From assembly GCF_000158175.1 (NCBI RefSeq), contig NZ_DS999411.1, positions 1,150,596 through 1,214,595 of the forward strand: DNA of 64,000 bases. The letters are read 5' to 3'. A program made the translations under genes and the position numbers. Numbering within the stretch: the stretch's first letter is position 1; every line of letters begins with the position of its first letter. Below, one piece after another: positions 1 to 64,000 of this stretch. The notes beneath the pieces are model-generated. The model searched no databases and was not told where the DNA came from. It worked only from the letters and a program-made list of their open reading frames with translations. This DNA is from Luminiphilus syltensis NOR5-1B. GTDB lineage: Bacteria > Pseudomonadota > Gammaproteobacteria > Pseudomonadales > Halieaceae.

Positions 1-265
1 GGTGGAGAGGGTCCAGCAGGGGCTGCTCATCAAGCACGGCCGTGATCGGCTTCAGTTTCATCGGATCCACGGTCGAGACATCGACCCGGTGCAGGATCAG
101 GGCGACCACCTGGCGGCGGCCAAAGGGTACCTGAACCCGGTTCCCGGGCATCACCGCGCCGGGGTCAATGTTGTGGGGTATCAGATAGTCAAACGCGCGC
201 CGAAGCGGGGTCTGAACAGCGCAGGCGACAATAGGTCTCGATGCAGGGGGTTCGTGGCCGGCCAT
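1..265 (-). CDS. priA: Primosomal protein N' (PriA helicase), N-terminal part
   Basis: The reverse strand from the ATG at 265 reads into the left edge and encodes about 88 residues of the PriA 3'-DNA-binding domain. It contains the stretch AVQTPLRRAFDYLIP followed by PGNRVQVPFGRRQ, which is typical of the PriA N-terminus. PriA restarts collapsed replication forks by loading the primosome. It is divergent from rpmE, an arrangement common in gammaproteobacteria. The helicase domains lie outside the window. The family is clear from the N-terminus and the neighbour. Confidence 0.85.
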   Translation of the reverse strand, partial: MAGHEPPASRPIVACAVQTPLRRAFDYLIPHNIDPGAVMPGNRVQVPFGRRQVVALILHRVDVSTVDPMKLKPITAVLDEQPLLDPLH

Positions 266-394
266 GGCGTCAGTAGTGCTGCTTCGAGGGTAATATGACC
301 ATTACCGGAGTGTACAGCAGGCCTTGTAAAAGCGGGCCGCTCTGGTACCATTCGCCCTCTTTTTTTACACGTCAGTCTCCTGGCAGGGAAAATC

Positions 395-610
395 ATGCAA
401 GCTGAAATCCACCCAAAGTACGAAGAAGTGACTGCTCGCTGCAGCTGCGGGAACGAAATCAAGACCCGTTCAACGCTGTGCAACGACCTCAGTATCGACG
501 TCTGCAGCAACTGCCATCCATTTTATACGGGCAAGCAGAAGAAGGCCGATTCTGGTGGGCGCGTTGACCGGTTCAACAAGCGCTTCGCCGGACGCAGTCT
601 CAAGAAGTAG
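395..610 (+). CDS. rpmE: 50S ribosomal protein L31 (zinc-binding type)
   Basis: A 71-residue protein with the L31 signatures: an early CSCGN motif and a later [10 protein letters not shown] motif. The four cysteines (about 16, 18, 37 and 40) are those of the zinc-binding C+ form, and the length is normal. L31 sits in the 50S subunit and bridges to the 30S. The gene stands alone between divergent priA and a strong terminator, so it is probably monocistronic. A cysteine-free L31 paralogue for zinc starvation would have to lie elsewhere. Confidence 0.97.
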
Positions 611-628
611 TCAAGCGCAGTACACAGA

Positions 629-655
629 AACGCCGGCACAGCCGGCGTTTTTTTT
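629..655 (+). terminator. Rho-independent terminator after rpmE
   Basis: A perfect 9-bp stem (AACGCCGGC / GCCGGCGTT) with a 3-nt loop is followed by a run of T. It starts 18 nt after the rpmE stop codon and separates rpmE from the malic enzyme gene. Confidence 0.93.
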
Positions 656-725
656 GCCCGAATGCCATCGCATTACAATAAAGCCACAGGCGGTGGTCTG
701 ACGTGAATAACGATAGGGGAAAAGT

Positions 726-2015
726 ATGTCAGAACGATTGAAGCGGGATTCTTTGGAGTACCACGCATTACCGGTTCCGGGAAAAATCAGTATTGAGCTG
801 ACAAAACCTGCCGAAACCATGCGACATCTCGCGATGGCATACAGCCCCGGGGTTGCTGAACCCTGCAGCCAAATTGCCCACGACCCCTCACTGGCCTATC
901 GCTACACCGGCAAAGGCAATAGTGTTGCGGTGATCAGCAATGGAACGGCAGTGCTGGGATTGGGCAATCTGGGCGCATTAGCCAGTAAACCGGTAATGGA
1001 AGGTAAAGCACTGCTGTTCAAACGCTTCGCTGACATCAACGCCATCGATGTGCTGGTTGATACGCAGGACGTCGATACCTTCGTCAACACCGTACGGGCT
1101 ATTTCATGCACTTACGGCGGAATTAATCTCGAGGACATCAAGGCACCTGAGTGTTTTGAAATCGAGCGACGGCTGCAGGCTTGCTGCGATATCCCGGTGT
1201 TCCATGACGATCAGCACGGCACCGCTATTGTTACTGCCGCCGGACTGGTCAATGCGCTCGAAGTGCAGGAAAAATCCCTGGAGGATGTCACGGTGGTCTG
1301 TCTCGGTGCCGGTGCGGCCGCGGTAGCCTGCATGAACCTGCTGCTCGAAATGGGCGCAGATCCGTCGCGAATGATGATGCTGGATCGGCAGGGTGTGATT
1401 CATAGCAAGCGAGATAATTTGAGCGAGCAGAAGGCTCTGTTTGCCGTTGATACGGACAAACGAACCCTTGACGACGCCATGAAGGGCGCCGATGTACTCA
1501 TCGGGCTCTCGGGCCCTGACCTGGTGAGCGCCGATATGGTGCGCTCCATGGCGCCGCGACCCATTATATTTGCCTGCTCGAATCCCAATCCGGAAATCAA
1601 TCGCGAACTGGCGCTCGCCACCCGCGATGACCTGATTATGGCCACCGGTCGTTCCGACTACCCCAACCAGGTCAACAACGTGCTCGGTTTCCCCTTTATT
1701 TTCAGAGGCGCCCTCGATGTTCGCGCATCGACCATCAACGAGGCGATGAAGATCGCAACGGTTAAGGCACTGGCTCAGCTGGCGCGGGAGCCGGTACCGG
1801 AATCCGTACTCGATGCCTACAGTGTGGTTGAGCTCGAGTTCGGTCCCTATTACATCCTGCCTAAGCCCATGGATCCAAGGCTCATGCCTATTATTGCTCC
1901 CGCGGTGGCCAAAGCCGCGATCGAATCGGGTGTGGCGCGGGCGCCGCTGGATGAAGATTATGAGGAGCAGCTCTGGGGTGGCGTTGGTTTTGGTGCCGAC
2001 CGTAACTGGCGCTGA
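726..2015 (+). CDS. NAD(P)-dependent malic enzyme, short form
   Basis: A 429-residue malic enzyme that decarboxylates malate to pyruvate with reduction of NAD(P). Visible motifs are the N-terminal SPGVAEPC region, the metal-site segment FHDDQHGTA near residue 160, the nucleotide-binding [13 protein letters not shown] near 195, and [18 protein letters not shown] near 310. It has the catalytic part of the MaeB family but lacks the C-terminal phosphotransacetylase domain of E. coli MaeB (about 760 residues), so it is the short form. The cofactor cannot be decided from sequence. It stands alone behind the rpmE terminator. Confidence 0.93.
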
Positions 2016-2262
2016 GCACTGCCGCGAGGCGAGGTGAGATGGGCTGGGGCGTCGACGAGCGACTCTGGCAATGCGCTGAACGTGCGGGAGCCAAGCGAGC
2101 AGCGCAAAGGGCTACCGTCTGCGTCACCGATATCAGGATACAGGGTGTGGTTGTCGGCGAACAGCTTCCAGGGCACTGATTGAGCTACCGCGCAGGCCCT
2201 GATTCCGCTAATCCGTGATGAGCCTCAATGAAGGCTAAATTAAACCTGTTTTAAAAAAGCCC

Positions 2263-4761
2263 CTAAAAAAGCCCCTTGAGTTCGTCGGTGGCTATGGACG
2301 AGCCGCCGTCCGCTGCACTCGGCGGTAGGTGTTCCTCGAGAAAGTACTCCAGCATGCTGCCTTTCGGCGAGCCCGTAACCCGTTCGCCGGTCTTCGCATC
2401 GATTCGAAGCCGCGTCACACCCGAGGGCATTGGCGCCGGAGTGAGTGTGGGTCCTGCGGCCTCGCGCATGAAATCGATCCAGATGGGCAGGGCAGCGGTG
2501 CCGCCAAACTCTCGCTTACCCAACAGGCTATAGTCGTCGAAGCCTACCCAGGTCGTGGTGACGAGATTGCGATTGTAGCCAGAAAACCACGCGTCTCTAG
2601 GGCCGTTGGTCGTTCCGGTTTTACCCGCGATATCCTGTCGCTCCAACACCCGTGCCCGTCGACCCGTACCCCGCTGGATGGCGTCCTGCAGCATCGATGT
2701 CACAATGTAGGTAATGCGGGGATCCATTACCTGCGGTGCTTCGTTAACCGTCTCGGTACTCGTCTCGTTCAAAATGTCTTCCATCCGCAGCGGTTGGTCG
2801 GCATCGATCGAATCGACTTCCCGCAGGCGGTCGCAGTCCTGACAGGCGAGGGCGGGACGCGATTGCCAAATGATATCGCCGCGGGCATCTTCAATGCGGT
2901 TGATCAGATAGGGCTCGACGCGATAGCCGCCATTGGCCAGCATCGCGTAGCCCGACACAATATCCATCGGCGTGTAGGCGTGGGTGCCAAGTGCCAGGGT
3001 GAGGTTTCGGGCCATGTTGCTGGTATCAAAACCTATCTGGTCCAGATAGTCAGTGAAGCGGTCGACGCCGAGGCGTTGAAGCACCCGAATCGACACCAGG
3101 TTCCTGGAGAAGGTGAGGGCGTTGCGCAGGCGTGTTGGCCCATAAAACTTACCGCTGTCGTTTTCCGGCCGCCAGATTTCATCGCTCGCGAGGTTGTCCA
3201 GCACAATGGGCGCGTCGTTAATCAGCGTGGCGGCGGTGACCCCGGACTCCAGCGCCGCGGCATAGAGGAAAGGTTTGAAATTCGATCCTGGCTGGCGCTT
3301 CGCCTGGGTAACGCGATTGAACTTCGACAGCTCGAAACCCATGCCGCCCACCAGTGAACGGATCGCTCCATCGCTGGGATCGAGCGCCACCAGTGCGGCC
3401 TGTGCCCGAGGTACCTGCGCCAGTTTCCAGCTGCCATCTCCCGCCGATGTGACGCGGACCAGATCGCCGACAGCGAGCACATCGGCAATTGTCTCCGGCC
3501 GCGCAGTGCGCGAGTTTTCGCTCAAATAGCGCCGTACCTGCTCGAGATCGCCTTCCCAGGCCAGGGTGATCATCGAACCGTTTTTGTGCAGTAGCTCCGC
3601 CCCCTGCTCACTAATGCGGGTGACGATTGCAGGATCGAGATCCGCAATAACCGGCATATTCCGCAGGGCATCCTGCCATTGATCAAACAGTTCCTCAGGG
3701 ATTGCTACCGCTTCTTGAGCTTCCTGTATTTCAGAATTGGATTCATCGATCGGGGTTGGCAATGGCAGGGGCGGAGGGAGTCGTCGCTCCGGACCGCGCC
3801 AGCCGTGACGGGCATCGTAGGTTCGAAGTCCGCCCAGCAGGGCGTCGCGTGCGGCCAGCTGTAAGGTGCTATCCACTGTAGTGTGAACCACGTATCCGTC
3901 GTTGTAGGCGCCTTGCCCGAAGCGATCGACCATCTCCTGTCGCACCATTTCGGCCACATAATCAGCATCGACCTGAACCTGGAGGCCGTGGTACTCGGCG
4001 GTCACGGGTTCAGCACGTGCTTCGGCCAGCTGTGTCTCATCCAGCTTGCCCAGGCGCGCCATGCGCCCCAGGATCCAGTCGCGCCTGGCCTTGCCTTTTT
4101 CGGGGTTGCTGAGGGGGTTGTTGCGTGAGGGTGCCTTGGGAATGCCTGCCAGCATGGCCTGCTGTGCGAGACTTAACTCCCACAGCGAGCGCCCATAGTA
4201 GGTCTGTGCCGCCGCTTCGAAGCCGTAGGCACGATGCCCCAGGAAGACACGGTTGACATAAAGCTCGAAGATTTCTTCTTTGGTCAGTGCGCGCTCAATT
4301 TCGAGTGCCAAAAGGATTTCATTGAACTTGCGGAGGAAGGTGCGCTCCAGGGAAAGAAAGTAATTGCGTGCTACCTGCATCGTCAGGGTGCTGCCGCCCG
4401 AGCCTTTTTCGCCCGTCAGAACGAGCTCTGAGACCGCGCGCAGCAGTCCGCCCGGGTCAATGCCCGAATGCTTGAAGAATTGATCATCCTCGGCAGATAG
4501 CAGTGCATCGATGAAACCCTGGGGGATCTGGTCAAAACGGAGTGGGCTGCGCTTTTGCTCACCGAACTGCCCGATCAGCAGGCCGTCCTGGCTAAACACG
4601 CGCATGGGCGTCTGCAGCTTGACCTCCCGAAGGGTATCGGCCTCGGGCAGGTTCGGGCTCAGATACAGGTATAAACCTGCCAGTCCCCATAGGGACGCGC
4701 CGGCCATCAAGACAAAAAAAAGTAGTAGCTTGCGTATGACGCGCAAGGCTCGGAGCTCCAA
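2263..4761 (-). CDS. mrcA: Penicillin-binding protein 1A, bifunctional glycosyltransferase/transpeptidase
   Basis: An 832-residue class A PBP. An N-terminal membrane anchor (about 10–34) is followed by the glycosyltransferase domain with SAEDDQFF, whose Glu91 is the expected catalytic residue. Between the two catalytic domains is an insert (about 290–450) containing a Pro-rich segment and an OB-like region, as in PBP1A. The transpeptidase has PGSNFK (Ser493), an SRN motif and KTGTTNG. It polymerises and cross-links peptidoglycan at the inner membrane. It is divergent from pilM, an arrangement conserved in Pseudomonas and relatives (ponA–pilM). Confidence 0.95.
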   Translation of the reverse strand: MELRALRVIRKLLLFFVLMAGASLWGLAGLYLYLSPNLPEADTLREVKLQTPMRVFSQDGLLIGQFGEQKRSPLRFDQIPQGFIDALLSAEDDQFFKHSGIDPGGLLRAVSELVLTGEKGSGGSTLTMQVARNYFLSLERTFLRKFNEILLALEIERALTKEEIFELYVNRVFLGHRAYGFEAAAQTYYGRSLWELSLAQQAMLAGIPKAPSRNNPLSNPEKGKARRDWILGRMARLGKLDETQLAEARAEPVTAEYHGLQVQVDADYVAEMVRQEMVDRFGQGAYNDGYVVHTTVDSTLQLAARDALLGGLRTYDARHGWRGPERRLPPPLPLPTPIDESNSEIQEAQEAVAIPEELFDQWQDALRNMPVIADLDPAIVTRISEQGAELLHKNGSMITLAWEGDLEQVRRYLSENSRTARPETIADVLAVGDLVRVTSAGDGSWKLAQVPRAQAALVALDPSDGAIRSLVGGMGFELSKFNRVTQAKRQPGSNFKPFLYAAALESGVTAATLINDAPIVLDNLASDEIWRPENDSGKFYGPTRLRNALTFSRNLVSIRVLQRLGVDRFTDYLDQIGFDTSNMARNLTLALGTHAYTPMDIVSGYAMLANGGYRVEPYLINRIEDARGDIIWQSRPALACQDCDRLREVDSIDADQPLRMEDILNETSTETVNEAPQVMDPRITYIVTSMLQDAIQRGTGRRARVLERQDIAGKTGTTNGPRDAWFSGYNRNLVTTTWVGFDDYSLLGKREFGGTAALPIWIDFMREAAGPTLTPAPMPSGVTRLRIDAKTGERVTGSPKGSMLEYFLEEHLPPSAADGGSSIATDELKGLF

Positions 4762-4955
4762 GTTGTGCGTCGAGGTTCGACGTTTCGGTGAATTTGCCGG
4801 TTTTGACCACAGAAACCTGAAATTTCTGCGTCAAAGTGTTCTTTTTGCACAGTTATATTGGCATGTAATGCCTATTAATGCTTAGTATACGGTAACAACA
4901 AGTCACGAGCGCTTAGAACTCGTGTTTGACTGGGGAAGGTTGTAGGGGCGCCAAT

Positions 4956-6020
4956 GTGTTCGGCCTGTTAGGAAAGCGTGGAAAAACGCAATTTCTTGCG
5001 ATCGATATTAGCTCGACGACCGTCAAGCTGCTGGAGCTCAGTCAGTCCAACGGACGGTACCGGGTGGAGAGCTTTGGTGTCGCATCGCTGCCTATCGACG
5101 CCGTGGTCGAAAAGGCTATCAATAACGTCGACGAAGTGGCCGTTGCGATTCGCAATGTGGTTAACCAGTCCCGTAGCAAAAACCGCCAGGTGGTTAGCGC
5201 TGTGGCGGGCTCTTCGGTGATCACCAAGACGATTCCAATGCCGATTGGTTTGAGCGACGAAGACATGGAAACCCAGCTTACCCTTGAGGCGGATCAGTAT
5301 GTGCCCTATCCCCTCGACGAAGTGGCTATCGATTTTGAAGTGCAGGGCCCTGTTCAGGGGCGCGAAGATCAGGTCAATGTGCTGCTCGCAGCCTGCCGCC
5401 GTGAGACTATCGATAGTCGTGTGGATGCGCTGGAACTCGCTGATCTAATGCCGAGGATTATCGATGTCGAGGCCTATGCCATGGAGCGGGCTTTTGAACT
5501 GGTGCGCACTCAGGCCGATATCGAAGAGCGGGCCACCGTGGCACTCGTGGATATTGGTGCCACCATGATGACGCTTTCGGTGCTGCATCGCGGGAATACG
5601 GTGTACACCCGAGAGCAGCTGTTTGGTGGCAAGCAGCTTACTGATGAAATCATGCGCCGCTACGGTCTGCCCCTCGATGAGGCGGGTTTGGCGAAAAAAC
5701 AGGGCGGCTTGCCCGATGACTACGAGACCGATGTGCTGGAGCCCTTTCTTGAGGCGGTGGTGCAGCAGGTCGGTCGGTCGCTGCAGTTCTTCTTTTCGTC
5801 GGGTGACTTCAGCAGTGTCGACGCCGTCTGCCTCGCCGGTGGTGTGGCAGCCATGGACGGATTGGCGGCGATGGTTGAGGAGCGCCTCAGTACGCCTACT
5901 TTTGTCGCCAACCCGTTTGCCGATATGACGGTGTCTCCGAAGGTAAACCTAGTAGCGCTCAATAGCGATGCCCCCGCCCTGATGATGGCCTGCGGGTTGG
6001 CTCTGCGGAGTTTCGACTAA
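4956..6020 (+). CDS. pilM: Type IV pilus inner-membrane platform protein PilM
   Basis: An actin-like cytoplasmic ATPase-fold protein of about 354 residues, first gene of pilMNOPQ. The segment DISSTTVKLLEL close to the start is the actin-like phosphate-1 loop typical of PilM. A TTG at 4926 would add ten residues. The GTG at 4956 is preferred because a purine-rich TAGGGG lies about 8 nt upstream and the product then begins with the family-typical FGLLGK. PilM binds the N-terminal tail of PilN and connects the pilus motor to the envelope complex. It overlaps pilN by one base. Confidence 0.93.
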   Translation: MFGLLGKRGKTQFLAIDISSTTVKLLELSQSNGRYRVESFGVASLPIDAVVEKAINNVDEVAVAIRNVVNQSRSKNRQVVSAVAGSSVITKTIPMPIGLSDEDMETQLTLEADQYVPYPLDEVAIDFEVQGPVQGREDQVNVLLAACRRETIDSRVDALELADLMPRIIDVEAYAMERAFELVRTQADIEERATVALVDIGATMMTLSVLHRGNTVYTREQLFGGKQLTDEIMRRYGLPLDEAGLAKKQGGLPDDYETDVLEPFLEAVVQQVGRSLQFFFSSGDFSSVDAVCLAGGVAAMDGLAAMVEERLSTPTFVANPFADMTVSPKVNLVALNSDAPALMMACGLALRSFD

Positions 6021-6595
6021 TGGCGCGCATTAACCTATTGCCCTGGCGCGAGGAGCTTCGCGCCGAGCGCAAAAAGCAGTTCACGCTCAACCTGGTCGGC
6101 GTTGCGATGGTGGCTGTGCTGGCGCTGGTCGGCGCAGACCGTCTGGAAAACAGCCGCATCGAGAACCAAAAGCAGCGTAATGCCTATCTCGAGCAAAACA
6201 TCGCTAAGCTCGATGAGAAGGTGGCGGAGATTCGCGATTTGCAGAAAAAGCGGGTCCAGTTGATCGAGCGCATGCGCATTATTCAGGAACTTCAGGGAAC
6301 CCGGCCGGTTATTGTGCGGATTCTTGACCAGCTCGTACGCACGCTACCCGATGGCGTTTTCTACACCGAGCTCACCACCGAGGAGGGAATGATCACCATT
6401 CAGGGCGTGGCCGAGTCCAACAACAGGGTTTCGAGCCTGATGCGGCGACTCGACGCTTCAGAGTGGCTTCAGGATCCCAACCTCGATGCGGTCGTTGCCG
6501 CGCCGGAATTCGGTGATCAGGCCGCGACGTTTACGCTGACCGTGGGTGTGCAGCTCGCGAAAGAGGGTGAAGCGAACGGGGAGTCCGACGCGTGA
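6020..6595 (+). CDS. pilN: Type IV pilus assembly protein PilN
   Basis: A 191-residue bitopic protein that begins MARINLLPWREE, the conserved PilN cytoplasmic tail that docks onto PilM. A single membrane segment (about 25–42) is followed by a coiled-coil stretch and a periplasmic ferredoxin-like domain. It forms heterodimers with PilO. The start overlaps the pilM stop (TAATG) and the end overlaps pilO by four bases, so translation is probably coupled. Confidence 0.95.
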   Translation: MARINLLPWREELRAERKKQFTLNLVGVAMVAVLALVGADRLENSRIENQKQRNAYLEQNIAKLDEKVAEIRDLQKKRVQLIERMRIIQELQGTRPVIVRILDQLVRTLPDGVFYTELTTEEGMITIQGVAESNNRVSSLMRRLDASEWLQDPNLDAVVAAPEFGDQAATFTLTVGVQLAKEGEANGESDA

Positions 6596-7206
6596 ACTTC
6601 CTCGAATCCCTCAAGTCGCTCAATGAGATCAGCCTGTCTGACCTGTCGCTCGATAACACGGGTAGCTGGCCTGCGCCGGTCAAGGTGTTTACGGGCATAC
6701 TGGTATTCGTGGCGATTGTAGTGGCCGGTTATTACTACCACCTCGAGAGCCTGGAAAACCAGCTGCGTCAGGTCGAGCAGACAGAGGTTGAGCTGAAGCG
6801 GGATTTTGAGAAGAAAGCGTTTGAAGCCGCAAACCTTGAGGCCTACAAAGCGCAGCTGATTGAAATGCAGGAAAGTTTCGGCGCTCTGGTAAGCCAGCTG
6901 CCCAGCGATACCGAAGTTCCGGGCCTTCTTGAGGATATTACCAACAAGGGTGAGGTAAATGGCCTCCAGATCGACAGCATTGATCTTCTGGATGAGCAAA
7001 AACAGGAGTTCTATATTGAGCTTCCGATCGAGATTAATGCGGTGGGCTCGTATCATGACCTCGGAGCCTTTATCAGTGGCATGGCCAGCCTGCCCCGAAT
7101 TGTGACCTTGCATGATTTTGAGATTGTCTCCCCCGGTGAACAAACACATCGCCTGGAGATGCGCATTCTCGCAAAAACCTACCGCTATCGGGACGATGAA
7201 GAATGA
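6592..7206 (+). CDS. pilO: Type IV pilus assembly protein PilO
   Basis: A 204-residue inner-membrane protein starting at GTG in a GTGA overlap with pilN. A cytoplasmic N-terminus of about 38 residues precedes one membrane helix (VFTGILVFVAIVVAGYYYH), then coiled coil and a periplasmic domain. PilO pairs with PilN and contacts the lipoprotein PilP to align the inner-membrane platform with the PilQ secretin. It overlaps pilP by four bases. Confidence 0.95.
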   Translation: MNFLESLKSLNEISLSDLSLDNTGSWPAPVKVFTGILVFVAIVVAGYYYHLESLENQLRQVEQTEVELKRDFEKKAFEAANLEAYKAQLIEMQESFGALVSQLPSDTEVPGLLEDITNKGEVNGLQIDSIDLLDEQKQEFYIELPIEINAVGSYHDLGAFISGMASLPRIVTLHDFEIVSPGEQTHRLEMRILAKTYRYRDDEE

Positions 7207-7748
7207 GCGGGTTCGTGAAATCGAAAACAACGGCGATACTGGCACTACTCGGCCCGGTTTTTTTGCTTTCTGGGTGTATGGGTAATGATATGAGGGACCT
7301 TGACGCGTTTATGGCCGAGAAGCTGGCGCGCCCGGGTGGGGTGATCCAGCCGGTACCCACTTTTCAGGCTTACGAGGCGTTTGCTTATTCGGCGACTACC
7401 CAGCGCAGCCCCTTTGATCGCCCGGTTGCGGTGAAGCTGGTTGCGGGCTTGCAAAGCGGTGCTGTGGTTCGTCCGGACCCCGATCGTCCCAGGCAATTTC
7501 TGGAGCAGTTTACGCTCGACTCCCTGCAGCTGGTGGGAGCGCTTGAACGCGATGGTAAGGACTGGAGTCTGATTAAAGACCCCGATGGTGGTATCCATCG
7601 GGTTCAGGTGGGTGAATATCTGGGGCGCGATCACGGCAAGATTGTAGAGACAACCGACACCTATGTGTCGGTTATCGAGATTGTGTCAGATGGAACAGCG
7701 GATGGCTGGGTTGAACGGCCCCGCACGATTGACCTGCTTGGGTCTTGA
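7203..7748 (+). CDS. pilP: Type IV pilus lipoprotein PilP
   Basis: A 181-residue lipoprotein with a type II signal peptide whose lipobox is LLSGC (Cys about 25). A disordered segment and a C-terminal beta-sandwich HR-like domain follow. PilP tethers the PilNO heterodimer to the periplasmic N0/N1 domains of PilQ. It starts in an ATGA overlap with pilO and is followed closely by pilQ, giving the standard complete pilMNOPQ operon. Confidence 0.94.
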   Translation: MSGFVKSKTTAILALLGPVFLLSGCMGNDMRDLDAFMAEKLARPGGVIQPVPTFQAYEAFAYSATTQRSPFDRPVAVKLVAGLQSGAVVRPDPDRPRQFLEQFTLDSLQLVGALERDGKDWSLIKDPDGGIHRVQVGEYLGRDHGKIVETTDTYVSVIEIVSDGTADGWVERPRTIDLLGS

Positions 7749-7758
7749 GGCGAGGGCG

Positions 7759-9891
7759 ATGGAGATGTCTGTGATGTTGAAAAGGACGATGGGCTATCTG
7801 GCTCTGATGGTCGGCTTGACTGCGGGGCAGACCGCGCTCGCGGATCCGGTCATAGAGGACATTACGTTTAGTTCCCAGCCGGGGGGGAAGTTCGAGATCA
7901 GACTCGACTTTAACGAGCCACCGCCGGTAGACCTTGATGCCTATACGATTGAGAAGCCTGCCCGCATAGCCATCGATTTTCCGGCAACACAAAGTGCTCT
8001 GGCGCAAAAACGGTATCCACTGTCGTTTGGTAATGCGACGGGCGTATTGGTACTTGAATCCGGTGATCGCACCCGGATGGTGGTGAATCTGGTCAAACTC
8101 GTTCCCTACGAGACCAGCGTTCGTGGCAACCAGCTTATTTTGCAGGTGGGCCAGGACAGTTCCGGCAGCTATGCGCAGACTTCAACCGCTGACGGCGTGT
8201 TGGAAACCCAGATGAATCGGGTAGCAAAGGTCGAATCAGAGATTACCGACCTGCAGTTCCGTCGCTCGGAGGAAGGCGAAGGCCGGCTGGTACTGACCTT
8301 GAGCAATGCCGCAGTAGATGTGAACGTGTTCAGCGAGGGTAGTCGTATTGCCCTCGAATTCCTCGATACCGCAGTGCCCGAATCGCTGCTGCGCAACTTC
8401 GATGTGACCGACTTCGCCACTCCGGTGACCTCCGTCGAGGTCAACACTACTGAGCGTGGCACCCGACTTCAATTAGCCGCAACGGGTTATTTTGATTATC
8501 TCGCCTACCAAACCGGCAACGAGTACATCCTGAGCGTCAAACCGCTGACCGAGAAAGAGAAGGAGGAGCTGGAAAGCGAGTTCAGTTACGTCGGTGATCG
8601 GATTTCGCTCAACTTCCAGGATATAGAGGTGCGAGCAGTGCTGCAGCTGATCGCCGACTTCACGGAACTTAACCTCGTTGCTTCGGATACCGTCGAGGGC
8701 AATATCACGCTGCGCCTCCAGAGCGTACCTTGGGACCAGGCGTTGGAGCTGGTACTGAAAACCCGGGGCCTGGATAGCCGGCAGATTGGCAATGTGCTCA
8801 TGGTGGCACCCGCGGAGGAAATTGCAGAGCGTGAGCGTCAGCAGGTGGAGGCCAATAAAACCATTGCGGAGCTGGCGCCCCTGCAGAACGAATTTATCCG
8901 TATTCGCTACGCCTCGGCCGAGGATATCGTTGAACTCCTGAAGGGAGACGCTGAGCTCACCGAGTCAGAGGGCGCCAGTCGGTCAATGGTGTCAGCGAGG
9001 GGTTCGATTAAATTCGACAAACGGACCAACTCCATCATTATTACTGACACGGCCGCAAATCTGGCGGCAGTCCGGGATCTGATTGAAAAGGTCGACATAC
9101 CTATTCGCCAGGTCATGATCGAAGCCCGAATTGTTATTGCCGACTCTGACCTCAACAACAGCCTCGGAGTGCGATGGGGTGGCGGCTATCTCAACCGGGG
9201 TAGCGACAGTATCACCTCGGTGGCCCGTGGCCTTGATGATGTTGCAACATTGAATACGCAGGCCATAGCAGGGGCAGGACTGTCTTATCCGGCGAATCCC
9301 CTGGTGGATCTGGGTATTGAAGAGGGCGGAAAAAGTGGTTTTGCCATAGGCTTTACCTCAAAGGATTTATTCCTGACGGCAGAATTGCAGGCACTCGAAG
9401 CTTCGGGTCAGGGTGAAATTGTTTCGCAGCCCAAGGTGATCACCGGCGATAAGCTGCCCGCCACCATCAAATCCGGTACTGAAATCCCCTACCAGGAAGG
9501 GGCGGCCTCAGGGGCAACCACGACCCAGTTTAAAGAAGCCGTGCTGAAGCTCGAGGTAACGCCCAATATCACCCCCGACGGTAGAATCCTGCTCGACCTG
9601 GTCATCAACCAGGACTCGGTGGGTGAAGAAGTCGGCACGCCCAATGGTGGCCGTATTCCCTCTATCGACACTACCGAACTGACGACCCAGGTACTGGTTG
9701 GTAATGGCGAAACCGTTGTACTGGGTGGCGTCTTCCAAAGCGATGAGCGCATAGATGTGAGCAAGGTTCCGGTGCTTGGTGATATTCCCTACCTGGGCAA
9801 TCTCTTCAAGAGTACGATTAAGCAGAGCATCAAGCAGGAAACCCTGATTTTCATCACGCCGCGGATTCTGTCGGACGCGCTGTTGGACTGA
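7759..9891 (+). CDS. pilQ: Type IV pilus outer-membrane secretin PilQ
   Basis: A secretin of about 710 residues. The signal peptide ends near TALADP. Two N-terminal AMIN domains (about 30–120 and 155–250) bind peptidoglycan. The N0/STN-like region DRISLNFQDIEVRAVLQLIAD, an N1 KH-like domain and the C-terminal secretin core (about 440–705, with VPVLGDIPYLGNLF) follow. It forms the gated pore through which the pilus passes. The ATG at 7759 is chosen over 7765, GTG 7771 and 7774. All give a plausible signal peptide, so the first few residues are uncertain. Confidence 0.95.
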   Translation: MEMSVMLKRTMGYLALMVGLTAGQTALADPVIEDITFSSQPGGKFEIRLDFNEPPPVDLDAYTIEKPARIAIDFPATQSALAQKRYPLSFGNATGVLVLESGDRTRMVVNLVKLVPYETSVRGNQLILQVGQDSSGSYAQTSTADGVLETQMNRVAKVESEITDLQFRRSEEGEGRLVLTLSNAAVDVNVFSEGSRIALEFLDTAVPESLLRNFDVTDFATPVTSVEVNTTERGTRLQLAATGYFDYLAYQTGNEYILSVKPLTEKEKEELESEFSYVGDRISLNFQDIEVRAVLQLIADFTELNLVASDTVEGNITLRLQSVPWDQALELVLKTRGLDSRQIGNVLMVAPAEEIAERERQQVEANKTIAELAPLQNEFIRIRYASAEDIVELLKGDAELTESEGASRSMVSARGSIKFDKRTNSIIITDTAANLAAVRDLIEKVDIPIRQVMIEARIVIADSDLNNSLGVRWGGGYLNRGSDSITSVARGLDDVATLNTQAIAGAGLSYPANPLVDLGIEEGGKSGFAIGFTSKDLFLTAELQALEASGQGEIVSQPKVITGDKLPATIKSGTEIPYQEGAASGATTTQFKEAVLKLEVTPNITPDGRILLDLVINQDSVGEEVGTPNGGRIPSIDTTELTTQVLVGNGETVVLGGVFQSDERIDVSKVPVLGDIPYLGNLFKSTIKQSIKQETLIFITPRILSDALLD

Positions 9892-9923
9892 GGGCGTTCG
9901 CGTCCTCCGCACCGCTCGGAATC

Positions 9924-10478
9924 GTGTTGGATCCTAGCCGCTGTATTTTCCTTGTCGGGCCTATGGGTGCCGGCAAATCGACTATTGGTCGCCAGCTCGC
10001 TGTCAAAATGGGCCGCGAATTCGTCGACTCTGATAGCGAGATCGAGCACCGTACCGGCGCTGATATTCCCTGGATTTTTGATGTTGAGGGAGAATCGGGG
10101 TTTCGCGATCGGGAGCAGGCCATTATCGCTGAGCTGGCGCAGCGTCAGAATATTGTGGTGGCTACCGGCGGCGGGGCTATTTTGCGCGAAGCGAATCGTG
10201 CGGTAATGGCTGCGGCTGGCGTCGTGGTGTATCTCCAGGCGAGCATTCGCGCACAGGTAAAACGAACGGCGCAGGACCGAAGTCGCCCCCTGCTGGCAAC
10301 AGGTAATCGCCAGCAGATCCTCACCGACCTCATGCGGGTTCGCGAGCCACTCTACTCAGGGGCCGCGGATATCACGGTAAAGACCGAGGGCTCCGGCTCG
10401 CGAAAAGCGGTCGATCGCATTATCGCCGAGCTTGTGAAGATGGATATGGAGCCCAACGGCCATACAGCGGTATCCTGA
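9924..10478 (+). CDS. aroK: Shikimate kinase I
   Basis: A 184-residue kinase starting at GTG. It shows Walker A (GPMGAGKST), the shikimate-binding DSD, FRDREQAII, the TGGGAI loop and the lid segment DRSRPLL. It phosphorylates shikimate at O3 in chorismate synthesis. It follows pilQ by 32 bp and precedes aroB, the usual pilQ–aroK–aroB order. A second, more divergent shikimate kinase is encoded at 39643–40152. Confidence 0.96.
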   Translation: MLDPSRCIFLVGPMGAGKSTIGRQLAVKMGREFVDSDSEIEHRTGADIPWIFDVEGESGFRDREQAIIAELAQRQNIVVATGGGAILREANRAVMAAAGVVVYLQASIRAQVKRTAQDRSRPLLATGNRQQILTDLMRVREPLYSGAADITVKTEGSGSRKAVDRIIAELVKMDMEPNGHTAVS

Positions 10479-10524
10479 GAACCACGTTGCCTGCTGATTC
10501 CGCCCCAGCACCATCGGAGACCCA

Positions 10525-11637
10525 ATGAGTACCTGTTTACATACCCTGCACGTCGATCTTTCGACGCCATCAAGCGATCGTAGCTATCCGATTCTCATCG
10601 GCAGGGACTTGTTGGCGGATGAATCGATTTTTGCCGATATCCTCGAGGGACGGGACGTGATTCTCGTCAGTAATGATGTTGTTGCACCCATTTTTGCCGC
10701 GCGGGTACGTGGGGCGCTGGGCAGTCGGCGTCGGGTGACCGAGGTCATACTCCGGGACGGTGAGGCCAACAAGACCATGGCGGCAGTCGGCGACATACTC
10801 GACGCGGCGCTGGCGGATCGCCACGAGCGTGGGGCGGTAATGGTGGCGCTTGGCGGTGGTGTGGTTGGCGATATCACTGGCTTTGCCGCGGCCTGCTATC
10901 TCCGTGGCATCGATTTTCTGCAGTTGCCGACGACCTTGCTGGCGCAGGTGGATTCCTCGGTTGGCGGTAAAACCGGGGTCAATCACCCCCAGGGCAAGAA
11001 CATGATTGGCGCCTTTCACCAGCCCATAGCGGTGCTGATTGATCTGCAGACCCTTCATAGCCTGCCCGCCAGAGAGTTTTCTGCGGGTATCGCCGAGGTA
11101 ATCAAGTACGGGCTGATCAGTGATATTGGCTTTTTCGACTGGTTGGAACAGTCCGCGTCGCGACTGTTGGCCCGCGAGGAGTCGGTGCTCGCCGAAGCCA
11201 TTGAGCGCAGCTGCGCTGTTAAGGCCGACGTCGTGTCCGCGGATGAACGGGAGGGGGGCGTTCGTGCCATCCTCAACTTTGGACATACTTTTGGTCACGC
11301 CATTGAGCAGGTACAGGGGTACGGCCGTTGGTTGCACGGCGAGGCCGTGGCCTGCGGCATGGTGATGGCCGCCCGGGTATCGGCTGCGCGTGGCCAGGTT
11401 CCCCGCGATTTTGTGGACAGGCTGGTCGCTTTACTGGGCCGTTTCGAGCTGCCGGTGACTCCACCCGAGGACATGTCGGTCGCCGACCTCATGGCCTCGA
11501 TGGCGGGCGACAAAAAGGTCGTCGAGGGCCGCATCCGCTTTATTCTTTTGGCGCAGCCCGGGAATGCCGTCATTGTTGATGATGTCTCTGCCGCCGAGAT
11601 CGAGTCGGCATGCTTTGATCGCGCGAATTTGGACTGA
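10525..11637 (+). CDS. aroB: 3-dehydroquinate synthase
   Basis: A 370-residue enzyme that converts DAHP to 3-dehydroquinate using NAD+ and a divalent metal. Seen are the nucleotide-binding stretch GGGVVGDITGFAAA, the segment DSSVGGKTGVNH, and the metal-ligand histidines in NFGHTFGHAIE and HGEAVACGM. The length is normal. It shares an operon with aroK. No DamX-like gene follows. A fresh promoter for gltB lies directly downstream instead. Confidence 0.96.
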   Translation: MSTCLHTLHVDLSTPSSDRSYPILIGRDLLADESIFADILEGRDVILVSNDVVAPIFAARVRGALGSRRRVTEVILRDGEANKTMAAVGDILDAALADRHERGAVMVALGGGVVGDITGFAAACYLRGIDFLQLPTTLLAQVDSSVGGKTGVNHPQGKNMIGAFHQPIAVLIDLQTLHSLPAREFSAGIAEVIKYGLISDIGFFDWLEQSASRLLAREESVLAEAIERSCAVKADVVSADEREGGVRAILNFGHTFGHAIEQVQGYGRWLHGEAVACGMVMAARVSAARGQVPRDFVDRLVALLGRFELPVTPPEDMSVADLMASMAGDKKVVEGRIRFILLAQPGNAVIVDDVSAAEIESACFDRANLD

Positions 11638-11646
11638 GTTGCTTCA

Positions 11647-11675
11647 TTGTCGAGATTTGCCAGTATGTGTAAAAT
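11647..11675 (+). promoter_or_regulatory. Putative sigma-70 promoter for gltBD
   Basis: TTGTCG and TAAAAT are separated by exactly 17 nt in the aroB–gltB gap, about 85 nt upstream of the gltB ATG. The boxes fit the sigma-70 consensus reasonably. No experimental start site is known to me. Confidence 0.5.
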
Positions 11676-11759
11676 ACACACTTCTTTGTCTTGATCCTTT
11701 TTCCGCAAAAGCGGGCCTGTCGGCGCTAAGTCGCTGACGCAGTTTAATTTAGGACCACT

Positions 11760-17679
<5,920 letters not shown>

Positions 17680-17722
17680 GTAAGCACCCCGGAAACGCAA
17701 CAGGACTATTCAGGCAGACCCA

Positions 17723-18790
17723 ATGACCGAACTCAAAAACGATCGGCTGATTCGCGCGCTGCTGCGCGAGCCAGTAGACCGAACCCCACTATGGATGATG
17801 CGCCAGGCGGGACGTTACTTACCCGAATACCGCGCCACGCGTGCCGAAGCCGGCAGCTTTATGGCCCTGTGCTCGAATCCGGAATTGGCCTGCGAGGTGA
17901 CGATGCAACCGTTGCGCCGCTACGCCATGGATGCCGCCATTCTGTTTTCCGATATTCTCACGATTCCCGATGCCATGGGGCTGGGTCTCTACTTCTCTGA
18001 AGGTGAGGGTCCGCGGTTTGAGCGCACCATCGATAGCGCCGCGGATGTGGCCAGGCTCGACCCGAATCGTGCCCGGGATGAGCTCGGTTACGTTATGGAT
18101 GCGGTGTCGTTGATACGCAAAACACTCGACGGTAGCGTGCCGCTCATTGGCTTTTCCGGAAGCCCCTGGACGCTGGCGACCTACATGGTGGAGGGTGGGT
18201 CCTCCAAAGACTTCGCCAAGACCAAGGCGATGGCGTTCAACGAGCCGCAGCAAATGCACCAGCTCCTCGAAAAGCTGGCGCAGGCAGTGGCGGTCTATCT
18301 TTCAGAGCAGGTTGCCCAGGGCGCCCAGGTGTTACAGATCTTTGATACCTGGGGCGGGGCGTTGGGTCATGCGGCCTATCAGGAGTTCTCGCTGCGTTAC
18401 ATGACCCGAATTATTGAGCAGCTGCCCCGAGAGGCCGATGGCCGGCGTGTTCCGGTGATTGTCTTTACCAAGGGCGGCGGCCAGTGGCTCGAAGCGATTG
18501 CCGGGTGCGGCGCGGACGCGGTTGGACTCGATTGGACCACCGATATCGGCGCGGCGCGGGAGCGGGTTGGCGACAAGGTCGCGCTTCAGGGCAATATGGA
18601 TCCGGCGATGCTGCATGCGTCGCCAGAGCGCATCCGCAGCGAGGTGGCTACCATCCTCGAACGATTTGGCCCGGGCACCGGGCATATTTTCAATCTGGGC
18701 CACGGCGTCACTCCCGGAATTAACCCCGAGCATGTGGGCGCTATGGTCGACGCGGTGGTTGAGTTAGGCCCCCAGTACCACGCTCAGTAA
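17723..18790 (+). CDS. hemE: Uroporphyrinogen decarboxylase
   Basis: A 355-residue enzyme that decarboxylates the four acetate chains of uroporphyrinogen III in haem synthesis. The signature [17 protein letters not shown] near residue 20 and [13 protein letters not shown] near 143 are intact, and the C-terminal [16 protein letters not shown] is typical. It follows gltD by 43 bp, an order seen in Pseudomonas. Its last bases overlap the convergent cysE gene. Confidence 0.97.
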
Positions 18791-19602
18791 TCGTCGGGTA
18801 GCGCGTGATCCATATCAAGACCGGGTGATTCGGAGCTGGGTCGCCCCACCACTTTGGCGGGAACCCCGGCTACCGTCGTGTGCGGCGGCACTTCCTGCAG
18901 CACCACCGATCCGGCACCTACCTTGGCGCCCTCGCCGACGCGAATATTGCCGAGAATCTTTGCCCCCGCGCTAATCAGTACGCCATCGCCAATTTTCGGG
19001 TGGCGATCGCCGGTTTCTTTGCCGGTACCACCGAGGGTGACCGATTGCAAAATCGAGACATCGTTGCCCACCACTGCGGTTTCTCCAACCACCAGCCCCG
19101 TGGCGTGATCGAGCATGATGCCGCTACCAAAGCGCGCCGCGGGATGGATATCGACCCCCAATTTGGCGGATACCTGGCTCTGTAGAAATGCCGCCAGCGA
19201 CTGTCGGTCGTGACCCCATAGCCAGTGCGCCACCCGATGGGTTTGCAGCGCCTGAAAGCCCTTGAAATACAAAAACGGCAGATACAGTTCATTGCAGGCG
19301 GAGTCGCGCTCGAGCACCGCATTCAGGTCAGCGCGGATCGCCGCCCTGATGTGCTCGTCATCCCGAAACGCCTGGAGAATGATTTCCCGCAGCGTCATCG
19401 ATGACGCCATGGTGCTCCCGAGCTGGTTGGCCAAATGGAAGCTGAGCGCGCACTCGAGTTCATCGTGATGCAAAATGGTGGCGTGCAGAAAGCTTGCAAG
19501 AATAGGCTCTTCGGCGGCGGCGGCCCGAGTTTCCTCACGGATCCGTTCCCAGATCGAATCCCTGGTGGCGGGCGCTCCGATAGCGGCGTGAATAGCAGGC
19601 AT
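18784..19602 (-). CDS. cysE: Serine O-acetyltransferase
   Basis: A 272-residue left-handed beta-helix acetyltransferase that makes O-acetylserine for cysteine synthesis. An alpha-helical N-terminal domain (about 1–140) precedes the hexapeptide repeats. [17 protein letters not shown] contains the catalytic-site histidine region, and [28 protein letters not shown] is the repeat core. The C-terminal tail ends in DY rather than the isoleucine important for cysteine-synthase binding in E. coli, so complex formation is uncertain. Its end overlaps the hemE end by 7 bp. Confidence 0.94.
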
Positions 19603-19658
19603 GGATCGATACTCCGATGGTACGTGTTTGACACCTTAGCTCACCCTAAAGGCGGACT

Positions 19659-20327
19659 CTAGGGTGGATCTTGTGACAAAAATCGCCACAAGGTCTGGCC
19701 TTTCTGCTGGTACTTACGCTCAAAAAGCGTAATTGGAGCGGTGGGGGTAAAGGCTTCGGCAGTGCCGTCGATACCGATAAGTCGTGCCGCCCGGGCAAAT
19801 TCGCTGACATAGATTGACCAGTTACTGCGCAATTCAATCCGGCCACCCAACCGTGCCAGCAATGGGAACGACGGATGGCCATGGATACGTCGATTGAGCA
19901 TCGCGGCCTTGGGCCACGGGTTGGGATAGAGCAGAAAATGGTGTGTGACCGTAACGCCCGCCTCGACAAGGCATTGCCACAGTGTCTCGCACTCGGCGCG
20001 AACCAGCTGGTAGTTGGTCGCATCCCCCAACTGATGTTTGTCGAGCCGGTGTGCCGACTGGTCGACTCCAATCACCCAGTGATCGGGAAACGATTGCGCG
20101 ATGAACCCACTGCTCATCCCGGTGCCACAGAAGGAGTCGAGTATGAGTGGTCGCTCACGGCTTGGGATTTCATCAATCAGTTGATCGGCCACCGCCCGGG
20201 TGTGATCCGGAATGGGCTTTTGCCAATGCGTGCGCAAATGCTTTAGCACCCGGTTTTCGAGATCCGGATGTACCGATGGCTGGTCGCTGACAATCGGCGA
20301 CGGGGTGCTGGTTTGCGGTGGCGTCAT
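19659..20327 (-). CDS. tRNA (guanine-N7-)-methyltransferase-like protein (TrmB family)
   Basis: A Rossmann methyltransferase of about 222 residues from the ATG at 20327 (an ATG at 20357 would extend it into the divergent gene). The SAM-binding motif is DSFCGTGMSSGFIAQ with an acidic GVDQSAHRLDKH behind it. LLYPNPWPKAAMLNRR matches the TrmB PxPWPK loop. Members make m7G46 in tRNA. The DSFCGTG version differs from classical TrmB (EIGFGMG-like), so this is likely a divergent subfamily and its exact target is uncertain. Confidence 0.75.
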   Translation of the reverse strand: MTPPQTSTPSPIVSDQPSVHPDLENRVLKHLRTHWQKPIPDHTRAVADQLIDEIPSRERPLILDSFCGTGMSSGFIAQSFPDHWVIGVDQSAHRLDKHQLGDATNYQLVRAECETLWQCLVEAGVTVTHHFLLYPNPWPKAAMLNRRIHGHPSFPLLARLGGRIELRSNWSIYVSEFARAARLIGIDGTAEAFTPTAPITLFERKYQQKGQTLWRFLSQDPP

Positions 20328-20377
20328 GGAGCGACGATGATACCCGTCATCACTCACTATGGAATACCAAATCTGCG

Positions 20378-21106
20378 ATGCGACCCGACCTGCGGCCCTA
20401 TTGGGTCAAACGAGCCTACTTGCGTTTCTGCGATCTCTGGGTCGATTACTTTATTCGCCCGCACTGCGAATACCTCGGGCCCCATGCGACCTTCATGCGG
20501 CCCTGGACCACGCATATATCCGGCGACAATATCAGGATTGGACATTCGTTTACCGCGGTGAGTACGAGCGCCCAGCCGATTGAGATTGGGGTCTGGGGGC
20601 GAGGGCCCGGGGAGGGCCGCATCACGCTGGGGAATGCCTGCCTCATGAGTCCCGGATCAAGAATCAGTGCCAGCGACGAGATTACGCTGGGAAATGGCGT
20701 GATGCTGGCAAATGGGGCCTATATCACCGACAGCGACTGGCACGGTCTGTATGATCGCATTGCTCGCGACCCGGCGGTCCGGCCGGTGATTATCGGTGAC
20801 AATGTCTGGGTTGGTGATCATGCGCTGGTATTGAAAGGCGTATCCATCGGTGCGAACAGCGTTATCGCGGCGCGCGCGGTGGTCAGCCGAGATGTGCCCG
20901 AGAATGTCGTGGTCGCCGGTAACCCCGCCACCGTAGTCAGACAACTGGACCCGGAGCAGCCCCGTAACACCCGCGCTGATTTTTTTGCCGACCCGGAGGC
21001 CACCGCCTGTCAGATCGACGCCATCGATCGCCAGGCGCTGGCGGGAAACCGGTTCTTGCCCTGGTTATGGGGCGTGATTTACCCGGGCGCTCGGGCTCGA
21101 CGATGA
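20378..21106 (+). CDS. Hexapeptide-repeat (LbH) acyltransferase
   Basis: A 242-residue protein from the ATG at 20378, which begins MRPDLRPYWVKRAYLRFC. About 120 residues of left-handed beta-helix repeats (for example ITLGNGVMLANGAYI and VIIGDNVWVGDHALVLKGV) match the maltose/galactoside O-acetyltransferase fold, with the usual GVSIGANSVIAARAVVSRDVP end. The acceptor is unknown. The aromatic, basic N-terminus could sit on a membrane. It is divergent from the TrmB-like gene with a gap of about 50 bp. Confidence 0.8.
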   Translation: MRPDLRPYWVKRAYLRFCDLWVDYFIRPHCEYLGPHATFMRPWTTHISGDNIRIGHSFTAVSTSAQPIEIGVWGRGPGEGRITLGNACLMSPGSRISASDEITLGNGVMLANGAYITDSDWHGLYDRIARDPAVRPVIIGDNVWVGDHALVLKGVSIGANSVIAARAVVSRDVPENVVVAGNPATVVRQLDPEQPRNTRADFFADPEATACQIDAIDRQALAGNRFLPWLWGVIYPGARARR

Positions 21107-21153
21107 TTCGGCAATGGCGCGAGATACTCCCGCGCTGCACTATCGCCGTACTA

Positions 21154-22128
21154 TCAGAGCAGTCGCAGCGGCGGTTCGTTGAGCATGGCGAGTTGCTCCC
21201 GAAGCTCCAGAATGTGGTCGGACCAGAAACGCGCCTGACCGAACCAGGGGAAAGCCCTGGGAAAAGCCGGATCACTCCAGCGACGCCCCAGCCAGGCGGC
21301 GTAGTGCATCAACCGCATGGCGCGCAGTGCTTCAATCCAGCGCAGCTGGCGCGGCGCAAAATCCATAAACTCCTCATAGCCCGCGATCACTTCGGACAGT
21401 TGCTGTTCCTGATGAAATCGATCGCCACTCAAAAACATCCACAAATCCTGGATGGCAGGGCCATTGCAGCAGTCATCGAGGTCGACGAAATGCGCCACAT
21501 CATCGCGCCATAAAATATTGCCGACGTGGCAGTCGCCATGCAGGCGGATGTGGTCATCGGGGGAATAGTCGGCGAGGGTTTCGCGAATACCGGCCTCGAG
21601 ATCCCGGGCGAGACTGTCGTAGGCGAGTTTCAAATCGTCGGTGATGAACCGGTCGCTGATGAACTCCCGACTTTGGCTGACCAGGGTATCGATATCTAGC
21701 GACCTCCGGTGCTTGAAGCGCTTCGCTGCACCGACCCGGTGGATCCGGCCCAGGGTTCGACCGAGAATCAATAGACTGTCGAAATTGTCGAGCTCGGGGG
21801 CATGCCCGCCCCGGCGCTCAAACACGGCGATGCGAAAGTCCCCGACTTCATGAAGCGTCTGTCCGCCAATGGTCATGGGGGCTACCACCGAAAGATCGGC
21901 ATCAACGAGCTCGGCGGCAAAGGCATGCTCTTCCAGGATCTGTGCCGTCGTCCAGCGCTCGGGGCGATAGAATTTGGCAATGATCGGCGTCGCATCCTCA
22001 ATGCCGACCTGATACACCCGATTCTCATAGCTGTTGAGGGCAATCATGCGCAGATCACAGCGCAGGCCCAGCGCCTCGATTGAATCGACGACGGTATCGG
22101 GGGACAGCGAATCAAACGGATGATCCAT
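21154..22128 (-). CDS. srkA: Stress response kinase A (YihE/SrkA family)
   Basis: A 324-residue aminoglycoside-phosphotransferase-fold Ser/Thr kinase. The opening ALGLRCDLRMIALNSYENRVYQVG is very characteristic of SrkA. The catalytic loop is RLHGDCHVGNILW and the metal-binding segment FVDLDDCCNGP. In E. coli SrkA counters stress-induced, MazEF-linked death. It is near the several toxin modules only in the sense of being in the same window, which proves nothing. The gene is transcribed away from the acyltransferase. Confidence 0.93.
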   Translation of the reverse strand: MDHPFDSLSPDTVVDSIEALGLRCDLRMIALNSYENRVYQVGIEDATPIIAKFYRPERWTTAQILEEHAFAAELVDADLSVVAPMTIGGQTLHEVGDFRIAVFERRGGHAPELDNFDSLLILGRTLGRIHRVGAAKRFKHRRSLDIDTLVSQSREFISDRFITDDLKLAYDSLARDLEAGIRETLADYSPDDHIRLHGDCHVGNILWRDDVAHFVDLDDCCNGPAIQDLWMFLSGDRFHQEQQLSEVIAGYEEFMDFAPRQLRWIEALRAMRLMHYAAWLGRRWSDPAFPRAFPWFGQARFWSDHILELREQLAMLNEPPLRLL

Positions 22129-22206
22129 GGACGGCGCTCTGCTTCAGGTGCCGTGAGCATACTCCTTCCCCGGGTGTTATGCGGGGGCGCTGATTTTATA
22201 CCGTGC

Positions 22207-23007
22207 TTAATGCCGCGCCGCACGACCCAGACAAAGGAGCTCCACCTGTGCAACACCGCTGGCTTTGAGCAGGCGCGCCGCCGCATTGGCGGTTGCTCCG
22301 GTCGTCAGAACATCATCTACCAGAATGATTTCAGCCGTCTTGGGAGGTGATCCCGAAAGCGTAAAGGCGTTTTTAACATTGCTTTCCCGGTTGCTCAGTT
22401 TGGCACCGGATTGATGTGGTGTATGCCGGACACGGCGCAGTAGCGGGAGTACCGCAGGCGCATCGCCGTAGGTCCGGGTTTGTTGCTGGGCCAGGGCGTT
22501 GGTCAATTGCCACACCTGATCAAAGCCCCGGAACCAGCGGCGGCGCCAGTGCAAGGGGATGGGGACATAAACGGCCTTCGGGTTCGGCGGGGGTAAATGG
22601 CTCGCGAGTAAATTCGCGAGCAGCGCGGACAGCTCCTGCGCGTTGTTGAACTTCCAGCGATGGACGAGCTCGCGCACGGGGCCTTCGAATAAAAGGGGCG
22701 CGGTTGCCCGATCAAAACTCCTCGGTGACGTCTGACAGCGTCCGCAGTGAACAGCACCGACGCCGGGTTCAGCGCAGCCGGGGCAGGGATTGTCATTGGT
22801 TTGAATGCCGTTGGCGCATTGCTGGCAGACCAGGGTAAATTCATCGTGTCTCTGATCACACAGAATGCAGATCGGTGGCAGTGCCTGGCCGATGAGTTGT
22901 CGCAGTTTTTTCGCGGTGCTGGGGAGCGCGTCGAGGCTGGATCGCTGCACCGACCTTCTGTTTAGCCCCCTCGGTATTTTTAATCCCATAGGTGAATAAT
23001 CGGCCAT
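22207..23007 (-). CDS. ComF family amidophosphoribosyltransferase-like protein
   Basis: A 266-residue ComF protein with a zinc-finger-like N-terminus (four CxxC-type pairs, CILC, CQQC, CPGC and CGRC, between about 47 and 95). A phosphoribosyltransferase domain with the PRPP loop EIILVDDVLTTGATANAA follows near 230. ComF homologues take part in natural DNA uptake. Here a type IV pilus and secretin are also present. The start may instead be the in-frame ATG at 22989. It is upstream of srkA on the same strand with a 78-bp gap. Confidence 0.88.
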   Translation of the reverse strand: MADYSPMGLKIPRGLNRRSVQRSSLDALPSTAKKLRQLIGQALPPICILCDQRHDEFTLVCQQCANGIQTNDNPCPGCAEPGVGAVHCGRCQTSPRSFDRATAPLLFEGPVRELVHRWKFNNAQELSALLANLLASHLPPPNPKAVYVPIPLHWRRRWFRGFDQVWQLTNALAQQQTRTYGDAPAVLPLLRRVRHTPHQSGAKLSNRESNVKNAFTLSGSPPKTAEIILVDDVLTTGATANAAARLLKASGVAQVELLCLGRAARH

Positions 23008-23182
23008 AGTGGGAAACCATAGGTGTCCGGTCTACTTCGATATCGATAGATGCTCGTCAATCGTTTCCAAGACGCTTTGACCTGGTCTGGCTCGGGTGCC
23101 AATACGTTGCCGCATCATCGCAATCGCGCAATACTTCAGGGGTGTTTTCCTGCACGGCGCTGTGAGCGCAAACGGAGCAGTT

Positions 23183-23395
23183 GTGGAAAAAGATGACGTG
23201 GCTACCGATGACCCGAATGAGACCCGCCTGTATCCCGAGGATCAGGCCCGGGTTGACGGCTTTTTAAAGCGCGGTGTGAATTCGGTCGAGCGTAAACCGT
23301 TCCGCCCGGTGCTGCTGATTTTTCTGCTGATTGCGGTCGTCACCGGTTTCAGCCTGCTCAGCCAGATCATTGCCCAGTGGGCCGGTGTTTACTGA
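23183..23395 (+). CDS. DUF3094-type small membrane protein
   Basis: A 70-residue protein from a GTG at 23183 that has GGAG 5 nt upstream. A charged half containing TRLYPEDQARVDGFLKRGVN and ERKPFRP is followed by one membrane helix (VLLIFLLIAVVTGFSLLSQII). The pattern matches the DUF3094 family of Pseudomonas and relatives, whose function is unknown. It lies between comF and tRNA-Pro. Confidence 0.7.
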   Translation: MEKDDVATDDPNETRLYPEDQARVDGFLKRGVNSVERKPFRPVLLIFLLIAVVTGFSLLSQIIAQWAGVY

Positions 23396-23436
23396 CCGTT
23401 GGCCTGATTTCGCGCTTCTGGTATTCTTCGCGCCCT

Positions 23437-23513
23437 CGGTGTGTGGCGCAGCCTGGTAGCGCACTTCCTTCGGGAGGAAGGGGTCGGAGGTTCGAATCCT
23501 CTCACACCGACCA
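23437..23513 (+). tRNA. tRNA-Pro (anticodon CGG)
   Basis: A 77-nt cloverleaf including an encoded CCA. The acceptor CGGTGTG pairs with CACACCG. The anticodon stem CTTCC/GGAAG encloses TTCGGGA, giving the anticodon CGG at 23471–23473 (reads CCG). The T-loop is GTTCGAATC. The gene is intact although an insertion element starts within about 20 bp of its 3' end. Confidence 0.97.
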
Positions 23514-23514
23514 T

Positions 23515-24851
23515 CTCACAAAAGGTGTATACCGCAGACATGGTTTACATCTGATACCGGGCACATGGTTTACACCGTTGCCGGTAAAAAGGGATTGGTG
23601 GCGGGCTCGACCCTTCCACAATCCTCGTCAAAGAATCCTAGATCAAAATCCATAAAGCTGACCAGCCAAATTTTGTCAGCAACTTCGCGTACCCCCACGA
23701 CCTGACCGCTGAACACGATGCTGAGGTTGATCTTACGATGGCCCATGCAAATGCGTCCGCACTTGGTGACCTTCACAGCTTTGTCGTGGAATGGGTACAG
23801 GGGCTCTTCGGCAGGCCGGTATTCCCGCACAGAAGGTGTAAATACTTCTGCAGGATATTGCCCGCCAAGTGCCTGATGGGGCCTCTCGTTGTTGTAAACC
23901 TCTATAAATCTGTCGAAGCGACCCTGCTGTTGTAAGAAATTGAAGGAAGCAGGCTTCGTTGCTTCTTTCTTCAGTGTCAGATGCATACGCTCATGACGCC
24001 CGTTTTGCTCTGGGTGGCCTGGCTTGATGCGCTCAATGTTAATGCCTAGCTTAAGCCACCAGATTGACAGCCGGCTCAGTCCGAAGAATGCGTTGGGCGA
24101 GGCAAACGGGATGCCGTTGTCGGTCCGAATGGCCTGCGGCAAACCATACTCCTTGAAGGCGTGTTCGAAGACATTGAAGGCAAGTGCCGACTTGGTGGAG
24201 TCGAGGCCTTCGCAGGCTAGGAGATATCGTGAGCGATAGTCAGTGATCGTCAGTGGGTAACAGTACTGACGGTTACCCAGTAGAAACTCACCCTTATAAT
24301 CCGCACACCACAGCCCGTTCGGTACGGTAGCTTCACTCAGCGCTGTGCCCTGCGCTTTTCGGCGCCGACGCTTCTGGCGCTTTACCAGACCATTACGATC
24401 GAGAATGGCGTGCACCGTGCTCTTGGCCGGCGGATTCACCATCGGAAATTGCTTGATCAGCTTCTCTCGGATCTTGGGCGCGCCCCAGGACGGGTACTCC
24501 CGCTTGATCGCGAGAATTGCTCGCTCGATCTGAAACGGTAGTTTATTAGCATGCCTGTAGGGCCTTCGGCTCCGATCCTCGAGTCCCTTGGGGCCTAGCT
24601 CCTTGTATCGATTGTAGATCTTGTAGCCCGTGGGTCTGGAAATTCCAAACTCCTTGCAAAGGGCTGACATCTGCTCGCCATCAAGAAGACGAGCTACGAA
24701 CCTGAGTCGTTCATGCCCATAAACAGGGGCAGGCCCTCCATCGGTTTACACTCCTTCCACGGCATCGGGAGTCCTCCTCCAAATGCCTTAATGTGTAAAC
24801 CATGTCTCCGGTATATTGTGTAGCCTATGTCTCGCTACTCACAAAAAGGTG
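23515..24851 (-). mobile_element. IS481-like insertion element behind tRNA-Pro
   Basis: About 1.3 kb with one transposase gene. Its inner ends are imperfect inverted repeats: 23534–23575 on the left and 24793–24835 on the right. Both contain GACATGGTTTACA-type motifs. The left end carries that motif twice. Just outside are near-identical direct repeats, CTCACAAAAGGTG at 23515–23527 and a copy with one extra A at 24838–24851, probably the target duplication. Exact termini are uncertain by a few bases. Confidence 0.85.
23570..24670 (-). CDS. IS481-family-like transposase (5' end probably frameshifted)
   Basis: A 366-residue DDE transposase. An N-terminal helix-turn-helix (about 1–35, with FGISRPTGYKIYNRY) precedes an rve catalytic core whose acidic residues lie in WCADYKGEF, RTDNGIPFASP and NGRHERMH. 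Upstream, another frame encodes MPWKECKPM (ATG at about 24765), the usual family start. The current frame reads ERLRFVARLLDGEQM just before the listed ATG. About 23 extra bases between them break the frame. The listed start therefore may not be the original one, and the element may be immobile. Confidence 0.85.
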   Translation of the reverse strand: MSALCKEFGISRPTGYKIYNRYKELGPKGLEDRSRRPYRHANKLPFQIERAILAIKREYPSWGAPKIREKLIKQFPMVNPPAKSTVHAILDRNGLVKRQKRRRRKAQGTALSEATVPNGLWCADYKGEFLLGNRQYCYPLTITDYRSRYLLACEGLDSTKSALAFNVFEHAFKEYGLPQAIRTDNGIPFASPNAFFGLSRLSIWWLKLGINIERIKPGHPEQNGRHERMHLTLKKEATKPASFNFLQQQGRFDRFIEVYNNERPHQALGGQYPAEVFTPSVREYRPAEEPLYPFHDKAVKVTKCGRICMGHRKINLSIVFSGQVVGVREVADKIWLVSFMDFDLGFFDEDCGRVEPATNPFLPATV

Positions 24852-25348
24852 CTTTCTTGGCACATAGGTAACAGTTTATTCCGATGACAGACTTAACACT
24901 TTTTGAGCGAAGGTGTTCCACTACTGTCCGTCCCCACCTAACTGTTTGACCGAAGAATTGAACGCGATACGCTTTAAAACTGCTTCGGAGATACCCTTTC
25001 TTACCTTAAGAGCATAATTTCGACCCCGTCACAAAACGCGAAATCAAATCTTTTCTTTTGTTTGTTGTGGTGCTACGTTCGTTGGATTAGGTGCAGCGAA
25101 CGCACCGGCATTTTCTTCGTTACAGCAACAGAGGAAAAGGTGTAGCAGCCTTAGACAGTGGTGAAATTAACAGAGGGCCCTCATCATGCGCAGAAGCATT
25201 CGCGTTATGATAGATACGCATCCTTTGCAGGAAAGGCCCCATGACACCTGAAATTTCTCGTTTCTACTGCTTTTCTCGCCATCAACTGTCCCGCTTCACG
25301 GCCAGATCTGGCTGTAGAGTTCGCGCTCGACCCGTCGAAGGGGCCGCA
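24852..25348. other. Non-coding stretch between the IS and the pilin cluster
   Basis: About 500 bp, AT-richer than its surroundings, with no gene I can support. It probably holds the promoter of the minor-pilin operon. TATGAT at about 25206 could be a -10 box, but I see no convincing -35 or sigma-54 site. Confidence 0.5.
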
Positions 25349-25726
25349 ATGTGTCGCGCGACTCAATCGGGCTTCTCGCTGATAGAGTTACTTATCGCCG
25401 TTGCCATTGTTGGTATCCTCGCCGCCGTGGCTATACCGTCTTACCGGGCGCAAATTCAGGAATCGCGACGTTCCGCCGGGCAGACCGCGCTCCTGGAAGC
25501 TGCACAACTGGCGGAGCGGCAGTTCACAACGACCAACGCGTATACGGGTACTGATATCAGCGGCGTAGACGTTGAATTTTATACGCTCACTTTGCCAACC
25601 CTGACAGCGACCACGTACACCGTGAGTGCTGCACCTACTGGCCCGCAGGCGACTGACCCCTGTGGGACCATGACGGTAACCCATACCGGTGCGCGAACCG
25701 CCGGCGCTACGGATTGCTGGGATTAG
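25349..25726 (+). CDS. Type IV minor pilin, PilE-like
   Basis: A 125-residue prepilin from the ATG at 25349, with AAGGGG about 8 nt upstream (an ATG at 25241 would add an atypical leader). The PilD cleavage site lies after Gly8, giving mature FSLIELLIAVAIVGILAAVAIPSY with the conserved Glu5. Two C-terminal cysteines (DPCG and DCWD) form the usual D-region. The globular part is short, as in PilE minor pilins. It is the first of five prepilin genes. In Pseudomonas PilE is usually the last of the set. Confidence 0.88.
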   Translation: MCRATQSGFSLIELLIAVAIVGILAAVAIPSYRAQIQESRRSAGQTALLEAAQLAERQFTTTNAYTGTDISGVDVEFYTLTLPTLTATTYTVSAAPTGPQATDPCGTMTVTHTGARTAGATDCWD

Positions 25727-25728
25727 CC

Positions 25729-26220
25729 ATGCTGATGCCGCGCGCTTCACAGGGGTTTTCGCTGCTCGAGTTGATGGTCGTGATTATTGTGGTTGCGATC
25801 CTGCTTGCCATTGCCGCGCCTTCGTTCACCCGTTTTTTCGAAAGCAATCGCCTGAGCACCGCGGCAAACAGCTTGCTTTATCACCTCCAGCTTTCGCGCA
25901 GCGAAGCCGTGCGCTACGCCACCGATGTGACATTTTGTCCTAGCGCCGACGGCGCCGCCTGTTCCGGCGGTACTGACTGGACGGTTGGCTGGATCGTCAC
26001 CCGACCCGACCCGGCAAACCCTGCGTTGACGGATGTCTTGCGTGTTGCTCCTGCTGTTCAGGGCACGGTTGCCATTACCGGGGGTCCCACGTCCATCGTG
26101 TTTTCGCCGGTGGGGTCCGCCTCGAGCGCCAATACCTTTACGGTAACCGTGGGTAGCAGCAGTGACACCGTCTGTGTATATGTCGGCGGTATGGCGGCAA
26201 CCGGGAGTGGATGCCCATGA
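25729..26220 (+). CDS. GspH/FimT family pseudopilin
   Basis: A 163-residue prepilin. The leader ends at Gly9 and the mature protein begins FSLLELMVVIIVVAILLAIAAPSF with Glu5. The FESNRLSTAANSLLYHLQLSRSEAVRY segment after the helix is typical of FimT/FimU. The globular domain is GspH-like with a C-terminal cysteine pair. In other species FimU/FimT belongs to the priming complex at the pilus tip. FimT has also been linked to DNA binding in natural transformation. It starts 2 bp after the preceding stop. Confidence 0.88.
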   Translation: MLMPRASQGFSLLELMVVIIVVAILLAIAAPSFTRFFESNRLSTAANSLLYHLQLSRSEAVRYATDVTFCPSADGAACSGGTDWTVGWIVTRPDPANPALTDVLRVAPAVQGTVAITGGPTSIVFSPVGSASSANTFTVTVGSSSDTVCVYVGGMAATGSGCP

Positions 26221-26651
26221 TTGAGTCCAGGTTAGCGTTACAGCAGCGCGGTTTTACCCTGATGGAAGTGCTGGTGACGGTACTGATATTGTCCATCGGT
26301 CTGCTGGGTGCCGCGCAGATGCAGATCCAGTCACAGAAGTATTCCTACGCCAGTGCACAGCGTGCGCTGGCCATTGTTCAGGTCTCAGATTTGGCCGAGC
26401 GTCTGTGGAACGGTGCCTGTGATATTCAGGCCGATCCGGCTACCGCTTCTGCAGCCATTGTGACTGCGTGGGAAGCGGCCCATACGGGCGGCACGCTGGG
26501 CAGTTGGACGGGGGCGGCGACGCTGACCGGGACCACCGGCGATCCTTCTTTTCGCTTTGATATCACGGTGACGTGGCAGGATAACCGTTTCGATCTGAGT
26601 GAATCCCTCAGTCGAACCGTTGTCATTCCCAGCCTTGCGGGGTGTGTATGA
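26217..26651 (+). CDS. pilV: Type IV minor pilin PilV
   Basis: A 144-residue PilV-type prepilin. The start overlaps the previous stop (ATGA). Cleavage after Gly12 gives FTLMEVLVTVLILSIGLLGAAQMQIQSQK, characteristic of PilV, then a helix with LAERLWNG. The C-terminus ends in a cysteine. It is probably part of the tip-priming complex with the FimT-, PilW- and PilX-like proteins. It overlaps the next gene by four bases. Confidence 0.9.
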   Translation: MIESRLALQQRGFTLMEVLVTVLILSIGLLGAAQMQIQSQKYSYASAQRALAIVQVSDLAERLWNGACDIQADPATASAAIVTAWEAAHTGGTLGSWTGAATLTGTTGDPSFRFDITVTWQDNRFDLSESLSRTVVIPSLAGCV

Positions 26652-27706
26652 AAAAACGTAGAGCGCTAGATGTACTGGCAGCACTGAACGGCAAAGTTCA
26701 GAGAATTCGCCCGCAAACCGGGTTTACCCTTATCGAACTCATGGTTGCCATGGCGTTAGGGTTATTCATCATTTCTGGCGCGGTGGCCATGTTTCTGGCC
26801 AACCAGCAGTCAGCGGCGGTGAAACGCGATCTCGATAACGCGCAGGATGGCATCCGCTTTGCATCGCAAACAATCACCCGCGTGGTGCGTGAGGCGGATA
26901 ATCTGGCGGTAGCCGGCAACACCCTCACGGTCACCTATGATGGCGGTGCAGGGGTTCGCAATTGTTTGGGAGCGGTGGCTGGCGCCGGTTCAAATACAGA
27001 TGTATTCAGCGTGGTCGCGGGAGACCTCCAGTGTAACGGCGAGGTAATCACCCGCGGTGTGTCCGCGTTCACGGCTGCTTTGCTACCAGACAGCCTCGGT
27101 AACAACGTCAGTGTCCGCGTTACCCTCGGTATGGCGGGCTCGGCGCTAGCTACTGATTTCACTGCCACTGCGCGACCCATGGTGCTGAATCTGTATGCCG
27201 GCGTAGATCTGCAGGCGATTGCGGATGAATACGGAGTAACGGTAGACGATCTGACGCCAACTCCTGAGCCTAACCCAGACGATCCTCCCGTGGAGGAGCC
27301 TCCCCCGCCGGTCGAGCCTCCCGTGCCCCCTCTCGAGGACCCTGAGGATCCAGGCCCCATCAACCCTCCCGTTCCCGGGGATGTGTGCCCGACTGATCCT
27401 GGATCGGTTGTGTATAGCAATGAGTTTAGGCTGTGTGTCCAAAACCCGAGCGGAAATAACCTTTTGGCTTATCAGGAAGCAATTGATTTTTGTTCCAATA
27501 TAGGGAAGGCATTACCCACATTGGATCAGCTTCAGGGTATTTGCGCGGTTAGGGGCTCGTTGGGCGATTTTGGAGCAACTGTTTATTGGTCCAGCCAATC
27601 TCAAAATAGAAACTTCGCCCTATCGGTCGACTTTGACGATGGTTGCAGTTCGGGCCTTAGCGAAAAAGAAGGGAATTTCGAAGTCCGCTGTCTTACGGCG
27701 TACTAA
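26648..27706 (+). CDS. PilW-like minor pilin with C-terminal Lcl/DUF1566-like domain
   Basis: A 352-residue protein starting in an ATGA overlap with pilV. A 25-residue leader ends in Gly25, then FTLIELMVAMALGLFIISGAVAMFL with Glu5. A pilin-like globular part reaches about residue 200. A Pro/Glu-rich linker (about 203–245) leads to a roughly 105-residue C-terminal domain with six cysteines and the motifs ALPTLDQLQGIC, VYWSSQSQ and EVRCLTAY. These resemble the DUF1566/Lcl C-terminal fold, which is C-type-lectin-like. PilW proteins normally lack this tail. Its DNA is more AT-rich than the rest of the gene. Confidence 0.8.
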   Translation: MKKRRALDVLAALNGKVQRIRPQTGFTLIELMVAMALGLFIISGAVAMFLANQQSAAVKRDLDNAQDGIRFASQTITRVVREADNLAVAGNTLTVTYDGGAGVRNCLGAVAGAGSNTDVFSVVAGDLQCNGEVITRGVSAFTAALLPDSLGNNVSVRVTLGMAGSALATDFTATARPMVLNLYAGVDLQAIADEYGVTVDDLTPTPEPNPDDPPVEEPPPPVEPPVPPLEDPEDPGPINPPVPGDVCPTDPGSVVYSNEFRLCVQNPSGNNLLAYQEAIDFCSNIGKALPTLDQLQGICAVRGSLGDFGATVYWSSQSQNRNFALSVDFDDGCSSGLSEKEGNFEVRCLTAY

Positions 27707-27748
27707 CCAATTCATCGATTCAACCGGTGGGGCAGAGAGGAAGACGTC

Positions 27749-28972
27749 ATGCAGGCATTCAGGAAACAGAGAGGAGCCGCGTTGGTTGTCAGTTTGATAT
27801 TGCTGGCAGTCGCTACTTTGGTCATCGTATACGGAATGCGCGGAACCAACTTACAGGAACGGATGACCGCCAACCAGAATAACAAGTCGATCTCCTTCGT
27901 TGCCGCCGAAGCCGGGGGCAGTGAGTTTCTGGGCTGGCTGGTCGCCGAGGACGACGCCGGCACAGTTGATTGGACCGATGCCACCTGGCAGGAGTCGTGG
28001 AAAACAGCAGTGGGCTTCACACTTCCCGACTCGCCGGTCACCACCGCCAGCATAGGTACTTATGGTGCGTATTATATCAGCGCCATAATCTGGGGCACCG
28101 ATGATGTGGTGGTAAACGTGACCGGTAACTCGCTCGGTGGCACGGACAGCGTGGGGCAGACAACGCTCCAACTTACTTACCAAAAGCCACAGCTATACAT
28201 ACCTCCCGGTCCGGGGCCGGCATTTGCAAAAGGCTTGCTGACGGAGGGCAGCATTACCGTGAACGGAACGTCGTCGTTCACCGGTAGTGCGCATGCTAAC
28301 GAGGCGTTTGACGGTAGGGGCGAACTGGTTGATCTCAATGACCTAGATGCCGAGGGCGAGCTGGTCCCCTACCCCTCTGATATCAGCGCATCGGGTACTG
28401 CAACGTTCAGTGGAGATGTGCCAGATGGAAGCACGATTGCAGATAGGGTTACATCTGATGCCGAGCCTTTTGACGTGCCCTCAGCGGCTGATTTCGTCAC
28501 AGATCATGGACTTAACGCCAGCCCCGATGCCGACGGCTTCACAGCGGCTATCGCGGCCTGCGAAATTCCGGATGGTGATGGATTGGGGCGGATGTACTAT
28601 TGCGATGGAGACGTCGACCTCGATCGTAACGCTAGTCATCAAAACGTGACGATTCTCGCAACGGGCAACATTACACAAAATGGCAGCAGTGATATTGGCG
28701 TGAATAACGCGCTTGACGTCGCCTTGGTCGCTGGTGGAGAGATAACCCTTAATGGCCAGACGGATACCTTTGGTGTGTTCTGGGCTGAGGGCGACGTTAT
28801 ACACAATGGTACTTCCACACTCACTGGTGCCGTGGTCTCGGGCGGCGATTTCACCAAAAACGGTGGACTGGCTTTTGTTCAATCCAAACGCTTCTCAGGC
28901 AATCTTCAATTACCTGACCCTGACCCGATCCCTGTTCCGCCTAGCATTCTTTCCTGGCGTGAGATTTACTGA
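27749..28972 (+). CDS. PilX-like minor pilin with long C-terminal domain
   Basis: A 407-residue protein. The N-terminus (RGAALVVSLILLAVATLVIVYGMRG, then LQERMTANQNNKSISFVAAEAG) is that of PilX, which lacks a classical prepilin cleavage motif. PilX is usually about 170–200 residues. Here about 250 extra residues follow. They include spaced VNGTSSFTGSAH, NITQNGSSDIG, ITLNGQTDTFG and VIHNGTSTLTGAVV segments that look like beta-solenoid turns, and then a Pro-rich tail. No pilY1 follows, so this tail or the PilW tail may supply the adhesive tip. That role is inference. Confidence 0.75.
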   Translation: MQAFRKQRGAALVVSLILLAVATLVIVYGMRGTNLQERMTANQNNKSISFVAAEAGGSEFLGWLVAEDDAGTVDWTDATWQESWKTAVGFTLPDSPVTTASIGTYGAYYISAIIWGTDDVVVNVTGNSLGGTDSVGQTTLQLTYQKPQLYIPPGPGPAFAKGLLTEGSITVNGTSSFTGSAHANEAFDGRGELVDLNDLDAEGELVPYPSDISASGTATFSGDVPDGSTIADRVTSDAEPFDVPSAADFVTDHGLNASPDADGFTAAIAACEIPDGDGLGRMYYCDGDVDLDRNASHQNVTILATGNITQNGSSDIGVNNALDVALVAGGEITLNGQTDTFGVFWAEGDVIHNGTSTLTGAVVSGGDFTKNGGLAFVQSKRFSGNLQLPDPDPIPVPPSILSWREIY

Positions 28973-29481
28973 TCACGCCAATCACGCCGGATAAATTTTG
29001 CTCAGGTCGCAGAGCCGAGGTGTTTGGCAGGCCGATGCGTTTCGGGTACCGCTCCCGGAGCGGATTCGATTAATCGCTGATTCTAGCTAGGCGCGTTGTC
29101 GGCTGCGAAATGCCGCTAATCCTTAGCCAGCCGGCTCCCCCGCAACGCTCACGCTGACTACAGGTTTGCAGATGCTTTAGTGCCTGTTTCGGGACCTTTG
29201 CGTGAATTCGCGACCCCGATTTCGGTAGGCTATTGTCTCTCAGTGCGCGATCTTCGCGGATACTGGGCACAGTGACTACAATTCGTCGTTTTACTTCTGG
29301 TGGTGTGAGTGTCTGTCGTTTGACATGAGATTAAAAGCACCTAGACGGGCTTCTTGTCGTTGAATCTTTTTATCTCTGTTCGTGACCACGCGCGGCACCG
29401 CCACTCGGGCGTATAGGTCCGCGTTGTCTGCGAACCACCCCATGTTAAGGTGTTTATTAATCCAACGATCAATGGAGACCC
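28973..29481. other. Non-coding stretch between pilX-like gene and rimK
   Basis: About 510 bp without a gene I can support. A perfect 7-bp inverted repeat with a 1-nt centre, CCGCTCC/GGAGCGG, lies at 29049–29063 but has no T-run. The last 60 bp should hold the rimK promoter. Confidence 0.45.
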
Positions 29482-30687
29482 ATGAAACTGGCCATTCTGT
29501 CCTGTGCACCCAACGCCTACAGCACCCGCCGCCTTAAAGAAGCGGCCGAGCAGCGGGATCATCAGGCCAAGGTATTGAATACACTGAAATTTGCGATCGA
29601 TCTCGATGAGGGTAGTCCTGACCTTTACTATCGCCAGAAGCAGCTCAGTAGTTACGATGCAGTGTTGCCACGAATCGGCGCGTCCATCACCTATTACGGG
29701 ACTGCAGTGGTTCGGCAGTTTCAGGAAATGGATATTTTTGCGGCGAATACGGCCCACGGCATCATCAACTCCCGGGATAAGCTGCGCAGTTTGCAGATTC
29801 TGAGCCGACACCATATCGGTATCCCGCGAACCACCTTCGTCCGTGATAAACGCGATGTGCTTCCGGCGATTGCGCGGGTCGGCGGCGCACCGGTCGTTAT
29901 CAAATTGATCGAGGGCACTCAGGGCATCGGCGTACTGCTCGCCGAGACTGTTAAAGCCGCCGAGGGCATCATCGAACTGCTGCAAAGCCAGAAGCAGAAT
30001 GTCCTGATCCAGAAATTTGTTGCCGAGAGCAAGGGCAAGGATATCCGGGCGTTTGTCGTCGGCGATCAGGTCGTTGCCGCGATGCGTCGTGTGGCCCAAG
30101 GGCAGGAATTCCGCAGTAACGTCCACCGTGGCGGTATCGCCGAACCTGTCGAACTCGATGAGCGTTACGTACAGACCGCTATTCGTTGTACCCAGATCAT
30201 GGGCTTACGCGTCGCCGGCGTTGATATGCTCGAGGGTAAAGACGGCCCGCAGGTGATGGAGGTGAATTCGTCACCCGGTCTCGAGGGCATCGAAACGGCT
30301 ACGGGTCTCGATGTTGCGGGTTCGGTGATCGATTACATTGCAGCCCAGGTCGACTTCCCTGAAATCGATGTGCGCCAGCGTTTGACGGTAAGCAAGGGTT
30401 ACGGCGTCAGCGAAATTTATGTGCCTGAAGGTGCCCATTTCGTGGGTCAGACCATTACCGAAACCAAACTCTACGAGAGTGATATCAACGTGCTTACCCT
30501 CTATAGAGGCGGCAAGGTTATCCCCAATCCCAAGGGTAATCGGGTGCTTGAAGCGGGCGATAAACTGCTCTGTTACGGCAAGCTCGAAGCCATGCGCGGC
30601 ATGATTCCCTCGCGTGCCCGCCGGCGTCGTAAGCCTCAAATACAGCAGTTGGAAACCGACATAACGGCTGAGGGGCAGGCCGAGTAA
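29482..30687 (+). CDS. rimK: RimK-type glutamate ligase fused to a TrkA-C (RCK_C) domain
   Basis: A 401-residue protein. Residues 1–295 are RimK, an ATP-grasp ligase that adds glutamates to the C-terminus of ribosomal protein S6, with VVIKLIEGTQGIGVLL and the metal-site QVMEVNSSPGLEGIE. Canonical RimK ends near 300. Here about 75 further residues (303–375), YGVSEIYVPEGAHF through EAGDKLLCYGKLEAM, have the pattern of an RCK_C ligand-binding domain as found in K+ channels and SLC13/SulP-type proteins. A basic tail RARRRRKPQ follows. The added domain suggests control by a small ligand, which is inference. Confidence 0.88.
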   Translation: MKLAILSCAPNAYSTRRLKEAAEQRDHQAKVLNTLKFAIDLDEGSPDLYYRQKQLSSYDAVLPRIGASITYYGTAVVRQFQEMDIFAANTAHGIINSRDKLRSLQILSRHHIGIPRTTFVRDKRDVLPAIARVGGAPVVIKLIEGTQGIGVLLAETVKAAEGIIELLQSQKQNVLIQKFVAESKGKDIRAFVVGDQVVAAMRRVAQGQEFRSNVHRGGIAEPVELDERYVQTAIRCTQIMGLRVAGVDMLEGKDGPQVMEVNSSPGLEGIETATGLDVAGSVIDYIAAQVDFPEIDVRQRLTVSKGYGVSEIYVPEGAHFVGQTITETKLYESDINVLTLYRGGKVIPNPKGNRVLEAGDKLLCYGKLEAMRGMIPSRARRRRKPQIQQLETDITAEGQAE

Positions 30688-30948
30688 TGTGATCGCTCTC
30701 TGTTTGCACGCTTAAGCGACGGGAAGAAGTTATCAAATTAAGCCTTTCGATGAGCAATGTTTAAGATTTTGGCTATTGACTCGCTGGAGCCAGCTATTTA
30801 ACGCCAACAATTCACCTAACATTGTCAGTTCTTGGAAGTGGCTGAAATGGGTTTTAAGCGACCCGTGGCTTTCTTGGTTTAGGGATTACGGTCGCGGCAG
30901 TAATCGGTAGCATATTGTGGGGCCTGCTGTGAAATGGCGCCCCGTCCA

Positions 30949-31884
30949 TCACGCCGACCGGTTATAAATCGGCGTCACCACATCGCTAAACGCCTCGCCC
31001 ATGCGCTCGCGGATCAACTGCGCCAGCTCCTGGTAAAGGTGGCGCACGGGGCTCCCTGCCCGAAAGATCAGCGCATGCTCGCGAAACAATTGCGCACCCT
31101 CGACCTTAATCACATCAAGCTCTTCGGGCCGGTGAATCTCCGATCGGATGTACAGCGCCGGTAACAGCGCGATCCCCATGCCCATGACCACCATCTGCCG
31201 CAGGGTATCGAGACTGGTGCCTTCATAGTCCCGATTAATGCGCGCACCGGTTCGATCGCAGATCCGTTGTACTTCCTGATGCAGACGGTGGCGTTCATCG
31301 AGCCCGAGGATGCTCATGCCCGCTAGCTGCTCCTCGCGCAGCTTGCCATTCACTGCAAGCCCCGCTTCTTTGGCGGCGATTACCAGTAGCGGTTCGCGAA
31401 AGAGTACCTCGATCGCTAACTGGTCGTTGCTCAAGGGGAGGGGTACCAGTGCCAGGTCATACCGTCCGTCGAGTACACCCCCCTCCAACTGGCTCGGTTG
31501 TTCCTCGCGAACATACAGCTTGAGCCGTTCAAACTTCTGGTGGATGGCGGGCACGATATTCGGCAGCAGGTAAGGCCCCAGCGTAGGGGGTACCCCCAGC
31601 CGGTGGGTGGTGGCCGCGGTATCGGAAAGGGTATGCGCCAGCTCCTGGAGTTCGTGCCATTTGGCAATCAACTGTTTGGCGGTGGACAGGAGCTCGCGCC
31701 CGGCGGGCGTGAGCTGGGTCACGCGACGGCTGCGCTCGAAAAGTGTCACGCCCAGGCTTTTCTCGAGGGCGGAGAGCTGGGTCGAGAGCGTGGGCTGGGC
31801 CACATCAAGCCGATCTGCGGCGCGACGGATCGACTGGGCCTCAGCGACCGCGAGGAAGTACTGGATTTGCTTGACCGTTGCCAT
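30949..31884 (-). CDS. OxyR-like LysR-family regulator lacking the peroxidatic cysteine
   Basis: A 311-residue LysR regulator from the ATG at 31884, preceded by GAGG (an upstream start at 31950 lacks the family look). The N-terminal winged HTH spans about 4–62. The substrate-binding part is very OxyR-like, including DTLRQMVVMGMGIALLPALYIRSE. In E. coli OxyR the motif HCL carries Cys199. Here the aligned residues are HRL (Arg200), while Cys209 matches OxyR Cys208. Thiol switching as in OxyR is thus unlikely. It is divergent from sulP across an OxyR-type operator. Confidence 0.85.
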   Translation of the reverse strand: MATVKQIQYFLAVAEAQSIRRAADRLDVAQPTLSTQLSALEKSLGVTLFERSRRVTQLTPAGRELLSTAKQLIAKWHELQELAHTLSDTAATTHRLGVPPTLGPYLLPNIVPAIHQKFERLKLYVREEQPSQLEGGVLDGRYDLALVPLPLSNDQLAIEVLFREPLLVIAAKEAGLAVNGKLREEQLAGMSILGLDERHRLHQEVQRICDRTGARINRDYEGTSLDTLRQMVVMGMGIALLPALYIRSEIHRPEELDVIKVEGAQLFREHALIFRAGSPVRHLYQELAQLIRERMGEAFSDVVTPIYNRSA

Positions 31885-31941
31885 GGTGCCCGCCTCGGAT
31901 TGCCGGGTTTGCCTGTGGCCCCAGCCCGCAATCGCATTTTC

Positions 31942-31979
31942 GATAGCCAAAGACTATCACATAAAAGAATTTCGCATAT
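31942..31979. promoter_or_regulatory. OxyR-type operator between the LysR gene and sulP
   Basis: GATAG-N7-CTATC (31942–31958) is a perfect inverted repeat matching the ATAG-N7-CTAT half of the OxyR consensus. Exactly 7 nt after it a weaker copy, AAGA-N7-ATAT (31965–31979), falls where the second half of the tetramer site should be. It lies about 60 bp upstream of the regulator ATG and 70–110 bp upstream of sulP. Confidence 0.6.
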
Positions 31980-32051
31980 TTGTTTGTGGTTAAAGGCCGG
32001 CCATAGTGTGCGGGTACAGGGGCAATCGCCCCAGAGTTTGGAGTTTGAGTT

Positions 32052-33725
32052 ATGCGTTCGTTACTGAAATTTGACCTGAATCACCTGCGCGGTGACATTT
32101 ACGGCGGTCTCACCGCCGGTGTCGTGGCCATTCCGCTGGCCCTCGCATTCGGTGTCGCCTCGGGTCTTGGTCCCATTGCCGGTATGTACGGCGCAATTAT
32201 TGTGGGTTTCTTCGCCGCTTTGTTCGGTGGTACCCCCACCAATGTCTCGGGCCCCACCGGCCCCATGGTGGTGGTACTCGCGGGTCTGTTCGCGAGCCTC
32301 TCCGGTGACGTCGGGCTAATCCTCACGGCCGTTATGCTGGCTGGCGCCTTCCAGATTGTGTTTGGTGCGGTAGGCTTTGGTAATTACATCCGGTTGGTGC
32401 CGTATCCCGTGGTGTCGGGCTTCATGAGCGGCATCGGTGTGATTATTATTATTCTCCAGTTCGATGCCTTGTTCGGTCACGACGCGCCTGCGGGAACGTT
32501 GTCCGCGTTGGCCTACATTCCCACCGCGCTCTCTGACATCAACATGGCGGCGTTGACCGTTGGTGTTGTGACCCTCGCCGTGGCCTACGCCTGGCCCACC
32601 AGGTGGGGTGTCTATGTTCCGGGACCACTGGCGGCGCTGATCACGGGTACAGTATTGAGCCTGTTTCTTCCGGTCATGCCGATTCTCGGCGATATCCCCT
32701 CGGGCCTGCCCAGCCTCCACCTGCCGGTGTTTGATCAGTCGGCGATGATGCTGGTGATCGAAGCGGCCTTTATTTTGGCGGTGCTTGGTTCTATCGACAG
32801 CCTGCTGACCTCGCTGGTCGCCGATAACATGACCCGCACCCGCCATGACTCCAATAAGGAGCTTATCGGCCAGGGTATTGGTAATACCGTCGCCGGTCTG
32901 TTTGGTGGAATCGCCGGTGCCGGTGCCACCATGCGCACGGTGATCAATATTCGCTCGGGTGGTGTTACTCGCCTGTCGGGCATGATCCACTCCGTGGTGC
33001 TTGCCGCGGTCGTTCTGGGCGTCGGTTCTGTCGCCTCTTATATCCCCCATGCGGCCCTTGCCGGCGTTCTCTTCAAGGTGGGCATGGACATTGTCGACTT
33101 CAGCTACCTGAAGCGTGCGCACCGTGGACCTCGCTGGGATCTGGTGCTGATGGCGCTGGTATTGGGCCTTACCGTGTTTGTTGACCTGATCACCGCTGTC
33201 GGCGCTGGTGTGGTTCTGGCCGCATTGGCTTATGTCAAGCAGGTCGCCAAAACTCAGCTCGACGAACTGACTTCGCGTCCCTTTACCGAGGCCACCCCGG
33301 AAGAGCGTGCGATTCTTGATCGCCTCGGCAAGCAGGTCACCATATTCGAGTTCGGTGGTCCGCTGAGCTTTGGAGCGGCGGCCGATGTCGGCCACCACGT
33401 GCGCGAGCGCTACAAGAACGCGACCCACTCGATCATCCTCGATTTCAACCGGGTACCTTTCATGGATGTATCCGCCGCACGTGCCGTCGAGACCATTGGT
33501 TGTGATGCGGCCAAGGCCAAGAAGACCATTTATATCGTTGGTATGGCGCCCCAGGTCATCGAAACCCTGTCCAGTTTGGGCGCCGATTGCTGCCTGCCGG
33601 GCGATGCCCACTTTGCTACCCGGCTTGAGGCACTCGAGGCAATCGACGGGCGCTCACAGATAACCGAAGCCGGTGGCCGAGGATCGTCGGACAAGCCGCT
33701 GAAACCGGCGAGCGCTGTCGCCTAA
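32052..33725 (+). CDS. SulP family inorganic anion transporter
   Basis: A 557-residue SLC26/SulP transporter with a hydrophobic core of about 12–14 helices (15–400) that includes YGGLTAGVVAIPLALAFGVASG and GTPTNVSGPTGPMVV near the N-terminus. A C-terminal STAS domain (about 430–530) contains SIILDFNRVPFMDVSAARAVE. Substrates in this family are bicarbonate, sulfate or other anions. The sequence does not decide. A SnoaL-like gene follows 65 bp behind, and regulation is probably by the divergent OxyR-like protein. Confidence 0.92.
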   Translation: MRSLLKFDLNHLRGDIYGGLTAGVVAIPLALAFGVASGLGPIAGMYGAIIVGFFAALFGGTPTNVSGPTGPMVVVLAGLFASLSGDVGLILTAVMLAGAFQIVFGAVGFGNYIRLVPYPVVSGFMSGIGVIIIILQFDALFGHDAPAGTLSALAYIPTALSDINMAALTVGVVTLAVAYAWPTRWGVYVPGPLAALITGTVLSLFLPVMPILGDIPSGLPSLHLPVFDQSAMMLVIEAAFILAVLGSIDSLLTSLVADNMTRTRHDSNKELIGQGIGNTVAGLFGGIAGAGATMRTVINIRSGGVTRLSGMIHSVVLAAVVLGVGSVASYIPHAALAGVLFKVGMDIVDFSYLKRAHRGPRWDLVLMALVLGLTVFVDLITAVGAGVVLAALAYVKQVAKTQLDELTSRPFTEATPEERAILDRLGKQVTIFEFGGPLSFGAAADVGHHVRERYKNATHSIILDFNRVPFMDVSAARAVETIGCDAAKAKKTIYIVGMAPQVIETLSSLGADCCLPGDAHFATRLEALEAIDGRSQITEAGGRGSSDKPLKPASAVA

Positions 33726-33790
33726 ATCCATTACTTTTTAACTGACTTAACCATTGGCCTGATTGGCCGCTGTAACAACAGGAGAACGAC

Positions 33791-34198
33791 ATGATTGACA
33801 ATAATGTGCTGGGTCTTTTTGATCGCTGGAACGCCGCCCTTGCCACCGGCAATCCGGATAACGTGGTCGCACTTTATGCGGAAGATGCGGTGCTGCTGCC
33901 GACGGTGTCCAACAAGGTGCGCCACAACCACGATGAGATTCGTGACTACTTTGTGGCGTTTCTGGCGAAGCAGCCACAGGGTGTGATTGATGAGTCCAAT
34001 GTGCGTCACCTGTCCAGGGATCTGGTGATTAACTCGGGCGTGTACACCTTCACCTTCGGCGATGGCGCAAGCGTTACCGCACGCTTCACCTATCTCTACA
34101 AGCGGGTCGATGGCGAGTGGAAGATCACCGAGCACCACAGCTCGGCAATGCCCGAGACTGTTACCGACGCACCTCAGCAGGATATCGCTGCCGCCTGA
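33791..34198 (+). CDS. SnoaL/CaMKII-association-like (DUF4440-type) protein
   Basis: A 135-residue NTF2-fold protein without signal peptide. The N-terminal helix FDRWNAALATGNPDNVVALYAEDAVLLPT and the end RFTYLYKRVDGEWKITEHHSSAMP are the SgcJ/EcaC or CaMKII-association-domain pattern. Such genes often follow SulP or carbonic-anhydrase genes, but their role is not established to my knowledge. An AGGAG-type site precedes the ATG and a terminator follows, so it ends the sulP operon. Confidence 0.8.
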   Translation: MIDNNVLGLFDRWNAALATGNPDNVVALYAEDAVLLPTVSNKVRHNHDEIRDYFVAFLAKQPQGVIDESNVRHLSRDLVINSGVYTFTFGDGASVTARFTYLYKRVDGEWKITEHHSSAMPETVTDAPQQDIAAA

Positions 34199-34240
34199 TT
34201 GGCTTAACTATCGCTGATCGAAACCCTCAGCGATCGCGAC

Positions 34241-34266
34241 AGCGCCCCTCGGAGGGCGCTTTTTTG
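34241..34266 (+). terminator. Rho-independent terminator of the sulP operon
   Basis: The stem AGCGCCC/GGGCGCT with a short loop is followed by six T. It lies about 40 nt behind the SnoaL-like gene and may also help to end transcription from epmB on the other strand. Confidence 0.85.
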
Positions 34267-34303
34267 TGCTCGGTATCGATTGTGTAGCGCCAGGCTATAG
34301 GCT

Positions 34304-35374
34304 TCAGCCAGCCAGCGTATCGAGCCCGTAAGTGGTTTTGCTGGGCAGGTCCGGCAATTCTCGGGCCAGCTTGGGTAGCAGGTACCCGGGTAGTTTTGCC
34401 GCCATTTGCCGATAGATCGCCAGTGCCTGTTCGTCGGCCACGGCAAAGTGACCGACACCGGCAACCGGGTCGAGCAGGTGCAGGTAATAGGGCAAAACGC
34501 CTGCCTCAAACAGGCGTTCACTCAGTGCAATCAGTACCGCCGGGTCATCGTTGACCCCGGCGAGGAGCACGCTTTGGTTCAGCAGTGTCAGGGAGGCCGG
34601 TCGCCAGCGCTGTAGTCGCTCTGTCAGCCCGGCATCGATTTCCGCCGGATGGTTGCCATGCAGTACCAGGCTGGTCGATAACCGCGAGGCATCCAGTCGT
34701 TCGGCCAGCGCCTCGGTCAGTCGGTCGGGGAGCACCACCGGCAGTCGCGAGTGGATGCGCAGCCGCGATAAGTGACCTAGCGACTCGAGGCGGTCAATAA
34801 GCCTACCCAGAGCAGCGTCATCGAGTATGAGCGGATCGCCGCCGCTGAGGATGACCTCGGTGACTTCAGGCTGCGAGGCCAGATAATCCATAGCCCGATC
34901 GAGGGCGCCCTCGTCCAGACGATTATCGGCATAGGGAAAGTGACGCCTGAAGCAGTAGCGGCAATGCACCGCGCAGGCCGCGGTGGGCATCAGTAATAGT
35001 CGACCCTGATACTTATGAACAATACCGGGAGTCGGGTTGGCATCGCGCTCCTGTAGCGGATCCTCAACATAGCCGGGCACATGCTGTTGCTCCGCCGATA
35101 CCGCCAGTACCTGCCTGAGTAGCGGATCATTGGGGTCACCCGGGCGCATACGATCGATAAAGCTTTGGGGTGCGCGCACGGGAAAATCCTGCGCCGCCCG
35201 CTCCGCGTCCTCGCCACGGGTTTTAGGTTCCCCGTGTTCAACGTCAGCCGGGGTCAGATTCAGGCTGTCGAGCAGGGCACTAACCGAGCGCACCGCGTTG
35301 CGCAGCTGGGTCTGCCAGGGTGCGGACTCCCGGGCGAGCAGGGCGTCCGCCGCCAGCGCGGTTTTTGCGGTCAT
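34304..35374 (-). CDS. epmB: EF-P beta-lysylation protein EpmB
   Basis: A 356-residue radical-SAM enzyme of the lysine 2,3-aminomutase family. The cluster motif is CAVHCRYCFRRHFPY near residue 125, followed by VILSGGDPLIL. EpmB turns alpha-lysine into beta-lysine for attachment to elongation factor P by EpmA. It is shorter than catabolic lysine aminomutases (over 410 residues) and lacks their C-terminal zinc region. The ATG at 35374 overlaps the upstream stop codon (TAATG), so it is cotranslated with the PuuB-like gene, an unusual partner. Confidence 0.9.
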   Translation of the reverse strand: MTAKTALAADALLARESAPWQTQLRNAVRSVSALLDSLNLTPADVEHGEPKTRGEDAERAAQDFPVRAPQSFIDRMRPGDPNDPLLRQVLAVSAEQQHVPGYVEDPLQERDANPTPGIVHKYQGRLLLMPTAACAVHCRYCFRRHFPYADNRLDEGALDRAMDYLASQPEVTEVILSGGDPLILDDAALGRLIDRLESLGHLSRLRIHSRLPVVLPDRLTEALAERLDASRLSTSLVLHGNHPAEIDAGLTERLQRWRPASLTLLNQSVLLAGVNDDPAVLIALSERLFEAGVLPYYLHLLDPVAGVGHFAVADEQALAIYRQMAAKLPGYLLPKLARELPDLPSKTTYGLDTLAG

Positions 35375-36663
35375 TAAACGCCGAGCTTGTCGCGCAGGCT
35401 GTAAAACAGCATACCCGCCACGAGTCCTGGCCAACGCAGCAGCGTACCGCCCGGAAAGCGGTGGGTAGGCACGGCGGCCATCCGATCGAAATCGGTGGTA
35501 TCGCCGTGAATGGCGTTGGCCAGTAATTTGCCCGCCAGGGTCGCCGTGGGCACTCCATGGCCTGAGAATCCGTGGGCATAAAACACGTTATGCCCCAGCC
35601 GGCCGAAATCGGGCATGCGATTCATGGTAATGCCGAGTGTGCCGCCCCAGCCGTAATCGATACGCGTATCCGCGAGCTCGGGGTAGATCTTGAGCATGTA
35701 GGGGCGAACAAAATTTTTGATGTCGGCGGGGAATTGCTTGGTATAAGTCTCGCCGCCACCAAAAATGATGCGATTGTCGGCCGAGCGCTTCCAGTAGTTG
35801 ATGACAAACAGTGTGTCCGACATCGATGTATTGTCTTTGATCAGACGCTCGCACACCGCATCGGGCAAAGGCTCGGTGGCGATGACAAAATTGTTGATCG
35901 GCATGATGTTACCGGCGATTCGCGGTTCGAGCGTGCCGAGATAGCCGTTACAACCCAGCACCATTTTTTGGGCCTTTACGCTGCCCGAGTCGGTGCGGAT
36001 ACTGACGAGGGGCCCTTCTTCGTAACCGAGCACGCGGCTGCCCTCATGAATCTTGACCCCCAATTCGGCGGCGACTCGCGCCAGACCGGCGGCGTATTTC
36101 AGGGGGTGCAAATGCCGGGAGCCCCAATCGAGCGTGCCGCCGTGACAGCCCCGGGCGCTGGTGCGCTCGGCGACCTGTTCCTTGTTGAGGTAGGCAATCT
36201 GGTCGTAACCGTAATGATCGCGCAGGTGGGCAACTTCCTCTTCAAGCTCGGCGGCGTGACCGGCACGGGAGGCGACGTGCAGGCAGCCGTGGCCCCATTC
36301 ACAGTCGATCCCGTGGGTATCGATCAGTTCCCCTACCAGTGACACGGCGTCGAGGCCCAGTTGCCACAGGTCCTTGGCTGCGCTTTCCCCCACCCATTTT
36401 TCCAGATCGTCCTGGCCGGCACGCTGGCCGGTACCCACATGACCGCCATTGCGGCCCGAGGCACCCCAACCGACGCGATTGGCCTCGAGAAGCGTGACCT
36501 GGTAACCGAGCTTGCGCAGGTGGATGGCGCTCGACAGGCCGGTATAGCCACCGCCTATGACGCAAACGTCGGTGCTCACCTCCCCCGAAAGGGGTGGAAA
36601 ATCGGACAGGTCTGCGGTTGACGCCGCATACCAGGAGTCGGGATGCTGTTCGTAAGTGGTCAT
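35374..36663 (-). CDS. puuB: Gamma-glutamylputrescine oxidase (PuuB family)
   Basis: A 429-residue DadA-like FAD oxidoreductase. The N-terminal HPDSWYAAS motif and the FAD site VCVIGGGYTGLSSAIHL, then GASGRNGGHVG, are typical of PuuB-type enzymes. They oxidise gamma-glutamylated polyamines to the aldehyde. The start is the ATG at 36663. The divergent gene encodes the matching gamma-glutamylpolyamine synthetase. Substrate identity within the amine family is inferred from this pair. Confidence 0.82.
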   Translation of the reverse strand: MTTYEQHPDSWYAASTADLSDFPPLSGEVSTDVCVIGGGYTGLSSAIHLRKLGYQVTLLEANRVGWGASGRNGGHVGTGQRAGQDDLEKWVGESAAKDLWQLGLDAVSLVGELIDTHGIDCEWGHGCLHVASRAGHAAELEEEVAHLRDHYGYDQIAYLNKEQVAERTSARGCHGGTLDWGSRHLHPLKYAAGLARVAAELGVKIHEGSRVLGYEEGPLVSIRTDSGSVKAQKMVLGCNGYLGTLEPRIAGNIMPINNFVIATEPLPDAVCERLIKDNTSMSDTLFVINYWKRSADNRIIFGGGETYTKQFPADIKNFVRPYMLKIYPELADTRIDYGWGGTLGITMNRMPDFGRLGHNVFYAHGFSGHGVPTATLAGKLLANAIHGDTTDFDRMAAVPTHRFPGGTLLRWPGLVAGMLFYSLRDKLGV

Positions 36664-36746
36664 GAGCGTATTATGCCGCTTGCCGGTGGCCTTGTGCCAA
36701 CCCATACTGAAAGTGACCAGGTGGACACGACGAAAAGTGACTAATT

Positions 36747-38183
36747 ATGAGTAGCGATGAAAGTGGCAGTGCCACCGATAGTGACGGCATTACGGTTTAT
36801 TTCCCCGAAGATACCTTCGACAGCGATCTGATCCCGGTGGGTGACACCGAAGCCATCTCGAAATGGCTCGAGGAGCACAAGATCTCGGAGGTCGAGTGTC
36901 TGGTGCCCGATGTCACCGGCAATGCACGGGGCAAATTCATCCCCGCCTATCAGTTTATTACCGAGCGGGACCACAAGCTCCCCGAGAGCATCATGGTCCA
37001 GACCGTCACCGGTGAGTACACCGATGACCACTGGGATTTTGTCGAGCCCACCGACACCGACATGATTCTGCGCCCGGATGCGAGCACTCTGCGCATGGTG
37101 CCCTGGGCCCGGGAACCGACCGCCCAGGTGATCGCCGATTGCTACAAGCCCAACGGCGATCCGCACCCGCTGTCCAGCCGCAATGTACTGCGCTATGTGC
37201 TGTCGCTCTACGAGGAGGCCGGTCTCAAACCCATTCTTGCACCGGAGGTGGAGTTTTATCTGGTGCACAAAAATACCGATCCGGATTACGAGCTGATTCC
37301 CCCCAAGGGCCGCTCGGGGCGTCGGGAATCGGCGCGCCTTTCTTACAGCATCGATGCCGTGGCGGAATTCGAGGACTTCGTCGAAGACATGTACGACTAC
37401 GCCGATGCCCAGGAATTGAACCTCGATACCCTGATTCACGAGAACGGCGCGGCGCAGATGGAGGTGAACTTCAATCACGGCGATCCGCTGAGCCTTGCCG
37501 ACCAGGTGTTTGCCTTCAAACGCACCGTCCGCGAGACCGCGCTGCAGCACGACATGTACGCCACCTTTATGGCGCGGCCGATGCAGAAAGAGCCGGGCAG
37601 TGCACTACACCTGCACCAGAGCGTTATTGATATCGCCACCGGGAAGAATATTTTCTGCAGCGAAGCCGGCAAGCCCACCGCGGCGATGATGCACTTTATC
37701 GGCGGTCTTCAACGTTACACCCCCGAGTTGATCAGTTTTTACGCGCCCAACGTCAATTCTTACCGTCGCTTGGCACCGGATATTTCAGCGCCGATCAACC
37801 TGAGCTGGGGCTTTGACAACCGAACCACCGCGTTCCGGGTGCCCAACAGCGATGCTGCCAATCTGCGTATCGAGAACCGCTTCCCCGGCGCCGACGCCAA
37901 CCCCTATCTGGCCATTACGGCATCGCTGGCGAGTGGTCTTCTGGGGATGCGCCAGAAGCTCGACCCGACACCGCCACATCGTGGCACGGCTAACGACGAT
38001 GCCGTTGTCCTCGCGCGAACCCTCGAGGAAGGCGTGCGACGACTCAACGATACCCCCGAGCTGCAGGCCATGATTGGCGAGTTGTTTATGCGTGCTTATG
38101 CCGCCGTGAAGCTCGATGAGTTTGAAGAATTCAACCGGGTGATCAGCCGCTGGGAACGCGAGCACCTGCTGCTACAGGTATAA
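36747..38183 (+). CDS. puuA: Gamma-glutamylputrescine synthetase-like protein (glutamine synthetase family)
   Basis: A 478-residue glutamine synthetase homologue of the PuuA class, ligating glutamate to an amine. The N-terminal beta-grasp domain contains VTGNARGKFIPA. Catalytic-domain features are APEVEFYLV, ENGAAQMEVNFNH, GSALHLHQSV and the C-terminal NLRIENRFPGADANPYLAI. It lacks the adenylylation loop of GlnA. It is divergent from puuB with an 83-bp gap and is followed 2 bp later by a membrane protein gene. Confidence 0.85.
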   Translation: MSSDESGSATDSDGITVYFPEDTFDSDLIPVGDTEAISKWLEEHKISEVECLVPDVTGNARGKFIPAYQFITERDHKLPESIMVQTVTGEYTDDHWDFVEPTDTDMILRPDASTLRMVPWAREPTAQVIADCYKPNGDPHPLSSRNVLRYVLSLYEEAGLKPILAPEVEFYLVHKNTDPDYELIPPKGRSGRRESARLSYSIDAVAEFEDFVEDMYDYADAQELNLDTLIHENGAAQMEVNFNHGDPLSLADQVFAFKRTVRETALQHDMYATFMARPMQKEPGSALHLHQSVIDIATGKNIFCSEAGKPTAAMMHFIGGLQRYTPELISFYAPNVNSYRRLAPDISAPINLSWGFDNRTTAFRVPNSDAANLRIENRFPGADANPYLAITASLASGLLGMRQKLDPTPPHRGTANDDAVVLARTLEEGVRRLNDTPELQAMIGELFMRAYAAVKLDEFEEFNRVISRWEREHLLLQV

Positions 38184-38185
38184 CC

Positions 38186-39046
38186 ATGACGAGCGACAGC
38201 GAAACGATTTCCCCCTGGGCACCCGGAGGCTGGCGCCACCGCACTTTTCAGGCGGTAAAATATTTCGTCTATCTGGCGCTGGGCTTTAATATCTACCTGT
38301 TTTTGCAGCAGGAGACGGCCACGGCCGCCCACAGTGGCAGCAGTGAATGGACCGTGACGTCGGTCATCGCCATGTTCTCGGCCACTATCGATACCATCGC
38401 CTGGGTTGTGCTGCTGCTGTTGTTTGAGCTGGAGACCGCGGTGCTTCCCGACGAAAAACTGGTCGGCGGCACCAAGTTGAGTATCCACACGGTTCGTCTG
38501 TTATGCGGCCTTCTAATTATTTTCGCCGCCTTCGGCTACTACGCGGAGTGGATAGCGCTGTTGGACGGGTCCCCTATTGTCGGCAGTGCCTGCGAACTTG
38601 TCGGCCAGGACTGGTCGCTGATGCTAAAGTTCGACGATTTTGCCGAGCTATCGGCCACGAATTGCGACGGCACGGCGATGGTCAATCTGACCAATCTCGA
38701 TCAGGTGGTCGCCAGTGAATTCACTCACGATGCGGCAAAAATGCTGGCGTCGGTGGATCTGATCAATGCGGCGGCCTGGATACTGATTGTCATCATGCTC
38801 GAAATAGAGGTGCGCCTGCAGCTCAAGGGTGGCGTACCCGCGCGCGTATTGCCGGTGATGAATACCGCAAAAATAGTGCTGTATGGAACGCTGTTATGGG
38901 CGGCGGTGTACTGGGGTTTCCGCGGTGATTTTCTCGATTTCTGGGATGCGGCGTTGTGGCTGTTTGCGTTTGTGTTTATCGAACTCAATGTATTCGAGTG
39001 GCAAAACGAGATAGGCGCGAAAAGCCACGAGGAGATTACCGACTGA
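38186..39046 (+). CDS. Unknown six-helix membrane protein behind puuA
   Basis: A 286-residue protein I do not recognise. It has about six hydrophobic segments, near residues 24–42, 62–85, 103–122, 190–208, 226–245 and 252–272. A soluble loop of about 60 residues after helix 3 holds two cysteines (SACEL and NCDG) that could pair in the periplasm. The last segment is rich in aromatic and acidic residues (FIELNVFEW). It starts 2 bp after puuA, so it is cotranscribed and may serve the same polyamine-linked process. No transporter signature is visible. Confidence 0.75.
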   Translation: MTSDSETISPWAPGGWRHRTFQAVKYFVYLALGFNIYLFLQQETATAAHSGSSEWTVTSVIAMFSATIDTIAWVVLLLLFELETAVLPDEKLVGGTKLSIHTVRLLCGLLIIFAAFGYYAEWIALLDGSPIVGSACELVGQDWSLMLKFDDFAELSATNCDGTAMVNLTNLDQVVASEFTHDAAKMLASVDLINAAAWILIVIMLEIEVRLQLKGGVPARVLPVMNTAKIVLYGTLLWAAVYWGFRGDFLDFWDAALWLFAFVFIELNVFEWQNEIGAKSHEEITD

Positions 39047-39081
39047 CCTTTCGCCGCTGGGGTCGGGCGATGGCCTAACGC

Positions 39082-39309
39082 TCAGAGGTCGTCAAAGTCG
39101 AAGTCGTAATCACCCAGCTCTTCGCGGAGGCGCAAGGCTTCCAACCGCGCTTCGGCACGACGACGTTTGACGGCGAGCTCCGCCTGCTCCGATCGCCCCG
39201 AAGCGGTCACCACCTCTTCGAATTCATCCTCGAGCATCTCGCCCACTGTGACGTCGAAGAAGTCGTCAAACGCGTCTTCGTTCGACGCTTCCTGTTTACG
39301 CTCACCCAT
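39082..39309 (-). CDS. Small acidic protein (PA3496-like)
   Basis: A 75-residue, very acidic soluble protein. The central helix RRRAEARLEALRLREEL and the end YDFDFDDL resemble the PA3496 family, a small putative envelope-integrity protein of pseudomonads. The N-terminal part (DAFDDFFDVTVGEMLEDEFEEV) is not familiar. A purine-rich AGGTGA-type site precedes the ATG. The annotation rests on pattern memory only. Confidence 0.55.
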   Translation of the reverse strand: MGERKQEASNEDAFDDFFDVTVGEMLEDEFEEVVTASGRSEQAELAVKRRRAEARLEALRLREELGDYDFDFDDL

Positions 39310-39642
39310 AAATCACCTCCCGATGATTCAGAACAAGTCCACGCCGACAAAACCCTGTCAGCCCTAATCGCGAGTTAGCGCCGAGTCGTGCGCTATGGCT
39401 ACGATTATTTTGGAATTGCGTCGATGATTTTTAATAACTATTAAAAAATATGGCGGCCCGCCGACAGAAAGCCCTCCCTGGCCACGGATGGAGTTGATCC
39501 GCGTCTGTTACCGAATCCCTCGGTGCGGCGGGCCGCCACCCTGGGGATTGCAAACGCCGTGCCAGAAACTAGGGCACGAGTTTTTGCGGGCTCGGCGGGT
39601 ATTCACCGGCAGGGTTCGCGGAATGGACGCGTCCAGCGAGGG
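39310..39642. other. Non-coding stretch with a 13-bp inverted repeat
   Basis: No gene is supported here. TGGCGGCCCGCCG at 39451–39463 is repeated in inverse orientation at 39526–39538, 62 bp apart and perfect over 13 bp. A short AT-rich block (39431–39450) precedes it. The repeat could form a long hairpin behind the end of the convergent-side genes. No T-run follows. Confidence 0.55.
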
Positions 39643-40152
39643 TTATTGGGCGTCCACCAGCGCGGTGATCTGTCCAGCGAGCGTCTCGGCGGGGGTGTTG
39701 TCTACATCCACGGTGATATCGGCGTACTGCTCGTAGAGCGGAATACGCTCGCTGTAAATATCAGCCAGGGTTTCGTCGGCGCCCGAGGCAATGCCGCGGT
39801 CGGGAGCGAGGGAGATTCGGTATTCCACGGTCACGTAGGTGGCGCGCAGGTAGACCACGGTGGAGACTTTTTTCAGGCGCTCCATGGCGGTGGGGCTATA
39901 GACCACCGAGCCGCCGGTCGAGATCACGCTGGGGCCGATGGGCATATCGAGCAGCACCTGTTCTTCGATACGGCGCAGGTTGTGGTGATCGCTGGCGGCA
40001 ATGATCTCGGCGAGGGTGGCGTGCTCCCGGGTCTGGATCAGCAAATCGGTGTCGATGAACTCGAGCCCGAGACGTTTCGCCAGCAAAACGCCTACCGTAC
40101 TTTTGCCGCTGCCGGGAAACCCAATCAGGCTAATCACGTGGTCGCTGCTCAT
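39643..40152 (-). CDS. Second, divergent shikimate kinase-like protein
   Basis: A 169-residue P-loop kinase with GFPGSGKST, the shikimate-type DTD, RRIEEQVL and RIPLYEQYADITVDV. Two positions differ from canonical enzymes. The TGGG loop reads STGGSVV, and the lid DRPLL is replaced by DRGIASGADE. The gene has a GGAGACAG site before its ATG and stands divergent from gcvT. It could be an AroL-type isoenzyme with altered kinetics or a kinase for a related polyol. The standard aroK is at 9924–10478. Confidence 0.8.
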   Translation of the reverse strand: MSSDHVISLIGFPGSGKSTVGVLLAKRLGLEFIDTDLLIQTREHATLAEIIAASDHHNLRRIEEQVLLDMPIGPSVISTGGSVVYSPTAMERLKKVSTVVYLRATYVTVEYRISLAPDRGIASGADETLADIYSERIPLYEQYADITVDVDNTPAETLAGQITALVDAQ

Positions 40153-40243
40153 CTCTGTCTCCGTTTGCCAGTCGTCACTCTAGCGCGGCGCTTGTTCTCG
40201 GGCCAGCCACTGCGCAGAATAGGCGCCGATTCAGGAGATGCCC

Positions 40244-41353
40244 ATGACCTTGCTGCAAACCCCTTTAACGCCGTTACACCGTGAACTCGGTGCCAAACTG
40301 GTGCCCTTCGCCGGCTACGAAATGCCGGTGCAGTTCAGTGACGGTATCCTCAAGGAGCATCGGCACACCCGCGAAGCGGCGGGTTTGTTCGACGTCAGCC
40401 ACATGGGGCAGGTGGTGATCCGCGGTGATGTCGCTACCGCCGAGCTTGAAGCGCTCGTGCCCGCAGACCTCGCGGCGCTGCCAGACCATCACGCGGTGTA
40501 TTCGCTGCTGCTCAATCAAGAGGGCGGCGTGCTTGATGATCTGATCATCACCCGTTGGGCCGACGACAGCTTTTTTCTGGTGGTCAACGCCGACTGCAAG
40601 GTAGCCGACGTGGACCATCTGCGGGCGCACCTGCCGGGATGCTCGCTGGAGGTGCTCGAGAATCGCGCACTGCTCGCGGTGCAGGGTCCGCGGGCCCGGG
40701 AGGTGCTGTCTGCATTGTGCCCCGACGCGGCCGAGCTTGTATTTATGACCGGCGTTGAGGCGGCTATCGATGGTGTCCCGGTTTATGTGTCGTGTTGCGG
40801 CTACACCGGGGAAGACGGCTTTGAACTGTCGATCCCGGCGGCGGAGGCGGAGCGTTTGGCGACATTACTGCTCGATCAGCCGGGGGTCGCACCGATTGGT
40901 CTCGGCGCCCGGGACTCGCTGCGTCTCGAGGCCGGGTTATGTCTGTACGGCCACGAGTTGAGCGCCAGCATTACTCCGATTCAGGCGGGTCTCAAATGGG
41001 CCATCGCCAAAGCCCGACGCGTCGATGGCGCGCGACCCGGTGGCTATCCCGGCGCCCAGATCATCAACCGCCAGTGGCGGGAGGGGATCGGCGAACGCCG
41101 GGTCGGGTTGCGGGTGAAAGGCAAACGCCCGGTGCGCGACGGCCAGCTGGTGTGCGACCAGAGCGGCCAGGCTATCGGTCGCATCAGTTCGTCGGCCTTT
41201 GGCGCCAGCGTGGGTGCGCCCATAGCGATGGCGTTTGTCGCGGTCGACCACGCCACCGCGGGGACCCTGGTGCAGGTCGACGTGCGGGGGAAGATAGTGA
41301 TGGCGGAAGTGGTTCCGATGCCCTTTGTGCCCCCGCGCTATTACCGGGGATAA
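40244..41353 (+). CDS. gcvT: Glycine cleavage system aminomethyltransferase (T protein)
   Basis: A 369-residue GcvT that transfers the aminomethyl carbon to tetrahydrofolate. Seen are FAGYEMPVQF, the segment FDVSHMGQVVIRG, ALLAVQGP, SCCGYTGEDGFELS and LGARDSLRLEAGLCLYGHE. AGGAG at 40233–40237 touches the ATG at 40238, so the ATG at 40244, 6 nt away, is the more likely start. gcvH and gcvP are not adjacent. Confidence 0.93.
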   Translation: MTLLQTPLTPLHRELGAKLVPFAGYEMPVQFSDGILKEHRHTREAAGLFDVSHMGQVVIRGDVATAELEALVPADLAALPDHHAVYSLLLNQEGGVLDDLIITRWADDSFFLVVNADCKVADVDHLRAHLPGCSLEVLENRALLAVQGPRAREVLSALCPDAAELVFMTGVEAAIDGVPVYVSCCGYTGEDGFELSIPAAEAERLATLLLDQPGVAPIGLGARDSLRLEAGLCLYGHELSASITPIQAGLKWAIAKARRVDGARPGGYPGAQIINRQWREGIGERRVGLRVKGKRPVRDGQLVCDQSGQAIGRISSSAFGASVGAPIAMAFVAVDHATAGTLVQVDVRGKIVMAEVVPMPFVPPRYYRG

Positions 41354-41372
41354 GCGGGCCCTTGGGTCTTGT

Positions 41373-41924
41373 TCAGTGCGCCCAGGCGCGGTCGGCGCGA
41401 AACTGCTGCGACAGATACTCCATCTGATCCGCCATCACCCGATCTTTGGCGAGAAAGTGCCATTCGTGGGAGTTGGGTCTGAACGGTACCGCAAGCAGGG
41501 GCATCCCGGCCTCTTCCGGGGTGCGGTTGTCTTTGGCCCAGTTGCAGCGCCGACAGGCGGCCACCACGTTTTCCCAGCGATTATCACCGCCGCGGGAGAC
41601 CGGTAGAACATGGTCGCGGGTCAGCTCGCTGCGTGAAAACTGCTGGCCACAGTAGAGGCAGCGATGGTCATCGCGGCGAAACAGGGTTCGGTTGCACAAA
41701 GGGGGTGTAAAACCACCGCGGACGCGGCCATCGATGGCAATAATGGGTTGCAAAACGATCTGCGAGCGCTCGCCGCTGCAGCGTTGAATACCACCGTAGA
41801 CGGGCGGCAGTGCGTCGCCGATGCCAAAGAGGACATCGCCTCGGGCATAGGCCGTCACGGCTTCGTGCAGGGTAAGCCAGCCTCGGGGCTGACCAGCCAC
41901 ATCCAATTTCAGGATTGCGTGCAT
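41373..41924 (-). CDS. HNH endonuclease domain protein
   Basis: A 183-residue protein from the ATG at 41924. The C-terminal half holds an HNH domain with a CxxC zinc pair (CLYCGQQF), TRDHVLPVSRGGDNRWENVVAACRRCNWAKDNR and a second CxxC. The N-terminal half (MHAILKLDVAGQPRGW onward) is the one seen in widespread chromosomal HNH proteins next to housekeeping genes. Those are not restriction enzymes or intron nucleases, and their role is unknown to me. Confidence 0.85.
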   Translation of the reverse strand: MHAILKLDVAGQPRGWLTLHEAVTAYARGDVLFGIGDALPPVYGGIQRCSGERSQIVLQPIIAIDGRVRGGFTPPLCNRTLFRRDDHRCLYCGQQFSRSELTRDHVLPVSRGGDNRWENVVAACRRCNWAKDNRTPEEAGMPLLAVPFRPNSHEWHFLAKDRVMADQMEYLSQQFRADRAWAH

Positions 41925-42151
41925 CGGTCTCGCTCGTCCGGTTTTGCTTAAGCTACTGAAAAACGCAGGCTGTGACAATTACTCTTGCCCATTCCAGCAC
42001 AAGTAGAGTAATTGGGCCATAAACACAGGCCAGTTGATGGGTCTTCAAGGTTCGTTTTTGCCGCCAATCTGTTATAAACGCTGTGCTTGTTTGCTCTGAC
42101 TACGAACATAACAACAGGTGGGTAAACAGCAGCGAGTGAGGAAGGCGTGAA

Positions 42152-42175
42152 TTGCCGATGTTTTACAATCGGCAA
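42152..42175. promoter_or_regulatory. Perfect 8-bp inverted repeat upstream of a TonB receptor
   Basis: TTGCCGAT and ATCGGCAA are separated by 8 nt in the 334-bp gap between the HNH gene and the receptor start at 42259. The symmetry suits a dimeric regulator's operator or a small hairpin. Nothing else in the gap is recognisable. Confidence 0.45.
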
Positions 42176-42258
42176 CACACGTTGCCAACGCTCGTCGACC
42201 GTAGGTCCCCAAAGCGGCGTAATCCGCGAAACACGATGCAGTGACAGGAGTTTCCCCG

Positions 42259-44514
42259 ATGTCCCATGGTAAGCCTCGGCTTGCACGATCCACTCTCAGC
42301 GTATGCCTCGGTGCGGCGCTGCTAACCCCGGTGGTTCAGGCTCAGGATACGCGGCGCGGCTCGTCGGCAGTATTGCTCGAGGAAGTCGTGGTCACTGCGC
42401 GCAAGCGTGAAGAGAGCGGCCAGGACGTGCCGATTGCCATCAGCGCTTTCAATAGCGAACAGCTCGATGCCCTCAAGGTGCGCAATCTCACTGACCTCGC
42501 GGTGGGCATGCCCAATGTGGTGCTGGACGAGGTTGGGACCTGGCGCGGCTACGCCAACTTTTCGATCCGGGGGCTCGCCCTCAACAGCGGCATTCCCTCC
42601 ATCGACCCGACGGTGGGGGTACTGGTCGATGGCGTCTATCTGGGCAGCAGTGTTGGGGTGGTGTTCGATACCTTTGATCTGGAAAGTATCGAGGTCCTGC
42701 GCGGACCCCAGGGTACGCTGTTTGGCAGGAATGTCACCGCCGGCGCGGTACTACTGAATACCCGGGCGCCCGATGCCGAGTTTGGCTTCAAGGCCAGGGG
42801 GTCTTACGAGGTGCCTACCGAGGAGGGCGGTGGCGGCAGTTCCATAGTCCAGGCTGTGATCACGGGCGGTCTCACGGACACGATCGCGGCAAAACTGGCG
42901 GTTTACGTAAACGACGACGAGGGTGCGCTGGAGAATCAGTTCGACGGATCGAATCATGGTGCCTACGAGCAGCTGCTGCTGCGCCCCTCCATCGCCTGGC
43001 GACCCACCGACACCCTTGAGTTGATCGCCCGTTACGAGTATCAGGATGTGGATGCCGACGGTCCGTCGGGCCAGACCCACACCAACGGCTCGGGGGTTCC
43101 CGGGGCGACGATCAATTTTGATCGCGACAGCTTTGGTTTCAGCATCGACAACCCCGGCTATTCGCGACAGAGCGCTGACTTTTTCAATCTGACCGCCAAC
43201 TGGGACGTGTGGGGCGGCACCGTGACCAATGTCTTTGGTGTGCGCTCACTGGAGATGGAGACCGATGCGGACATCGACTCCCAGCCGCGGGTATTCTTCA
43301 ATTCGGATACCACCACTCAACACGAGCAAATCTCCAACGAACTGCGTTACAACGGCCGTTTACTCGACGACCGGCTCGAGCTCACCACCGGTGTCTTCCT
43401 GTTCGAAAGCGAGCTCAAGTATGACGAGGATCGGCTGATCGGTGGCACCCGTACCCCCGATGGCATCGTCCCCGGGTCTACCCAGGAGGGTGGCGGGATT
43501 CTCGATGTCCGCAGTCTGGGTGTGTTTGTCTCCGGCGATTATGACCTCACTGATAAACTGACGCTGTCCGCAGGACTGCGCTGGACCAAAGAGGAAAAAG
43601 ACGCCCAGGTGGCGACCGTCTCGGCCAACGTCAATAACCCCTGTTACATCGGCAAACCGCGACCGGGGCAGGGTGAGTGTATTTACGATTTCACCGATGA
43701 TGAATCCTGGAGCTTTGTCTCGCCCCGTCTGGGCGCCCAGTACGCCCTTGATGACCAGCGCCGGGTTTACGCCCACTGGTCGGTGGGCTATCGCTCGGGC
43801 AGTTATAACCTGCGCAATACCGAGTTTCCGATCGTCTTTGGCCCCGGCCCCTTTGACGAGGAGAAGGTCGATAACTTCGAGATCGGTTACAAGTCGGAGT
43901 GGGCCCGAGGCCAGCTGAACGTGGGCGCGTTTTTCAGCAAGGTCAAGGACATGCAGCGCGAGGTGAACCTGCCCAGCCCGACGTCGGTGGTGCTACAGCT
44001 GATTCAGAACACGGCGGATGCGGATATCTACGGCGTCGAGGCGGAGGGTACGTTTGCGGTAACCGACAGTTTTACCCTCAAAGCATCGCTGGGCTATCTG
44101 GACGCTGAATACACGGCGGTGGCCTTTGATATCAATGGCGACGGCGTGGTTGATGATGCCGACAAAGGCCTGCGCCTGCCCCGCGCGCCTGACCTGACCT
44201 GGAGTCTGAGTGGTATCTACGACATCGATTTCGGCAGTCACGGCTACCTCTCTTCACGGGTAAGCTATGGCTACCGGGATGACACCGCCTACACCGATAA
44301 CAACCTCGGGTTCATCCTCGAACAGGAAATCCTTGATGTTGCCCTCGACTTCCATACCGGCGATGGACACTGGATCCTGTCGTTATTTGGTCGCAACCTC
44401 CTGAACACGGTGCGCCATGGCAACGACACCCAGCTGCCGTCGTCGCTCGGTGGCACCTTCGCTCCACTGGGCAGGCCGGCGACGGTGGGGGTGCAGGCGA
44501 GTTATACGCTCTGA
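42259..44514 (+). CDS. TonB-dependent outer-membrane receptor
   Basis: A 751-residue receptor starting at 42259, with AGGAG 8 nt upstream. A signal peptide ends near VVQAQD. The plug domain opens with LEEVVVTARKREESGQDVPIAISAF and contains VEVLRGPQGTLFGRNVTAG. The beta-barrel fills the rest and ends in an aromatic-poor TL-type terminus (ASYTL). The EEVVVTARKREE signature is typical of receptors abundant in marine gammaproteobacteria and sphingomonads. The substrate cannot be told from sequence. It is convergent with a second receptor. Confidence 0.93.
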   Translation: MSHGKPRLARSTLSVCLGAALLTPVVQAQDTRRGSSAVLLEEVVVTARKREESGQDVPIAISAFNSEQLDALKVRNLTDLAVGMPNVVLDEVGTWRGYANFSIRGLALNSGIPSIDPTVGVLVDGVYLGSSVGVVFDTFDLESIEVLRGPQGTLFGRNVTAGAVLLNTRAPDAEFGFKARGSYEVPTEEGGGGSSIVQAVITGGLTDTIAAKLAVYVNDDEGALENQFDGSNHGAYEQLLLRPSIAWRPTDTLELIARYEYQDVDADGPSGQTHTNGSGVPGATINFDRDSFGFSIDNPGYSRQSADFFNLTANWDVWGGTVTNVFGVRSLEMETDADIDSQPRVFFNSDTTTQHEQISNELRYNGRLLDDRLELTTGVFLFESELKYDEDRLIGGTRTPDGIVPGSTQEGGGILDVRSLGVFVSGDYDLTDKLTLSAGLRWTKEEKDAQVATVSANVNNPCYIGKPRPGQGECIYDFTDDESWSFVSPRLGAQYALDDQRRVYAHWSVGYRSGSYNLRNTEFPIVFGPGPFDEEKVDNFEIGYKSEWARGQLNVGAFFSKVKDMQREVNLPSPTSVVLQLIQNTADADIYGVEAEGTFAVTDSFTLKASLGYLDAEYTAVAFDINGDGVVDDADKGLRLPRAPDLTWSLSGIYDIDFGSHGYLSSRVSYGYRDDTAYTDNNLGFILEQEILDVALDFHTGDGHWILSLFGRNLLNTVRHGNDTQLPSSLGGTFAPLGRPATVGVQASYTL

Positions 44515-44828
44515 TTGACCGGGCGGGGCGTCTGCGGCTGCTACGGAGTCATTCGCGAAACCCTTGCGAGACTGCACTTGATGGAACCAGTATCAGACTG
44601 AATGGCAGCTGCTGACGGCCAACCCTGCGTTCTTTTCGCCGGCGAGGCAGCCGGTAGTCCTTTGAGCTGCTCGCGTATCTCCAGCAGGGTCAGCGCACTG
44701 TCGTAGTCGCTCGACGACGCCCAAAGGGCTCCCCGCTCTCCCACCTCGCAAGTGCGAAACCGGGACAGTGTTTTTACCCAGCCATGATCCAACCACCAGG
44801 GTGGCTCGTCCGGGCAGGCTACGAAATC
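44515..44828. other. Stretch between two convergent TonB receptors
   Basis: About 310 bp. A minus-strand open frame (44541–44792) is present but has no recognisable features, and I do not call it a gene. The receptor terminator follows at its right border. Confidence 0.4.
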
Positions 44829-44866
44829 AAAAAAAGGGGTGATGGATCTCTCGATCCACCACCCCT
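44829..44866 (-). terminator. Rho-independent terminator of the minus-strand TonB receptor
   Basis: A 15-bp stem with one mismatch (AAGGGGTGaTGGATC / GATCCAcCACCCCTT) and a TCTC-type loop. On the minus strand a T7 run follows directly. It lies about 15 nt behind the receptor stop. Confidence 0.9.
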
Positions 44867-44881
44867 TGATTACTGCAGGTG

Positions 44882-47323
44882 TCAGAAGTTGTAAGTCAAC
44901 TGCGCCTGAATGGTTTTGGGGACGCCGGCGAAACCAATGAGGTCGGCATGGGTGCCCGGGCCACCGGCCGGGTTACGGCTGCCGGCGGACTCGAGCACAC
45001 CGTTGACCACCACCTCGTTACCAAGGTTTTTACCCATCAGTTTGAGTTCCCACCGGTCGTCGACGCCCCTGAGATAGACGGCAGCATTGGTCATGATAAA
45101 GCTGTCGCGACCGGCGAAAGGATTGCCCAGCGCTGACGCGGTGTAGTCGTCGCTGTAGAGCGCATCAAAGGCAACGCCCCAACCCATGCCGTTGGCCAGT
45201 TCACCGTCGTAGGTGAAGCCCAGCGAGCCGCTCCACTCCGGCGCCATACCGGTGGGCTGACCACTGATATCCTGCCCGGGTTTGCTCGCGGCAATGCCGG
45301 GCAACTCTGCGTTACAGCCGGTTTCCACGGTCTGGCCCTCCCAGCAGGGGGCGATGAAGTCGTCGTACTCGGCTTGGTTGTAGGCTACCAGACCGCGAAC
45401 TACGAGTCCGGGGAGGGCATACGGCGCATATTCAAAGTCCACTTCGACACCTTCAGACGTGGCCTCACCGGCGTTGAGGGTGATGAAGACAATCGCCGCG
45501 GAGTCGAAGTAGTCCAGCTGCAGGTCTTCGTAGGTGTACTGGTAAACAGAGGCGTTCAGGCGCAGCTGGTTATCCATCAGCGTCGATTTCACACCGACCT
45601 CGAAGCCCTCACCGGTCTCCGGTTCGAAGGTGAAGTCGGACACGGAGTTTTGGTTCTCGAAGCTCAGCACAGCGCCGTTGGAGAAGCCGCCAGACTTGTA
45701 AGCGGTTTTGTAGGCCGCATACAGGTTGACGTTATCCGTTGCCTGCCAGCTGACGGTGAGCTCCGGGGTAACCTCGTCGAAGCTCTGGTCCGCCTCAAGC
45801 CGACCTTCGGCCCAGCCCAGCGCACCCTGACCCGAGGGATGAACATAAGGCTGTTCGAAGAACGAATCTTTGGTCTCGTCGACGTAGCGGGCACCACCGG
45901 AGATCGTTACGGTATCGGTGATGTCATAGACCAGCTCAAAATACGCGGACATTGTCTCGCCGTCGGTGACGCTCTGCTTGTTGTACGTCGTGTATTCGAG
46001 CCCCGGGGGTGCAGCGTCATTGAATGAGGCAAAGCCAAAGGTCACCCACTGGTTAAAGTCGCGCTCGGTCTCCTGATAGTACAGACCCAGCATGAAGTTG
46101 AAGGGCCCGTCGAACTGGCTGTTCAGGCGCAGTTCTTCCGACCACGCCTCCCAGGTGGCGTGCTCGGTGGCGAAAATGCCGTTGTCGACGTTGGCGAAGT
46201 CACCGGGCAGGGCCCAGTTGTTTTCGTTCTCCTGAATATTGGTGACAGAATTCAGGGCGAGATTATCGGTGAGCTGATAGTCGAGCTCGAGGTTGATTGA
46301 ATAGCTGTCGTACTCGTTGTACAGATCGCCGTTGGAGCGGGCGAAGGGCATTTCCGCCGCCAGCGTTGCCGGCATTCGGTTGTGGGCAACGGCAAAATTA
46401 TCGCCACATTCAAACCCCGAGCCATTTTGACCTGCGGGGAAAAACCCGTTGTTACACTCAAACGGAATGTTGTTGTAGGCCGAGTTGAGGATTTCTACAT
46501 CGGTGTACTGGGCGGTCAGCAGGGCACTCAGGCTGCTGTCGTTATCGTAGGCGAGCGCGAGACGTGCGATGACCTCCTCTTCCTGGGGCATATTCCGGGT
46601 ATCGCCCGGAACGACCTCGGTCAACACGGGTGTAAACGTGGGGTCGAGGTAGGTGTAGGTTTTGTCGACGGCGTTGTTGCTGTAATAGCCATCGTTCATG
46701 TCCGACCAGCGCAACGCGGCCCGGTAACTCCAGTTGTCGCTGATGGGGCCGGAGAGAATACCTTCGATGCGGGTCTGCTCGGTTTCGAATTCGTAACCCG
46801 CGCGCAAAGTACCCTCAAACTCGTCGGTGGGGCGTGCAGTGCGCAGCGAGATTACGCCGGCGGTAGCGTTCTTGCCGTAGAACAGGGTTTGCGGCCCTTT
46901 GAGGACCTCGACCTGGGCGAGGTCGAACATCCCCTCGTTGAGTACCCGTCCCTGACCGTAGTAGGCGCCGTTCAGAATCACGGACACCGACTGTTCTATC
47001 CCGATACTGGTGGCACTCGAGGCACCAATACCGCGCATCGTGATCTGGGCACCGGAGCCGTTGGATACCCGCGCCACATACAGGTTGGGCGTGGCCGCCT
47101 GCAGCCGTTCGATACTCGTTAAATCAAACTTTTCCAGACGCTCCCGGGAAAAGGCCTGCATGGTGAGCGGGGCGTCCTGAAGGCTCTCCTCACGCTTTCG
47201 CGCGGTGACCACGATCTCTTCGAGACCACCTGCGGCCTGCTCTTGAGCGAAGGTGGGTGTGGCGCCAATGCAGGTTGCCGCAATGGCTGCGGACACGGCT
47301 ATGCCGAGAGTTCTCTGCTTCAT
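44882..47323 (-). CDS. TonB-dependent outer-membrane receptor
   Basis: An 813-residue receptor. The signal peptide (about 1–26) ends at TFAQEQ. The plug begins LEEIVVTARKREESLQDAPLTMQAFSRERL and contains VEVLKGPQTLFYGKNATAG. The barrel ends ...IQAQLTYNF with the C-terminal Phe needed for outer-membrane assembly. It belongs to the same broad receptor class as the plus-strand neighbour but is clearly not a recent copy. The next upstream gene encodes an FAH-family hydrolase, so a small aromatic or dicarboxylic substrate is possible, without proof. Confidence 0.93.
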   Translation of the reverse strand: MKQRTLGIAVSAAIAATCIGATPTFAQEQAAGGLEEIVVTARKREESLQDAPLTMQAFSRERLEKFDLTSIERLQAATPNLYVARVSNGSGAQITMRGIGASSATSIGIEQSVSVILNGAYYGQGRVLNEGMFDLAQVEVLKGPQTLFYGKNATAGVISLRTARPTDEFEGTLRAGYEFETEQTRIEGILSGPISDNWSYRAALRWSDMNDGYYSNNAVDKTYTYLDPTFTPVLTEVVPGDTRNMPQEEEVIARLALAYDNDSSLSALLTAQYTDVEILNSAYNNIPFECNNGFFPAGQNGSGFECGDNFAVAHNRMPATLAAEMPFARSNGDLYNEYDSYSINLELDYQLTDNLALNSVTNIQENENNWALPGDFANVDNGIFATEHATWEAWSEELRLNSQFDGPFNFMLGLYYQETERDFNQWVTFGFASFNDAAPPGLEYTTYNKQSVTDGETMSAYFELVYDITDTVTISGGARYVDETKDSFFEQPYVHPSGQGALGWAEGRLEADQSFDEVTPELTVSWQATDNVNLYAAYKTAYKSGGFSNGAVLSFENQNSVSDFTFEPETGEGFEVGVKSTLMDNQLRLNASVYQYTYEDLQLDYFDSAAIVFITLNAGEATSEGVEVDFEYAPYALPGLVVRGLVAYNQAEYDDFIAPCWEGQTVETGCNAELPGIAASKPGQDISGQPTGMAPEWSGSLGFTYDGELANGMGWGVAFDALYSDDYTASALGNPFAGRDSFIMTNAAVYLRGVDDRWELKLMGKNLGNEVVVNGVLESAGSRNPAGGPGTHADLIGFAGVPKTIQAQLTYNF

Positions 47324-47594
47324 GAATATATCCTCTTCGTTATCACTATTATTTTGGGTGGCATCGGTAGCCCATAGTTTGTGCGCCGTCCGTAACCAGG
47401 TTCAAGCCTAAACCGTAGATCAAAAACATTCAACACGGTATGTTATTTTTCTAAGACGCGATTTTTTGACGCGAATTTTTTCGCGACAAAGGGGCCGCGT
47501 GACGGAATTTCGCGGCTACAGAAGAGGCCATGGATTGTCGATTGGCGTCACGTGTGGTCGTCTTTCCCGAGGGCGGTTGCTGCTGCTCTTGCAC

Positions 47595-48206
47595 CTAAAC
47601 CGCGCTCCAGGTCGCCTCGACCAGCAGCCTATTGCCATCAAACACCCGGCCCTCAAAACGTTCGCCGGGTTTTATTTCGCCGACACCGGAAGGCGTTCCC
47701 GTCATGATGATGTCGTTATCGGCGAAGTGCGTGAAGGTTTGCAGTTCCGGCAGCATCACGGCAGGCGGGTAGAGCATCATCGAAACGCCGCCGTTCTGGC
47801 GGCACTCCCCATCGACCCAGGTTTCGAGGCGCAGCGCCTCGAGATTGGCGGGGGCGGGCACAAACTCGCTGAACAGCGCCGCGCCATCGAAGGCCTTGCA
47901 GCGCTCCCAGGGCAGGCCGGCTTTTTTGAGCTTTCCCTGCAATGCGCGTTTGGTGAGATCGAGTCCAAAGCCGATACCGGCGACCTCACCGTCGCGCATC
48001 AGGAAGCTGATTTCGCCCTCGTAATGGAGCGGCTCGCCGGCATGGGCATGCAGGGTATCGCCAATAGCGCCCGGCGGCTTCATAAACACCACCATGGCAT
48101 CGGGCACCTGGCCATCCATCTCGGCGATATGCGCAGCATAGTTTTTGCCGATACAGATAATCTTACCCGGCGTTACTTCCTCGCCCATAAACTGCACCTG
48201 ATGCAT
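47595..48206 (-). CDS. Fumarylacetoacetate hydrolase family protein
   Basis: A 203-residue single-domain FAH protein from the ATG at 48206, with GGAGGG 6 nt upstream. Motifs: IICIGKNYAAHIAEM at the N-terminus, LHYEGEISFLM with the metal-binding Glu, and DIIMTGTPSGVGEIKPG near the end. Compact members of this size act as acylpyruvate hydrolases or oxaloacetate decarboxylases. The choice is not visible here. It is transcribed toward the TonB receptor but separated from it by about 270 bp. Confidence 0.87.
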   Translation of the reverse strand: MHQVQFMGEEVTPGKIICIGKNYAAHIAEMDGQVPDAMVVFMKPPGAIGDTLHAHAGEPLHYEGEISFLMRDGEVAGIGFGLDLTKRALQGKLKKAGLPWERCKAFDGAALFSEFVPAPANLEALRLETWVDGECRQNGGVSMMLYPPAVMLPELQTFTHFADNDIIMTGTPSGVGEIKPGERFEGRVFDGNRLLVEATWSAV

Positions 48207-48358
48207 GAATACCCTCCGAGAGATTGTATTGGACGGTGAAACGCTACCACGACGGTTGGAATTAGCCACTGCCGGATACAAGTGAGAACTCTGCGCACCC
48301 TTGGCGCCGCGCCCCGACTCGAGCACACTACCGCCTCCCGATTGCAGAGAGTCTACCG

Positions 48359-49255
48359 ATGGCGCCGAGGCGTCCCGTGTTTGGCGTTATCCGACCTGGT
48401 TTTTTGCTGCTTACCCCGGCGTGTGTGCTGCTCGGTATCGCGGCTGGGGTTGTGTCGGGCGGGGAGCCCGACTGGTTTGCCCTCGGGCCGGTGCTGCTGG
48501 GTGCCATCGCGGCCCACGCGGCGGTCAATGCCCTTAACGAGGTCAGCGATTTTCATTCGGGCCTCGATTTTAAGACGCAGCGAACCCCGTTCAGCGGGGG
48601 CAGCGGGACCTTGATTGCCCACCCCCAATTGGCCAATGCGGCGTTAGGGCTAGGTATCGCCTGTGTCCTGGTGACCCTGGCGTGTGGCGCGTGGCTTATC
48701 GATCGGGTGGGGCGGGCGCTGCTGCCCTTCGGTGTGATCGGGTTGGCGCTGGTCGTGCTTTACAGCGGCCCTATCAGCCGCAATCGGTTTGCTATATCGG
48801 TGGCGCCGGGCCTCGGTTTTGGTCCGATGATGGTCCTCGGCGCCGAGGTCTGTATCACCGGTGGGGTATCGGTTGCGGGCGTCTGGCTGTCGCTGGTGCC
48901 GTTTTTTCTGGTCAATAATCTGCTGCTGCTCAATCAATTCCCCGATCGCCATGCCGATCGGCGTAGCGGGCGTGACAATGTGGTCATTGCCTACGGCGCG
49001 CGAACGGCCGCGGTGGTTTACGGCGGGGGCGGGCTGCTCGCTTATCTAACGCTGATTGGCGCGACAACGCTTGGGGTGCTGCCGGCTATAGCGCTCACTG
49101 GTTTGCTGACTGCACCCCTGATGGCATGGGTTACCCTGCGGGCGTTGCGCTTTACTGGCGATGTTCAGCCCTTGCTACCGGCAATGGCGGGTAATGTGGT
49201 GGTGTCGCTGTTCACCCCGGTGCTCATCGCAGTGCCCCTACTGATAGCGGCCTGA
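48359..49255 (+). CDS. UbiA-type prenyltransferase (MenA-like)
   Basis: A 298-residue membrane protein with 8–9 helices. The first aspartate-rich motif is NALNEVSDFHSGLDFKTQRTPFSGG and the second is NQFPDRHADRRSGRDN, the two Mg-diphosphate sites of the UbiA superfamily. MenA-type enzymes prenylate quinone precursors. The NEVSDFHSGLD form resembles proteins annotated as 1,4-dihydroxy-2-naphthoate octaprenyltransferase relatives. No other menaquinone gene is in view, so the acceptor is uncertain. Confidence 0.82.
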   Translation: MAPRRPVFGVIRPGFLLLTPACVLLGIAAGVVSGGEPDWFALGPVLLGAIAAHAAVNALNEVSDFHSGLDFKTQRTPFSGGSGTLIAHPQLANAALGLGIACVLVTLACGAWLIDRVGRALLPFGVIGLALVVLYSGPISRNRFAISVAPGLGFGPMMVLGAEVCITGGVSVAGVWLSLVPFFLVNNLLLLNQFPDRHADRRSGRDNVVIAYGARTAAVVYGGGGLLAYLTLIGATTLGVLPAIALTGLLTAPLMAWVTLRALRFTGDVQPLLPAMAGNVVVSLFTPVLIAVPLLIAA

Positions 49256-49392
49256 GGTTCTCGTTGTCGTCTCGAGGCGTGCCGCCCCGGCGGGAGTGGC
49301 GGTCGGCAGGGAGGGAACTTCCAAGGTCACTCATGGTCAAAAGGGACATAATAGTCAGCATAAATTCGCGGTATCTACCGGAGTCCCATCAG

Positions 49393-49605
49393 ATGGACAA
49401 CCTCGCCTACAGTACTATTTTTGACGCCGTAACACCGGACCGCGAGGACGCTGCGGATGTGGAGCTTCGGGAAGACCTCACGCATTTATTGCGCGGCATC
49501 TTTGAACAGCGCGAGTCGGCTCAGCTCGATGCCAGTGGGCGCGACGGGGGCAAGGTCGATACCCTTTCGTCCGATAAATTGATTGGTTACCTGGCAAAAT
49601 TGTGA
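49393..49605 (+). CDS. Small protein resembling an XRE antitoxin lacking its HTH core
   Basis: A 70-residue frame from the ATG at 49393 (an ATG at 49333 would add 20 residues). The beginning, YSTIFDAVTPDREDAADVELREDLTHLLRGIFEQRE, looks like the lead-in of HigA2-like XRE proteins, and the end, GKVDTLSSDKLIGYLAKL, looks like their last helix. The two DNA-contacting helices expected between them are missing. It may be a decayed antitoxin or a real small protein. No toxin gene is next to it. Confidence 0.4.
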   Translation: MDNLAYSTIFDAVTPDREDAADVELREDLTHLLRGIFEQRESAQLDASGRDGGKVDTLSSDKLIGYLAKL

Positions 49606-49833
49606 GTCTGGTTGACGCCTTGCCTTATTGATTCTTCGGGGTCGATACTTCGGAACCGCCCCCAAGATACGACCCTACTTAGCTCAAAATTCCTACTTAA
49701 ATCAAAATTGAAGTAAAGCCAGCCAGCGATCAGCGTATTCGGGTTTGTAGTGGAGTTATTGCCGCCTGACTGCAGGGCTCTCGATACTCGCTCGGTGCTG
49801 ACGGCCCATTTAACGCTCGATCAATACCCTTAT

Positions 49834-51453
49834 CTACATCCCTATCCAGAGTAATAACAGCGCCAAGGCGGCAAACCAGAGCAGCAGCCAGCCGCTGCGC
49901 CAGTACCAATTGATGCTGGCTTCCTCGCGCAGGTAGCGCTGCACATCGATTTCACTGGTATCGAGGGCAGCTGAAGGCGCTGAGCGAGAGACGACGGTCA
50001 CCGCACAGGCGGCACCCCAGGTCACGGCAAACCCCAGCGGGTTCCACCACAGCCAGGAGATGTCGGGTTGAAACCGCCATAGCCACCCATTGACCAGCAC
50101 ACCGGTAACCAGACCCATCACCGCGGCGGTGCCCCCCACGCGTCGGGTAAAAAAGCCGAGCAAAAACACCGCGAGAATAGGGCCGTTGGCCAGCGAGCCG
50201 ATCTTGTTGATGGCTTCCAGTACCGTGGTGGCGATGTCTCCCACATAAAACGCCATGATTAACGTGATGGTGCCCCAGGTGACCGTGAGCAGGCGCGAAA
50301 GCAGTAGCTCTTTGCGATCGTCCCAGTGACCGCGATGGAAGCGGCGGACAAAGTCTTCCATGGTGGTAGCACTGAGGGAGTTGATCACCGAATCGAGCGA
50401 TGACATGGCGGCTGCAAAAAGCGCCACAATCGCGAGCCCGACCACGCCGCTCGGCAGCGCGTTAATCATGTACAGCGGTACGGCGAGGTTGTACTCGGGG
50501 GTGCCGTCAACTGTGGGCAACGAGTCGATAAAGGACGTTTCCTGCACAGCAAAAACGGCAATACCCACGCCCACCAGGCAGTAGAGCAATACCAGCGGGA
50601 AGCGCAGCAGCCCGTTCAGGAACAGCGCCTTGTTGGTCTCGTCAATACTGGCGGTGCTGAGGGTGCGCTGTACCTGGCTCTGGTCGCAGCCGTAGTAGGA
50701 CACATACAGAAAAAAGCCGCCGATGAGCATGGGCCAGAAGGCGAAGGTCTCCCCGTCTCCGAGGCCATGGTGGGCAAAGTCGAGGGTCTGGCGGCGCTCG
50801 TCGGGGACGGCATCGAGCATGGCCATCAGCCCGCCGCTGTCGCCGATGAGTGAACCCAGAATGGCGGCGAGGACCACCACAAGGATTAACAGCTGGATCA
50901 CATCGCTGTAGATGACCCCGCGTATACCGCCGAAGACGTCGTACACCACCGTAAAGGCGCCGAGCAGTACCACCGACCAGAAAAAGCCCACGCCGGTAAT
51001 CAGATCGATCACCAGTGCGATGCTGTACACCGTGACCGCAGTAGCAAAGGCACGCACAAACAGGAACAGTGCGCTCAGCGTGAGCCGGGTTTTTAAGTCA
51101 AAGCGCTGTTCAAGATAGCCGTACACCGACACCAGTTGCAGGTGCCGGAACATCGGCATGACCAGCAGGATGAGAAACAGCATCGCCAGCGGCACGGCCA
51201 GCTCGTACTGCAACCAGATCAGGCCACCGCCGGCGGCGAAGGCAACAAACGCCGGCGCACCGAGAATACTGTTGGTCGAGCACTGGGTGGCCATGATTGA
51301 GAGGGCCACCGGCCAGGCGCCCACGTGTCGACCGCCGACGTAATAGTCCTCGCGACTGAACTGGGAGCGGGACAGCCACACGGCAAAGCCAATCAGCCCC
51401 ACCAGATAGACGCCGATGACCCACCAGTCGAGTGTGCTCAGGGATTCGGTCAT
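49834..51453 (-). CDS. Sodium:solute symporter (SSS family)
   Basis: A 539-residue transporter with about 13–14 membrane helices. YYVGGRHVGAWPVALSIMATQCSTNSILGAPAF near the N-terminus, YDVFGGIRGVIYSDVIQ, and ALFAAAMSSLDSVINSLSATTMEDF are family hallmarks, including the Na2-site serines. The solute is unknown. It is the last gene of a minus-strand run that also encodes an epoxide hydrolase and an SDR. The gap upstream holds tandem repeats that duplicate its start codon region. Confidence 0.9.
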   Translation of the reverse strand: MTESLSTLDWWVIGVYLVGLIGFAVWLSRSQFSREDYYVGGRHVGAWPVALSIMATQCSTNSILGAPAFVAFAAGGGLIWLQYELAVPLAMLFLILLVMPMFRHLQLVSVYGYLEQRFDLKTRLTLSALFLFVRAFATAVTVYSIALVIDLITGVGFFWSVVLLGAFTVVYDVFGGIRGVIYSDVIQLLILVVVLAAILGSLIGDSGGLMAMLDAVPDERRQTLDFAHHGLGDGETFAFWPMLIGGFFLYVSYYGCDQSQVQRTLSTASIDETNKALFLNGLLRFPLVLLYCLVGVGIAVFAVQETSFIDSLPTVDGTPEYNLAVPLYMINALPSGVVGLAIVALFAAAMSSLDSVINSLSATTMEDFVRRFHRGHWDDRKELLLSRLLTVTWGTITLIMAFYVGDIATTVLEAINKIGSLANGPILAVFLLGFFTRRVGGTAAVMGLVTGVLVNGWLWRFQPDISWLWWNPLGFAVTWGAACAVTVVSRSAPSAALDTSEIDVQRYLREEASINWYWRSGWLLLWFAALALLLLWIGM

Positions 51454-51518
51454 TGGGGCTCGGTCATAGGGATTCGGTCATGGGGTCTCTGTCACAGGGG
51501 TCTCTTTCATAGGGGCTG
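51441..51518 (-). repeat. 14-bp tandem repeats duplicating the symporter start region
   Basis: Read on the minus strand, the unit ATGACCGAATCCCT (or close variants) recurs with start-like codons at 51510, 51495 (GTG), 51481, 51467 and the true start 51453, spaced 15, 14, 14 and 14 nt. Because 14 is not a multiple of three, each upstream start opens a tiny frame that ends in a TGA within a following ATGA. The frames are MKETPVTETP, MTESL and MTEPQ, leading to MTESLSTLDWW of the symporter. Confidence 0.85.
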
Positions 51519-51539
51519 GATCGTAGTAAGCATTCACTA

Positions 51540-52685
51540 TCAGATACCGCTTTCCGCCAGCGCCCCGCGCCAGCCATGCAGCTCGCTCACCAGCGCTTCC
51601 GGTACCTCGAGGGCTGGGAAGTGGCCGCCGTTGGCAATCTCGTCGTTGAAATAAACGATGTCGCTGAAGCGCGAATCGAGCCAGCGCCGCAGGGGTCGCA
51701 CGACCTCGTGGGGGAACTGGGAAATCCCGACGGGCAGCTCGATGGGTGTGGTGTCGAAATCGGTAAAGCTCTCCCAGTACAGCCGCGCCGAACTCGCGGC
51801 GCTGTTGGTGAGCCAATAGAGGGTGACCACATCGAGCAGCCGGTCGCGACTGACGGCGTTGTCCGGAACCCGCTGGGCGCCCTCGGCGCAGTCGGTCCAC
51901 TGGCCGTATTTTTCGAGAATCCACGCCAGCTGCCCCACCGGGGAATCGGCCAGACCGTAGCCCACGGTTTGCGGTCGCGTGGACTGCTGTTTTGAGTAAC
52001 CGCTGTCCCAGCGATCGTAAAACTCATAGCTCGCCAGCTGTTTGAGCTCGGCTTCGGTGGGGGATTCGGCGTCCCCCGGCGCGACAATGGGCAAGGTGGT
52101 GTGGATCGCCTGAAGACCGCGGGGTTGTTGCACCCCCATCGCCTGGGTGACCAGACCGCCCCAGTCGCCGCCGTGGGCGAGGTAGTGGTGGTAGCCGAGG
52201 CGTTTCATCAGCTCATCCCAGAGCCTCGCGATCTGTGGAATGCCCATGCCGTGGCGCGCGGGCTTGCCGGAAAAGCCGTAACCGGGCAGGGCGGGAATGA
52301 CCAGATCAAAGGCCATCTCCCGGGCCACCGGGTTGACCAAAGATTCGATCACCGGAAGAAACTCCAGCACCGAGCCCGGCCAGCCGTGGGTCATAAGCAG
52401 CGGCGTGGCGCCGCCGACCTCGCTGCGGATATGAAAAAAGTGGATATCGAGGCCTTCGATATTGGTCATGAACTGGGGCCACTCGTTGGCCTCCTGCTCG
52501 CAGCGGCGCCAGTCGTACCCGGTGCGCCAGTACTCGGCGAAGGACTGGACCGTGGCCAGCGGAATCCCCTGGGACCAGTCATCCACCGCCTCGCGCTCCG
52601 GGTAGCGGGTGCGGCCGAGGCGTTGTTTCAGGTCGTCGAGATCGGCTTCATCGATGGCAATGGTAAAGGGCGTGATCGCGCTCAT
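51540..52685 (-). CDS. Epoxide hydrolase (alpha/beta hydrolase, EH-N type)
   Basis: A 381-residue microsomal-type epoxide hydrolase. An EH-N domain (about 4–110) precedes the alpha/beta core. HGWPGS (100–105) is the oxyanion motif. Asp174 in HGGDWGG is the nucleophile, and the catalytic His lies in NGGHFPALE near the end. The conserved WxxG-type cap segment is present. No signal peptide is seen. It overlaps the upstream small gene by four bases (ATGA) and is followed by the symporter, which suggests uptake and ring opening of an epoxide-containing or related compound. The substrate is unknown. Confidence 0.9.
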   Translation of the reverse strand: MSAITPFTIAIDEADLDDLKQRLGRTRYPEREAVDDWSQGIPLATVQSFAEYWRTGYDWRRCEQEANEWPQFMTNIEGLDIHFFHIRSEVGGATPLLMTHGWPGSVLEFLPVIESLVNPVAREMAFDLVIPALPGYGFSGKPARHGMGIPQIARLWDELMKRLGYHHYLAHGGDWGGLVTQAMGVQQPRGLQAIHTTLPIVAPGDAESPTEAELKQLASYEFYDRWDSGYSKQQSTRPQTVGYGLADSPVGQLAWILEKYGQWTDCAEGAQRVPDNAVSRDRLLDVVTLYWLTNSAASSARLYWESFTDFDTTPIELPVGISQFPHEVVRPLRRWLDSRFSDIVYFNDEIANGGHFPALEVPEALVSELHGWRGALAESGI

Positions 52686-53047
52686 TGGGACTCGTTCATC
52701 AGTTCTTCCAGGTCCTCGCAGGCGGGGAGCGAACCGGTCGGATCCTCACCGCTCTTGATGACCTCGCAGTCGAGCTTCGAGGCCGCTTCAAAACAGGCGA
52801 CGACCTCATCGGCGCGATCGTCGGGGATGCTCGCCTCAAACTCGCCTTTTTTCGAGGCGCATTGCTGGCGCATCTGGCCGAGGGCCTTTTCGATGACGCT
52901 TTCGCTGACATCCCCGCTGGCGACCATTTCCTCGCGGACGCAGGCTTCAACCCGGTCGCACATACCGATAAAGGCATCGCCGACGTCGTTGGCCAAGGGG
53001 GTGTGTGATGCGGTGACAAGCAGGAATGCGGCAATAAAGCGCTTCAT
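52682..53047 (-). CDS. Small secreted cysteine-containing protein
   Basis: A 121-residue protein I do not recognise. A signal peptide (MKRFIAAFLLVTASHTPLA) is followed by a helical acidic domain with five cysteines at about residues 30, 36, 63, 85 and 93, plus one near 109. The spacing suggests two or three disulfides in the periplasm. It overlaps the epoxide hydrolase start, so the two are translationally coupled even though one product is exported and the other appears cytoplasmic. Confidence 0.75.
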   Translation of the reverse strand: MKRFIAAFLLVTASHTPLANDVGDAFIGMCDRVEACVREEMVASGDVSESVIEKALGQMRQQCASKKGEFEASIPDDRADEVVACFEAASKLDCEVIKSGEDPTGSLPACEDLEELMNESQ

Positions 53048-53122
53048 GGGCGTGGCTCCGTTAGAGGGCTGATCGTCAATCCTAGCGCAGCTTGGGCGAT
53101 CGTGCCCGCTGAGGCTGGCACA

Positions 53123-53156
53123 GGCTCAGTCGAAGGCTCAGTCGAAGGTCCAGTCG
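53123..53156. repeat. 12-bp tandem repeat at the SDR stop codon
   Basis: GGCTCAGTCGAA occurs twice in tandem (53123–53134 and 53135–53146), followed by a partial third copy. The SDR stop codon lies in the second copy. On the coding strand this gives two in-frame stops 12 nt apart. The unit resembles a repeat common between bacterial genes. Confidence 0.75.
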
Positions 53157-53929
53157 CCCTTGAGCTCGGCGTGGACCATGCCGCCGTCGACGACGATGGT
53201 CTCGCCAACGACGTAATCCCCGGCGCGGGAGGCCAGGTAAATCGCTGTTCCGGCCATGTCTTCATCGCGACCAATGCGGCCGGCGGGAATGGTTTGCTGC
53301 ACGTTATCGGCCTGGTCCCGCGCGGCGGTATTCATATCCGAAGCAAACGCCCCGGGCGCGATGCCACTCACGTTGATGTGGTCTTCAATCAGCCGTGCCG
53401 AGGTGCGCCGGGTGAGGTTGATCACGGCGGCCTTGGAGGCCTGATAGCTGTAAGTCTCCCAGGGGTTCAGGCGAATACCGTCGATGGAGGCAATATTGAT
53501 CACCTTACCCGGTTGCTCGGCGCTCGCGCCTGCCTTGAGCGCCGGGTAGAGCGCCTGGGTCAGAAAGAACACCGATTTCACGTTTAAATCCATGACCTTG
53601 TCCCAGCCCTGCTCGGGAAAGGCCTCGAACTCGGCAAGCCAGGCGGCGCCCGCGTTGTTGACCAGAATATCGAGGCTCGATTCCTTGGCAGCGTAGGCCT
53701 CAGCCAGCGCCTGGCACCCCGCCACCGTCGAGACATCCTGAGGCAGCGAATGGCAATTGGGGCCGAGCTCCTTGGCCACGGCGTCGCACACATCGGCCTT
53801 GCGCGAGGAGATATACACCGTCGCCCCCTGAGCGAGAAAGCCTTCGGCGATCATTCGGCCAATGCCCCGGGAGCCGCCGGTGACGAGGGCGGTGCGGCCG
53901 GCGAGGGAGAAGAGGGTGGTGGTGTTCAT
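53138..53929 (-). CDS. Short-chain dehydrogenase/reductase
   Basis: A 263-residue classical SDR. The cofactor motif is TGGSRGIGRMI, the NNAG motif follows, and the catalytic set is Ser (NIASIDG region), Tyr in YSYQASKAAV and its Lys. The end GETIVVDGGM is standard. It is probably NADP-dependent, since an Arg follows the second strand (SSRKADV). It lies 90 bp upstream of the secreted-protein gene and probably starts this operon. The substrate is unknown. Confidence 0.92.
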   Translation of the reverse strand: MNTTTLFSLAGRTALVTGGSRGIGRMIAEGFLAQGATVYISSRKADVCDAVAKELGPNCHSLPQDVSTVAGCQALAEAYAAKESSLDILVNNAGAAWLAEFEAFPEQGWDKVMDLNVKSVFFLTQALYPALKAGASAEQPGKVINIASIDGIRLNPWETYSYQASKAAVINLTRRTSARLIEDHINVSGIAPGAFASDMNTAARDQADNVQQTIPAGRIGRDEDMAGTAIYLASRAGDYVVGETIVVDGGMVHAELKGDWTFD

Positions 53930-54090
53930 AGGGTTCCTTTGAAGCATTCAGTGTTGATTATTGGACCGATTCACGCGGCGTACTCAGTGATGTCAATGGG
54001 GCCGATGGGGTCATCGCGCCGCTATTTACTGCTCGTTGACGTCTACTGCCCGGCGTCCAGCAGCAACAAAACCCATCGGTTGTTTCACCG

Positions 54091-55146
54091 CTACTGGCTT
54101 ATAGCGCTTGCCCGCCGGGCATCGCGGGCATTCAGCACCAGTGCCACCAATAAAGAAAACAGGGCACCGGCTACACCGGCAGCGGCCACGATCAGGGTCT
54201 TTTTTGGTTTCACGGGCCGGGTTGGTGCGATGGGGGGTTGGTCGATGCGAATGACCTGCAGATTATCGAGCGGGATTTTCTGGAGTACCTCGAGCTGCGC
54301 GATCTCGGCCTGTAGCTGCGCCGACACCGAGGTGTAACGCACACCCGAAGAGTCGGCAACTGCAATACCCTGCCCGGTCTCGCTCTGTGCGACCTCGGTG
54401 GCTATTCGGGTCATGTCGGTCCGGCCGTCGGCGATTTGTGCCAGGATCCGTTCGAGTTCGCGTTTTCTTTGGCTGATATTAAGGTCCAGGTTGGCGGTGA
54501 AACTGTTTGTTATGGCGGTGGTGGCTGCGGCTTTAGCCCTTTGAATAATGGCGTCTAGGGTGTCTCTTCCTGCCTCCGCGTTCTGCGCCTCGAAGGAGAG
54601 CAGTCGAATGGACTCATTGCCAGACGGAACGGTTTCTTCCTCAATATTGATTCTCGGCAAAAAGCCCTCGAGAAATAGCTGTTCCCGGGTGAGGGAAGGT
54701 GGCATTTCTTCGCCGGTCCAGGCGACGGTGCCTGGATTACTGGACATTACGGCGTCGAAAGCGCTTTGCAAAACGCTGCGTGATTGAAACTCCGCTGAAA
54801 ACTGTGCGAGTGCCGCCGCCGGACCCACGGAAAAACTGCGGGCTTTGTTCAAACCGATTAGCGCCTGTTCAGTGGCAGGCCGGATTCGCGCTTCAACTAC
54901 AAAGGTCGGTGTGGCGATTAACGTTACATAGCCTGCGGCGGCGATAACAAAGGCAGCGGTGAGCGCGACAATGAGAAAGCGCCGGCGCCAGAGGCCAGCG
55001 ATTAGTTCGAACAGGTCGATCTCGTCATCGCGGGCGTCGGACCACTGATAAGAAGGCACCCAAACGCCGGGCGGGGGAGGATTCTGGGGCTGTGGATTGC
55101 CGGTTGGGTCGACGGGGGTGTCCTGGGATTGCGATGGATTGCTCAT
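54091..55146 (-). CDS. Wzz-type polysaccharide chain-length determinant
   Basis: A 351-residue polysaccharide co-polymerase. A Pro-rich cytoplasmic N-terminus contains DEIDLFELIAGLWRRRFLIVALTAAFVIAAAGYV, the typical Wzz lead-in and first membrane helix (about 53–80). A periplasmic coiled-coil domain follows, and the C-terminal helix has the PTRPVKPKKTLIVAAAGVAGALFSL motif. It lacks a tyrosine-kinase domain, so it is of the Wzz O-antigen/EPS type. It diverges from the rfaH-like gene and probably sets sugar-chain length for this locus. Confidence 0.87.
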   Translation of the reverse strand: MSNPSQSQDTPVDPTGNPQPQNPPPPGVWVPSYQWSDARDDEIDLFELIAGLWRRRFLIVALTAAFVIAAAGYVTLIATPTFVVEARIRPATEQALIGLNKARSFSVGPAAALAQFSAEFQSRSVLQSAFDAVMSSNPGTVAWTGEEMPPSLTREQLFLEGFLPRINIEEETVPSGNESIRLLSFEAQNAEAGRDTLDAIIQRAKAAATTAITNSFTANLDLNISQRKRELERILAQIADGRTDMTRIATEVAQSETGQGIAVADSSGVRYTSVSAQLQAEIAQLEVLQKIPLDNLQVIRIDQPPIAPTRPVKPKKTLIVAAAGVAGALFSLLVALVLNARDARRASAISQ

Positions 55147-55413
55147 GAGCGGCTTTCTTTAGGGAAGGATCGGCGCATTATGACTTTCCTGCGCTGAACT
55201 GTCTTCACTTCAAGCCAAACTCTCCTTTTGTCCATTATCGGTCTTCTTTGCAGTGTCCGGCAGTATAGGGTGGTTGCGATAACCGCTTGCCCGCGCGGCC
55301 AGACTGGGAAATCCGCGGGAAGATTACTATCTAAACCATGGGAATGGCGCCACATTCAATGTTGCTCAGGCCGCGGGTACACTGAGCGATGCATTCGCAG
55401 GCGAGATCACACT

Positions 55414-55961
55414 ATGGGCACTGACCCGGCGCAGGAAAAATCCGCGATCAATGACGGGATCGCCGCCGCGCCGCGCCGCTGGTACGTGGTAGCCAGTAAA
55501 CCCCGGTCGGAAGGGGTCGCCAAAAGCCAGCTCGAGCGGCAGGGCTTTGTGACCTGCGCACCCCGGATCAAGCTGCGCAAGCGGCAACGGGGTAAGTGGC
55601 AGCAGGTCATTGAGCCGCTGTTTCCGGGCTACCTGTTTGTTGCACTGCGCCTGGGCGTGGATGACCCGGCCCCGATTCGCTCAACCCTCGGTTGCATTGG
55701 CCTGGTGCGCATGGGCCGCGAGTTTGTGCCGGTGCCCGAGGCGGTTATGCAGCCTTTGCTGTCGATCGGTGAATCACCCGATGCGTCTGAGGCGGTATTT
55801 CAGCCGGGCCAGGCCGTGCGCTTTGAGGCCGGACCCTTCGAGGGGCTTTCCGGTATTTTCAAAATGCCCAAGGGGCAGGACCGCGCCGAGGTGCTGATTA
55901 CGCTGCTCGGGTCCAGCGCTCGGTGGTGGTTTCCCGCGAGGATATCGACCCTGAGACCTAG
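55414..55961 (+). pseudogene. rfaH: RfaH-like transcription antiterminator with a C-terminal frameshift
   Basis: From the ATG at 55414 the NusG-like N-terminal domain is intact: RRWYVVASKPRSEGVAKSQLERQGF, then EPLFPGYLFVALR. After LITLLG (about 55907–55911) the frame runs on into non-homologous residues to 56058. One base shift there restores VQRSVVVSREDIDPET and a TAG at 55959–55961, the expected KOW-domain end. A single base thus seems missing in a GGG run. Repaired length is about 182 residues. RfaH acts on ops-containing polysaccharide operons. It could be a true mutation or a sequencing error. Confidence 0.85.
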
Positions 55962-56401
55962 CCCGCATATTGCACCAGTACGCTGGCCCGTCGGTAGCGC
56001 AGGTTTTTGCAACAGGGTGACGGTCAATCCACTGCTCGGTGCACTTTGCCACCAATAACCCTTGCCTGTATCTCGCTGGTTCTCGCACGCCCTGGGCGCG
56101 CATGCTTCCTGCAGCTGGGGCTACGCAACGAAACATGGCGGGAAAATGAGCCGGTTTCACGCCGCCGCAGTAGGATCATCCTAAGTCCGACAGGCTGCTA
56201 GGCGCTGATGTTTGCGGTATTGAGGAAAATGCCCCGCGCCGCTGATAATTACCCTTGCGTTCAATGGCTGAACGCGTATGCTGGCGACTGATGTTCAACA
56301 TCTGAACGCAGGGCTGCCACCTACCAACTTTATGGGAAGGTGCACGCCCTGCGGTAGCCTGCCCGGGCAAAAAAAATTTAACCACGACGGCCACGCAAAG
56401 T
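55962..56401. promoter_or_regulatory. EPS leader region with an ops-like element
   Basis: The 440-bp gap before the MarR-type gene contains TGCGGTAGCCTGC at 56350–56362. It matches 11 of 13 positions of the E. coli ops sequence GGCGGTAGCGTGC as I recall it. GCAGGGC (56308–56314) can pair with GCCCTGC (56346–56352), and CTACC with GGTAG, so a hairpin spans the site. Placement between an RfaH homologue and an EPS regulator fits an RfaH-recruiting leader. Confidence 0.6.
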
Positions 56402-56728
56402 ATGAGTGACGAACGTCACCTGAACGCCCTGCGATTACTCGAAGAAAAACCCGAAATGACCCAGCGCGAACTTGCTGCGGCGCTGGGTGTGAGCGTGGGC
56501 GCGGCCAATTATTGCCTGAAGGCATTGGTTGAAAAAGGCTGGGTGAAGCTGGAGAACTTTCAGCGCAGCAAGACCAAGGCGCGCTATCTGTATGTGCTGA
56601 CCCCCAGCGGCCTGGCGGGTAAAGCCCGGCTCACCACGGCCTTTTTGAAGCGCAAGCTGCAGGAGCACGAGCGCCTCTCCGCGGAGATCCGCTTGCTGCA
56701 GGAGGAGGCGCAGCGCAGCAATTTGTGA
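56402..56728 (+). CDS. MarR family EPS-associated transcriptional regulator
   Basis: A 108-residue winged-helix protein. MTQRELAAALGVSVGAANYCLKALVEKGWVKLENF is the recognition region and KARYLYVLTPSGLAGKARLT the wing. A C-terminal coiled coil follows. It matches the small MarR proteins that mark the start of exopolysaccharide clusters. The ops-like leader is just upstream. Directly behind it the locus is broken by recombinase and toxin–antitoxin genes. Confidence 0.88.
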   Translation: MSDERHLNALRLLEEKPEMTQRELAAALGVSVGAANYCLKALVEKGWVKLENFQRSKTKARYLYVLTPSGLAGKARLTTAFLKRKLQEHERLSAEIRLLQEEAQRSNL

Positions 56729-56780
56729 TCGTTGCGATCACCTCGCGGTTGGCGTGCTGCGGCCAGCGGAAGCTCTTTAC

Positions 56781-56846
56781 TTTGGCGGCTGGCAGGCGGA
56801 ATCGACGGTGATTCGGCATTTGCGGCAGTGGCAGTTTGTGTACTAA
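56781..56846 (+). pseudogene. Remnant of a tyrosine recombinase C-terminus
   Basis: This short frame reads FGGWQAESTVIRHLRQWQFVY and a stop. It parallels the last catalytic segment of the intact integrase at 58711–59589 (GGWQAESTVVAYLRSWQA). The nucleotide match is only partial, so it is the end of a related gene, not a fresh duplication. The tyrosine position carries His here. No upstream part of the gene is visible in front of it. Confidence 0.75.
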
Positions 56847-56888
56847 AGGCTGCCGCTTAAATGGCCAACCGTCGTTTGCCGGAGCCGC

Positions 56889-56930
56889 TATCATGATTTA
56901 TCATGACAGATCAGGAAATATCATGAGGCT
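56889..56930. promoter_or_regulatory. 10-bp phased operator array before the doc module
   Basis: TCATGA palindromes start at 56891, 56901 and 56921. At 56911 the copy is TCAGGA. The four hexamers are thus spaced exactly 10 bp apart, on one face of the helix, and end 10 bp before the antitoxin ATG. This fits cooperative binding of a ribbon-helix-helix antitoxin. Confidence 0.7.
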
Positions 56931-56936
56931 TTTGCG

Positions 56937-57170
56937 ATGGCGGTAACACGAGAAAAGTTCGCCACCCAGGTAGATGTCGAAATCCTGGCAAACGTGCGTG
57001 AGATCGCACGATCCGAGGGTCGCCAAATTCAGGCGATTGTGGAGGATGCGTTAAGAGAGCATATAGCGACGCGACAATCGCGCGCGCCCAAAGGACGGGA
57101 GCACGTGATGCAGGCGTACCTGAAGAGCACCCAGCGCTACTCGGGGCTCTACAAGAAATTGGCTGAGTGA
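56937..57170 (+). CDS. Antitoxin of a Doc module (ribbon-helix-helix type)
   Basis: A 77-residue protein whose N-terminal FATQVDVEILANVREIARSEGRQIQAIVEDALREHI has the strand–helix–helix pattern of an RHH DNA-binding domain. The tail LKSTQRYSGLYKKLAE would contact the toxin. It is not a classical Phd. It overlaps doc by four bases (GTGA) and follows the phased operator, so it is expected to repress its own promoter. Confidence 0.8.
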   Translation: MAVTREKFATQVDVEILANVREIARSEGRQIQAIVEDALREHIATRQSRAPKGREHVMQAYLKSTQRYSGLYKKLAE

Positions 57171-57544
57171 AGTTCGATTACCTGTTACTGGAGGATGTGC
57201 TCGCTATTCACCGCGACCAAATCGAGCGCTACGGTGGCTCTCACGGGTTAAGGGACCCCGGATTACTCGAGGCGGCGTTATTCCGCCCTCAGACAGGCTA
57301 TTACGACACCTTGATTGATGAGGCTGCCGCGATGTGGGAAAGCCTTTCGCAAAACCATCCCTTCGTCGACGGCAACAAGCGAACGGCCTTCGCGGCAACG
57401 TTCACTTTTCTTGCCGTCAACGGAGTTGAAATCACTGCGACCGATGAAAGCGCGCAACGACAAATTTTGGGGCTTTATGGCGCCGGAGAAATTAATTTCG
57501 AGAATCTCCGCTCGTGGCTGCTCGCCAACGCAGAAGCGGTTTAA
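57167..57544 (+). CDS. doc: Death-on-curing (Doc) family toxin
   Basis: A 125-residue Fic-fold protein with HPFVDGNKRTAF, the Doc form of the Fic motif (HxFx(D/N)GNKR), and the N-terminal LAIHRDQIERYGGSHGLRDPGLLEAAL typical of the family. Doc phosphorylates EF-Tu and stops translation. All active-site positions are present, so it appears functional. Translation starts at GTG within the antitoxin stop. Confidence 0.93.
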   Translation: MKFDYLLLEDVLAIHRDQIERYGGSHGLRDPGLLEAALFRPQTGYYDTLIDEAAAMWESLSQNHPFVDGNKRTAFAATFTFLAVNGVEITATDESAQRQILGLYGAGEINFENLRSWLLANAEAV

Positions 57545-57886
57545 TTCGTGTCGTGCGGGCCGTAAGCAATACGCGAGGCCGCACCCGCCGCTGGTAGGCG
57601 TTGCGCTGGATGACCCACAGGCTGGCGTTTGAAGATGAGGTAAAAAAGAATGGAATCCGTTCAACGCCGCTGTAAAAATAAAATTTAAGTCGGATGGGAA
57701 GTTGATTATGCCGCTGAGCAGCGCTAGCGACGCGAGATAAGCGCTGTGCATCCGGCCGAACGTGCAGAGGCCCCTGGCTGGAGCGCAGGGCAAGCGCCTC
57801 AAGATGTGGCCCGGCTATCGTCTGGTGTTACACAGCATTTGAGTCAAGAGACGGTGGACTATTTGCCATGTTAGATGCGAGAGGTA
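57545..57886. other. Non-coding stretch between two toxin–antitoxin modules
   Basis: About 340 bp with no gene I can support. I looked for integron attC-like pairs of core sites and did not find a convincing one. Confidence 0.45.
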
Positions 57887-58177
57887 TTACAGGATGCGGA
57901 TTTCCAATCCAGCCGCTCTGGCCACTTTGAAAACCGTTTCAAATTGAGGTTTTTTGCCGGGAGCAAAGGCTTTGTACAGGCTCTCTCGGCCCAGGCCAGA
58001 CTTTTCCGCAATCTCTGACATGCCTTTTGCCTTCGCAACATCACCAAGGGCCTGAAGAAACAACTCGGTGTCGCCTTCTTCAAGAATGGCACTTAGATAC
58101 GCTCTTTGCGCTTCTTCAGTATCTAAATGTTCGGCCGCATCAAAGACGGGCAGATCGCTTATTCTGCGCTTTGCCAT
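57887..58177 (-). CDS. Addiction-module antidote (HI1420-type)
   Basis: A 96-residue XRE-like antitoxin. FDAAEHLDTEEAQRAYLSAILEEGDTELFLQALGDVAKAKGMSEIA, then SGLGRESLYKAFAPGKKPQFETVFKV, is the standard pattern of the HI1420 family. The HTH covers about 48–85. It lies 3 bp behind its toxin on the same strand (toxin first), as usual for this family. Confidence 0.9.
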   Translation of the reverse strand: MAKRRISDLPVFDAAEHLDTEEAQRAYLSAILEEGDTELFLQALGDVAKAKGMSEIAEKSGLGRESLYKAFAPGKKPQFETVFKVARAAGLEIRIL

Positions 58178-58180
58178 AAC

Positions 58181-58477
58181 TTATTCCTCCAGGTCTCTTG
58201 CCAAGGATTTTGCTTTCTCAATGTCTCCCGTTTGGGTGCGCTTGGTACCTCTGCCCAACATGATCACCATTACCTTCTCTCGCTCCAAAAAATACATTCG
58301 ATAGCCCGGACCAAAGTGCTCACGCAACTCAAAAACGCCGTCACCGACTGGCTTTACATCTCCCGTCAGTCCGCGGGATACCTTCGTCAGTCGAGCGGAT
58401 ATACGACCTCTCGCTTGACCATCCAGGCTGTTGAGCCATTTAGTGAATTCTGGAAGTGGGCGAACGATTTTCCGCAT
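58181..58477 (-). CDS. RelE/ParE-type toxin (HI1419 family)
   Basis: A 98-residue small basic toxin. FTKWLNSLDGQARGRISARLTKVSRG, then GVFELREHFGPGYRMYFLEREKVMVIMLGRGTKRTQTGDIEKAK, matches the addiction-module killer (Gp49-like) family with the conserved RMYF strand. Members act on mRNA at the ribosome. Key residues seem intact. An operator-like palindrome lies 10 bp upstream of its ATG. Confidence 0.92.
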   Translation of the reverse strand: MRKIVRPLPEFTKWLNSLDGQARGRISARLTKVSRGLTGDVKPVGDGVFELREHFGPGYRMYFLEREKVMVIMLGRGTKRTQTGDIEKAKSLARDLEE

Positions 58478-58487
58478 GGGCCTATTG

Positions 58488-58501
58488 TATCCAAATGGAT
58501 A
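58488..58501. promoter_or_regulatory. Operator-like palindrome of the HI1419/HI1420 module
   Basis: TATCCA-AA-TGGATA, with perfect 6-bp arms, lies just upstream of the toxin start. On the minus strand it overlaps a TACAAT box, so binding would block the promoter. Confidence 0.6.
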
Positions 58502-58710
58502 CGGCGGGCAAGTGGTTTATGGAGCGGGCTAGTCCCGCGCCAGGATAAACAGAAAGCGGAATGAGGCAATCAGATCCGGCTTGCCGGCTCCGCAGGGCTT
58601 GTTGATTCAACAGGCAGTAAGCGTTTCCATCAAAACAAGGCGATTAATTGATTAGCGATTGTTTGTGACTAAGCTCTTGTAACAGGGCTGACTCAGGGAA
58701 GGGGCTCACA

Positions 58711-59589
58711 ATGATCGAGGAACTGTTCGCCGAGTTTGAAGGCGCGTTTGCTGAGAACACCATTCGTAGCTACCGGTCCGACTTCAGCCGATTTTCCCGG
58801 TGGTGTGACGAGAATGATTTGGCACCACTGGATGCGACTTCGGAAGACCTTGCTGGTTTCGCCGAATATCTTGCCAAGACCTGTGTCGGCTCCACTGTAC
58901 GCCGTCATGTAGCCAGCATTAGTTCGATTCTAAAGCTGAGCGGCCGGGAAGATATCGGCAAGGGCGCCCCGGTGGTATTGGCGATGAAGCGCATTTATCG
59001 CCGCAAAGGAAGATGGCAGCGTCAGGCGATACCTCTGACGCATAACGTATTGCAGGCACTTCTAGCGGAATGTGATGACAGTCACCGCGGCCTGCGTGAC
59101 AGGGTTATGCTCAGGTTGGGGTACGAGACCATGCGTCGTCGCCACGAGCTATGCAGCTTTCGGTTTGAGGACCTGGAGCAACTCCCCAGCGGCAAGGCTG
59201 CCCTGCGGCTGCGGTTTTCCAAGACAGATCAATACGGTGCTGGCAAGCTGATCCCTATCAGTGAAGTTCTGCATGGGGATATTCAGCGCTGGGGCGAGTT
59301 GACAGGCAACACGGGGTACCTGCTGCGCCGGGTCTACCGTAAAGGTGAGATTGGCAGCGACCTTCATCCAGGCGGCATTGCTCGTCGATTGCAGGAATTA
59401 CAGCAGCAGGCCGGCCTGGAATTGGGCGGTAAGCTAAGTGGTCACTCATTTCGCGTGGGCGCTGCTCTTGACCTGCTGGAGCGGGGTGAGAGTCTGGAGA
59501 AGATCATGTTGCGCGGTGGCTGGCAGGCGGAGTCCACGGTAGTGGCCTATCTACGCTCCTGGCAGGCCAGTCAGGATATCGAACCGTGA
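58711..59589 (+). CDS. Tyrosine-type site-specific recombinase (integrase)
   Basis: A 292-residue recombinase. A SAM-like core-binding domain (about 1–85) with TIRSYRSDFSRFSRWCDEN precedes the catalytic domain. The catalytic set appears complete: Arg in MRRRHELCSF, Lys in FSKTDQYGAGKLIPI, HSFRVGAA (His/Arg), GGWQAES with Trp at the second His position, and Tyr in VVAYLRSW. It lies inside the toxin–antitoxin block, and a remnant of a relative lies at 56781–56846. Confidence 0.92.
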   Translation: MIEELFAEFEGAFAENTIRSYRSDFSRFSRWCDENDLAPLDATSEDLAGFAEYLAKTCVGSTVRRHVASISSILKLSGREDIGKGAPVVLAMKRIYRRKGRWQRQAIPLTHNVLQALLAECDDSHRGLRDRVMLRLGYETMRRRHELCSFRFEDLEQLPSGKAALRLRFSKTDQYGAGKLIPISEVLHGDIQRWGELTGNTGYLLRRVYRKGEIGSDLHPGGIARRLQELQQQAGLELGGKLSGHSFRVGAALDLLERGESLEKIMLRGGWQAESTVVAYLRSWQASQDIEP

Positions 59590-59629
59590 ATATTGATTGT
59601 AACGCGTAACGTTATAGGTTACATTCGAT

Positions 59630-59917
59630 ATGATTAGGCGCTTTAGGCACAAGGGAATGCAGCGTTTCTTCACTGATGGATCGACGGCTGGAATCTCCCC
59701 ACACCACGCGCAGCGACTGCGCTTGATACTGGCTAGGCTTAACGCGGCTTCCGGGCCTCGCGATATGGGGTGACCTGGCCTTCGCCTGCACTCCTTGTCC
59801 GGGGCCAGCAAAGGCAGGTGGTCTGCTCGTGTGAGCGGGAACTGGCGCTTAGCTTTTGAGTTTAGCTCCCCCGATGCTTTCGCTGCGGACTATGAGGATT
59901 TTCACAGAGATGGCTGA
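59630..59917 (+). pseudogene. HigB-like toxin with an in-frame stop
   Basis: From the ATG at 59630 the frame reads MIRRFRHKGMQRFFTDGSTAG and on to RDMG, then TGA (59771–59773, codon 48). It continues [30 protein letters not shown] and ends at the TGA at 59915–59917. Together this is a full-length HigB/RelE toxin of 95 residues. The internal stop should remove the catalytic half. The paired higA overlaps its end. Confidence 0.85.
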
Positions 59918-60206
59918 GCAAATGTTCAAACCACCTCACCCGGGTGAGGTGCTTCGGGAATTATGCATCGAGCCCCTGGGTTTGAGTGTGACCGCCGCCG
60001 CCGCCGGCCTGGGTGTTAGCAGAAAAACCCTATCCGCTATTTTGAATGGTAGGGCGGGCATCAGCGCGGAGATGGCAATCAGGTTATCCATGGCGTTTGA
60101 CACGACAGCAGAGAGTTGGATGAACCAGCAAATTCAGTTTGATTTATGGATCGCGAAACAGCATGCCGAAGACCTTAAAGTCAAAAGACTGTGTGCCGCC
60201 GCGTGA
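59910..60206 (+). CDS. higA: HigA family antitoxin
   Basis: A 98-residue XRE-family antitoxin from the ATG at 59910. The opening [58 protein letters not shown] is the classic HigA signature, and [12 protein letters not shown] follows. It overlaps the last codons of the broken higB by 8 nt. It appears intact and may survive as a stand-alone repressor. Confidence 0.93.
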
Positions 60207-60278
60207 ACTGTCAAACAATCGATTGAAAACCGTGATTCTTGGTAGACAATTCACCAAACTGTACCTGGGAGGTGGCTA

Positions 60279-60457
60279 ATGGGTAAGTTAAGGCTCTCGA
60301 AAGAGGAAAAAAACTACTTGAGTCTGTCGAATCGGGTGATTACGAATCCACATTGACAGATGCTCGAAGGAAAGAACTTGAAGGTGCAGCTACCAATACC
60401 TTTAAGAAGGATAAGCGAATCAACATTCGGATATCGAATAGAGACCTCATTGCGGCA
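60279..60457 (+). pseudogene. Broken CopG-type antitoxin (PF12441-like)
   Basis: The ATG at 60279 starts MGKLRLSKEEK. After an A7 run (about 60307–60313) the homologous frame continues one base off as LLESVESGDYES, then KKDKRINIRISNRDLIAA. This resembles CopG antitoxins that continue with QxLIxSxLHKY. Here the match stops at about 60457, where the operator of the next module begins. It is frameshifted and truncated, with no toxin gene beside it. Confidence 0.65.
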
Positions 60458-60461
60458 CCCT

Positions 60462-60499
60462 CTCAATCCACATATACTTCCACATATATGTGGATTGAG
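60462..60499. promoter_or_regulatory. Palindromic operator of the VapBC-type module
   Basis: CTCAATCCACATAT (60462–60475) and its exact inverse (60486–60499) are separated by 10 nt. Inside, CCACATATATGTGG (60480–60493) is itself a perfect palindrome, so CCACATAT occurs twice in direct orientation. The site ends 7 bp before the antitoxin ATG. Confidence 0.75.
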
Positions 60500-60506
60500 G
60501 TGGCTT

Positions 60507-60737
60507 ATGGGACAAGTGACTATTTATCTCGACGACGAGACCGAGCAGAGGATGGCTGATACGGCCAGTATTCAGAATCTTTCCAAGAGTAAGTGGGTCG
60601 CCGGCGTCATCAGGGAAAAATTGCAGGCCGACTGGCCGAAATCCGTGCGCGAGGCGGCCGGTAGTTGGACTGACTTTCCACCACTGGATTCTTTGAGAAG
60701 CGGTGGTGTTGACGACGCGGCACGGGAGGATCTGTGA
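60507..60737 (+). CDS. Ribbon-helix-helix antitoxin (VapB-like partner)
   Basis: A 76-residue protein from the ATG at 60507. MGQVTIYLDDETEQRMADTASIQNLSKSKWVAGVIREKL is a CopG/RHH DNA-binding domain. The acidic, hydrophobic tail SWTDFPPLDSLRSG is a typical toxin-neutralising segment. It overlaps the VapC gene by four bases (GTGA) and follows a strong palindrome, so self-repression is likely. Confidence 0.88.
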   Translation: MGQVTIYLDDETEQRMADTASIQNLSKSKWVAGVIREKLQADWPKSVREAAGSWTDFPPLDSLRSGGVDDAAREDL

Positions 60738-61129
60738 GGTGGGCGCTCGATACCAATACCCTGATTGACTTTTTCAAAGGGGAGGGGCGTGTGGCCGAAG
60801 AGCTTCTGTCTCGATCTCCGGGCGACATGGGTATTCCCGCGATAGCGCTGTTTGAGCTTCAGGTCGGAATTGCCAAATCGTCGTCGCCACAAAAGCGCTC
60901 ACAACAATTGAGAGAGCTACTCGATGTGGTGGATGTTATTGAGTTTGATGACCGGGCGGCTCAGGCCGCAGCTAGCGTCCGTGCGATGCTTGAAAACCGG
61001 GGCACGCCGATTGGGCCCTACGATTTACTGATAGCGGGTTCAGTGTTGGCTCGCGGCATGACGCTGGTCTCGCGCAATACCGGAGAGTTCAGTCGTGTAG
61101 AGGGGCTACGTTTGGAGAACTGGTATTAG
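60734..61129 (+). CDS. vapC: VapC-type PIN-domain ribonuclease toxin
   Basis: A 131-residue PIN protein starting at GTG. The acidic residues are in LDTNTLIDFFKG (Asp near 6), FELQVG (Glu near 42) and PYDLLIAG (Asp near 97), followed by LVSRNTGEFSRVEGLRLENW, the usual end. VapC toxins cut tRNA or rRNA. It appears intact and is the last toxin gene before the polysaccharide genes resume. Confidence 0.94.
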   Translation: MRWALDTNTLIDFFKGEGRVAEELLSRSPGDMGIPAIALFELQVGIAKSSSPQKRSQQLRELLDVVDVIEFDDRAAQAAASVRAMLENRGTPIGPYDLLIAGSVLARGMTLVSRNTGEFSRVEGLRLENWY

Positions 61130-61321
61130 GCCTCTCGCTGTAAATGTTCCCTGGCGGCGATAACTCTTGTTATTGCCATCTTTCCAATGAGCAGTCACTA
61201 CGCACTATCCAAAACGAGGTCTAGGCCTGATGGCCCCTGCCGCCTCAAGGAATCGCCTGGCCTGCTGGCGATACATACGAATTGCGCCGCAACCGCTTTT
61301 GTGAAAATAAATGGACGCTAA

Positions 61322-62653
61322 TTGAATATAGTTCCTGGCTTCATTCGCCGGCATGTCGACCATCGACCTAATTTTTTAAAAATAATCGATAACATTGGTT
61401 GGTTGTTCTTCGACCGAGCCTTGCGCATGGGTGTTGGCGTCGTTGTGGGCGTCTGGGTCGCGCGCTATCTTGGGCCCGAGAGGTTCGGTTTGTTGAGCTT
61501 TGCAATTGCTTTTGTGGGAATATTTAGTGCGTTTGCAGGGCTTGGTTTAAAGGATATTGTCGTACGCGATATTGTGCGCGACCCTGAATGTAAAGAAGAA
61601 ATCCTGAGCACTGCGGCGTTACTGCAGCTCCTTGGCGGATTATTGGCCTACGGTATTGTCCTTGCAGCAGTTTTTTGGCTGCGTCCCGATGACGCGTTGG
61701 CTAGGGTGCTGGTCGCCATTCTCGGCACCACGACGCTGTTCGGGGCAGCCCAAGTGGTCGCCTACTGGTTTGAATCGCAGGTCCTTTCGAAATATACGGT
61801 TTGGGTAGGAAATGCCACCTTTTTGGTGTTCGCTGCCATCAAGGTCGCATTGATCCTAAACAACGCGCCTCTTGTCGAATTTGCTTGGGCAGCCGCAGCT
61901 GAGGCGATGCTCGCAGCAGTACTGCTTATTGTGATGTTTCGCGTACGTGGGCCGAAACTGCATCAATTGTCGGCGTCGTATACACGGGCAAAAGCGCTGC
62001 TGAAAGACAGCTGGCCTCTCCTGATGTCAGGCATGGCGATTATGATTTACCTGAAAATCGACCAGATCATGCTTGGCCAAATGGTTAGTGACGAGTCGGT
62101 AGGCATTTACAGCGCGGCAACGCGTATTAGCGAAATTTGGTACTTCATTCCGATGGCGATCGCGGCTTCAGTATTCCCGTCGCTACTCGAAACAAAAAAA
62201 CGCAGCGAGACTCAGTATTACAGACGTTTGCAACATCTTTTTGATCTGATGGTTTGGATGGCGATCGCGATTGCAGTGCCGATGACATTTTTATCGTCTC
62301 CGCTTGTAGTGCTGATTTTCGGCGAAGCTTTCGCCGATTCCGGCATAGTGTTAGCAATCCATATTTGGGCTGCGGTCTTCGTTTTTCTGGGCGTAGCTAG
62401 CGGCAAATGGTTTCTAGCAGAAAACCGCCAGATGCTGAACATGCAACGCTCTGCATTAGGAGCGATAGCGAACGTAATACTGAACCTTTGGTTGATACCA
62501 GACTACGGGGCTGTGGGTGCCGCACTTGCCACAGTTATCTCATATGCGATCGCAGCATTTTTTGCAGACTTGCTACAGAAGGACACAAGAACGATGTTCC
62601 TGATGAAAGTGAGTGCACTGAATCCGCTGGGCGTTTTCGGAAGATATTTATAA
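61322..62653 (+). CDS. Polysaccharide flippase (Wzx/MATE-like)
   Basis: A 443-residue membrane protein with about 12–14 helices. The start NIGWLFFDRALRMGVGVVVGVWVARYLGPERFGLLSFA is characteristic of oligosaccharide flippases (PST family). It moves lipid-linked repeat units across the inner membrane. A TTG start at 61322 is assigned because no in-frame ATG is near, and the ribosome site is weak. Base composition is more AT-rich than the core genes. The next gene begins at its stop codon. Confidence 0.87.
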   Translation: MNIVPGFIRRHVDHRPNFLKIIDNIGWLFFDRALRMGVGVVVGVWVARYLGPERFGLLSFAIAFVGIFSAFAGLGLKDIVVRDIVRDPECKEEILSTAALLQLLGGLLAYGIVLAAVFWLRPDDALARVLVAILGTTTLFGAAQVVAYWFESQVLSKYTVWVGNATFLVFAAIKVALILNNAPLVEFAWAAAAEAMLAAVLLIVMFRVRGPKLHQLSASYTRAKALLKDSWPLLMSGMAIMIYLKIDQIMLGQMVSDESVGIYSAATRISEIWYFIPMAIAASVFPSLLETKKRSETQYYRRLQHLFDLMVWMAIAIAVPMTFLSSPLVVLIFGEAFADSGIVLAIHIWAAVFVFLGVASGKWFLAENRQMLNMQRSALGAIANVILNLWLIPDYGAVGAALATVISYAIAAFFADLLQKDTRTMFLMKVSALNPLGVFGRYL

Positions 62654-63393
62654 TCAGAAAGTTACTGTCCATCTGGGTCAAAAATCTCCTAAGGCGAGGC
62701 AGAGACAGTCTGACTTGGGATCCTTGGTCAAGTCGTTATTGGTCTTTAAGTGGCGAAGACACTGCCCTGGCCCGCATTTTCAGGGAAAAGAAGAGCGGTT
62801 TCTACGTTGACGTTGGGGCTCATCATCCTAAGCGGTTTTCAAATACGTACCGTTTCTATCGTATAGGATGGTACGGCATCAATGTAGACGCTATGCCCGG
62901 AAGTATGGCGCTTTTCAACAAATGGCGGCCGAGAGATATAAACCTTGAGTTGGGTGTTGCACAGGATGAGGGCGCGTTTGAATTTACGATCTACAATGAG
63001 CCTGCCGTAAATACTCTCTCAGATGAGTGTGTACTGGCTCGAAAATCCTCGACGTTCCCTTATCGTATCAAGGACGTCATCGAGATCGAGGCTAAACCCC
63101 TTTCTTGGATCCTAGATCGTTATGCTCTTGATCGCAAAATTGACTTCTTGAGTGTCGACGTAGAAGGGTATGACCTGGATGTTCTCAAATCGAATGATTG
63201 GCAAAGGTATCGCCCGTCGATTGTTCTTGTTGAAATCCTGCATGTCTCGCTCGAGGGTGTCTTTGAAAATCCTGTCGTTAAGTTTATGAGAGAACAAGGA
63301 TACGGGCTGCTCACGAAGATTGACCACACCGCATTTTTTGAGGATCTATTGGTGGAGAAAAAGAGTGCTCGCGGTAAAAGCAACACGAATTGA
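62650..63393 (+). CDS. FkbM family methyltransferase without a canonical start codon
   Basis: About 247 residues. SGFYVDVGAHHPKRFSNTYRFYRIGWYGINVDAMPGS is the FkbM SAM-binding region. IDFLSVDVEGYDLDVLKSNDW and PSIVLVEIL follow. FkbM enzymes O-methylate sugars or lipids, here presumably the polysaccharide. In this frame there is no ATG, GTG or TTG between the flippase stop and the conserved core. ATAATC at 62650 overlaps the flippase stop just where ATGA would be expected, so ATA may replace a former ATG. A rare start, such as CTG at 62665, is also possible. Confidence 0.75.
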   Translation: MIRKLLSIWVKNLLRRGRDSLTWDPWSSRYWSLSGEDTALARIFREKKSGFYVDVGAHHPKRFSNTYRFYRIGWYGINVDAMPGSMALFNKWRPRDINLELGVAQDEGAFEFTIYNEPAVNTLSDECVLARKSSTFPYRIKDVIEIEAKPLSWILDRYALDRKIDFLSVDVEGYDLDVLKSNDWQRYRPSIVLVEILHVSLEGVFENPVVKFMREQGYGLLTKIDHTAFFEDLLVEKKSARGKSNTN

Positions 63394-63480
63394 CTTTTCG
63401 CTTCGCAAACACGCCAGTCTCAAAAAACGGACGTTCGAGGTTCGCAAGTTTTGACAGAGAAGATTTGGAACACATAGAAA

Positions 63481-64000
63481 ATGAAGAAACTCGCCAAGCG
63501 ATTGCTAACGTTTTTGGGACTTCAAGTTTTGGTTCAGCGCTTGTATACGGTAATAGTACATACGGCATCGCTACCCAAGTGGCGCTCACTTGGAAAACGC
63601 GAAAGAGTTTGCATAGAGCTTGGCTCTGGGGCCAAGAAGGGAGCGAGCGGGTGGGTTACAGTTGACCTGCGCGGTGCTGACATCTCGCATGATTTGCGCA
63701 AAGGGCTCCCTTTGCCGTCTCAGAGCGTTGATAGAATTTACACATCGCACATGCTCGAACATATACCTTATAAGGGTCTGATAATATTTATTAACGAATG
63801 TTTTCGAGTTCTGAAAGAAAATGGAGAGCTGTCCGTGTGCGTTCCAGACGCGAGTCTATATATCTCAGCATATATTCAAGGTAACCGATTTCGACGGATA
63901 GAAGAGGGCTACAAGGAAGCAATCGTAGATACTGGATCACTGCTGGATCAACTGAATTATATTGCGTATATGGATGAGCAACATAAGTATATGTTTGATA
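63481..64000 (+). CDS. Class I SAM-dependent methyltransferase, cut by the right edge
   Basis: From the ATG at 63481 an open frame runs to the window end (173 codons). A hydrophobic, basic N-terminus (about 30 residues) leads into RVCIELGSGAKKGASGWVTVDLRGADISHDLRKGLPLPSQSVDRIYTSHMLEHI, the motif I to motif IV set of the methyltransferase-11 type with SHMLEHI. INECFRVLKENGEL is motif VI. Such proteins are common in glycan clusters. The target is unknown. Confidence 0.85.
   Translation, partial: MKKLAKRLLTFLGLQVLVQRLYTVIVHTASLPKWRSLGKRERVCIELGSGAKKGASGWVTVDLRGADISHDLRKGLPLPSQSVDRIYTSHMLEHIPYKGLIIFINECFRVLKENGELSVCVPDASLYISAYIQGNRFRRIEEGYKEAIVDTGSLLDQLNYIAYMDEQHKYMFD

Follow-up and report, generated by a model that had tools for sequence, protein, structure and literature searches.

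A five-gene minor-pilin row encodes a modular PilW-like pilin

One published answer to the open question of how simple pili come to bind new targets lies in 'modular' pilins, which carry grafted modules; few of their heads have been studied. A diderm instance of the problem is raised by a gene of the gammaproteobacterium Luminiphilus syltensis NOR5-1B, which was analysed in a window of 64,000 nucleotides (the whole stretch of DNA considered here, to which all positions refer unless another locus is named). The product of this gene begins as a type IV prepilin and ends in a domain of a different kind, and the question is what such a domain might do on a pilus. The locus offers a small, testable case, with one head, a flexible stalk, a compact pilin and no detected PilY1. 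The gene is the fourth of five pilin genes in a row. The first four overlap in succession, the stop codon of pilV and the start codon of pilW sharing an ATGA overlap, and the PilX_N pilin starts 42 bases later:

25241..25726, + strand: PilE/ComP-like minor pilin, first gene of the row (N_methyl; ComP_DUS PF16732, E 1.9e-20)
25714..26220, + strand: FimT/FimU-like (GspH) minor pilin (GspH PF12019, E 1.6e-17)
26211..26651, + strand: PilV minor pilin (TIGR02523, 52.6 bits, cut-off 52.2)
26648..27706, + strand: modular PilW-like minor pilin, 352 aa (ATG at 26648, stop codon ending at 27706)
27749..28972, + strand: PilX-like pilin, 407 aa (PilX_N PF14341, E 1.3e-11)

A longer mechanical ORF of the PilW-like gene opens with GTG at 26642. 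Upstream of the minor-pilin row, at a distance of 0.6 kb, an IS481-like transposase gene (rve_3, HTH_32, LZ_Tnp_IS481) is encoded on the - strand (23570-24670). The PilW-like protein was divided into four parts, and a stand-alone pilin from another genome (G193) served for comparison:

26648..26722, + strand: class III leader, residues 1-25 (PF07963, E 1.1e-7; TIGR02532 over its cut-off)
26723..27250, + strand: compact PilW/GspJ-like pilin part, approximately residues 26-201 (similarity to the G193 stand-alone pilin)
27251..27376, + strand: Pro/Asp/Glu-rich linker, residues 202-243 (composition)
27377..27703, + strand: Lcl_C-like, C-type-lectin-like domain, residues 244-352, with six cysteines (PF07603, AlphaFold2, Foldseek, VIA)
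L514:2984-3538, genome G193: compact PilW-like pilin frame, 184 aa, without the graft

The prepilin N-terminus named in the original prediction was recovered as an N_methyl motif at residues 21-45 (PF07963, 31.5 bits, cut-off 21.2). The predicted cut falls before Phe26; the leader ends in the Gly of GFTLIE, and Glu stands at mature position 5. N_methyl was the sole Pfam family over its cut-off in the protein, and neither Pfam nor NCBIfam listed a PilW model at E values up to 1; 'PilW' is therefore a name given by gene order and local similarity. The pilin part is 30% identical to the 184-aa pilin of G193 over 126 columns (residues 22-144; BLASTP E 2e-17, in a single comparison), and an NCLG...CNG pair is common to the two. 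In a three-row alignment, the G193 pilin ends approximately where the PilW-like protein enters its linker, with little identity over the final third of the pilin region; the graft thus seems to follow a compact pilin of ordinary length. PilW-type ORFs of relatives match the N-terminal part only, by local similarity and among the matches listed. The linker had been described as Pro/Glu-rich, and of the 45 residues from 202 to 246, 20 are indeed Pro and 11 are Asp/Glu; its DNA is GC-rich (68%), and it has no Gly-x-y repeats and so no collagen-like stalk. Altogether, the protein is almost certainly a modular type IV pilin.

The position of this pilin was considered from its neighbours. The PilX-like pilin carries AALVV after its predicted cut, without Glu at predicted mature position 5. 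Published tip models for Vibrio cholerae and Streptococcus pneumoniae have the order PilX > PilV > PilW > FimT, and the capping PilX of the Vibrio and Streptococcus models also has no Glu5 (PMC12040237). Because the PilX-like neighbour resembles a capping PilX in this respect, and because of the gene order, the PilW-like protein was placed in the tip complex; by analogy with those complexes, it would probably sit at the pilus tip.

The C-terminal head is a divergent relative of the Lcl_C family

The C-terminal 109 residues (the head) carry the six cysteines (247, 263, 282, 299, 333 and 348) and the motifs LPT (289-291), YWSS (313-316) and VRC (346-348) from which a relationship to DUF1566/Lcl had been proposed. 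On the head alone, PF07603 (Lcl_C) matched residues 274-349 at E 0.0012-0.0013 with 19.5 bits; this is below the curated cut-off of 34.9 bits, and the head is for that reason termed Lcl_C-like here and not filed as a PF07603 member. The full-length protein gave no Lcl_C line against Pfam at E 1, a PF07603 search of the source genome at E 0.001 misses the head domain, and the NCBIfam models Lcl and LIC_10572 matched the head weakly, far below their cut-offs. The proposed relationship was upheld by a family profile built from 79 relatives without the head, whose rows came from a search that had started from the head domain: the head scored 38.6 bits, versus 10.0 bits for the best of 5000 residue shuffles and 4.6 bits for the highest-scoring ORF stretch elsewhere in the window. 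Compared profile to profile with nine Lcl_C-type domains, the match had an E of 6.6e-5 and a probability of 64%.

Single-sequence searches with the head reached a best E of 1.8 among PDB sequences; among the examined loci they found a protein of presumed Legionella jamestowniensis at E 7e-7 and several viral-contig proteins, and iteration of the search recruited the wider Lcl_C family. A five-sequence profile reached the Lcl structure 8q4e at E 2.7e-17; this match was discounted, being driven by the Legionella-type rows of the profile. LP, YWSS and VR are kept in the head. Other near-invariants of the family are replaced: the Trp of WxLP falls in an alignment gap (Lys by eye), the Glu of xxEL is Gln, and the last Arg is Thr; in the set used for comparison, the constancy of W, LP, E and YW largely reflects the DNA search patterns by which the set was collected. 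The head could have drifted, given these replacements. Judged by its sequence, the head is a divergent Lcl_C/DUF1566 relative.

The predicted structure resembles C-type lectins, and known ligand contacts are replaced

AlphaFold2 modelled the head at pLDDT 83.5 (below 60 in the first 20 residues) and pTM 0.76. The 80 rows of the input alignment were relatives from the family, which tips the model towards the family fold; the sequence evidence above stands apart from this model. In Foldseek the top match was the Lcl C-terminal domain (8q4e, E 1.7e-6, TM 0.73), followed by Bdellovibrio Bd2740 (8oks) and then by mannose-receptor and other C-type-lectin-like domains. VIA-align placed 8oks_B (Z 12.2; 102 residues aligned, 2.7 A) and 8q4e_A (Z 11.9; 101 residues aligned, 2.6 A) in a tie, with snake-venom, NK-receptor and other C-type-lectin domains at Z <= 10.7. 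These comparisons agree with the Lcl/C-type-lectin fold that the original prediction had proposed, and no unrelated fold was encountered. As modelled, the head probably carries a lectin fold. A full-length single-sequence model had a pLDDT of 42.7 and was not used. Cys282 lies in the first helix of the head model and Cys348 in its last short strand, a placement that we take to be that of the canonical C-type-lectin bridge. A Cys282-Cys348 bridge is not claimed, as the co-occurrence of the two cysteines in relatives gives it no support (Fisher p 0.37).

The Ca2+/sugar motifs of C-type lectins are EPN or QPD, and WND. No EPN/QPD or WND was seen in residues 244-352; EPN occurs in the linker only. 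Glycosaminoglycan contacts of Lcl have been reported at Arg342, Lys369, Lys380, Lys385 and Lys391 (PMC11162425), and in the head, aligned by hand to the Lcl chain, these five are replaced by Leu, Gln, Asp, Ser and Glu/Gly. The head is also acidic, with 13 Asp/Glu vs 6 Lys/Arg. The Lcl and Bd2740 heads are described as trimers without Ca2+ sites (PMC11162425, PMC10769870); a PilW of a tip complex is expected in a single copy, unlike these trimeric heads. Of the sugar- or surface-binding module first proposed, the lectin fold was thus borne out at the level of a predicted structure; sugar binding, however, was not, as the domain has other residues at the Lcl contacts, is rich in acidic residues and shows no Ca2+ motif. 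A sugar is a doubtful ligand for the head.

Among the loci examined, the graft was found on this pilin only

Lcl_C domains are common, being present in 48 of the 196 genomes of the same genus, family and order at E 0.001 and in 129 of 369 genomes of the class at E 1e-4. No orthologue with the graft was found. Among the 196 genomes (own included), the head matched itself only at E 0.01; the full protein matched relatives in its pilin part, among the matches listed, and a contig scan with the full protein yielded no confirmed relative. Ten same-genus loci that match the PilW-like protein hold open frames of 308-405 aa without the head, the G054 frame being interrupted by a stop. It had been anticipated that the tail would not be general to PilW homologues, and it is absent from the other PilW-type ORFs examined. 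When the source genome was searched with the family profile, the one match was the head itself (13 of 20 first-look candidates scored).

In the class sample, the head matched in 53 of 369 genomes (own included) at E 1, most of the others by chance. The best of the other matches (E 4e-7) falls in presumed Legionella jamestowniensis, on a surface-type protein of 573 aa that is not a pilin and whose tail is the closest relative of the head that was found (35% over head residues 44-103). At this locus (L139:3800-4195), the protein of approximately 573 aa has a repeat-like middle and an Lcl_C-type tail. No other Lcl_C-type ORF starts as a prepilin among 527 ORFs at 368 loci (344 of the ORFs from viral contigs, some places counted twice) and 44 ORFs at 30 further loci, sets in which the matches from the Lcl_C and family-profile searches are represented in part; the prepilin test looked for a pattern near the frame start and required Glu5, so that PilX-like pilins would escape it. 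Conversely, among 135 prepilin-like ORFs examined, the head domain occurs only in the PilW-like pilin (four overlapping copies of one place), and all other Lcl_C-like domains among the examined loci belong to non-pilin ORFs.

Other Lcl_C proteins were seen at same-genus loci (L040-L042, L044-L046, L060 and L061), either two-domain proteins of approximately 670-840 aa or proteins of approximately 190-200 aa; at least one has a lipoprotein-like start, and neither type was found in the source genome by the family profile. Domains of the Lcl_C/YWSS type are very common in uncultivated viral contigs (L141-L380), with at least 120 matches in each of two DNA-pattern scans. The head matched no plasmid at E 1 in 72,556 records, and its three phage matches are weak (E 0.5-0.7).

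An expected retractile pilus without a detected PilY1

The window also holds pilus assembly genes:

4926..9891, + strand: type IVa pilus assembly genes, PilM and the secretin PilQ included
4926-6020, + strand: PilM (TIGR01175, E 9.4e-116)
7663-9891, + strand: PilQ secretin (TIGR02515, E 2.5e-149)

In the source genome, a single contig of 3.26 Mb that is 99.8% complete, three PilT-family ATPases score above the curated cut-off; together with PilM and PilQ, they lead one to expect a type IVa pilus that retracts. A profile search of this genome for the PilY1 family (PF05567) gave zero matches. Fourteen control genomes were silent for PF05567, and relatives served as the control instead: among 97 genomes searched, the source genome being one of them, 53 had a match to the family, including 20 of 56 same-genus genomes and seven of the ten same-genus genomes that match the PilW-like pilin (G004, G005, G007, G041, G043, G049 and G053). 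PilY1 was likewise undetected in 36 of the 56 same-genus genomes, many of those incomplete, and a divergent PilY1 could be missed, because the PilY1 scores of same-genus genomes are low.

The reading preferred here, with a probability of roughly 60%, is that the protein is a modular PilW-like minor pilin that shows a binding head at or near the pilus tip. Its pilin part would undergo the processing and incorporation usual for minor pilins and form one subunit of a FimT-PilV-PilW-PilX tip (priming) complex, and the acidic Pro-rich stalk of approximately 45 residues would hold the head away from the shaft. Disulphides probably brace the head, which would serve as an adhesin at or near the tip; retraction would pull on bound particles, algal or bacterial surfaces, or polymers, and the head might partly stand in for the undetected PilY1. 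The tip position is argued from homologous complexes and the adhesive function from the role of the same fold in Lcl and Bd2740; on this analogy, adhesion is somewhat favoured as the function of the head. A wider suggestion, that PilY1 was lost and that tip adhesion moved to the minor pilins, namely to the C-type-lectin head of PilW and the large C-terminal region of PilX, is offered tentatively.

Structural, DNA-uptake and recent-graft explanations

A structural head is the alternative that fares best, and it is rather unlikely. The head would then stabilise or cap the tip complex, for example via the C-terminal region of PilX, or prime assembly as PilY1 does, with no binding of anything outside. 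Such a role would suit a genome in which PilY1 was undetected, a head with no recognisable ligand site, and a PilX-like neighbour that also has a long extra C-terminal region (274 aa, with no Pfam family over cut-off, best E 0.04, and no PDB sequence, best E 0.6); in Lcl, moreover, the DUF1566 part is reported to give trimer contacts as well (PMC11162425). A 45-residue acidic Pro-rich linker, however, would be an odd design for a rigid cap, and the grafted modules reported as tested, PilB (vWA) and PilC (lectin) of S. sanguinis, were shown to bind ligands (PMC8179133, PMC9934059).

The row could instead encode a DNA-uptake (competence) pilus, in which the head or the C-terminal region of PilX helps to catch DNA, as has been proposed for ComZ. 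A ComP_DUS-family pilin heads the row, the extra domain of ComZ is reported to bind DNA and is argued to lie at the tip (PMC6561018), and minor-pilin tip complexes are described as binding DNA in competence pili (PMC12040237). The acidity of the head speaks against this role, as does the FimT-like pilin (25714-26220): the DNA-binding FimT of competent diderms is described with a C-terminal G-[R/K]-X-[R/K] motif (PMC12040237), which the FimT-like pilin lacks, since there is zero Lys/Arg among its last 58 residues. A competence pilus is therefore improbable here.

The head DNA had been described as AT-rich, and this was found: positions 27383-27706 have 47.2% GC (third positions 47.2%) vs 57.8% for the window, and five of 493 pieces of 324 nt are as low in GC (overlapping pieces from a greedy ORF set of the window, those of the gene itself included). 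That the tail is a recent acquisition through recombination, borne without a settled function thanks to its terminal place on the pilin, is the least probable of the three, for although the AT-rich DNA, the lack of any head relative but itself at E 0.01 in the 196 genomes and the transposase gene upstream would fit, the frame, the six cysteines, LP, YWSS and VR are all intact, and a transfer is not datable from base composition alone. DUF1566 domains are of the kind targeted by diversity-generating retroelements (DGRs). A DGR-diversified adhesin was considered and set aside, because no second copy of the head DNA was found in the genome beyond a match of 21 bases at 90%.

Comparison of the modular pilin with known systems

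The reported number of modular pilins exceeds 1,200, spread over 264 architectures, and modular pilins act as adhesins in the S. sanguinis system (PMC8179133, PMC9934059). Like S. sanguinis PilC and PilB, the PilW-like protein joins a pilin to a grafted C-terminal module that is not specific to pili and is predicted to lie at the tip (PMC8179133, PMC9934059). The S. sanguinis heads are described as a vWA domain (PilB) and an Ig domain with a concanavalin-like lectin (PilC), whereas the head here has a predicted C-type-lectin fold and sits on a PilW-like pilin of a diderm. The C-terminal domain of Lcl (8q4e) matches in fold and has LP, YWSS and VR in common with the head. Lcl itself is described as a secreted trimer with a collagen-like stalk and no disulphides, in which basic residues bind glycosaminoglycans (PMC11162425); the head differs in being carried on a pilin stalk, in its six cysteines, in its acidity and in its contact residues, which are not kept. 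Bdellovibrio Bd2740 (8oks) likewise has a Ca2+-free C-type-lectin head, which there ends a surface fibre; unlike the PilW-like pilin, Bd2740 is described as a trimeric MAT fibre for predation (PMC10769870). PilY1, the tip adhesin of diderm type IVa pili, is a proposed effector presented by the minor-pilin tip complex (PMC9934059), as the head would be; PilY1 itself, unlike the PilW-like protein, is a non-pilin.

As far as the literature search shows, an Lcl_C-like C-type-lectin head on a PilW-like pilin, with no detected PilY1, seems to be new. IPR011871 we take to be the FISUMP domain, which presumably has a similar YWSS-like motif. The main text of PMC8179133 names IPR011871 and contains no DUF1566, PF07603 or IPR011460; the full list of 264 architectures may include the present one, and if IPR011871 is FISUMP, pilins with a related fold may have been described before. 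If PilY1 was indeed lost and tip adhesion moved to the minor pilins, as tentatively suggested above, this would be the first known type IV pilus tipped by a pilin with a C-type-lectin fold, and among diderms a counterpart of the S. sanguinis tip, which has modular pilins and no PilY1. An adhesive head would link the C-type-lectin heads of Lcl and Bd2740 with pilus tips and would suggest that minor pilins can replace PilY1 outside monoderms; a head that binds nothing would show that folds are easily tolerated at the pilus tip.

A further likeness is to ComZ of Thermus thermophilus, which is a large pilin with an extra domain and an argued tip position (PMC6561018); unlike the grafted head, the extra domain of ComZ is described as a DNA-binding beta-solenoid within the pilin framework (PMC6561018). 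The C-terminal region of the PilX-like neighbour has repeated short strands and is beta-solenoid-like by eye, and may be compared with ComZ. Among the PilX matches listed for relatives, nearly all are open frames of approximately 150-250 aa, vs 407 aa here.
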